DNA from: Deltaproteobacteria bacterium | GTDB taxonomy: Bacteria; Desulfobacterota; Desulfarculia; Desulfarculales; Desulfarculaceae | Reading direction: 5' to 3' | Assembly (NCBI GenBank): GCA_021811275.1 | Contig: JAJZPI010000018.1 | Span: forward strand, 1 to 36,134 | Length of the DNA stretch: 36,134 bases | Shown: piece after piece, positions 1 through 36,134 of the stretch | Layout of the letters: each line of letters opens with the position of its first letter | How positions within the stretch are numbered: position 1 is the stretch's first letter | Position numbers and translations under genes: made by a program | The notes under the pieces: generated by a model | What the model was told of the DNA's origin: nothing | The model's database searches: none | The model's input: the letters and a program-made list of their open reading frames with translations, nothing else

Positions 1-1747
1 CGGGCGGCCGTGGCTGGTGATTGGCCAAAAGGTCCTGGAGTCTTAGCAGGCCGCGCTTGGCGATCTTGTCCGCGTCGGGCACCTGCAGGCCGCCGTAGGC
101 CTTGGACATGAGCTTGGCCGCGAACACCTTCTTCAGGCTGGGCAGATACTCGTCGATGGCGGTGATGACGACGTGATCGAGGGCCACCCCCGTCTTCTCG
201 ATGTTGTCGTAGAGGATGTCCTGGCAGACCGCCATCTTGGCCCCGCTGTCCAGGAGTTGGTGGCGCACCTCGCCGCTGGTGTAGACAGGGCTGACCGGGG
301 TGACCACCGCCCCGGCCCGGAGCGCGCCCAGATAGGCGATTACGTACTGCGGGCAGTTGAGCAAGAGCAGCGCCACCCGGTCGCCCTTGCCCACCCCCAG
401 GGAGGCCAAGGCGGTGGCGAAGCGGTCGACATATTCCTTGAGTTCCTTGTAGGTGATCTTCTTGCCATAGAAGATCAAGGCGTTCTTGCTGCCGAAGCGC
501 TCAACCGCCCTCTCGAACTGCTCGGGCACCGAGACCTGGGGGATTTCCAGGTATTCGGGCACTCCGGGCGGATAGAATCGCAGCCAAGGCTTGGAGAGGT
601 AGGTTTGCCTGGTCTGGACGGCCTCGGGCTCCTCGGCCAGCTCGGAGACCTCGGTTATCACGGGCTCGGCCTGGCGGGCGGCCTCCCCGCTCAGGGCCGC
701 GCCGCAGACCCGGCAGTGCTCGCGCCGGCGCAGGTTGCGCATCTTGCAGCGCGGGCATTCGGTCTCCAGGCGGTCGCGCACCCAGGGCACCAGGCCCTCG
801 GGCATGAACAGGAGGGTAAGCAGGACCAGACCCGCGAAGACGAACATGCGCATCTCGGGCAGCCCCGGGAAGCTTTCCTGCACTCCGCGCAGGACCTCCA
901 TCAGCGGGTTGAGCAGAAAGACGCCGGCCACCGGACCGTAGATGGAGACCATGCCGCCGAAGACCGACCAGATGATGACCTGGAAAGATAGCGACACCTC
1001 CAGGGTGGAGGGTCCGGCCAGGCGCATGAAGTGGGCGTAGAGACCGCCGGCGATGCCGGCGAAGAAGCCGCTCAGACAGAAGGCCAGCAGCTTGTAGCGG
1101 GTGGTGTTGATTCCCGCCGCCCGGGCGGCCAGCTCGTCCTCGCGCACCGCGTGCAGGATGATGCCGGTGTTGGAGTCGGTGATCTTCCACATCACCGCGC
1201 AGGAGACCAGCATCAGGCAGGTGATGAGATAGTAGTCGCCCACCCTGGATCCGGTCAGGCGCGTCAGCCCTGAGAGCCCCAGTTCGCCGCCGGTCAAGCC
1301 CGGGAAGGCGAAGACCAGACCCATGAGGATGATGGGGAAGGCCAGGGTGGTCAGCGCCAGATAGGAGCCCTTCAAGCGCAGGCAGGGAATCCCCACCACC
1401 AGGCCGGTGAGCACGCCGCCCACCGCCCCCAGGGGGATGGACAGGTATGGCGGCAGGCCCAGTTTCAGGTTCAGCAGGGCGGTGACATAGGCCGAGGCCC
1501 CGAAGAACAAGGCGTGGCCGAAGTTCATCTGCCCGGTGAAGCCCGAGAGCAGGTCCCAGCTGGCGGCCAGTATGGCGAAGATGGCGGTGAGGATCATCAC
1601 CCGTAGGATGTAGTAGTCCTGGGTGATGCCCGGCAGCGCCAGGAGCAGGGCCACGAAGGCCAGGACCGCCACCCGGCTGGGCAGCACCAGGACCTCGGTG
1701 CGCAGGATTTTGAAGCCTCTTCGAATGTAGGCGCCCACCAGACCCAT
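1..1747 (-). CDS. livM: LivM-type ABC permease fused to a FadD-like acyl-CoA ligase (partial)
   Basis: The frame is open without a stop from ATG 1747 to the left edge, so the C-terminus lies outside. Residues 1 to about 325 are a branched-chain amino acid type permease, with the family motif GFTGQMNFGHALFFGASAY and many hydrophobic helices. It ends in LLFMPEGLVPWV, where normal LivM proteins stop. A zinc ribbon follows (CPRC, ten residues, CRVC, about 329-346), then an acidic linker. From about residue 395 (KPWLRFYPPGVPEYLEIP) it is the N-terminal part of an AMP-forming fatty-acid CoA ligase (ITYKELKEYVDRFATALASL, RVALLLLNCPQYVIAYLGAL). I read every codon from about 780 down to 1, and the linker region shows no stop and no good internal start. 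A purine-rich AAAGGGA lies upstream of the start. Liv permeases move solutes across the inner membrane with LivH and LivFG. The fusion suggests the imported acid is activated to its CoA ester at the membrane (inference). The AMP-binding P-loop motifs would be beyond the edge. Confidence 0.85.
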   Translation of the reverse strand, partial: MGLVGAYIRRGFKILRTEVLVLPSRVAVLAFVALLLALPGITQDYYILRVMILTAIFAILAASWDLLSGFTGQMNFGHALFFGASAYVTALLNLKLGLPPYLSIPLGAVGGVLTGLVVGIPCLRLKGSYLALTTLAFPIILMGLVFAFPGLTGGELGLSGLTRLTGSRVGDYYLITCLMLVSCAVMWKITDSNTGIILHAVREDELAARAAGINTTRYKLLAFCLSGFFAGIAGGLYAHFMRLAGPSTLEVSLSFQVIIWSVFGGMVSIYGPVAGVFLLNPLMEVLRGVQESFPGLPEMRMFVFAGLVLLTLLFMPEGLVPWVRDRLETECPRCKMRNLRRREHCRVCGAALSGEAARQAEPVITEVSELAEEPEAVQTRQTYLSKPWLRFYPPGVPEYLEIPQVSVPEQFERAVERFGSKNALIFYGKKITYKELKEYVDRFATALASLGVGKGDRVALLLLNCPQYVIAYLGALRAGAVVTPVSPVYTSGEVRHQLLDSGAKMAVCQDILYDNIEKTGVALDHVVITAIDEYLPSLKKVFAAKLMSKAYGGLQVPDADKIAKRGLLRLQDLLANHQPRPP

Positions 1748-1852
1748 GTCAGTATGCCGTCCCTTTTGTGTTTGACGTGAACTGGCCCATCCCGGCCGGG
1801 ATGGCGGCCTGGGCCGGACGGAAGCCGCTCCCCCGCCTGACGGAACGGTCCA

Positions 1853-2722
1853 TCAGCGCTCCTCTTCGAAGGAGACCCCGAACAAGCCCTCGGGCCGGAT
1901 CAGGAGCACCAGGATCATGATCGAAAGCGCCACCGAGTCCTTGAGGAAGGAGCCCATGGGCAGCAGGAAGACCACCAGGGACTCGGCGAAGCCCAGCAGG
2001 TAGGCCCCGATGAAGCTGCCTTCGATGCTGCCAAGGCCCCCCAGCACCACGATGGCCAGCATCATGATCAGGGGGTGCATCCACATGGTGGGCTCCACCG
2101 TGATCAGGGGCACCACGATGGCCCCGGTCATGGCGGCCAGGCCCACGGACACCGCCACGGTGGCCATGGCCACGCGATTGACGTCCATGCCCATGAGGTT
2201 GGCGACCTCGCGGTCCTGGGCCGTGGAGCGCAGGGCCAGGCCCAACCGGGTGCCGGTCAGGAACTGGCGCACGCCCAGCAGCATCACCAGGGCCAGGCCC
2301 AGGGCCAGCAGGTGCTGGTAGGTGACCTTCACCCCCATCACCTCCAGGTAGCCGTCTATCAGGGGCGGCACGCCCAGGTAGTGGCCGCCGAAGGACATCA
2401 GGAAGACCTCCTGGAGCATCATGGCCACCGCGATGGTGGCGATGAGCACTGCGGCCTCGTGCTCCTGGATGGGCTGGATGAATAGCCGGTAGACCACCAG
2501 GCCCAGGAGCACCGTGAGCGCCACGGCTCCGGCCATAGCCAGGATGAGCGGCAGCCCCAGGATCTTGCTGCCCATGTAGATCAGATAGGCCGCAGTCATG
2601 AACAGGGCGGTGTGCGCTATGTTGATGATGCGCGCCACCCCCAGCACCAGCGAAAAGCCGATGGCCAGCAGGGCGTAGACGCTGCCCTTGATAAGACCGT
2701 CGATTACGATGTCCAGCAGCAT
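1853..2722 (-). CDS. livH: LivH-type ABC transporter permease
   Basis: A 289-residue integral membrane protein of the branched-chain amino acid/urea/aromatic acid permease family, of typical length. It starts MLLDIVIDGLIKGSVYALLA and has the hallmark stretch GVARIINIAHTALFM (family pattern G.....NFAHG) and a C-terminal IRPEGLFG. GAGGA about seven bases before the ATG serves as ribosome binding site. It lies between the binding protein upstream (130 bp gap containing hairpins) and the LivM fusion 105 bp downstream on the same strand, so it should form the transmembrane channel with LivM. The LivG and LivF ATPases are not in the window and presumably lie beyond the left edge. The substrate cannot be read from the sequence. 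The beta-oxidation context argues for a carboxylic acid rather than leucine (inference). Confidence 0.93.
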   Translation of the reverse strand: MLLDIVIDGLIKGSVYALLAIGFSLVLGVARIINIAHTALFMTAAYLIYMGSKILGLPLILAMAGAVALTVLLGLVVYRLFIQPIQEHEAAVLIATIAVAMMLQEVFLMSFGGHYLGVPPLIDGYLEVMGVKVTYQHLLALGLALVMLLGVRQFLTGTRLGLALRSTAQDREVANLMGMDVNRVAMATVAVSVGLAAMTGAIVVPLITVEPTMWMHPLIMMLAIVVLGGLGSIEGSFIGAYLLGFAESLVVFLLPMGSFLKDSVALSIMILVLLIRPEGLFGVSFEEER

Positions 2723-2789
2723 GGCCGTCCTCGCCCGCTCCCCTTCGAATTAGCTCCGGGGGGTGGCGGACCCACTTGACATGATCACG

Positions 2790-2836
2790 CGCGCCGTGAA
2801 GGCGCGGGCCGTGGTCCGCTGGGCGGACCACGGCCC
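2790..2836 (-). promoter_or_regulatory. Two stacked stem-loops between the binding protein and livH
   Basis: A perfect 14-bp stem pairs 2806-2819 with 2823-2836 across a TGG loop. Immediately beside it is a 6-bp stem (2790-2795 with 2801-2806, loop GTGAA). On the minus transcript the structure lies 16 bases after the binding-protein stop codon and about 70 bases before livH. No U-run follows it, so it is not a classical intrinsic terminator. Such structures after the binding-protein gene often protect the upstream mRNA from 3' exonucleases, giving more binding protein than permease. That role is inference. Confidence 0.6.
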
Positions 2837-2852
2837 CCTTCTCATTGGCTGG

Positions 2853-4130
2853 CTACTTCTTCCAGTGCTCCGCCACCCAGGGGGGCAGCTTGTAGGGCTT
2901 GGAGCCCTCGTAGGTCACGCCCTCCCAGTTGAAGGGCCAGACGCACTCGATCTTGCCGTCCTGCCACTGAGTGCCCACGGCGGTGACGAACTTGGGCCCC
3001 CAGGTGATGTCGTGAGACTTGTCGAAAACCTCGCGCCCGGCAGCGCCCAGGGCGTCGGTCTTCTCCATCTCCGCCACCACCTTGTCGGACTTGATGGTGC
3101 CGGCCCGTTCGATCGCGTCCTTCAACAGGTAGAGGGCGTCATAGGTCCCCGCGGTGTAGTTGGGGGCCTCCTTGAACTCCTTTATGTACTTGTCGTAGAA
3201 GGGGATGGTTTTGTCGGTGATCTTAACCCGGCCGTAGGTGTTGACGGTCAGGGTGTACTCGCCCTTGCCCCCGGTGGCGGCCCAGAAGCCCGACTTCTGG
3301 GCCTCGACATTGATGCCCACCGCCGCCGCCGGGACCTTGAGTTCGCCCCACTGCTTGGCGAAGGTAAGCCCCACCGAGGAGGAGAAGGTGGTGAATACGA
3401 TGTGGGCGCCGGCGCGCTGAATGGCGGCCAGCTCGGCGGTGCAGTCCTTGGCCACCGGCGAGGGCCGCCAGGTGCCCACCACCTCCATGCCCATCTGCTC
3501 GGGCAGCATCTTCTCGGCTGCGGCCACGATGGGGTCGGCCCAGGCGGCCTTCTCGGCGATGATGGCGACCTTGAGCTTCTCCAGGCCCAGGGTCTTCTTC
3601 ATGATGGCCCCCACGGTGCCCAGCAGGATGAAGTCGACCTTGCCCAGGTAGGTGGAGTTGATGGGAGTGAGCCGGAACCAGTACTTGTAGCGGTCATAGT
3701 CCTTGGTGACCCGGGTGCAAAGCTCGGGGTGGGCCGCGCCGCAGCCGATGAAGATCTTCTTGGCGTCCATGGCGATGTCCTGCATGACCAGGACCGCCTC
3801 GGTGCGGAAACCGCCCACCATGAAGTCGACCTTGTGGCGGCTGACGGCCATCTCGGTGGCGTTGGTGGCGTCGGGGATGCTCAGGAACTCGTTGGTATCC
3901 ACCTTAACCAGCTCGAGGGGACGCTTTTCCTTGCCCACGGTGATGCCGCCGGCGGAGTTGATCTCCTCGGCGGCCATGGTGGCGCCGTTCCAGTGGCCCT
4001 CGCCCTGGGTGAAGGCCATGGGACCCAGCACCCCGATCTTGATGGGATCGGCCGCCTGGGCGGATTGGCCTAGACCCAGGCCCAGCCATAGCCCCAAAAG
4101 AACCACTCCTGCCAAACCTGACTTTTTCAT
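2853..4130 (-). CDS. Periplasmic ligand-binding protein of a Liv-type ABC transporter
   Basis: A 425-residue receptor-family ligand-binding protein (Peripla_BP_6 type). ATG 4130 is chosen because AAGGAGGGG stands just before it and it opens a clear signal peptide: MKKSGLAGVVLL, a hydrophobic core, then cleavage probably after AQA before ADPIKIG. The mature N-terminus KIGVLGPMAFTQGEG is the usual first strand and first ligand loop. EEINSAGGITV is the conserved second element of this family. The open frame extends upstream to 4193, but that part lacks signal-peptide character. It is the first gene of the operon with livH and the LivM-ligase fusion and should deliver the substrate to them. The specificity is unknown. 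Related proteins in anaerobes bind amino acids, aromatic acids or short acids. Confidence 0.92.
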   Translation of the reverse strand: MKKSGLAGVVLLGLWLGLGLGQSAQAADPIKIGVLGPMAFTQGEGHWNGATMAAEEINSAGGITVGKEKRPLELVKVDTNEFLSIPDATNATEMAVSRHKVDFMVGGFRTEAVLVMQDIAMDAKKIFIGCGAAHPELCTRVTKDYDRYKYWFRLTPINSTYLGKVDFILLGTVGAIMKKTLGLEKLKVAIIAEKAAWADPIVAAAEKMLPEQMGMEVVGTWRPSPVAKDCTAELAAIQRAGAHIVFTTFSSSVGLTFAKQWGELKVPAAAVGINVEAQKSGFWAATGGKGEYTLTVNTYGRVKITDKTIPFYDKYIKEFKEAPNYTAGTYDALYLLKDAIERAGTIKSDKVVAEMEKTDALGAAGREVFDKSHDITWGPKFVTAVGTQWQDGKIECVWPFNWEGVTYEGSKPYKLPPWVAEHWKK

Positions 4131-4387
4131 CACCGGCCCCTCCTTGTGACTGTTGACCAGCTTCCCCCCGCCCGCGATCAGATTAACCGGCAAGCCGCGC
4201 GGGCTCTTTCCCTCTGCGCGGGAGAGCGCGGCTGGCGGCGAAAGGCCCGGCCGGAACCGCCCCTAATGCGGTTTTCGTCCAGGGCCGGCTTGCCGCCGCG
4301 CATCCCGCAGGCCTTTCCCCTCTCCGGACCGCCCATGCCGAATAGAATCCGACTCTGGGCGAAACGGGTGGCGAATATTTGCCATTA

Positions 4388-4406
4388 CGTTTAGCCGTGA
4401 TAAACG
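4388..4406. promoter_or_regulatory. Inverted repeat, candidate operator in the binding-protein leader
   Basis: CGTTTA, seven bases, TAAACG is a perfect 6-bp inverted repeat. It lies just downstream of the predicted start of the minus-strand transport operon promoter (4422-4450), where a bound repressor would block transcription. It is in the only AT-rich stretch on this side of the intergenic region. The divergently encoded MerR-type protein is the natural candidate to bind it (inference). Confidence 0.4.
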
Positions 4407-4421
4407 CTGTAAGCATAAAAT

Positions 4422-4450
4422 ACAATACTAACATCAACATAGAATGTCAA
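4422..4450 (-). promoter_or_regulatory. Sigma-70 type promoter of the transport operon
   Basis: Read on the minus strand, there is a perfect TTGACA at 4450-4445, a 17-base spacer and TATTGT at 4427-4422 (4 of 6 to TATAAT). Transcription would start near 4415, leaving a leader of about 285 bases before the binding-protein ATG. A second inverted repeat, TAGAAT and ATTCTA with 12 bases between (4440-4463), overlaps the -35 box, another possible regulator site. Confidence 0.6.
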
Positions 4451-4763
4451 CATCCATATTCTACTTGTTAATATTTTAGCAAGCAGGAGACTCCCGGCGC
4501 CTCTCTTGGGGCCCGGCGGGCGCAGGAGGCGGGAATCAGGGACTATTACGTCCGGGCACCCGGCGCGCCAAGGGCCCGGCCAAGCCCCCGGGCCGGTTAA
4601 CGGCCACAAATAACTTTTGTGCAAAGCGGCCAGAGAGGCCGCAAACGGGAGTCAGGAGGGGATGGTCAGGGATCAGAACGGGCGGGCGAACAGGGGCCGG
4701 CCGCCTGCCGGGGCTGGAGCAAGTACGAATAACATTTTTCAACGCTATACATGTAACATTTCT

Positions 4764-4780
4764 ATTATACGGTTTATAAT
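4764..4780. promoter_or_regulatory. AT-rich dyad containing a probable -10 box for the MerR-type gene
   Basis: ATTATA, five bases, TATAAT is a perfect inverted repeat, and its right arm (4775-4780) is a consensus -10 box on the plus strand. No good -35 box lies 16-18 bases upstream, as is common for activator-dependent or MerR-type promoters. It sits in an isolated AT-rich block (4730-4805) about 165 bases before the regulator gene. The rest of the 4131-4942 intergenic region is GC-rich, with a smaller dyad CACAAA/TTTGTG (4605-4621) and no convincing gene. Confidence 0.4.
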
Positions 4781-4880
4781 CTTTACATAATATGGTAACA
4801 AAATAGATCGGGAACCGTTGGCGCCACGCCCTCCGCCCTGGCAGGAGCGAGGGCCCGGCCTCACCCGCAACCGAGTCCGC

Positions 4881-4903
4881 CGGGGCTGGCGGCGCCAGCC
4901 CCG
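4881..4903 (+). promoter_or_regulatory. GC-rich stem-loop in the leader of the MerR-type gene
   Basis: A perfect 10-bp stem, CGGGGCTGGC pairing with GCCAGCCCCG across a 3-base loop, ends 39 bases before the ATG at 4943. A run of C then G (about 4907-4919) follows directly. There is no U-run, so it is not an ordinary terminator. It could limit translation of the regulator, whose ribosome binding site (GAGAG) is weak. Confidence 0.35.
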
Positions 4904-4942
4904 ACACCCCCCACGGGGGCCCCAGCCGCGCGAGAGCGATAA

Positions 4943-5668
4943 ATGAAGATAGGCGAACTGGCCAAAAGGACCGAGGTCCCCAAGCAGACGATCCATTATT
5001 ATATCAGGAGCGGCCTTTTGCCCAAGCCCCGCAAGCTGGGCAGCAATTCCGCCGAGTACGACGAGAGCTACGTTGATCGCATCCGCCTGATCAAGGAGTT
5101 GCAGAACGACTTCTTCTTTCCCCTGCCCACCATCAAAAAAATCCTCTGGGAGCACCGTAGCGCCAGCAAGCAAGCCATGCTCAAACTGCGGAGCGAATTC
5201 TTCCGGCCCGTCGAGCACTATCTGGGCACGGGAGTGGAGGGCGACGATGCCTTCATCGCCGCCACCGGCCTGGCCCGTCGCTGGATACCACGGCTCAAGG
5301 AATGGGGCATGTTGAGCCAGGAGAGCAGGAGCGGAGTGAACGTCTACTCCCAGGATGACGTCGCCATCGCCAAGGTCATGGTCAGCATGGCCAAGATGGG
5401 CATCAACCGCCGGCTGAACTTCCAGCCCGAGGTGACAATGCCCATGCTGTCCACCCTTTTCCGGGATATCGCCAAGACCCTGATCGAGGACTTCCATCGT
5501 GCCACGGTGAACATGAAGCAGCCCGAACGCGACGACCTGGCCACCCGCGGCCACGAGATCATGGGCGTGCTCTTCTACCACCTCTACCGCAAGTTCGCCC
5601 ACGAATACCTCCAGCGCCAGCGCCAGGAAAAGGCCCAGGACGAGGGCAAGGACCCCGCCGCCGGCTGA
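4943..5668 (+). CDS. MerR-family transcriptional regulator
   Basis: A 241-residue protein starting MKIGELAKRTEVPKQTIHYY, the classic MerR winged helix-turn-helix, followed by IRSGLLPKPRK and the dimer-helix region to about residue 75. A second stretch at about 110-160 (ARRWIPRLKEWGML, then VNVYSQDDVAIAKVMVSMAK) resembles another MerR-like wing (ETIRYYEKIGLL ... YRVYSEEDVARL), so the effector half may hold a divergent second HTH. The C-terminal 80 residues are helical with an Arg/Gln/Lys-rich end. No metal-binding cysteine pattern is seen, so a metal sensor is unlikely. It is divergent from the transport operon and upstream of the beta-oxidation operon, which makes it the likely regulator of both, possibly sensing an acyl-CoA (inference). 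Confidence 0.85.
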   Translation: MKIGELAKRTEVPKQTIHYYIRSGLLPKPRKLGSNSAEYDESYVDRIRLIKELQNDFFFPLPTIKKILWEHRSASKQAMLKLRSEFFRPVEHYLGTGVEGDDAFIAATGLARRWIPRLKEWGMLSQESRSGVNVYSQDDVAIAKVMVSMAKMGINRRLNFQPEVTMPMLSTLFRDIAKTLIEDFHRATVNMKQPERDDLATRGHEIMGVLFYHLYRKFAHEYLQRQRQEKAQDEGKDPAAG

Positions 5669-5737
5669 TCCTCGCCAGGGTCCGCCGCCCCGCCGCGTCC
5701 GACTCATCCCGGCTCGCAACCAGCCTGGCCCGCCCAG

Positions 5738-5760
5738 GGCCGGCCAAAGGCCGGCCTTTT
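5738..5760 (+). terminator. Intrinsic terminator after the MerR-type gene
   Basis: GGCCGGCC, loop AAA, GGCCGGCC, then TTTT. It lies 70 bases after the regulator stop codon and before the next promoter, so the beta-oxidation genes are transcribed separately. Confidence 0.85.
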
Positions 5761-5794
5761 CGCACATTAGGTCTTTACTTCCGGGGTTCGTTTG

Positions 5795-5848
5795 TATAAT
5801 CTTTGGTTTGAGATGAAAGCGCTGAGTAACGCAATACGTTATTTAGCG
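5795..5848 (+). promoter_or_regulatory. Promoter and operator of the beta-oxidation operon
   Basis: A consensus -10 box TATAAT is at 5795-5800, with only a poor -35 (TTTACT at 5774). About 20 bases downstream is the inverted repeat 5820-5848. Its arms CGCTGAGTAACG and CGTTATTTAGCG match at 10 of 12 positions around the spacer CAATA, with a perfect TAACG/CGTTA core. The site covers the expected transcription start and early transcribed region, a position typical of repression. The MerR-type protein encoded just upstream is the candidate ligand (inference). Confidence 0.55.
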
Positions 5849-5948
5849 ATTGTTTTCAGCTCCCTAGGGCCTTTTGTCCCCTAATCGGGCCCGGCCCCGC
5901 GCCAGGCGCGCCGCCGGACGGCTCCCTCCACTCCAGAGCGAGAGAGAC

Positions 5949-8081
5949 ATGAAAACCGACTACAAGTGCGTGAAGGTCGAACTGAGCCAGGGCGTGGCCC
6001 TGCTGGGCATGGACAACCCGCCGGTCAACCAGATGTCCGAGCACTTCGTCCAGGAGCTGCGCGAGTCCACCCTGGAGGCCCTGGCCGACCCGGAGGTCAA
6101 GGCCGTCATCCTCACTGGCACCGGCAAGAACTTCGTGGCCGGAGCGGACGTGACCCAGCTCCTGACGGTCAAGGACAGGGAAGCCTTTGTGGCCAAGCTC
6201 ATGGGCGTGCACGAGTGGCTAAACGCCCTGGAGCAGGGTCCCAAGCCGGTCATCGCGGCCATAAACGGCAACTGCCTGGGCGGCGGCCTGGAAATCGCCA
6301 TGGCCTGCCATTACCGCATCGCGGTACAGGGGGTGAACCTGGGCCTGCCCGAAGTCAAGCTGGGCCTGTTGCCCGGCAGCGCCGGCACCCAGCGCCTGCC
6401 TCGACTCATTGGCCTGCCGGGCGCCCTGGATCTCATGACCACGGGCAAGTTCGTCAAGGCCGACAAGGCCTGCTCCCTGGGTTTCGTTGATCTGGTGGCG
6501 CCGGCCGAGGGTCTGCTGGAGGCCGCCCGCGAGGCCGCGGCCAAGTTCCTGAACCGCCAGCTGAACTGGAAGACCCGCCTGTCCAGCCGCCGCTTCGACC
6601 GCTTGCCCAGCCACAGCGAGAAGCAGAGCCTCATCGCCTTCGTCAAAAGCCAGCTGGCCGCCAAGGCCAAGGGCTACCCCGCTCCCTTGAAGATCGTCGA
6701 GGCGGTGGAAAAGGGCCTCACCATGGACTTCCAGGCCGACATCGCTCGCGAGGCCCAACTCTTCGGCGACCTCCTGGTCTCCGACGAGGCCAAGAACCTC
6801 ATCGCCACCTTCCTGAACGAACGCGCAGCCGGCCGCCTGCCTCGCATCAAGGGCCTGACCCCGGCCAAACCCAAAAAGGTGGCCATGCTGGGCGGCGGGG
6901 TCATGGGCTCCGGCATCGTGCACCTCTTGCTGGCCGGCGGCTTCGAAGCCGTGCTCTGGGAGATCAACGAGGCGGCGGCGGCAAAGGCTCTGGCCGCCAT
7001 CAAGAAGACCTTCGCCTACCAGATCAAGACCAAGAAGACCACGCCCGAGAAGCTCGAGGCCCTGCTGGCGGCCAAGCTGACCACCACCACCAGGCTGGAG
7101 GACCTGGCCGGCGTTGACCTGGTGATCGAGGCGGTGCTGGAGGACATGAAGGTCAAACAGGAGGTCTGGAAAAAGCTGGAGGCCATCTGCCGGCCCGAGG
7201 TGATCTTCGGCACCAACACCTCGGCCCTGCCCATCACCGAGATGGCCACGGTGCTCAAAGACCCCGGCCGCATGATCGGCCTGCACTTCTTCAACCCCGC
7301 CGAGCGCATGCCCCTCTTGGAGATCATCTGCGCCGAAAAGACCAGCGACCAGACCCTGGCCACCAGCGTGGACTTCGGCCGGGCCATCAAGAAGGTCCCG
7401 GTGGTGGTGGGCGACGGGCCGGGCTTCTACGTCTCCCGCCAGCTGGGCGGCCTCATGGGCGGCTCGGTCTTCCTGCTGGCCGACGGCGTCAGCGGCCCGG
7501 AGATCGAGAAGGCCATGATGGACTTCGGCCTGCCCATGGGCCCGGCCACCCTGGCCGACCTGACCGGCATCGACATCAACTACCACGTGGGCAACACCTT
7601 CGCCCGCCGCCTGGGCGGCCGCTACCAGGTGCACCCCCTGACCGAGGCCATCTACCAGCTGGGCGACTACGGCCGCAAGACCGGCCGGGGCTACTTCGAC
7701 TACGGCGGGCCGAAACCCGTGCCCAACCCCCGGGTGGCCGAGGTGGTGGCCGGCTATCTGAAAGACCACGGCGTGGCCCCCCGCCAGGCCGTTCCGGGCG
7801 AGGTGGTGGAGCTGATGCTGGCCAACGCCATCAACGAGGCGGCGCTGATGATGGAGCAGGGCATCTGCGACCGGCCGGCGGACATGGACCTGGCCATGGT
7901 CATGGGCACCGGCTTCCCCCCCTACCGCGGCGGTATCCTGCGCCACGCCGACAAGTGGGGCCTCAAAAACGTCCACGCCAAGCTCGTGGAGCTGGAGAAC
8001 AAGTACGGCCCGCGCTTCGCCCCGGCCGGTCTCATCAAGGACATGGCGGAACAAGGGCGGACCTTCTACCAGGACCGCTAA
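5949..8081 (+). CDS. fadJ: Fused enoyl-CoA hydratase / 3-hydroxyacyl-CoA dehydrogenase
   Basis: A 710-residue bifunctional beta-oxidation enzyme of the FadB/FadJ type, of normal length. ATG 5949 is preferred over the open extension to 5874 because the homologous domain begins at once (VKVELSQGVALLGMDNPPVN). Residues 1-190 are the hydratase: oxyanion-hole region NFVAGADVTQL and the two catalytic glutamates at about 115 (GGGLEIAMAC) and 135 (LPEVKLGLLPG). From about 308 it is the NAD-dependent dehydrogenase: KKVAMLGGGVMGSG (dinucleotide fold, glycines near 315) and GLHFFNPAERMPLLEII with catalytic His 446. The C-terminal domain has GRKTGRGYFDY. It converts enoyl-CoA to 3-ketoacyl-CoA and makes NADH. 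The thiolase follows after 68 bp. FadB versus FadJ cannot be decided from sequence alone. Confidence 0.95.
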   Translation: MKTDYKCVKVELSQGVALLGMDNPPVNQMSEHFVQELRESTLEALADPEVKAVILTGTGKNFVAGADVTQLLTVKDREAFVAKLMGVHEWLNALEQGPKPVIAAINGNCLGGGLEIAMACHYRIAVQGVNLGLPEVKLGLLPGSAGTQRLPRLIGLPGALDLMTTGKFVKADKACSLGFVDLVAPAEGLLEAAREAAAKFLNRQLNWKTRLSSRRFDRLPSHSEKQSLIAFVKSQLAAKAKGYPAPLKIVEAVEKGLTMDFQADIAREAQLFGDLLVSDEAKNLIATFLNERAAGRLPRIKGLTPAKPKKVAMLGGGVMGSGIVHLLLAGGFEAVLWEINEAAAAKALAAIKKTFAYQIKTKKTTPEKLEALLAAKLTTTTRLEDLAGVDLVIEAVLEDMKVKQEVWKKLEAICRPEVIFGTNTSALPITEMATVLKDPGRMIGLHFFNPAERMPLLEIICAEKTSDQTLATSVDFGRAIKKVPVVVGDGPGFYVSRQLGGLMGGSVFLLADGVSGPEIEKAMMDFGLPMGPATLADLTGIDINYHVGNTFARRLGGRYQVHPLTEAIYQLGDYGRKTGRGYFDYGGPKPVPNPRVAEVVAGYLKDHGVAPRQAVPGEVVELMLANAINEAALMMEQGICDRPADMDLAMVMGTGFPPYRGGILRHADKWGLKNVHAKLVELENKYGPRFAPAGLIKDMAEQGRTFYQDR

Positions 8082-8149
8082 GGACAAAACTCGAAGGCCG
8101 GCCCCGGAAGTGGCCCGGCGGCCTCAATCACCGTAAAGGAGACGTTCCC

Positions 8150-9355
8150 ATGCAAGAAGTGGTCATCGCCGGCTACCTGCGCACGGCCCAATCCCGCTGC
8201 CGCCCCAACGACCCCGGACGCGACTGGTTCCACGCCTTACGCTCCGACGAGCTGCTGGGCCGGCTCCTGCCCGAGCTGATCAAGCGCACCGGCATCGATG
8301 CCAAGGAGATAGAGGACTTCATCGTGGGCTCGGCCACAGGGGTGGGCGAGCAGTGGACCTACGGCGGCCGCACCCCCATCTTCCTGGCCAACCTGCCCGA
8401 GACCATCGCCGCCAAGTTCGTGGACCAGCAGTGCGGTTCGGCCATGGCCGGCATTCACATAGGCTTCATGGAGATCGCCACCGGCAACGCCGAGGTGGTC
8501 ATGGTCGGCGGCATGGAGCACATGACCCGGGTGCCCATAGGCGGCACCACCCAGGACCGCGGCCTGGTGGCCTACAACCTGAATCTGTTCCTGAACCCGG
8601 ACTACCGGCACTGGGACATGATGACCGCCACCAACATGGGGCTCACCGCCGAGAAGCTCTTCAAGCGGACCGGCCTGACCAAGGAGGACATGGACCGCTG
8701 GGCCGTGCGCTCCCACCAGCTGGCGGCCCAGGCCCAGGCCGAGGGCTTCTTCGACGAGGAGATCATGCCCATCGAGGCCCCCCAGGCCAACGGCTCCATG
8801 ATGACCGTGAAGGCCGACCAGGCCGTGCGCGGCGAGACCAGCCTGGAGGACCTGGCCAAGCTCAAGCCCGCCTTCACGAAGGACGGCGTCATCACCGCCG
8901 GGGTCAGCTCGCCCTTGAACGCCGCCGCCACGGGCATGATCCTCATGAGCAAGGCCAAGGCCAAGGCGCTGGGCATCAAGCCCCTCGCCACCCTCCGCTC
9001 CATAGGCTTCGCCGGCCTGGACCCCACCATCATGGGCCACGGCCCGGTGCCGGCCAGCTTGAAGGCCCTGGACAAGCTGGGCCTGAAGCCCGCGGACATC
9101 GACTTCTGGGAGATCAACGAGGCCTTCGCCATCGTGGCCCTGAACTGCATCAAGGAGCTGGGCCTGAACCCCGACGCCGTCAACGTCATGGGCGGCGGCC
9201 TGGCCATCGGCCACCCCCTGGGCGCCACCGGCAACCGCCTGGTGGGCACCCTGGCCCGCATCCTGGCCAAGAAGGGCGCGCGCTGGGGCTGCGCCAACGC
9301 CTGCGTGGGCGGCGGCCAAGGCGTGGCCACCGTCATCGAGCGCGAGGAGTATTAG
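8150..9355 (+). CDS. fadA: Acetyl-CoA acyltransferase (thiolase)
   Basis: A 401-residue thiolase that cleaves 3-ketoacyl-CoA with CoA, completing the beta-oxidation round. AAAGGAG lies seven bases before ATG 8150. The frame is open further upstream inside the preceding gene, but the family N-terminus is MQEVVIAGYLRTAQSR. All catalytic residues are present: Cys95 in QQCGSAMAG, His355 in GGGLAIGHPLGATG, and Cys385 in NACVGGGQG, plus the NEAFA motif before the second half. Spacing and length match tetrameric thiolases of degradative or biosynthetic type. Its place behind the hydratase/dehydrogenase favours the degradative role. The fadA symbol is by role; chain-length preference cannot be read. 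Confidence 0.93.
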   Translation: MQEVVIAGYLRTAQSRCRPNDPGRDWFHALRSDELLGRLLPELIKRTGIDAKEIEDFIVGSATGVGEQWTYGGRTPIFLANLPETIAAKFVDQQCGSAMAGIHIGFMEIATGNAEVVMVGGMEHMTRVPIGGTTQDRGLVAYNLNLFLNPDYRHWDMMTATNMGLTAEKLFKRTGLTKEDMDRWAVRSHQLAAQAQAEGFFDEEIMPIEAPQANGSMMTVKADQAVRGETSLEDLAKLKPAFTKDGVITAGVSSPLNAAATGMILMSKAKAKALGIKPLATLRSIGFAGLDPTIMGHGPVPASLKALDKLGLKPADIDFWEINEAFAIVALNCIKELGLNPDAVNVMGGGLAIGHPLGATGNRLVGTLARILAKKGARWGCANACVGGGQGVATVIEREEY

Positions 9356-9421
9356 AAAGGGCCGGGGGCATCACGCGCCACGCCTTTCGTTTAACCAAGA
9401 GTTCTTTGCTAGGAGCGCCTC

Positions 9422-10492
9422 ATGTCCCAGGAGCTGTACGCCCGGCTGCAAAAGCAGCTCGACCGGTACTCCATCGGCTTTCCCGCCACCGAATCCGGGG
9501 TGGAGCAGGCCATACTGCGCAAGCTGTTTTCCGAGGCCGACGCCGAGCTTTTCACCCGGCTGGCCCCCCGCCTGGAAAGCCCGGCCGAGGTGGCCGCCCG
9601 CCTGGGCCGGGACGAGGCCGAGCTGGCCCGCCAGATGGACGGCATGGCCGAGCGAGGGCTGCTCTTCCGCCGGCGCGCCCCGGAGAGCTCGCGCTACGCT
9701 GCCATCCCCTTCATCCACGGCCTGTTCGAGTTTCAGCTCAAGGACCTGGACCCCGAGCTGGCCGGCCTGATGGAGAGCTACGTTCAGGAGCGGAACTTCG
9801 ACCGGGCCATGCAGACCAGCGCCGCCGCCTTCTTGCGCCCCATCCCGGTGCAACGGGCGGTGCCGGTGGAGCATCACGTGGCCTCCTTCGAGGACGCCGC
9901 GGCCATTCTCAGGCAGGCCGGCCAGATCGTGCTGGCCGAGTGCATTTGCCGCAAACAGAAGCAGGCCGTGGGCAAGGGCTGCGGCAAGGTCATGGAGGCC
10001 TGCTTCATGTTCGGCTCCATGGGCCAATATTATCTGGACCGGAACATGGGCCGGCGCATCAGCGTGGAGGAGGGCCTGGAGGTCCTGGCCAAGGCGGCCG
10101 AGTCCGGGCTGGTCACCCAGCCGGGCACCGCCCAGAACCCGGCCGGCATGTGCAACTGCTGCGGAGACTGCTGCGGGGTGCTGGGCTCCCTGCGCAAGCA
10201 CCCCAAGCCCGCCCTGATGGTCATGTCCAACCACTACGCCGAGCTGGACCGCGAACTGTGCACGGGCTGCGAAACCTGTCTGGAGCGCTGCCAGATGGAC
10301 GCCATCGCCATCGGCGGCGAGGGCCTGGCCGCCATCAACCTCGACCGCTGCATCGGCTGCGGCCTATGCGTCACCACCTGCCCGGCCGAGGCTATCACGC
10401 TCAAGTCCAAGCCCGAGGCACGGCGCCAGGAGCCGCCCAAGACCTCGGCCGAGCAGATGCGCTACATGGCCCAGCGCCGAGGGCTGATCTAA
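9422..10492 (+). CDS. 4Fe-4S protein with two ferredoxin clusters and extra cysteine motifs
   Basis: A 356-residue protein with TAGGAG seven bases before the ATG. About residues 55-85 (SPAEVAARLGRDEAELARQM) look like a small helix-turn-helix or wing. The middle part has further cysteines: CICRK, GKGCGK, EACFMFG, and a striking GMCNCCGDCCG. The last 80 residues contain two standard 4Fe-4S motifs, CTGCETCLERC and CIGCGLCVTTCP. No membrane segment or signal is seen, so it is cytoplasmic. It is the last gene of the beta-oxidation operon, 66 bp after the thiolase, and ends before a bidirectional terminator. A role in passing electrons from acyl-CoA or hydroxyacyl-CoA oxidation is plausible but inferred. 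I do not recognise a characterised function. Confidence 0.85.
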   Translation: MSQELYARLQKQLDRYSIGFPATESGVEQAILRKLFSEADAELFTRLAPRLESPAEVAARLGRDEAELARQMDGMAERGLLFRRRAPESSRYAAIPFIHGLFEFQLKDLDPELAGLMESYVQERNFDRAMQTSAAAFLRPIPVQRAVPVEHHVASFEDAAAILRQAGQIVLAECICRKQKQAVGKGCGKVMEACFMFGSMGQYYLDRNMGRRISVEEGLEVLAKAAESGLVTQPGTAQNPAGMCNCCGDCCGVLGSLRKHPKPALMVMSNHYAELDRELCTGCETCLERCQMDAIAIGGEGLAAINLDRCIGCGLCVTTCPAEAITLKSKPEARRQEPPKTSAEQMRYMAQRRGLI

Positions 10493-10503
10493 CCGCCATG
10501 CAA

Positions 10504-10533
10504 AAAGCCCCCGAGGCCAACCCCGGGGGCTTT
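10504..10533. terminator. Bidirectional intrinsic terminator between convergent genes
   Basis: AAAGCCCCCG pairs with CGGGGGCTTT (10-bp stem, 10-base loop) in the 64 bp between the Fe-S protein and cimA. On the minus strand the stem is followed by TTTTT, making a strong terminator for cimA. On the plus strand the U-run is short. Confidence 0.8.
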
Positions 10534-10556
10534 GCTGCCGGCCTTGCGCCGCCGGA

Positions 10557-12134
10557 TCAGCCGCGGGCGTCCTTGAAAAGCTTGTAGCGGATGGAGTCGC
10601 CCAGGGCCTGCCAGGAGGCCTCGATCACGTCGAAGCTCACCCCCACCGTGCCCCAGACCTCGGCCCCGTCGCTGGACTCGATGAGCACCCGCACGTGGGA
10701 GGCGGTCCCGTCGGCTCCGGAGAGCACGCGCACCTTGTAGTCCACCAAGCGCATCTCCACCAGGCGAGGGAAGAAACGAGTCAGGGCCTTCCTGATGGCG
10801 CGGTCCAGGGCATGCACCGGGCCGTCGCCGGTGGCGGCGGTGTGGGCCTCCTCCTCGCCCACCTTGACCCGCACCGTGGCTTCGGCCTGGGGCTCCTCGC
10901 CTTCGCTGGCCTTGAAGTCGGTCACCCGGAAGCCGATCAGCTCGAACCAGCGTTGCTCACGGCCCAGGGCCTGGTTCATCATCAGCTCGAAGCTGGCCTC
11001 GGCCCCCTCGTACTGGTAGCCCAGGCGTTCGCGGTCCTTTAGGATCGCCAGCAGCTCGCGCACCATGGGGTCTTCGGGCTCGATGATCAGCCCCCATTGA
11101 CGGGCCTTGCCCAGGATCACCGCCCGGCCGGAGAGGTCGCTCACCATCAGCCGGCGCTGGTTGCCCACCTCCTCGGGCGAGAGATGCTCGTAAAGACCGG
11201 GGTCCTTCTCCACCGCGCTGATGTGCAGCCCGCCCTTGTGGCTGAAGGCGGAGAGTCCCACATAGGGCGCGTAGCGGCTAGGCGACAGGTTGGCCAGCTC
11301 GGAGACGAACCGGCTGGCCGAGGTGAGCAGACGCATCCGCTCCGGCTCCAGGCAGTCGCAACCCATCTTGAACTGCAGGGTGGGGATGATCGAGCAGAGG
11401 TTGGCGTTGCCGCAGCGCTCGCCGAAGCCGTTCATGGTGCCCTGCACCTGGCGCGCCCCCGCCGCCACCGCCGCCAGCGAGCAAGCCACGGCCAACTCGG
11501 CGTCGTTGTGGCAGTGGATGCCCACGGTGACCTGGGGCCAGCGCGCGCAGACCTCTCCCACCAAGCCGGCTATGGTCTGGGGCAGGTTGCCGCCGTTGGT
11601 GTCGCAAAGCACCAGCGCCCCCGCCCCGCCTCGCGCCGCCGCCTCCAGCACCGCCAGTGAGTACTCGCGGTCTAGGGCGGCGCCGTCGAAAAAGTGCTCG
11701 GCGTCAAAGAAGACCGTGCGGCCCTGGCCGGCCAAATAGGCCACCGAACCCTCGATGATCTCCAGGTTGCGGGTCAGCGGCACCCCGAGCTGGGTCTCGA
11801 CGTGACGGCTGGAGGACTTGCCCACCAGGGCCACCACCTCGACCGGCGTGCGCAGCAATTCGGTCAGATTGCCGTCGGTCTCCGGACGCTGGTCCTTGTG
11901 GTGGGTGGAGCCAAAGGCCACCAGGCGGGAGCGGGCGAGTTTCAACTCGCCGGCGCGGGCGAAGAACTCGCGGTCGCGGGGGTTGGAGCCGGGCCAGCCG
12001 CCCTCGATGTAGGTCATGCCCAGCTCGTCCAGGCGCCGCGCCACCCTGAGCATGTCCTGGGCCGAAAGCGAGAAGCCCTCGGCCTGCGCCCCGTCGCGCA
12101 GGGTGGTGTCGTAAAGTTCTATGCGCGTGGTCAT
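10557..12134 (-). CDS. cimA: (R)-citramalate synthase
   Basis: A 525-residue member of the isopropylmalate/citramalate/homocitrate synthase family. It starts MTTRIELYDTTLRDGAQAEG, containing the metal- and pyruvate-binding LRDGAQ motif; HCHNDAELAVA holds the metal-ligand histidines, and GTMNGFGERCGNANL is the family signature. The length and the N-terminal EGFSLSAQDMLRVARRLDELG are characteristic of the long CimA type rather than LeuA. The C-terminal 150 residues form the regulatory (LeuA dimer) domain, often inhibited by isoleucine. It condenses pyruvate and acetyl-CoA to citramalate, the threonine-independent route to isoleucine, typical of many anaerobes. AAAGGA precedes the start. It is monocistronic and ends in the shared terminator. 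Confidence 0.93.
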   Translation of the reverse strand: MTTRIELYDTTLRDGAQAEGFSLSAQDMLRVARRLDELGMTYIEGGWPGSNPRDREFFARAGELKLARSRLVAFGSTHHKDQRPETDGNLTELLRTPVEVVALVGKSSSRHVETQLGVPLTRNLEIIEGSVAYLAGQGRTVFFDAEHFFDGAALDREYSLAVLEAAARGGAGALVLCDTNGGNLPQTIAGLVGEVCARWPQVTVGIHCHNDAELAVACSLAAVAAGARQVQGTMNGFGERCGNANLCSIIPTLQFKMGCDCLEPERMRLLTSASRFVSELANLSPSRYAPYVGLSAFSHKGGLHISAVEKDPGLYEHLSPEEVGNQRRLMVSDLSGRAVILGKARQWGLIIEPEDPMVRELLAILKDRERLGYQYEGAEASFELMMNQALGREQRWFELIGFRVTDFKASEGEEPQAEATVRVKVGEEEAHTAATGDGPVHALDRAIRKALTRFFPRLVEMRLVDYKVRVLSGADGTASHVRVLIESSDGAEVWGTVGVSFDVIEASWQALGDSIRYKLFKDARG

Positions 12135-12950
12135 GGCGAAATCCTTTGGTCGGGGGACCCTCTTTGGGAAAAGCTGCCCCGCGCCTCACAAATAACATCA
12201 CGGCAGGCGGCTGAGCCTGCCCACACCCGCTAGGCGGCCCTCGTCCGGCCGCATGCCGGCTGGCTTATTGGGGAGCTTGGGACGAATCCTATATTCAAAC
12301 CAGCAACCGCGCTACGGGTTGAGTCTGTCTGGGGAAACAAGCTTTTGCATTTGCCCCTAAACAGGCCCGGCCGTCAGGCGAGGCTTAGGCCCTTTTCAAG
12401 CGTCCCCGCCCGGGTGTGTGGCCTGGTGGCATCGAGCGAATTTACAAGGCATCCCGCTTCCCGGGGAGGTATGAGGACGGCTCTCGCTGTAATCCTGCCC
12501 CACTGTTCGATCTTAGCCTTGGCCTCCTTCTTGGACAAGGGCCAATTGACGTTGAGGCGTTCGCCCCGCGTCTGGTCGTTGAACGAGGCGTGGGGAACCA
12601 AGACCGCGGCCCAGCCATCATCCAGGCTGGTGTTCACGACCTGCCCCGCCCTGATCGGCGTGCACAGGGATGTCCGGCCTTCGGCCCGAGGCCGATAGCG
12701 GCGCAAAGGCCGCCGAGCCACAGCCGCCCGGCAAGCTGTTCCACGCGCCTAAGCTCCACCGGTCCCCTGTAGCCGTCCAACTTCTTCCAGTGGCAGAAGA
12801 TCCGCCCTTTTGATCCCATCTTGGGCCAGCCCCCCACCACCGTCTCGTGTTTCGACCGTGGGGCGCGGCACCCATTTTATGGCCTTCCTGGTTTCTACTG
12901 ATCTATAGTTGGGATACTTTGTAACCTCGTCTTCGATAAGAGGATTGCCA
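12135..12950. other. Gene-poor stretch, possible degraded ORF on the minus strand
   Basis: The first part is the cimA leader, with a 7-bp stem GGCAGGC/GCCTGCC (12202-12221). From about 12875 down to 12374 on the minus strand, protein-like stretches lie in different frames: KGRIFCHWKKLDGYRG in one frame (to about 12634) and SFNDQTRGERLNVNWPLSKK in another (12374-12721). That pattern suggests a frameshifted, decayed gene. I cannot name its family. No RNA gene or mobile element end was recognised. Confidence 0.3.
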
Positions 12951-14114
12951 GTGCCCTTCGCGCGAAAAATATGCTTGGTCACGCCCGCCTTCCCGCCTTG
13001 GCAATGGGGAGGCCTCGCTGTCAGCGCCGGACGGGTGGCCTCCCATGCCGCCGAGTTGGGCCTTGATGTGCATGTGGCCCTGGCCAGGCCCAAGCCTTCC
13101 GCCGGCCCCCTGCGGCTGGACCAGCTTCGGAGCGATGAGCGACGAGACGATTTGTACATCCACCGTTTGGACCTGCCGGGCCCCCAGGATGACCCGGCCT
13201 CGCGCCAAGCCTGGGACTGCGCCCATGGCCTGACCCTGCGGGCCCTGGGGCAGAGCTTGGAGCTTTTGCACCGACAATACGACTTCGACCTGCTCCACTC
13301 CTTTTTTCTGTTCCCCATGGGCTACGTCGCGGGACTGACGGCACGCAGGCAAGGGATCACCCATCTGGCCACGGTGGTCGGAGACGATCTCAACCGCTTC
13401 GCCTTCAGCCCCGAAAAAATTCCGGCCCTGCAACTGGCGCTACGCAACGCCCAGGCGGCGGTGTTCCTAAGCCGCGAGTTGCGGGACATGGCCGCGTCCC
13501 TCACCGACCTGCCCCGGATCAGCCGGGTCATTCTCAACTCGGTGGAGATTCCTCGGCGGGCCTGGCGTCCGCGCCGAGGGCGCGGTGCCTGGCGGCTGGG
13601 CTGCGCCGGCAAGTTCAAGTGGTCCAAGGGCCTGCCCTACCTGATCGAAGCCTTGCGGCGCAGGCCGCCCGCCGGTCCATGGCGGTTGGAGGTGGCCGGC
13701 AACCTGCGGCCGGAGGACCAAGCGGCCGTGGGTGAGCTGGGCAGCCAGGTCAAAGTCCTGCCGCCCTTGCCGCCCCAGGATGTTTCCGGATGGCTCATGT
13801 CCTTGGACGCCCTGGTCCTGCCCTCGCTTTCCGAAGGCTGCCCCAACATACTAATGGAGGCCATGGCCCACGGCCTGCCTTGCGTGGCCAGCCGGGTGGG
13901 CGCGGTGCCTGAATTGCTCCAGGACGGCGTCACCGGCCTTTTGGCCCCCTGGGCCGATCCTGAGGCCCTGGGCAAGGCCGTGAGTCTCCTGCGTGACCAA
14001 CCGGGTTGGGCCCGTGGTCTGGGGGCCCAGGCCCGCCGGGCCATGAGGACCTTCTCCCCGCCGCTGGAACGCGGGCGCTGGCAGGAGCTGTATCGGGAGC
14101 TGCTGGAAACATGA
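12951..14114 (+). CDS. Glycosyltransferase family 4 (GT-B fold)
   Basis: A 387-residue protein. GTG 12951 is chosen because AAGAGGA lies seven bases upstream; the frame is open to a TTG at 12909. The N-terminal domain begins RKICLVTPAFPPWQWGG, the usual GT4 acceptor-domain start with a glycine-rich loop, and has HSFFLFPMGYVAGL. The C-terminal donor domain has GCAGKFKWSKGLPYLIEAL and the E-x7-E signature in SEGCPNILMEAMAHGLP, then AVPELLQDGVTGLL. It should transfer a sugar from a nucleotide donor to a lipid or glycan acceptor at the cytoplasmic face. Its last base pairs overlap the methyltransferase start (ATGA), so the two are translationally coupled. The sugar specificity is unknown. Confidence 0.9.
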   Translation: MPFARKICLVTPAFPPWQWGGLAVSAGRVASHAAELGLDVHVALARPKPSAGPLRLDQLRSDERRDDLYIHRLDLPGPQDDPASRQAWDCAHGLTLRALGQSLELLHRQYDFDLLHSFFLFPMGYVAGLTARRQGITHLATVVGDDLNRFAFSPEKIPALQLALRNAQAAVFLSRELRDMAASLTDLPRISRVILNSVEIPRRAWRPRRGRGAWRLGCAGKFKWSKGLPYLIEALRRRPPAGPWRLEVAGNLRPEDQAAVGELGSQVKVLPPLPPQDVSGWLMSLDALVLPSLSEGCPNILMEAMAHGLPCVASRVGAVPELLQDGVTGLLAPWADPEALGKAVSLLRDQPGWARGLGAQARRAMRTFSPPLERGRWQELYRELLET

Positions 14115-14959
14115 GCCTGGACCACGGCCATAGCCACCGCCAGCAATCTGGCCAGGACGGACCGCGAACCGCGGGCCTTTGCTATCCCCCGTGGCATTGG
14201 CTGCGTCATGGCGACCCGCGCCAGGTGCTCGAGGCCCATGCCCAGCAACAGAGCAAGGCCTACAGCCGCCTGAAGAACCAATTTATACGCGAACTGTTGG
14301 GCGACCTCTCCGGCAAAAGCCTTTTGGACTACGGCTGCGGGCCGGGCCAATTCCTGGCCTACGCCGCCGGGGCCGGGGCGCGGCGTATCGTGGGCGTGGA
14401 CAGCCAGGCCACGGCCTTGGCCGCCGCCGCCCTGCTGCTGCGCGGCCTGCGGCCGGAGGTGGAACGCCTGCTGGTGTGCTCCCGCGACCTGTCCTTCTCC
14501 GCCGTCGCCAGCTTCGACGTGATCCTGCTCAAGGACGTCATCGAGCACCTGCCCGACGATCTGACTCTGTTGCAAGGGGCCGCGCGCTGCCTGCACCCCC
14601 AGGGCCGACTGGTGATAAGCACCCAGAACGCCTGGTCCCTGAATTACCTGATCGAGGGCTTCGCGCAGCGGCGTCTCCGGGGCCGCCGCCACTGGATGGG
14701 ATGGGATCCCACCCACCTGCGTTTCTACACCCCGCCCGGACTGGCCTCGCTTCTGGCGCGGGCCGGACTGGAGGCCGTAGACTGGCGTTCCTCCTATCTC
14801 GTGCCCCACAAACTGCCCCGAGGGAAAGGCCGTTATCTGCGCCTGGAATTCCTGACCGGGCTGGACCGGCTGCTGGGATGGCGCCAGCCCCTGCACCGCC
14901 TGGGATGGTGCCTCATGGTGTCGGCTCGTCCATGCCGGCGCGGCGGGCCGCGTTCCTGA
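14111..14959 (+). CDS. SAM-dependent methyltransferase (class I)
   Basis: A 282-residue protein whose ATG overlaps the stop of the preceding glycosyltransferase by 4 bp. The Rossmann fold shows motif I LLDYGCGPGQFLAYAAG, an acidic strand end RIVGVDS, motif II FDVILLKDVIEHLPD and motif III GRLVISTQNAW, as in type 11/12 methyltransferases of glycan clusters. About 75 residues precede motif I, including PPWHWLRHGDPRQVLEAH. It probably methylates a sugar or lipid-linked intermediate. Its last 47 bp overlap the convergent radical SAM gene. Confidence 0.87.
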   Translation: MSLDHGHSHRQQSGQDGPRTAGLCYPPWHWLRHGDPRQVLEAHAQQQSKAYSRLKNQFIRELLGDLSGKSLLDYGCGPGQFLAYAAGAGARRIVGVDSQATALAAAALLLRGLRPEVERLLVCSRDLSFSAVASFDVILLKDVIEHLPDDLTLLQGAARCLHPQGRLVISTQNAWSLNYLIEGFAQRRLRGRRHWMGWDPTHLRFYTPPGLASLLARAGLEAVDWRSSYLVPHKLPRGKGRYLRLEFLTGLDRLLGWRQPLHRLGWCLMVSARPCRRGGPRS

Positions 14960-16328
14960 ACTCCACCGCCTTTTCCACCTGCCCGGCCAGCTGACGGAAG
15001 CGTTTTGGCGCGATATGCCGGCAAAAGCAGTTGGCCGGGCTCTGGTGATTGTGCCGCGAGGGGTCGAAGTCCACGCCTATGAGCCCATGCTCCTGGCAGT
15101 AGGCAAATGCCTCGGTACCCGGATAGGGAGTGAAGATGCTGTAGATCACCTTGTCGCAGTCGATGGCCTTGATCACCTCCAAGGTCTGGCGCAGGCTGGT
15201 CTCGTCCTCCTGGGGCAGGCCCACCATGAAGAAGCACTCCAGGCGCAGCCCGCGCCGGGTGACGAGCCGGCAGGCCGCCAAGGCCTGTTCGATCGAAAAC
15301 CCTTTGCGCATGGCCCGCAGCGTGCGGTCGCTGCCGGACTCGATGCCCAGCTGAATGCCCACGCAACCGGCCTCCTGGAGCAGCTCCAGAGCCGGGAGGG
15401 TTATAAGGCTGACGTGCGTCTCGCAGGTGAAGGCCAGGCCCGGACAGCGCCGGGCCAGTCCTTGGCAGAGCTGGCCCAGATAGGCGCCGTCCACGCCAAA
15501 GGTGTCGTCCTCGAAGTGGAGCGTGCCCAGGCCCCGTTTCAGCAGGTCAGCGGCCTCGGCGGCCACCGCCTCCGGCCGGCGGCGGCGCACCCGCCCCCAG
15601 ATGCTGCGGGAGCCGCAATAAAAGCAGCGCCGCGGGCAGCCCCGGCTGGCCAGCAGCCCTTTGAAGGCCGCCGGGGGATAGCGATCCTGATCCCATAGCG
15701 CTCCTTGGGCAATCGGACGCGGCCAGGGCAGCACATCCAGGTCGGGCAGAGGCGGCCGCGCCGCGGTTGCCGTGGGAATCCTGCCCCGGCGCAAGGCCAG
15801 GCCCGGTACCAGTGCAACGTCGCCGCCTTGCTCCAGGGCCCGCAGCAATTCCACCAGGGAAACCTCGCCCTCGCCCAGCACGGCCAGGTCCAGCTCCGGG
15901 TGTTCCAGCACCGCCGGGCCCACGGCGGTGACATGGGGGCCGCCCGCCACCACCAGCACCTCGGGGTCCATTGCCTTGGCCAACCGAGCCAAGGCCAGCC
16001 CGGCGGCCAGGGTAGGCGACTTGAGCGAAATCCCCACCACGCCGGGCCGCAGGGATGCCAGCGCCTGCCCGGCCTCCCGCCAGGGAGCGGCCTCGGTGTA
16101 CAACAGGTTCTCCCGGTATCTCTGGAAACCCTCTCCGGTGAGATAGGTCACCCGGAAGGGCGCGGCCCGGGGAACGAAGTCGCCGTTGAAAACCCTCACC
16201 TCCCAGGCCGTGGCCTGGCTCGCCGCCGCGGCCAGATAGCCCAGGCCCAGGGGAAAGCGGGTCAGGCCGTAGCCGCTTTCCATGAGGCGGTAGAAGGGAG
16301 GCTCCATGAGCAGCAACCGCTTCCTCAA
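14913..16328 (-). CDS. Radical SAM protein with B12-binding-like N-terminal domain
   Basis: The likely start is TTG 16328, which overlaps the stop of the upstream glycosyltransferase (TTGA) and gives 471 residues beginning MRKRLLLMEPPFYRLMESGY. ATG 16307 is an alternative. Residues 1 to about 160 look like a cobalamin-binding fold (AGGPHVTAVGPAVLEHPELD), although the cobalamin histidine motif DxHxxG is not seen. At about 229-236 CPRRCFYC gives the CxxxCxxC cluster motif of radical SAM enzymes. IQLGIESGSDRTLRAMRKGF is the typical mid-barrel segment of this B12-rSAM group (BchE/HpnR-like). The substrate is unknown. The operon context (glycosyltransferase upstream) suggests modification of a glycan or lipid. 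Confidence 0.85.
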   Translation of the reverse strand: MRKRLLLMEPPFYRLMESGYGLTRFPLGLGYLAAAASQATAWEVRVFNGDFVPRAAPFRVTYLTGEGFQRYRENLLYTEAAPWREAGQALASLRPGVVGISLKSPTLAAGLALARLAKAMDPEVLVVAGGPHVTAVGPAVLEHPELDLAVLGEGEVSLVELLRALEQGGDVALVPGLALRRGRIPTATAARPPLPDLDVLPWPRPIAQGALWDQDRYPPAAFKGLLASRGCPRRCFYCGSRSIWGRVRRRRPEAVAAEAADLLKRGLGTLHFEDDTFGVDGAYLGQLCQGLARRCPGLAFTCETHVSLITLPALELLQEAGCVGIQLGIESGSDRTLRAMRKGFSIEQALAACRLVTRRGLRLECFFMVGLPQEDETSLRQTLEVIKAIDCDKVIYSIFTPYPGTEAFAYCQEHGLIGVDFDPSRHNHQSPANCFCRHIAPKRFRQLAGQVEKAVEFRNAARRAGMDEPTP

Positions 16329-17371
16329 GGCCGCTGCCTTTCTCCCAGCAAGCCCTCGAACAACCCGATATAGGTCTGAACGGTATCGCCCCAGCCATGA
16401 TGCCGGGCCATGTAGGTCCTGGCCGAGCGAACCCGTGCCGGGCCGGGCGGGTTGACCAGGAGTTCGCCCAAGGCTTCGGCCAGGCCGGCCGTGTCGTTGT
16501 AGGGGGTTATCCGTCCCATGCCCAAGCGCTGGGTCAGGGGACCCTGCAGGATAGGCGCCTCGCAAGCCACCGGCAGGCCGGCCCGCAGGTAGTGCGTCAC
16601 CTTGGAGCTGTCATTATCGAAGGGCTCGGGACCCGCGGCCAGGGCCAGACCGGCGGCGGCCCAGCGCAGGTAGGTCCAGACTTCCCTTGGCGGCTTTTCG
16701 CCGTGGTCCTTCACCAGCGCCGACACCCGCCGGCGGCGGCCATAGAGGCCGCTTTTGTTGCGCCCCAACAAATGAACCTGGGCCTGGCCCTCCAAGGCCC
16801 GGGCCACCCGGTTGAGCATCGTCACTTGGCGCGAACTGGCCAAGGAGCCCGCGTAGATCACCGCCGGCCGTCGACGGTCGAAAGGGTTGGGGCCCAGGGC
16901 GGGCAGTCTGGCGGGGCAGCCGGTGGGAGCGATCGCGCAGGGCAGCCCCCGGCCATACAGAAGGCTCCATCGCTCCCGGTTCTCGCGGTTGTTGAAGGTC
17001 ACTGCCTGGGCGCGGCGGCTGATGGCCAGCTGCGCCCGCAGTAGATTATCGCGCTGACCTTGGTCGCGGGCCGGGTGGCGCTCGTCGACCACCCTGACCA
17101 GGCGCGCGACCAACGGTCCCTCGAACCCTTCGGCCAAAAAGATGGACTGGTGGTAACAGGTCTTTACCAGATCATAGGCGCGGCGGCCCTGGAGAGCCTC
17201 AAGCGGCAGCACCGGCAGACCCTCGAGGTGGCCGGCGCGCACCACCGGAGCGACAATGTCGGCCTCTACCCCCCGCGCGCGAAGGCCGGAGGCCAGGGCC
17301 AGCAAGCGGACCAAGTCTATGCCCGGCGACCGGACGCGGGGGTCATGGGGGAATAGCAACGCGACTTTCAT
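16325..17371 (-). CDS. Glycosyltransferase (GT-B fold, GT1/GT4-like)
   Basis: A 348-residue protein starting MKVALLFPHDPRVRSPG at ATG 17371, which overlaps the preceding stop (ATGA). The longer frame to 17422 is inside the upstream gene. The N-terminal half has the acceptor-side elements DLVRLLALASGLRARGVEAD and AVTFNNRENRERWSLL. The C-terminal half has AVIYAGSLASSRQ, VHLLGRN and FDNDSSKVTHYLRAGLPVAC, typical of the donor-binding domain of GT-B enzymes. The classic E-x7-E is not clear. It is the middle gene of the minus operon and is followed by the radical SAM gene with a 4-bp overlap. Donor and acceptor are unknown. Confidence 0.82.
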   Translation of the reverse strand: MKVALLFPHDPRVRSPGIDLVRLLALASGLRARGVEADIVAPVVRAGHLEGLPVLPLEALQGRRAYDLVKTCYHQSIFLAEGFEGPLVARLVRVVDERHPARDQGQRDNLLRAQLAISRRAQAVTFNNRENRERWSLLYGRGLPCAIAPTGCPARLPALGPNPFDRRRPAVIYAGSLASSRQVTMLNRVARALEGQAQVHLLGRNKSGLYGRRRRVSALVKDHGEKPPREVWTYLRWAAAGLALAAGPEPFDNDSSKVTHYLRAGLPVACEAPILQGPLTQRLGMGRITPYNDTAGLAEALGELLVNPPGPARVRSARTYMARHHGWGDTVQTYIGLFEGLLGERQRP

Positions 17372-19995
17372 GCCTGTCCAAGGCCGGCGGCCTGTAGACG
17401 CGCGGCCAGGTGACGGCAACAATTAACGGCTATCTGCGGATAAAGGAGCATGGCTTCTTCCAGGTGGCTGGCGCTGATCACCAAGGCCTCGCCCGGCTCC
17501 AGCACCAAGGCGGCGAGCCTCCCGGGGCCGGGGGCGAACAGCTCCACCGCACCCAGGATATCGCCTGCCTTCAGCTCGCCCACTGGCAGCCGGCCCTCGT
17601 CAACCGCTCCGCGAAACAAGCCCACTCGGCCCGCCATGATCAGGTAAAGGTCGGCCGCGGGTAGATCGGGACCCAGCAGCGTCTGGCCGGCGGTCAGGGT
17701 GGCCTTGGTGGCCAGTTGGGCCACGGCCATGATCTCACCCAGGCTCAGCCCCGCGAATATTTCAAATCTCTTGAGCTGTTCCATCCGCACTATGGCCTCC
17801 GGTCGAATTGCTTCGCGGCCCGCGCAGCGTTGCGCGGTGAAGGTGGCGGCATCGCGCACGCCAGCGTCTTCGTCGAAGAGCAGGGCCGCCGCGGTGGGCA
17901 GCCAATGCTGCCCTGGGCGTTGTTCGCCCATGGCGTAGACGGCCAGCATCCGCGTCAAGGTATCGGCGGAATGGGCCAGTTGGTTGAGCGCCTCCACCAT
18001 CCCGGCCGGGCGCTGCACGGGCAACAGCCGCCTGCCTCTCTCGACTTTGGCCGAAAGTGGAATGGTGTCGATGAGGGGTACCAGATAGCGGGTCAGCTCG
18101 GGGCTGAGCGCGGATTCCACCAGCTCCACCACCGCGGCGGCCTGGGCGGAGCGCAGAGCCGAATACATAAGCCTCATGTCGGCATGCTTCACCCAAAGGG
18201 CCTGGAAGACGAGGTCCAGGGTCTGCTCGTTGGCTTGCCGCAGATGGGTGGCCAGCAAATCCAGGCCCACCGACGATGTTTGCCGGGAAAGGGTCTCCAG
18301 GGCGGCCAGGCGGTCGTAAAGGTCCAGGGCCTGCCGGCCCACGAAAGGCAGAAGGTCGAAGCCCTGCAGGCCCGCCCGGCGCAGTACCTCGAGGATTCCC
18401 CGTTGCACACGGTGGCCGGAGGAAATAAGGGCTCCGACCAGGTAGGGCTGGGCGGAAGGCCCCGTGGCGACCAGGGCCTCTATGGCGGCCCGGCGCACGG
18501 CCTCCTGGTCGTCGAGCATGATGACCAGCCGGTGAATCGCGCGTACATCTGGAGAACGCGCCAAGGCCAGGGCGGCTTGAACCCGCGTCTCCATTTCCGG
18601 GTCATCCAGCAGGGGCAGGGCCTCGGCGGGTTCCAGAATCAAGGTTTCTTGCTCGCGGGAGTCCGGCCCGAACCGCTCCATGTCCACTGGAAAGACCAAA
18701 TGGTAGCCCACGCTGGCCGGCTGCAAACGGTCGTAGTCGGGCAGGCCGGCAGCGATGACCTGCTTGAGGCTGCGGTAATAGCGGCGATGAAAACGCCAGG
18801 TTTCCGCCAGCCACCAGAGCGACAGGGCAAAGGCCACCACAACCAGCAGGCGCAGAGGCGCGCCCCCCAAAAGCAGCATCAAAAGCGAGCCCAGGATGAC
18901 ACCGAACTTGACCACAGTGCCCCTGACGAAGACCCGACACCAACCGACCGCCTGCCGGGGAACCAAGCCGAAAAGCACCTTGTTCACCGGTCCGGCGATG
19001 GCCTGCTGCGCCAGGCGCAGGAAGAACTGCCCGGCTGCGGCCAGGTAGATGTTGAAGGCCAGCCCCAGGCCGGCGAAGACCAGACTGAAGCAGACGGGTT
19101 GCACCAGGCTGGCCGTGGAGAGCCCCATCCGCTTGTATAGCCGGCTGGCCATGAACAGCATCAAGAATATGACCAGGCTCATGCCGCCCCGAAACAGGCC
19201 CAGGAAGGATGTCAGGGTGGCCTCGCTGGCGAATGCCTGGTTGCAAATGACGTTGAACAGATAGCTGAATATGGGCAGCAGCAGATTGGGCAGAAGGCCC
19301 AGAACCAGCAGGAACCGCACCACCGGGTAGGTTTTCACCAGCTCGGGGATACGGGACCAACCGATGGCGGCGTCTGGTTCCCGGGAAGCCTGCGCGGCCT
19401 GGACCCGGCCCAAGGCCCCGCTGCTCAGATAGATGCCCAGCCCCAACCACAGTAGGCCGAAAAGGGGCAGGCTCAGGTCGGGGTCGGGCAGCCGCCGCAG
19501 GGTAGGAGTGAGAAAATTGCCCAGGGTGGTGCCCAACACCTGGGCCGCCGTGCAGAGCGGGAACAGACGCCGGCCTTGCCGGGTATCGAATCGCTCCGAG
19601 GCGATGTTCCAAAGGTAGACCAAGAGCACCGAGTCCTGCAGGTATAGAAGCTGAAAGAGAATCGCGTAGGACGCGGTCACCCCTCGGCCCACCAGGTAGT
19701 AGATGGCCAGCACGGCCAGAGCGTAAAAAATAACGAATCCCGCGAGCAGGCGCGCATCGTTCCAGCGGCGGCCCAGGCGCTCCAGCCAGCCCAGCATGAC
19801 GAGGGTCAAGAGGCCGTTCAACAGCAGCATGAGGGGCATCTCATGCACGCCGTAGCGCTTGATGAAGGAGCTGTCTACGTAGTTACGCCACAAGGCCACG
19901 GCCAGGAACAGGCCGAAGAACACTATGGCAAAGCGCAGCAACGGGCGTCTTTCCGAAGGATAGACGTTGAGGGTGCGTTGCCAGAAGTCTCTCAT
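17368..19995 (-). CDS. MFS-like membrane protein fused to HEAT repeats and a cyclic-nucleotide-binding domain
   Basis: An 875-residue protein in three parts. Residues 1 to about 410 carry around a dozen hydrophobic helices in an MFS-like or ATP/ADP-carrier-like fold (LRFAIVFFGLFLAVALWRNY, then VLLVYLWNIASERFDTRQGR). Residues about 445-690 are HEAT-like helical repeats (LLDDPEMETRVQAALALARS, MLDDQEAVRRAAIEALVATG). From about 735 a CRP-type cyclic-nucleotide-binding barrel follows: FEIFAGLSLGEIMAVAQL, LYLIMAGRVGLFRG, LKAGDILGAVELFAPGPGRL, ending LARLQAAG. The arginine of the phosphate-binding cassette may be kept (GRLAAL). It lies at the head of the minus glycan operon. Transport or sensing at the inner membrane is likely; the cargo is unknown. 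Confidence 0.85.
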   Translation of the reverse strand: MRDFWQRTLNVYPSERRPLLRFAIVFFGLFLAVALWRNYVDSSFIKRYGVHEMPLMLLLNGLLTLVMLGWLERLGRRWNDARLLAGFVIFYALAVLAIYYLVGRGVTASYAILFQLLYLQDSVLLVYLWNIASERFDTRQGRRLFPLCTAAQVLGTTLGNFLTPTLRRLPDPDLSLPLFGLLWLGLGIYLSSGALGRVQAAQASREPDAAIGWSRIPELVKTYPVVRFLLVLGLLPNLLLPIFSYLFNVICNQAFASEATLTSFLGLFRGGMSLVIFLMLFMASRLYKRMGLSTASLVQPVCFSLVFAGLGLAFNIYLAAAGQFFLRLAQQAIAGPVNKVLFGLVPRQAVGWCRVFVRGTVVKFGVILGSLLMLLLGGAPLRLLVVVAFALSLWWLAETWRFHRRYYRSLKQVIAAGLPDYDRLQPASVGYHLVFPVDMERFGPDSREQETLILEPAEALPLLDDPEMETRVQAALALARSPDVRAIHRLVIMLDDQEAVRRAAIEALVATGPSAQPYLVGALISSGHRVQRGILEVLRRAGLQGFDLLPFVGRQALDLYDRLAALETLSRQTSSVGLDLLATHLRQANEQTLDLVFQALWVKHADMRLMYSALRSAQAAAVVELVESALSPELTRYLVPLIDTIPLSAKVERGRRLLPVQRPAGMVEALNQLAHSADTLTRMLAVYAMGEQRPGQHWLPTAAALLFDEDAGVRDAATFTAQRCAGREAIRPEAIVRMEQLKRFEIFAGLSLGEIMAVAQLATKATLTAGQTLLGPDLPAADLYLIMAGRVGLFRGAVDEGRLPVGELKAGDILGAVELFAPGPGRLAALVLEPGEALVISASHLEEAMLLYPQIAVNCCRHLAARLQAAGLGQA

Positions 19996-20150
19996 TTACC
20001 TGCCCGGGCGTCCCATGGTGGTTTATCGCTTGTCATGGCTTTCGGCTTTCGGCGGGTACTATAATAGCAATAAATTCGACGACGCTCGCCGGTGCTCCGT
20101 TTTTTTCAAAGCGAGACGCGGTGATGAAACCCTCGCCCCGGGGATGACTT
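19996..20150. promoter_or_regulatory. Divergent promoter region of the two glycan operons
   Basis: This 155-bp gap between divergent operons is AT-richer than its surroundings. It holds TATAAT at 20060-20065 on the plus strand, with TATAGT overlapping on the minus strand, and a T-run at 20098-20106. No clear -35 boxes or inverted-repeat operators were found. Both operons probably start here. Confidence 0.4.
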
Positions 20151-21401
20151 ATGACCGGGCCTTCCCAAGCCCCAGCTTATCAAGGGCAGTCCCACCGCTT
20201 GCGCCGGGTTCTGCTCTACACCCACAATTCCATCGGTCTGGGCCATGTCATCCGCTGTCTGGCGGTCATCGACGGCATGCGGCGGCATCGCCCTGATCTG
20301 GATTTCCTGGTAATCACCGGCTCTGCCTTGCCCCAGGTCTTTTTGACCGAACGGGTGGAGGTGCTCAGGCTGCCGGGCCTGCGCCAGGACCTGGAGCTGG
20401 GGCAGCGGGTTTTGCGGCCTCGTTTACTGACCAGCCTGTCGGTTTCGGACCTGGTGAAGCTCCGGCGGCGGTTGATCAGCTCGGCGGTGGACGGCTTTTG
20501 TCCGGACGCGGTGATGGTAGAGCATTATCCGGCCGGTTTGCAGGACGAGGCGTTGCCCCTGCTGGGTCTGGGGCCCGATTCCCGACGATCCCGAGACTAC
20601 GCCCTGGTGCATATAGGCCGCGGCCAGCCCTATCAGCCGCCCTGGCCCACGGCGCAGGCCCTCTCCTTGGAAAACTTACTCGAGGCCTACGATTTCCTCT
20701 ATGTCCTGAACCATCCCGAGCATGACCTGGCCCCGGCGGAAAGCGCCCAAGCGGAGGCTATCGGCAACCGCCTGCGCTACCTGGGGCCGGTGGCCAGCCG
20801 CCTGCGCGGCGAGCTTCCTTCGCGCCGGGAGGTGCTGGCCCGCTTTGGCCTAGAGGAAAGGGGCCTGGTTTTGATCAGCCTGGGCAGGGGCGGTCCCGTG
20901 CTGGACATGGCCCGGAGCCTGCTTTCCGCCCTGCCTGCCGCCGGCCTGGACGGCCGCGGAGCGGTGATGGTCCTGGACCCCTATCTGGAGCCCGAGGCCG
21001 TGACCGCTCTCAGGGATATCGCACGGCAGGCCGGCGCGACGGCTGTCAACTTCGTCCCCTATCTGGTGGAGGCGGTTGCGGCCGCCGATTTGGTGGTCTG
21101 CCGGGCGGGCTACAATGCCATCACCGAGTTGCTGATGACCGGCGCGCCGGCCTTGGTGGTGCCGGAGCGGCACCCCAGCGGGGAGCAGGAGAGGCGCTGC
21201 CGAAGCCTGCCGCGGGAACACATCCTGGTGGCCAAAGAACAGGAAATTGTCTCCGGCGGAGCGGCCGGCCTGCTTGGCCGGGCCGGAGGTCTCCGGCCCG
21301 GCCCGGGCCGTGACGACATCGATAAGTATGCCGTGGGCGGCAGGATGGTCGAGGACCTGGAGACCTGGCTGGCTGCCCGCGAGCGGCGCGCCGGGCCATG
21401 A
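20151..21401 (+). CDS. MurG-like predicted glycosyltransferase (GT-B fold)
   Basis: A 416-residue protein with GGGGA eight bases before the ATG. It starts RRVLLYTHNSIGLGHVIRCL, the N-terminal glycine-rich acceptor loop of MurG/GT28-like enzymes (family pattern GxGHxxR). The C-terminal half has VLISLGRGGPVLDMARSLLS, VNFVPYLVEAVAAADLVVCR, AGYNAITELLMTGAPALVVP and GEQERRCRSL, the donor-site pattern seen in MurG and related transferases. No signal peptide or membrane helix is seen. It is the first gene of an operon whose three members overlap by 4 bp each. The donor sugar is unknown. Confidence 0.85.
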   Translation: MTGPSQAPAYQGQSHRLRRVLLYTHNSIGLGHVIRCLAVIDGMRRHRPDLDFLVITGSALPQVFLTERVEVLRLPGLRQDLELGQRVLRPRLLTSLSVSDLVKLRRRLISSAVDGFCPDAVMVEHYPAGLQDEALPLLGLGPDSRRSRDYALVHIGRGQPYQPPWPTAQALSLENLLEAYDFLYVLNHPEHDLAPAESAQAEAIGNRLRYLGPVASRLRGELPSRREVLARFGLEERGLVLISLGRGGPVLDMARSLLSALPAAGLDGRGAVMVLDPYLEPEAVTALRDIARQAGATAVNFVPYLVEAVAAADLVVCRAGYNAITELLMTGAPALVVPERHPSGEQERRCRSLPREHILVAKEQEIVSGGAAGLLGRAGGLRPGPGRDDIDKYAVGGRMVEDLETWLAARERRAGP

Positions 21402-22117
21402 CCCAACTGCTCCTGCTGCGCCATGGGGAGAGCCTGTTCAACCAGCAGAGCCGCTACGCCGGCTGGCGGGATGTGGAATTGAGCCCCTTGGGACGCCGGC
21501 AGGCCCTAGCGGCGGGGCGGCTCGTGGCCTCGGCCGGCCTGGAGCTGGACATGGCCTTCAGCTCCTGGCTGAACCGCGCGCTGCACACCCTTTGGTTGGC
21601 ACTGCGGGGCATGGACCGTCCCTGGCTGCCCCATGCGGCCAGCTGGCGGTTGAACGAGCGGCACTGCGGGGCCCTGGAAGGCATGGCCAAGGCCGAAGCC
21701 CGGGAGCATTTCGGGGTCGCCGCCGTGGAGGCCTGGCGCGACGATATGGACTCCCCACCGCCCCTGCTGGATCAAGGCGATCCGCGCCACCCCGCCCATG
21801 ACCCCCGCTACGCCCGCCTGCCGGCTGCGGACCTGCCCGCCGGAGAATCCTTGCGGCAGGTCTTGGATCGCCTGCGGCCTTTTTGGGAAACGGACCTGCG
21901 CCCCCGCCTGAACCGGGGCGAACGGGTCCTGGTGGTCGGGCACGGAGTCTGCCTGTGGGGTCTAGCCAGGCTTCTGGCCGGTCCCGGCCTGCCCGTCTTC
22001 CGTCTGCCCAATGCCAATCCCTTGTTGATCGACCTGGGTCCGAGGTTGGAGATCACAGGCCTAGGCTATGCGGACCCCGACCGGGGCCTGCCCTTGCCGG
22101 GGCGTTTCCAGCCATGA
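21398..22117 (+). CDS. Histidine phosphatase, 2,3-BPG-dependent phosphoglycerate-mutase type
   Basis: A 239-residue member of the histidine phosphatase superfamily, close to GpmA in pattern but slightly short. The phosphorylated His is in LLLLRHGESLFN, followed by GWRDVELSPLGRRQA. The active-site arginine/glutamate segments are SSWLNRALHTLWLAL and NERHCGALEGMAKAEA, and the second catalytic His is in VLVVGHGVCLWGLARLL. It overlaps the glycosyltransferase stop (ATGA) and the next start (ATGA). It may be a true phosphoglycerate mutase, but a sugar-phosphate phosphatase or mutase role fits the operon equally well. Sequence alone does not decide. Confidence 0.85.
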   Translation: MTQLLLLRHGESLFNQQSRYAGWRDVELSPLGRRQALAAGRLVASAGLELDMAFSSWLNRALHTLWLALRGMDRPWLPHAASWRLNERHCGALEGMAKAEAREHFGVAAVEAWRDDMDSPPPLLDQGDPRHPAHDPRYARLPAADLPAGESLRQVLDRLRPFWETDLRPRLNRGERVLVVGHGVCLWGLARLLAGPGLPVFRLPNANPLLIDLGPRLEITGLGYADPDRGLPLPGRFQP

Positions 22118-24414
22118 ATGATCCCGGCCTGCCCGCATCGCGCTTTCGTCCTGACCGGCTGACCGACTGCCGTCAACTGGCCAAGCCTCGCCGTTGGCGG
22201 GGCCTGGGCGATACGGCGCGGGAAGGGGAGGAAGCCCGGGGACCTGCGCCCTTGCGCCTGCGCCTGCCCGCCCCCAGCCTGGAGGGCTGGGACTGCCTGG
22301 CCTTGTCCGCCCGCAACCTCGGCGAGGAGGCCCTGCTGGCCGGCCTGTACTTGTGGCACGGAGCGCCGGGCAGCGTTCCCATGGCTTTTTCCGGGGGAAG
22401 GGCCCTACTCCCGCCGGGCCGAACCACCATCCTCGTCTTCGCCCGGCGCGACTTCGGAACCTACGGTCCGGCGGGCCTCTGGTCCAGGGTCAAGTCACTG
22501 GAGCTGGTGGTGGCCAAGGAAAAGGGCGGCCAACCGGGTCAAGCCGCCATTCACCTGGGCGAGCTTTGGGGGTGGAAGTTGAGCACGCCCAGAGGGCCCC
22601 GCCTCTCGCCTTCCGGACTGGCCGACCTGCTGCTGCCCGGCGCGGAACCCGTCCGCGCTCAACATGGCCTGGATCATCCTGGGCTACGGGTGCCGCCGCC
22701 GCATATGCTTCCCAGGTCGTCAGCGGACGAGTTGCTGGCCGGCCAGGTCTTGGGGGAGCGCATCGGCTGGCCTTGGGATTGGGAGGCCGATCCCCGGCAA
22801 GCCCTGGAATGGCGTCATTTCCTGCACCGTCACCACGATCTGCGCACCTTGGCCCAGGCCTGGGCCGAGTCCGGACGGCGCGAACATCTGCGCGGGCTGC
22901 GCCGGCTGCTCAGGGATTGGATCCATAAGCACCCCGTGCCGGCGCCCGGCAACGGCGGCGCCGGCCCGGCCTGGGAAACGCTTTCCGCGGCCTGGCGGGT
23001 GCTGGAGTGGCTGTGGATACGAGAGCTGGCCTGGGGGGACCTGGGGCCTGAATTACGGGGCCTCATGCGGCGTTCGCTGTGGGAACACGCCAGGCACCTC
23101 GTTGATCATCAAGGCCATCCCAACAACTGGTCCCTGATCGAGGCCGCGGCCCTGGCCCTGGCCGGCCTGGAGTGGACCGAGTTAGCCGAGGCCGGGGCCT
23201 GGCGCGGCTTGGGCCTGCGCAGATTGGCCTTCCATTGCCGGCGGCAATTCAACTCCGACGGCTCGCACTGCGAGCTGTCTCCCCTCTATCAGGCGCTTTG
23301 TCTGCAGGCCCTGCTGCAAACCCGACGGGCCTGCCTGGCCAAATCGTGGCCCTGGCCCCGGCCGGCGGAGTCGGCCTTGATCCGAGGGCTGGATTACCTG
23401 GCCGCCCTGGTCAGACCCGATTTCTCCTGGCCGGCGCTGAACGACTCGGGCGGCGTCAATGGCGATTACTCGGCACTCTTCGCCTGGGCCGGCCAGGACC
23501 TGGGCAATGACCTGGATCGGCCCGCCTGGCTCTGGCTGGGCAGCCACGGACGCCGGGGGGCTCCGCCCAGCCCCGGCCCCAGGCGCTTGAGGCAAGCGGG
23601 CCTGGTGGTGTTGCGCGGCGATCGGCCGGATGCGGAGCACTGGCTGCTGTTGCGCGCCGGCCCTCCTGGCCTGGCCCACGCCCACGAAGATGGGCTGGCC
23701 CTGGAGGTTTTCGCTTCCACCCCTCGCGTGGTGGACCCAGGCATCAGCGCCTATGCGCCGGGACCGCTGACTGCCATGTACCGGCGAGCCGCCGCCCACA
23801 GCCAGCCCCTGTTGGACGGCCAAGGCGTACGCCCTGACCCGGCCCTCACTCGTTTGGAGCGCCGTCCGGGAGAGCTGCTGGCCATGGCGCAAGGGACCGC
23901 CGCCGCGGGAGCCATGGTAAGCCGCCAGGTGTCATGGGTGCGGGGCCGCTATTGGCTGGTGTGGGATCAGGCCTGGGGCTTGGATGGCGAGCACCTCTTG
24001 CAGGTGGGTTGGCAGCTGTTTCCCGGGCGCTGGCGCTGGCTGCGTCGGGCCCGCGCCATCAGGGCCGGCGACGGCTTCGAGCTGCGTCTGCTTTACGCCT
24101 CCGCCGACTCTGACTTCGATCTGGCCGTGGGCCGGCGCCGGACACCCAGAGGCTGGGTCTGCCTGGATGGACAAGACACGCCCTCTCCACATTGGCGGTT
24201 GCGGGTTCACGGAGCCTTGCCCCTGCGCGCCCTCTGGCTCTTGGCTCCTCAAAAAGGTTATCAAGCCGTGGAGTTGGCCGCCTCCCCAGGGAAGGAAGGC
24301 GTCGTCATTCGCGGTCCAGGAGGCGAGGTCGACCGCTGGGAACCCAGGACGAGGGCTGGCCAGTCTCCGGCGGCAGGGGATCCCGGCCATATCTGGCGAA
24401 AAAGTTGTCCATGA
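22114..24414 (+). CDS. Heparinase II/III-like protein
   Basis: A 766-residue protein starting at ATG 22114, which overlaps the previous stop by 4 bp. The first 190 residues look beta-rich (LPAPSLEGWDCLALSARNL). About 210-480 form an alpha/alpha toroid with HPNNWSLIEAAALALAGLEW and FNSDGSHCELSPLYQALCLQ. From about 505 the heparinase II/III beta-sandwich follows: LAHAHEDGLALEVFASTPRV, VDPGISAYAPGPLTAMYRRA and AHSQPLLDGQG, matching the HxHxD...DPG...R..AHN pattern of polysaccharide lyases. No clear secretion signal is visible at the N-terminus. Related proteins in biosynthetic loci trim or process uronate polymers. Its last 110 bp overlap the convergent GSCFA gene. Confidence 0.8.
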   Translation: MNDPGLPASRFRPDRLTDCRQLAKPRRWRGLGDTAREGEEARGPAPLRLRLPAPSLEGWDCLALSARNLGEEALLAGLYLWHGAPGSVPMAFSGGRALLPPGRTTILVFARRDFGTYGPAGLWSRVKSLELVVAKEKGGQPGQAAIHLGELWGWKLSTPRGPRLSPSGLADLLLPGAEPVRAQHGLDHPGLRVPPPHMLPRSSADELLAGQVLGERIGWPWDWEADPRQALEWRHFLHRHHDLRTLAQAWAESGRREHLRGLRRLLRDWIHKHPVPAPGNGGAGPAWETLSAAWRVLEWLWIRELAWGDLGPELRGLMRRSLWEHARHLVDHQGHPNNWSLIEAAALALAGLEWTELAEAGAWRGLGLRRLAFHCRRQFNSDGSHCELSPLYQALCLQALLQTRRACLAKSWPWPRPAESALIRGLDYLAALVRPDFSWPALNDSGGVNGDYSALFAWAGQDLGNDLDRPAWLWLGSHGRRGAPPSPGPRRLRQAGLVVLRGDRPDAEHWLLLRAGPPGLAHAHEDGLALEVFASTPRVVDPGISAYAPGPLTAMYRRAAAHSQPLLDGQGVRPDPALTRLERRPGELLAMAQGTAAAGAMVSRQVSWVRGRYWLVWDQAWGLDGEHLLQVGWQLFPGRWRWLRRARAIRAGDGFELRLLYASADSDFDLAVGRRRTPRGWVCLDGQDTPSPHWRLRVHGALPLRALWLLAPQKGYQAVELAASPGKEGVVIRGPGGEVDRWEPRTRAGQSPAAGDPGHIWRKSCP

Positions 24415-25330
24415 TAAGCTCCACCGCGGCCCGGTTGACGTGGAAGTTTTCGCGGCCCCCGCTGTAGGCCGGCCGGCCCAGGAGCGGACAAAGGACCGTG
24501 GCGATCTCATAGGAGGGGAAATAGCTGACGTTGGCATGCCGGCAAGCGAATTCATCGGCCACCGCCCGCAGGGTGGACTTGGAGTTGCAGCTGGCGCTGA
24601 CTACGTCGGCGTCCTCGCGGAATGTGGCCCACAGGTGCACCGGCGACACCGTGACCACCAATCGGCAATCGGGGTTGTGCAAGGCCAGCAGTTCGTGGAT
24701 GCGCTCCAGGTTGTCCAGGTTTTCCTGGTAGCGGCTGACCCGGAAGCGATAGCGGTCCAGGTCCCCTCCCTCGTTGACATAGGGGCCGGCAGGCAGGCAT
24801 ATCACCGCCCCTTCCTGATGGTCCTGCCAAATTTCCGTCATGCCCAAGGTGAGGATCAACACCTTGGCTCGTTCCAACGCCCGCCGGGAGTGTTGGCGGT
24901 GTCTGGCGAAATCGGCCTCGGCCTGCTCCAGGGAGTCGTAGAGCACCACGCGTCTATAGGGGTCCTGGATGATCCCGCTGCGCGGGGCCACCCACCAGCG
25001 AGGCTGCGGACGCCAGTCGCCAAACGTGTATTCAAACACCTGGCGCATGGAAAAGACGTTATACAGCCGCTCCCAGGCAGCGCTGGCGTGCTTGGCCGCG
25101 GGGTGATGGGTCTCCTCGGCCACGTAATTAAACCCGCGCTCCAACAGCACCTGCTTGATCTCGCGGGCAAAGCAGGAACCCATGGATGCTATGGGCGTGG
25201 AGCGATCCAAACCCCAAGCCGGGACCGGCCCGCAGGGAAGAAACTCGCCGAGGCCTGGCGTGTCATAGGCCCCTGGCCAAACCTGCCATGGCTGGAATTG
25301 GTGTTGGGGATGCACGTCGGTGCGCGCCAT
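24305..25330 (-). CDS. GSCFA-domain protein (SGNH-hydrolase-like)
   Basis: A 341-residue protein whose residues 51-55 are exactly the family motif GSCFA (PIASMGSCFAREIKQVL). It continues with TLGMTEIWQD and SPVHLWATF, and ends with a conserved NFHVNRAAVELIMDNFFARY that may hold the catalytic His. ATG 25330 has GGAGG nine bases upstream; the open frame continues to 25408 without a better start. No signal peptide is seen. GSCFA proteins resemble SGNH esterases and occur in surface-polysaccharide loci, where acyl transfer or removal is suspected. Here it ends inside the heparinase-like gene on the opposite strand, so these neighbours are linked structurally but not co-transcribed. Confidence 0.88.
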   Translation of the reverse strand: MARTDVHPQHQFQPWQVWPGAYDTPGLGEFLPCGPVPAWGLDRSTPIASMGSCFAREIKQVLLERGFNYVAEETHHPAAKHASAAWERLYNVFSMRQVFEYTFGDWRPQPRWWVAPRSGIIQDPYRRVVLYDSLEQAEADFARHRQHSRRALERAKVLILTLGMTEIWQDHQEGAVICLPAGPYVNEGGDLDRYRFRVSRYQENLDNLERIHELLALHNPDCRLVVTVSPVHLWATFREDADVVSASCNSKSTLRAVADEFACRHANVSYFPSYEIATVLCPLLGRPAYSGGRENFHVNRAAVELIMDNFFARYGRDPLPPETGQPSSWVPSGRPRLLDRE

Positions 25331-25385
25331 GGGGCATGACCTCCGGTTCAAGCGAACTCCCGGCGCCTGATACCCAAGCAACCAT

Positions 25386-25618
25386 GCCAATAAGCGTTCA
25401 AAGGCCAACCTTTAACGCTTTTGGGCATGCGGGCCGTGTATCCACCCCAGTCCACGAGTTGGCTGGGGACCCCGGGGGATGGCCCGTCGAGCGCGCCAGC
25501 GCTCACGAGGCAAGGCAAAACCGGGGGTTCCCACAAAGCTTGCTTTGTGAGGTCGAACCACGCCTTTGCCCTGCCGATCGGCGATCAAAGCCATGAATGG
25601 CTTTGATCGCTTATTGGC
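25386..25618. repeat. 233-bp element with near-identical inverted ends and internal hairpins
   Basis: The left end (25386-25407) and the reverse complement of the right end (25598-25618) share GCCAATAAGCG, then TCAAAG, then CCA, with one mismatch and one extra base. Each end also forms its own hairpin: left GCGTT/AACGC plus AAAGG/CCTTT (25394-25418, followed by TTTT), and right a 14-bp stem at 25581-25610. A third stem, CACAAAGC/GCTTTGTG, lies inside (25532-25549). There is no coding frame of note and no obvious target-site duplication. It may be a MITE-like non-autonomous element or a structured RNA. The rest of 25331-25798 holds no recognisable gene; an 8-bp direct repeat GTCAGTCT is at 25619 and 25633. 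Confidence 0.5.
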
Positions 25619-25798
25619 GTCAGTCTAGCGATGTCAGTCTTTGGGGAACCCACTTCACCGGCGGCACGGGATAAAAACCGGGGGCACGCTTTGAGGTGCT
25701 CGCGTAACCATATTATTTTAAAAGGCTTTGGGTGCCGCATCCGACCGGTTTTTAAAAAGAGCCTCCTGTTGTCTAAAGGGCTTCCCAACTCTTTGTTC

Positions 25799-27046
25799 TT
25801 ACGCCACCTCCTCGGCGGCGGGCGCTGACTCCTCGGCCAGGCCGAAGGCGTCGTGCAGGGCCCGCACGGCCAGCTCGGTGTATTTCTCATCGATGACGCA
25901 GGATATCTTGATCTCGCTGGTGTTGATCATCTGGATGTTGATGTTCTCGCGGGCCAGCGTGGTGAACATCTTGGTGGCCACTCCGGCGTGGTTGCGCATG
26001 CCGATGCCGATGATGGAGACTTTGGCGATGTTGGTGTCGCCCTTGACGTCCCTGGCCCCGATTTGGGGAGCAATCTCCTTGATCAGGCCCATGGCGCGGT
26101 CGAAGTCGGTCTTGGGCACGGTGAAGGTCAGATCGGTGGCGCCATCGGCGCTGGTGTTCTGGATGATGACATCGATGACGATGCCGGCTTGGCTGATGGG
26201 GGTGAAGAGCTTCATGGCCACGCCGGGCTGGTCGGGCACGCCCAAAACCTTGATGCGGGCCTCATTCTTGTTGTAAGCCACGCCGCTGACCATAAGCTTT
26301 TCGTCGATGTGGGTCTCGGGGACCACCATGGTGCCCTCCCGGTCGGTAAAGGTGGAGCGAACGTGGACCTTGACCCCGAATTTCGCGGCCAGGGCCACGG
26401 AGCGGATATCAAGCACCTTGGCCCCCAGGGAGGCCATTTCCAGCATCTCCTCGTAGCAGATCTGCTTGAGCTTGCGCGCGGCTGGCACCACGTTGGGGTC
26501 GGTGGTGAACACGCCCTCCACGTCGGTGTAAATCTCGCACACCTCGGCGTTCAATGCCCCCGCCAAGGCCACGGCCGAGGTGTCGCTGCCGCCCCGGCCA
26601 AGGGTGGTCACGTCGCCGGTATCCTCGTCCACGCCCTGGAAGCCGGCCACCACCACCACCCGGCCCCTGGTCAGGAGATCGCGGATGCGCTCGGTGGCGA
26701 TGTGGTTTATGCGCGCCCGGCCGAACATGCGGTCAGTGAGGATGGCGGCCTGGAAGCCCAGCAGCGAGCGGGCGGTCATGCCCAGGTCGCGGGCGGCCAT
26801 GCCGAACAGGGCCACCGACTGCTGCTCGCCGGTGGCCATGAGCACATCCAACTCGCGGGGGTCGGGATCGGGGCTGATCTGGTGCGCCAGCTCGATCAAC
26901 GAATTGGTGACTCCGGCCATGGCCGAGAGCACCACCACCATGTGGTGGCCCTGGTCCACGTAGGACTTGACCTTGGCGGCGACGTTCTTGATGCGCTCAA
27001 TGGTGCCCACCGAGGTGCCGCCGTATTTCTGCACAATGAGAGCCAT
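25799..27046 (-). CDS. lysC: Aspartate kinase
   Basis: A 415-residue aspartokinase, typical in length for the monofunctional type. It starts MALIVQKYGGTSVG, the signature motif with the catalytic Lys. LLTRGRVVVVAGFQG, TTLGRGGSDTSAVALA and EIYTDVEGVFTTDPNVV are the kinase-domain motifs. From about residue 265 two ACT domains follow (VSGVAYNKNEARIKVLGVPD, then VSIIGIGMRNHAGVA), the site of feedback inhibition by lysine and/or threonine. ATG 27046 fits the family start and has TGGAGA upstream; the longer frame to 27205 lies inside tsaE. It phosphorylates aspartate, the first step to lysine, threonine and methionine. It is the last gene of the nnr-tsaE-lysC operon, 17 bp after tsaE. Confidence 0.97.
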   Translation of the reverse strand: MALIVQKYGGTSVGTIERIKNVAAKVKSYVDQGHHMVVVLSAMAGVTNSLIELAHQISPDPDPRELDVLMATGEQQSVALFGMAARDLGMTARSLLGFQAAILTDRMFGRARINHIATERIRDLLTRGRVVVVAGFQGVDEDTGDVTTLGRGGSDTSAVALAGALNAEVCEIYTDVEGVFTTDPNVVPAARKLKQICYEEMLEMASLGAKVLDIRSVALAAKFGVKVHVRSTFTDREGTMVVPETHIDEKLMVSGVAYNKNEARIKVLGVPDQPGVAMKLFTPISQAGIVIDVIIQNTSADGATDLTFTVPKTDFDRAMGLIKEIAPQIGARDVKGDTNIAKVSIIGIGMRNHAGVATKMFTTLARENINIQMINTSEIKISCVIDEKYTELAVRALHDAFGLAEESAPAAEEVA

Positions 27047-27063
27047 GCGCTGGTTCTCCAGGG

Positions 27064-27549
27064 TTAAGGGTTGAAGGCCCGGCGCAGGCGATCCAGAATC
27101 CGCGCCGGTCCGGTCATGCGCGCCCAGCGGGAGACCTCGCCCTCGGGAGCAAGGCTTACCCGGAGCGCCTCCTCCGGCCAGACCTCGCCGGCCATCTCCG
27201 GCCACTCCACCGCCAGCACCCCGCCGGCCGCCTCCTCCAGCATCTCCAGCTCGGCCGCGGCCTCGGCGTCCAGGCGGTAGAGGTCGGCGTGGAAGAAATC
27301 CACCCGGCCGGGATAGACGTTGAGCAGGGTGAAGGTCGGGCTCACAATGGCGTAGGCGTTGTCCACTCCCAGCCCTCTTGCCAGCCCACGGGCGAACACC
27401 GTCTTGCCCGCGCCCAACTCTCCCGTGAGCAGCACCACGTCGCCCGGCCCCAGCAGGCCGCCCAGGGCTCGGCCCAGGGCCATGGTGTTGGCCTCGGAGG
27501 CGAGCAGCATTTCCAGCCGCTCCCGCGCCGGGTCAGGAGGGTGTGTCAT
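27064..27549 (-). CDS. tsaE: tRNA threonylcarbamoyladenosine biosynthesis ATPase TsaE
   Basis: A 161-residue P-loop protein. Walker A is GELGAGKTVFARGLARGL, followed by the family stretch IVSPTFTLLNVYPGRVDFFH, DLYRLD and VEWPEMAGEVWPEE. TsaE works with TsaB and TsaD to make the t6A37 modification of ANN-decoding tRNAs. ATG 27549 starts MTHPPDPARERLEML and has GGAGG about ten bases upstream. The start is 25 bp after the nnr stop, and the nnr-tsaE order is common in bacteria. Confidence 0.95.
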   Translation of the reverse strand: MTHPPDPARERLEMLLASEANTMALGRALGGLLGPGDVVLLTGELGAGKTVFARGLARGLGVDNAYAIVSPTFTLLNVYPGRVDFFHADLYRLDAEAAAELEMLEEAAGGVLAVEWPEMAGEVWPEEALRVSLAPEGEVSRWARMTGPARILDRLRRAFNP

Positions 27550-27574
27550 TTCCGGTCCCTCCGGGCGAAGGCGC

Positions 27575-29143
27575 TCATTGCTCTTCCTCCTCCTGGTCCG
27601 TTTCCAGGGCGGCGAAGGCTGGCGGCAGGTAGTCCAGCAGCTCCTCGGCGGCCAGGCCCCGCAAACCATAGTCGGCGGCGGCCAAGTCGGCGGCCAGGCC
27701 GTGGAGGTATACTCCGGCCAGAGCCGCCTCCAGGGCGGTCAACCCCTGGGCCAGCAGGCCCCCGATCAGGCCGGTGAGCACGTCGCCGCTGCCGCCGCTG
27801 GCCAGGAGCTGGTTGCCGGTGGGGTTGATCCAGGCCGCGCCCACCGGCGAGGCCACCACCGTGCGCGCTCCCTTGAGCACGGCCACCGTTCCGGACGACT
27901 CGGCCAGGCGGCGGACGGCGGCCAGGCGGTCGGCCTGCACCTCGGCCACGGGGCAGCCCAGGAGCCGGGCCGCCTCGCCGGGGTGGGGGGTGATCACCGC
28001 CTCGCCGGCGGCGATGACCTTTGGCGTGAGGTTCCCAGCCAGGGCGTTCAAGCCGTCGGCGTCCACCACCACCGGCGCGGTCTGCTTGGCCAGCAGCCCG
28101 CGCGCCAGCGCCCTGGTTTCCTCGGCCTGACCCAGGCCAGGGCCGATGGCCAGGGCCGAGCGCCGCCCGGCCAGCTCCAGGAGCACCGGCAGGGCCTTCA
28201 AGGAGAGGGCGCCCTCGCTGGTCTGGGGCAGCGGCTGGGTCATGGCCGCCGTGAGTTTCATCTCGGCCACGGCGTTCAAGCCCTCGGGCAGGGCCGCCGT
28301 CACCAGGCCCGCCCCGGCCCGCACCCCGGCCATGGCCATCAGACAGGCCGCGCCGGAAAAGCCCACCGAGCCGCCCACCGTGAGCAGATGCCCGAAGCTG
28401 CCCTTGTGCGCGCCGAGACCGCGTTCGTTCAGGCAGGCCGCAGCCTGATCGGCGGTGAGCAGCCGGCAATCGATTCCCAGCCCATCGACGACCGCCGGCG
28501 GGATGCCGATCTCCACCACGGACAGCTCACCCACGTATTCGCCCGGTTCCAGGACCAGGCCCGCCTTCATCAGGCCGAAGGTGGCGGTCAGGTCCGCCCG
28601 CACCGCCTTGCCCAGGGGGACTCCCGTGTCGGCGCAGAGCCCGCTGGGGATGTCGACCGCCAGCACCGGCCGGCCCAGGTCGTTTATAAGCTCGATGGCC
28701 CTGGCGTAGAGCCCTCGCACCGGCGAGTTGAGCCCGGTGCCCAGGAGCGCGTCCAGGTAGAAATCATGGCCGGCCATGGCCCCCAGGTGGCGGTCGAAGG
28801 CCGCCTCGTCGGCAATCTCCACCACCTCCACCCCGCAGGCCTTGGCCACCTCCAGGTTGGTGCGCGCGTCGCCCTCGACCTGCTCGCCCCGGCAAAAGAG
28901 GTAGGCCGTGCAGACCGCGCCGCGGCCGGCCAGGATGCGGCAGATGGCCAGGCCGTCGCCACCGTTGTTGCCCCGGCCGCAGAAGGCGGCCAGGTCGAGG
29001 CCCTCGGCCTCGCCCACCGCCTCCATGAGCACCCGCGCCGCGCCCTGGGCCGCGTTCTCCATGAGCACGATGCCCGGCAGGCCCACCTCCTCGATGGTCC
29101 GTCGGTCCGCCTCGCGCATCTGCGCCGCCGTGGCTATGAGCAT
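27575..29143 (-). CDS. nnr: Bifunctional NAD(P)HX epimerase / ADP-dependent dehydratase
   Basis: A 522-residue fusion that repairs hydrated NADH and NADPH. The N-terminal YjeF_N epimerase (about 1-215) shows MREADRRTIEEVGLPGIVLM, CGRGNNGGDGLAICRIL and VLAVDIPSGLCADTG. The C-terminal carbohydrate-kinase-like dehydratase (about 235-510) shows GSFGHLLTVGGSVGFSGAAC, AIGPGLGQAEETRALARGLL, VITPHPGEAARLLG and NPTGNQLLASGGSGDVLTG. The acidic tail DQEEEEQ ends the protein. AAAGGAG lies six bases before the ATG. First gene of the operon with tsaE and lysC. Confidence 0.96.
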   Translation of the reverse strand: MLIATAAQMREADRRTIEEVGLPGIVLMENAAQGAARVLMEAVGEAEGLDLAAFCGRGNNGGDGLAICRILAGRGAVCTAYLFCRGEQVEGDARTNLEVAKACGVEVVEIADEAAFDRHLGAMAGHDFYLDALLGTGLNSPVRGLYARAIELINDLGRPVLAVDIPSGLCADTGVPLGKAVRADLTATFGLMKAGLVLEPGEYVGELSVVEIGIPPAVVDGLGIDCRLLTADQAAACLNERGLGAHKGSFGHLLTVGGSVGFSGAACLMAMAGVRAGAGLVTAALPEGLNAVAEMKLTAAMTQPLPQTSEGALSLKALPVLLELAGRRSALAIGPGLGQAEETRALARGLLAKQTAPVVVDADGLNALAGNLTPKVIAAGEAVITPHPGEAARLLGCPVAEVQADRLAAVRRLAESSGTVAVLKGARTVVASPVGAAWINPTGNQLLASGGSGDVLTGLIGGLLAQGLTALEAALAGVYLHGLAADLAAADYGLRGLAAEELLDYLPPAFAALETDQEEEEQ

Positions 29144-29215
29144 GGTCGCTCCTTTCGAGGGGGTTGGGATACCCGTTTTTGAAAAAAGCGGTCGCGGGGG
29201 ATGACGTGCTGTTAA

Positions 29216-29246
29216 ATAATTGTCTGCTGAAGGCCCTGGGGGTCAA
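29216..29246 (-). promoter_or_regulatory. Candidate promoter of the nnr operon
   Basis: On the minus strand TTGACC (29246-29241) is followed, after 19 bases, by AATTAT (29221-29216). This is a weak match with a long spacer, but it lies in the AT-rich block about 75 bases before the nnr start. Confidence 0.3.
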
Positions 29247-29256
29247 CTGCCATATT

Positions 29257-29742
29257 CTATCCTAAGTACCATTCAAGCAATGACAGCGCCAGCCTACGTT
29301 GAACCTCGTGATCAACGTGACCACAAAACGAGGGTGCGCGGAGGGGTCTTTCCGTCGCAGAAGGGCCTGAAGGCAAGACGGGGGACCCGTTGGCGTCGCT
29401 GAAGTCCGGCAAGCCGGGGTGGTGGCCGGCGACGGCGAAGGCCAGCAGGGTGCCAAGGTCTCCGAGCCGCCGAGAGGCCCAAAGGGCCCCTGCCGTGGAG
29501 TGATCCGCCCCGCTGGGGCCCTCACGGGCGGCGTCAGGCCCCAGCGCCGCGGCCTTGGCCAACATTTCCTGGAAAGCCTGGCCGTATTTGCCCTGGTCCT
29601 GCCAGAGGCCGGCCGGATGAGCCAGGCCCTGGCCGTGGAAGGCTTCGGCGAACTCTAACGTCAGGTCACCCACGCTCCGCAGGGGCTCTTCCAGTCCATG
29701 CCGGCGGAGAGTTTCTGCATCTCCAAACGCGAAATGGGCCAT
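29257..29742 (-). pseudogene. Remnant of a Cas3-type HD nuclease domain
   Basis: A frame of 161 codons from the Met at 29742. It reads like the start of Cas3 proteins: AHFAF, then EEPLRSVGDLTLEFAEAF, AGLWQDQGKYGQAFQEML, GADHSTAGALWA and LLAFAVAGHHPGLPDF. In working Cas3 HD domains these are AHS, EEHL, GLxHDLGKY, DHSxAGA and GHH. Here the EEHL histidine is a proline (residue 20) and the HD histidine is a glutamine (residue 48), while His3, His81 and His107-108 remain. After GLPDF the similarity stops, and no helicase or other cas gene or CRISPR repeat is nearby. There is no ribosome binding site; the frame continues upstream to 30018 without domain character. Most likely a dead fragment of a lost CRISPR-Cas locus. 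Confidence 0.55.
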
Positions 29743-30312
29743 ACGCCGTTCTGGGGCCAAAATCCTTCCCTCACGGTCTGACGAGATCAGGATACCGTTC
29801 AGGGCCTTACTATTGAAGCATCTTTTCCGCCTGAAGGCTTTCAACCAAAATCCCGTTCCCAAGATCATAACTTGATCCACAGATTTGGTTGAGCCAAGGG
29901 CCAGGACATGCCAGCCAGGCTTGGTTGACTCCGGTGAGACCGGGACCGCCACGGCCTTGCCGCCAACCAACCGCCTCACCGGCAAGGGAGGGGGCACCGC
30001 CGGGAGGCGACCGCGCAAGAGGCATGGGCCAGGACTCCATGCTATAGATGATCATGGATGATCTTGGCGGCTTTTTGTGGGTCCGCCGGCCCGGTTCGCC
30101 ACCTCGGCGATGATCCGCCTCTTCGTTCTGGAGGGGCCGCTTTTGGCAAACGCTTGTTTGGAAGCCCCGGGCCGCCCGTCCGCGCTTGCCACGCGATTCG
30201 CGCCGGGACTGGTTTAACGCCATGGCCCTCTCGGTAGCGACCTTGCCGCCCCGAGGAGCGGGCGATCATCAGGTTGGCCGTTTGATCGCTTGTCCACAAA
30301 CACCAAGGGGGA
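29743..30312. other. Stretch without a recognisable gene
   Basis: Between the Cas3-like remnant and the CPBP protease gene only short, mutually overlapping frames exist. One, on the minus strand at 30042-30299 (85 codons, ending DPQKAAKIIHDHL), looks slightly protein-like but matches nothing I know. No RNA gene, repeat array or terminator was seen. Together with the remnant it looks like decayed accessory DNA. Confidence 0.3.
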
Positions 30313-31110
30313 TCACAACGTTGATTGACAGCCCCGTGGCCAGAGCGACAAGGCGCATATCACGGCCAGAACCGCCAGCCCGGCGCCGCCCCCCAGGCCG
30401 AGGACAAGGTCGCTGCCGCCGGTGGAGAGAATCCGAGGCAGGTCGTAAAAGGCGTTGACGACGCCGTGGAAAAGGGCGGGGGCCAGCACCGACCCAGACT
30501 TGAGCCTGAGGCGGACCATCAGGGGGGTGGCCAGGGTGGTCATCGCCACCATCATGAAGACCCCGGCCACGGGGTGCTGCGGGTAGTTTAGGCCTTGCAG
30601 GATCAACGGGGCATGCCAAAGGCCCCAGACGACGCCTATGGTCAGAGACGCGCGGCGGAAGCCGAGAAAGCCCAGCTCCCGCAGCAGAAACCCGCGCCAA
30701 CCCACCTCCTCGCCCAGGGCCGCCAGCAAGTTGATCGTGCCGCCGGCGAAAAGCCCCTTAAGAAAAATGATCAGCAGGGGGTGCACGGGCACCAGGCTGC
30801 GCAACGCCTCCGGGGACGCATTTGGGGGGGTGATATGGGCGATCATCTCCGCCCGGCCCAGGACCAGCCCCACCCCCGGGACCAGGAGGCCGGCCAGCCA
30901 GGTGGCGAGGATCAGGAGCGCGGGCAGCAGCCAGGCGACCAGGAACCAGCGGTTGGGACGCAGGCGCAACCCCAGCGAACCTCGCAGGGGGCTTTTCAGA
31001 ACGGCCTTCTGGGTAACGACGGCCATGGTGGCGGGCATGAACATGTAGGCGATGGACAGGCCTATGCCGGCCGGCGACTTGAGCCCGTATCCCTCCAGCC
31101 ATATCACCAA
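30313..31110 (-). CDS. CPBP-family intramembrane metalloprotease
   Basis: At least 265 residues with several hydrophobic helices. The three CPBP (CAAX protease and bacteriocin-processing) motifs are present: LGEEVGWRGFLLRE (motif 1, EExxxR), GVVWGLWHAPLIL (motif 2) and ALFHGVVNAFYDL (motif 3). The coordinates use a TTG at 31110, but in the same frame another 23 or more codons upstream (LRPELKGTAWFLGLTFAG) look like a genuine first helix, with no ATG, GTG or TTG before them. A CTG at 31179 behind GGGAGG is possible, as is a sequence error near an out-of-frame ATG at 31187. It follows the ABC exporter gene on the same strand. In this setting it may process the exported peptide or give immunity (inference). 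Confidence 0.85.
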   Translation of the reverse strand: MVIWLEGYGLKSPAGIGLSIAYMFMPATMAVVTQKAVLKSPLRGSLGLRLRPNRWFLVAWLLPALLILATWLAGLLVPGVGLVLGRAEMIAHITPPNASPEALRSLVPVHPLLIIFLKGLFAGGTINLLAALGEEVGWRGFLLRELGFLGFRRASLTIGVVWGLWHAPLILQGLNYPQHPVAGVFMMVAMTTLATPLMVRLRLKSGSVLAPALFHGVVNAFYDLPRILSTGGSDLVLGLGGGAGLAVLAVICALSLWPRGCQSTL

Positions 31111-31204
31111 GGCCAGCAGCCAGCTGCCGGCAAAGGTCAGTCCCAGGAACCAGGCGGTGCCCTTTAGTTCCGGACGCAGGGGCTCATCTCCCTCCCGGTC
31201 CTTT

Positions 31205-34123
31205 TCAGGCCAGTTGGCGCTTAGCCAGTTCGGCGAAAATTCCTCCGCCCGCCATCAGCTGGGAGTAGGTGCCTTCCTCGCGTATGCGTCCCCGCTCCAG
31301 GACCAGGATGCGGTCGGCGTTGACTATGGTGCTGAGGCGATGGGCGATGACCAGACGTGTGGCCTTGAGGCCCTCCAGGCTTCGGCTCACCAGCGCCTGG
31401 GTGCGGTTGTCCAAGGCACTGGTGGCCTCGTCGAAGATGATGATCCGGGGCTTGCGCACCAAAGCGCGGGCTATGAGCAGCCGCTGCCGCTGCCCGCCGG
31501 AGAGGGTGCTGCCCCCCTCGCTGACCACGGTGTGCATGCCCATGGGCATGTTCCTGATGTCCTCGTCCAAGCCAGCCATGGCCGCCGCCTCCCAGGCCGC
31601 GTCCTGGCCCAGGGGGGCCGAGCCGACGATGTTGGAGAAGATGTCGCCGGTCATCACGGTGGCGTTCTGCAGGACCACCCCGATCTGGCGGCGCACCTCG
31701 GTTACGTCCACCGCGGCCAGATCGAATTGATCGTAGTAGACGGTGCCCTGCTCGGGCTGGTCGAAACCCAACAGCAGGCGCAGCAGGGTGGATTTTCCCG
31801 ACCCGGAGGGGCCGACCAGGGCCACGAACTCACCCGGCCGCAGGGTCAGCGACACGTCGTCCAGGATGGGGGGGCCCTCGGGGGCGTAGCGAAAAGACAC
31901 GTGGTTGAGCTCCACCCGGCCCTGCAACTGGCCGGGACGGCCCTTTGTCTCGTCCACCTCGGGGATGGTCTCCACGATGGGCTTCAGGCGCTCGAAGTAA
32001 GGCACCACGTTGAGAGTGGAAACCAGGGCCGCGCTGACCTGGATTGCCGAGGTCAGCATGATGGTGAAGGCGCTGTTGAAGGCCAAAAAGTCGCCTGAGG
32101 CGATGGCCCCCCGGTCCTCTAGGAAAACTATCCAGGCGAACAGCACCCCGCTGGAGAGCACCGGGACGGCGGCGTTGAACGCCGCCAGCCGATTGGCTAT
32201 GCCGCCGCTCTTCATGGCGAGGGTCTTCTGCCGGGTGAACTGCTCGGCCCAGATGGCGAAGGCCCGGTTCTCGGCCCCGGCCAGTCGAAGTTTGCCCAGT
32301 CCAACGATGAGTTGCTGCACCAGGGAGGATATTTTCCCCTGCAGGGTGATGGACTCGCGCTGATAGGTCAGCTGGCGCAAGCTGGCCAACGTGGTGTAGG
32401 CCATGGCCAGGAGCATGAGCGCCACGCCCAGGAGAGAAAGCTTCCAGCTGTAGTAGAACATCAGGATCAGGTTCACTACCGAGAAGAGGCTTCCCATGAC
32501 GGTCGTGGCCACAGTCCCGGAAATGAGGCGACGGATGGCGTTGATCCCCAGGGCGCGCAGGGCCAGGTCGCCGGTTGAGTAGCCGCGGAAGAAAGAGGCG
32601 GGCAGGGCCATGAGCCGGTCCCACAAGGCCGACTGTACGGCGTAGTCCATCTTGCCCTCGATGCGCAGGGTGGCCAAGTTCCGCACGAAGGTGAAGGCCG
32701 CCGACGCCAGGTAGCCCACTAGAAGAATGACGGTCAGTTGCAGCATGTACCCCCTGGCGGCATAGGGGATGATGTCGGAGTAGATGATGCCCGTGGCCAG
32801 CGGCGTCAGCAGACCCAGCAGGCCCACCAAGGCCGCCATCCAAAAAAGCAGGCGCATGTCCCCGGCCAGCCCCTGCGCCCCGAAACGCCATACATCACGG
32901 CCGCTCAGGACCCGCTGCGGAAAGGGTCGATAGAAGGTGACGGCGAAAGGGTCCAGGGATTGGGCCGTCTCGGCGGTGATCGGCCGCGCCGCGCCGTCAC
33001 CCGGCTCCACCATCTGATATGAGCCGGAGGAAACCGGCAGGAGAGCGACTGGCCTCAGCTGCGGGCCCACGAAGCCCAACATGGGCCCGGCGTCCTGGGT
33101 CCACCAGCGCCTCTTGAGCGCCACGCGGCGCATCTTTATCCCGGATATGCGGGCCAGCTCCTCCAAGGGGTCCGCCAGTACGGCCCCGGCCTTTACCGGC
33201 GGGGGCTGTTTGAAGTCCAGTCCCAGGCGCTCCCCCACCATCCGGCAAGCGGCCAGGAGGCTGTCCTCCATGTCCATGTCCTTGGCGGCGAATGACCGCT
33301 TGCCCCCCAGCACCGACGAGAGTTGGGAATATGCCTTATCCAGAAGGGCCTCGTCCCGCCGGGACTGGTCCTCCAGGCGGGCCTTGCGGCCTTGGTTGTC
33401 CTTGAAGAACTGACCCCTCAAGCGGGCCGAGGCGGTTTCCAGCAGCCCGGACAATCCCTGCCACGAGGGGTCGCGGGCAAGCCATTGCCGGGTGCCCAGG
33501 CAGCGCAAGCGGCTGTCGTCACCAGCCCGCACCCAAGCACCGGAGGCCATGGGCAGGCTGGCGCCGGGAAGAAGCGGTTCAAGCCCCTCATCGGCCAGGG
33601 GTCTGAGCACACCCTCCAGGGTTTCGACCCAAATCACGCCGTCGGCGCAGCGCGCCCCGCCGCCCTGGGCCAGGGAGGTCTCGCCCTCGGAAGGCAAGGG
33701 GTCCATTCCCGCCGGCGGTTCGGTGTCCGCGACCAGGGCCGCCCACAACGCGCCGATGACGCTGTCCAGCAGCCACAGGACCGGATCCTCTCCATCCGGT
33801 CGCCGGGCCAGCTCCTGAAGGTCCCTCCAGCTTAGGCTCAACAGCCGCGTCGCCGCATCGGGCACCAAAACAATTCCGGCCGAGCCTTGCTCCAGTGCGT
33901 GGGGCAGGCCCGCCAGCGCTTGGCCCTGCTCGGCCCGGCCCAGGAAACGCGTGTTGCCGGCGGGCTTGCCGTTGCTCAAGGAGGCGACGAGGAGATCCCC
34001 GCCGCCCGACGCCAGCAACAGGATGCATCGGGGGTCGTCAAGGAGCAAGGGACGGCCGGCGGGCGCCGTCAGCTCCGAGCCCCGGCTTTCCCAGAAGGCT
34101 GCTTGTTCCGGTGTCAGTGGCAA
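31205..34123 (-). CDS. NHLM/NHLP bacteriocin-type ABC exporter, ATP-binding/permease subunit
   Basis: About 972 residues, assuming TTG 34123, 26 bases after the upstream stop. The open frame continues to 34297 inside the upstream gene. Residues 1 to about 390 form a long cytoplasmic region lacking a C39 cysteine protease but ending LEELARISGIKMRRVALK and DPFAVTFYRPFPQRVLSGRD, as in the second ABC protein of NHLM systems. The membrane domain (six helices, about 400-670) follows. The ATPase has Walker A LVGPSGSGKSTLLRLLLGF (near 770), signature LSGGQRQRLLIARALVRKP (near 872) and IIIFDEATSALD. It should pair with the peptidase-ABC protein upstream to export a ribosomally made peptide. Confidence 0.88.
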   Translation of the reverse strand: MPLTPEQAAFWESRGSELTAPAGRPLLLDDPRCILLLASGGGDLLVASLSNGKPAGNTRFLGRAEQGQALAGLPHALEQGSAGIVLVPDAATRLLSLSWRDLQELARRPDGEDPVLWLLDSVIGALWAALVADTEPPAGMDPLPSEGETSLAQGGGARCADGVIWVETLEGVLRPLADEGLEPLLPGASLPMASGAWVRAGDDSRLRCLGTRQWLARDPSWQGLSGLLETASARLRGQFFKDNQGRKARLEDQSRRDEALLDKAYSQLSSVLGGKRSFAAKDMDMEDSLLAACRMVGERLGLDFKQPPPVKAGAVLADPLEELARISGIKMRRVALKRRWWTQDAGPMLGFVGPQLRPVALLPVSSGSYQMVEPGDGAARPITAETAQSLDPFAVTFYRPFPQRVLSGRDVWRFGAQGLAGDMRLLFWMAALVGLLGLLTPLATGIIYSDIIPYAARGYMLQLTVILLVGYLASAAFTFVRNLATLRIEGKMDYAVQSALWDRLMALPASFFRGYSTGDLALRALGINAIRRLISGTVATTVMGSLFSVVNLILMFYYSWKLSLLGVALMLLAMAYTTLASLRQLTYQRESITLQGKISSLVQQLIVGLGKLRLAGAENRAFAIWAEQFTRQKTLAMKSGGIANRLAAFNAAVPVLSSGVLFAWIVFLEDRGAIASGDFLAFNSAFTIMLTSAIQVSAALVSTLNVVPYFERLKPIVETIPEVDETKGRPGQLQGRVELNHVSFRYAPEGPPILDDVSLTLRPGEFVALVGPSGSGKSTLLRLLLGFDQPEQGTVYYDQFDLAAVDVTEVRRQIGVVLQNATVMTGDIFSNIVGSAPLGQDAAWEAAAMAGLDEDIRNMPMGMHTVVSEGGSTLSGGQRQRLLIARALVRKPRIIIFDEATSALDNRTQALVSRSLEGLKATRLVIAHRLSTIVNADRILVLERGRIREEGTYSQLMAGGGIFAELAKRQLA

Positions 34124-34149
34124 GCGGTCGTTCGCTCCCAGGCCTCGTC

Positions 34150-36134
34150 TTAGTCGGCCTTGATCAGTTGGGAATAGGGTCCATCCAACTGGATCATCTC
34201 TCGATGGGTTCCCCGCTGTTTGACCCGCCCTTCCTGCAACATGATGATCTCGTTGCTGTCGCGGATGGTGCTCAGGCGGTGGGCCACGATCAGGCAAGTG
34301 CAGCCCCGCCGGTGGATGTTGTCCATGACCTGCTTTTCCGTGGAAGGGTCCAGGGCGCTGGTGGCCTCGTCCAGGATCAGTACGGATGGAGAGCCGGCCA
34401 GGGCGCGGGCTATCTCCAACCGCTGCCTTTGCCCGCCGCTGAAGTTTGCCCCCCCCTCGGCCACCATGGAGTCATAGCCACCGGAGCGGGCCACGATCAT
34501 GTCGTGGATACATGCGTCGCGAGCGGCCTTGACCAAATCCTCCTCGCTGATGCTGGTGTTCCAGAGGGTCAGATTGTCGCGGATGCTGCCTTCGAACATG
34601 AATATCTCCTGGTCCACCACCGCCATGGCGCTGGCGAGCAGACGCCGGGGCGTATTGGACAAGGGCCGGCCATCCAGCAGTATCTCTCCCCCCCAGGGCT
34701 TGAAGAGCCCGGTCGCCAGCTTGGCCACGGTGGACTTGCCAGAGCCTGAGTTTCCCACCAGGGCCACCCGATCACCCGGCTCCAGGGCCAGGTCGAAATT
34801 CTCTATCAACGGTGGGGCCAAGGGGCTGTAGCCGAAGGTGATGTTCCTGAGCTCCAGGCGGCCTTCGACCGGGCGATCTTGCATCCCGTCCTCGCCCTCG
34901 GGCAGCTGATAGCGCTCGTCGATGGGATTATTGAAGACGTCGTCCAGGCGGTTCATGTCGCCCTGGGCATCCTGCAGCTTGGGCCCCAGGTTGACCAGCT
35001 GATTGACCGGGGCGAGAAAAGTGGCCATCAGGGCTTGGAAGGCCACCAGGTCGCCCATGGACAGCTCGCCCTGCATCACCCGCAGCGCGCCCAAGGACAG
35101 GATGCCCAGGTTGTTCAGAGAGGTGAGAAGGGGCGGAATCACCATGAGGAAATAGGTGGGCACGCCAAGGTCCTGTTCGGCGTTGACCACCTTGGCCTGA
35201 TAGCCCGCCCAGCGGGCGAACAAGTCCGGCTCCGCCCCGGTGGCCTTGATGGTTTCTATCTGCTGTAGACCGTTAATGGCCGTGCCCAGCAACTTGCCCT
35301 CCTCCTGGAGAAAGCGCTGATTGAGGTCCACGCGCCGCTTGGAAACATAACCCAGGGCCACCAGGTTGAAACAGGCGATGAAAACTCCGGTGAAGGTCAG
35401 CCACACGTCATACTGAAACATCAGGATGGTGTAGAGCAGGATCGTCACCACGCTTATGGTGTTTGAGGCCAGGTCGCCCGAGAGCAGTTGGGCCACCCGG
35501 TCGTTGATCATCACGCGGGAGGCGATCTCGCCGCCGAAGCGCTGGGAAAAGAACTCCAGAGGCAGCCGCATGATATGGCGCAGGAAGCTGGCCGAGGTGA
35601 CCACGGCCAGCTTGGACTGAAAGCGCAGCAGGTTGGTCTGCTGGAGCAGCGTCAGCAGGTAGATGATTCCCAGGGCGGCGGCCATCGCCGCCAGCAGGGG
35701 GTTGGACCAGGAGACGTCGTTATGGATAAGGGTGTCATCCACGAACATCTTGGAGAAGATGGGCACCACGAGCCCGGGCACCATCAGGGAAAGCCCTACT
35801 AGCAGTGAGTATGTCACCGGCACCCGAAAGCCTCGCAAGCGTTCCGCCAGTGAACGGGCCAGGGTGCGGCGCTCTCCCCCCTTCTTGAACCGCGGGCCGG
35901 GCCGGAAGGCCATCACCACGCCGGTGAAGGAGTGGTCCAGCTCCTCCTTGGTGACCACCCTGGGCCCCAGGGCCGGATCGTTCAGGAAGACCTTCTCGCC
36001 CTTGATGCCTTCCAGCACCACGAAGTGGTTGAAGTTCCAGAACAGGATCTGGGGGAGTGGCAGGGTGTGCAGACCCTCTGGTTCCAGGCGATAGCCTTGG
36101 GCCTCCAATCCGTACTTGCGGGCGGCGCGCACCA
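34150..36134 (-). CDS. NHLM/NHLP bacteriocin-type ABC exporter with C39 peptidase domain (N-terminally cut by the window)
   Basis: The frame is open from the right edge to the TAA at 34150-34152 (660 codons visible). It begins inside a C39 peptidase: ILFWNFNHFVVLEGIKGE holds the catalytic His and KVFLNDPALGPRVV the catalytic Asp; the Cys lies outside. A membrane domain of about six helices follows (VPVTYSLLVGLSLMVPGLVV onward). The ATPase has LVGNSGSGKSTVAKLATGLF, FSGGQRQRLEIARALAGSP and VLILDEATSALDPS. C39-ABC proteins cut the leader of a precursor after a GG-type site and export the core. Together with the next gene this is the paired exporter of nitrile-hydratase-leader (NHLP) or Nif11-type RiPP systems. 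Precursor and membrane-fusion genes would be beyond the right edge. Confidence 0.9.
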   Translation of the reverse strand, partial: VRAARKYGLEAQGYRLEPEGLHTLPLPQILFWNFNHFVVLEGIKGEKVFLNDPALGPRVVTKEELDHSFTGVVMAFRPGPRFKKGGERRTLARSLAERLRGFRVPVTYSLLVGLSLMVPGLVVPIFSKMFVDDTLIHNDVSWSNPLLAAMAAALGIIYLLTLLQQTNLLRFQSKLAVVTSASFLRHIMRLPLEFFSQRFGGEIASRVMINDRVAQLLSGDLASNTISVVTILLYTILMFQYDVWLTFTGVFIACFNLVALGYVSKRRVDLNQRFLQEEGKLLGTAINGLQQIETIKATGAEPDLFARWAGYQAKVVNAEQDLGVPTYFLMVIPPLLTSLNNLGILSLGALRVMQGELSMGDLVAFQALMATFLAPVNQLVNLGPKLQDAQGDMNRLDDVFNNPIDERYQLPEGEDGMQDRPVEGRLELRNITFGYSPLAPPLIENFDLALEPGDRVALVGNSGSGKSTVAKLATGLFKPWGGEILLDGRPLSNTPRRLLASAMAVVDQEIFMFEGSIRDNLTLWNTSISEEDLVKAARDACIHDMIVARSGGYDSMVAEGGANFSGGQRQRLEIARALAGSPSVLILDEATSALDPSTEKQVMDNIHRRGCTCLIVAHRLSTIRDSNEIIMLQEGRVKQRGTHREMIQLDGPYSQLIKAD

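Follow-up and report, generated by a model that had tools for sequence, protein, structure and literature searches.

Fusion of a LivM-type permease to a FadD-like acyl-CoA ligase within a conserved Desulfobacterota importer operon

Does a single reading frame at the edge of a bacterial contig join the permease of an ABC importer to a CoA ligase in one protein, and if so, what would such a protein do? The window, the whole 36,134-nt stretch analysed here, is one contig (C68) of a 3.95-Mb genome that is 98% complete in 245 contigs. At its left edge, a minus-strand ORF (1747..2) begins with ATG at position 1747 and runs for 582 codons without a stop until the contig ends. Pfam recognised a complete BPD_transp_2 domain at residues 47–312 (8.4e-49) and, at residues 411–531, the N-terminal third of an AMP-binding domain (8e-32). 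Between them lie both CX2C knuckles of a putative zinc ribbon (CX2C-X10-CX2C; C331, C334, C345 and C348), for which the only Pfam match was a sub-threshold one to FYVE, and an acidic segment roughly 33 residues long (Table 1). An earlier note had described one frame passing from LivM through a four-cysteine ribbon into a FadD-like ligase, a description borne out by the open frame, read directly, and by the Pfam domains at both ends. Hydropathy predicted eight hydrophobic segments in the LivM part, both flanks of which are positively charged, so the LivM ends, the ribbon and the ligase are all expected to be cytoplasmic, on the side of ATP and CoA.

Table 1. Coordinates of the fused gene, its neighbours and two comparison loci
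Feature	Location	Strand	Basis
LivM-type permease domain, residues 1-326	window 770..1747	-	Pfam BPD_transp_2; hydropathy, charge bias
Cys4 ribbon CPRC-X10-CRVC (C331, C334, C345, C348)	window 704..757	-	sequence
Acidic linker, residues 349-383	window 599..703	-	junction comparison with split relatives; codon-level analysis
FadD-like acyl-CoA ligase, N-terminal part, residues 384-582	window 2..598	-	Pfam AMP-binding
LivH-type permease, unfused partner of LivM domain	window 1853..2722	-	Pfam BPD_transp_2 3e-33
Periplasmic substrate-binding protein of importer	window 2853..4130	-	Pfam Peripla_BP_6 3e-35
Divergent MerR-type regulator adjoining operon	window 4943..5668	+	Pfam MerR_1
Enoyl-CoA hydratase/3-hydroxyacyl-CoA dehydrogenase (beta-oxidation)	window 5949..8081	+	Pfam ECH_1, 3HCDH_N, 3HCDH
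Acyl-CoA thiolase (beta-oxidation)	window 8150..9355	+	Pfam Thiolase_N/C
941-aa fusion, L083 (JACRDC010000065.1)	5137-7962		
LivG, L083	7967		
LivF, L083	8735		
Split operon, Thermus thermophilus pTTJL1801	L141:5978-12331		
Split operon, Thermus thermophilus pHB5018b	L142:3978-10331		

The remainder of the ligase lies on another contig of the same genome, C41, the start of which overlaps the end of C68 by 141 nt, with 140 positions identical and one mismatch; at a strain variant, a k-mer assembler would be expected to leave a shared end this long with a single polymorphism. The joined reading encodes a full protein of 946 aa, with the rest of the ligase at C41:3-1235, where Pfam found both AMP-binding and AMP-binding_C. 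The earlier note had proposed extending the contig leftward in search of the missing ligase motifs; C41 completes the ligase, in which TGGTTGHPK (598), YGMTE (740), LRTGD (820), DRKRDLIKHRG (839) and PKTDVGK (927) occur in order, and the nucleotide loop, A5, A7, A8 and the catalytic A10 lysine motif are all present. On C41, LivG begins 4 nt past the stop codon of the ligase and is itself immediately followed by LivF. The join is supported independently by a Desulfarculus sp. locus (L083), in which LivH, the fusion, LivG and LivF share a single contig, ordered as in the window genome; the chemotaxis gene downstream of the operon is likewise syntenic there. Both AMP-binding and AMP-binding_C were also detected in the full-length fusion of G014. 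An AlphaFold model of the 941-aa fusion (four rows) was set aside as uninformative (pLDDT 33).

A survey of 395 Desulfobacterota genomes placed the fusion in a broader family: ribbon-tailed LivM proteins occur in 40 of them, from 21 genera, and the LivM/ligase pair is adjacent in about 20 genera. Wherever the junction could be read outside the window's genus, LivM stops soon past the ribbon (RCK...CRVCxAxLD-stop) and a separate start opens the ligase, whose N-terminus is mostly of the form M-D/N/E-x-K...YLSKPW. The second CXXC knuckle and the preceding RCK were present in every readable homologue, and the whole ribbon in Thermus. Because split homologues carry the ribbon at the LivM C-terminus, it is an ancestral LivM tail and not a fusion linker; the earlier idea of the ribbon as the joiner was right about its presence, but the ribbon is no fusion-specific spacer, since unfused LivM relatives end with it too. 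Apart from two shorter loci, in which LivF (L133) or both LivG and LivF (L136) were not found, the gene order SBP-LivH-LivM-ligase-LivG-LivF held in 21/21 of the larger loci read. In a tree of LivM plus ligase, the split forms enclosed a single clade of fused ones (SH-aLRT 100), with G015, a member of the same genus that does without the fusion and keeps two genes, as sister, pointing to one fusion event inside the genus. The fusion arose once, late and within one genus, by loss of the LivM stop. The concern that homologues might always be two genes thus applies only outside that genus, where the homologues read are invariably two adjacent genes; within it, the genes are fused in four species and split in G015. 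One genome, G006, has the common operon and a second, divergent copy in the same order (L121, on G006:C87; 49–56% identity for ligase and LivM), indicating that the ribbon-LivM/ligase module has paralogous subfamilies. Distant ligase matches in G002, G172, G138 and G271 had no cognate LivM that we could find nearby, and the G033 ligase adjoins a LIV operon in which LivM lacks the ribbon.

The junction itself could be compared within the window's genus, an uncultured relative of Desulfarculus for which six genomes were available: it is open in four (G000, G013, G014 and G017), closed by TGA in G015, and had no match in the sixth, which is incomplete. In G015, LivM terminates with CTG GAT TGA and, farther on, GGAGGAGCGAAGAAC stands before the ligase ATG, giving the order of LivM stop, Shine–Dalgarno site and ligase start. 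The four fused species have 27–33 codons in place of the stop and ligase start region; the ancestral ligase ATG and GGAGGA Shine–Dalgarno site are absent from all four genes, and no in-frame ATG, GTG or TTG is conserved across the junction codons. Insertions and deletions in the linker span whole codons, and GC content is 0.81–0.96 at third positions versus 0.44–0.57 at second positions; in-frame indels together with third-position GC matching that elsewhere in the gene are the pattern of translated DNA. The linker dN/dS was about 1, compared with 0.02–0.19 for LivM and 0.15–0.43 for the ligase N-terminus, suggesting that the linker, free of purifying selection, may serve as no more than a tether. 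In G013 (L036, about 2220; the record is shared with L082), the ligase frame is broken by the loss of 86 nt relative to G014, a deletion that is either real or an assembly fault and that falls near the position at which the window's own contig ends.

These comparisons bear on three other ways of accounting for the long frame. The earlier note had named a stop or frameshift hidden at about positions 600–800 as a possible flaw, and an error of sequencing or assembly between two separate genes would suit a contig that stops inside the ligase in so fragmented an assembly. Nevertheless, the window genome shares its open junction with three other species, each from a separate assembly, one of which has the whole fusion on a 39-kb contig of a 99% complete genome; we therefore regard a sequencing error as excluded and give an artefact of either kind a negligible chance. 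It is also improbable, to a lesser degree, that the one ORF yields two products through internal initiation or proteolysis that frees the ligase: the variable, acidic linker is probably disordered and, in the window, contains an in-frame GTG, but the four fused genes have no conserved in-frame start preceded by a Shine–Dalgarno site near the ligase, whereas their split sister has GGAGGAGCGAAGAAC-ATG.

A third account accepts the fusion as real but holds it to be near-neutral, a stop codon lost between co-transcribed partners, with no tight channelling and a ligase that simply rides on the membrane. It would explain why the linker varies in length and has a dN/dS of about 1, and it sits well with a single fusion event and with one congener that keeps the genes apart. 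However, the fused form has been kept through divergence into four species, with loss of the ancestral start and ribosome-binding site, and the pair stays adjacent across about 20 genera, so we think this account unlikely. We favour as probable an ABC importer with a CoA ligase tethered at the cytoplasmic face of its permease, in which an entering fatty or aryl acid would be trapped as the CoA ester. The architecture, the single fusion origin, the conserved operon and the intact ligase motifs are shown by the sequences; the cytoplasmic topology, coupling, ribbon docking and substrate class are what we infer.

The genes around the fusion suggest what might be imported. A binding protein, LivH and beta-oxidation genes had been proposed as neighbours, and the window indeed contains Peripla_BP_6, BPD_transp_2, ECH_1/3HCDH and Thiolase matches; an acyl-CoA dehydrogenase gene lies on C41. 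LivH holds the same position in 21/21 loci, the solved relatives of the substrate-binding protein are all remote, and the MerR-type regulator is kept beside the operon in L083, L122, L123, L125 and L135. With beta-oxidation genes alongside, it would be simplest to suppose that the ABC importer takes up a fatty or aryl acid and that CoA trapping follows at once; this substrate class is suggested by the protein family and these neighbours. An HpaB-family gene also lies near the operon (L031:4972-6420, on the minus strand of C41) and next to it in L124. HpaB-family genes in anaerobes can be 4-hydroxybutyryl-CoA dehydratase-like, which offers a lead on the operon's substrate. Elsewhere in the window, positions 31205-36132 encode two NHLP-type peptide export ABC transporter subunits (TIGR03797 and TIGR03796), the second of which leaves the contig end, and a B12-binding radical SAM protein (14913-16565) lies near glycosyltransferase-like genes.

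In the proposed mechanism, one inner-membrane protein of about 946 residues would comprise the LivM half, the Cys4 ribbon tail, a flexible acidic linker and an AMP-forming ligase, and would assemble with LivH, LivG, LivF and the binding protein into an importer that, because LivH is unfused, would carry one ligase per transporter. The binding protein would capture a fatty or aryl-type carboxylate, LivHM–LivGF would import it, and the tethered ligase would trap it as a CoA thioester that feeds the adjoining beta-oxidation enzymes. That LivM and the ligase are one protein in the window's genus and operon neighbours in many other bacteria suggests that uptake and trapping are physically coupled; in these split relatives, the separate ligase, encoded between livM and livG, would perhaps dock on the ribbon. 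When only the LivM end and ribbon were used as query, the cognate ligase was immediately downstream in 28 of the 30 loci recovered, and the remaining two end just past LivM. By comparison, the cognate ligase is not adjacent at any of the 16 ribbonless LivM loci in the window genome, and no other LivM copy among the loci read in that genome has a ribbon; three of its LIV operons have a different AMP-binding gene about 1.6–2.3 kb away. This association is consistent with the ribbon as a docking site, although the ribbon LivMs are one orthologous family and the association is thus not independent evidence of docking. More tentatively, there may be a widespread, so far undescribed class of ABC carboxylic-acid importers in which the ligase is an obligatory subunit, docked on the ribbon in most species and fused in the window's genus, which would make import and activation a single coupled step; we consider this possible but somewhat doubtful.

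The closest known systems share parts of this design. The operon has the full gene set of LIV/HAAT importers (LivKHMGF; BPD_transp_2), with LivM and LivH well above Pfam cut-offs, and the set is complete: LivH and the binding protein in the window, LivG and LivF on C41, and all of these together on a single contig in L083. Unlike those importers, the window LivM has a Cys4 ribbon tail and is joined covalently to an acyl-CoA ligase, and the ligase gene in operons of this type sits between livM and livG. The ligase shares both domains and all core motifs with FadD-type AMP-forming long-chain acyl-CoA ligases, from which it differs in being fused behind a permease. Its best NCBIfam match was the PRK08314 family and its nearest solved structure 3G7S FadD-1; the cut-off of the curated long-chain subfamily was not reached (best score 490, for the G014 fusion, versus 705), and with scores below every NCBIfam subfamily cut-off shown, the match carries no chain-length or substrate assignment. 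In vectorial acylation, as carried out by FadL/FadD in E. coli and FATP/ACSL in eukaryotes, trapping as the CoA ester drives uptake. To our knowledge, those systems involve no ABC importer and no such permease–ligase polypeptide, and the window system, in contrast, would spend ATP on both import and activation. ABC vectorial acylation would fit all the genomic evidence. Peroxisomal ABCD transporters such as Comatose likewise tie an ABC transporter to acyl-CoA chemistry; Comatose has an intrinsic acyl-CoA thioesterase activity (PMC6642094), whereas the bacterial importer considered here is fused to the ligase itself. In the open-access literature searched, we found no precedent for a LivM–ligase fusion, a ribbon-tailed LivM or bacterial ABC vectorial acylation, and the conserved six-gene operon itself seems to be undescribed there.

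The split arrangement extends to Thermus thermophilus, four plasmids of which carry the LivM/ligase pair, with the same six-gene order in both plasmids read. Like the window's operon, TTJL18_RS10910-RS10935 has six genes in the same order (49–62% identity each) and a ribbon on LivM, the C-terminus of which is ECPRCKARNAFTRRRCRVCGVTLRVKEVRA; unlike the window's, its LivM and ligase are separate genes with overlapping stop and start codons (ATGA in GCATGA). A TetR gene stands divergent to the operon; it matches 3VPR almost exactly, and we take it to be PfmR. In PMC7022988, PfmR is reported to regulate phenylacetate and fatty acid metabolism, and the acyl-CoA dehydrogenase, hydrolase and SDR genes beyond the Thermus TetR gene fit the order TTHB022–TTHB020 given there.

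Together, these data illustrate a fusion that is real, clade-specific and set on a broader conserved operon, made of parts that are themselves known. The proposed coupling of uptake to ligation is well motivated by the genomic comparison. Vectorial acylation has usually been argued from genetics. A natural permease–ligase fusion, along with a ligase gene placed between permease and ATPase genes, makes physical coupling within an ABC importer directly testable, and the split form occurs in a cultivable thermophile, T. thermophilus. A common Desulfobacterota operon could thereby be annotated by function as something other than a 'branched-chain amino acid transporter'.
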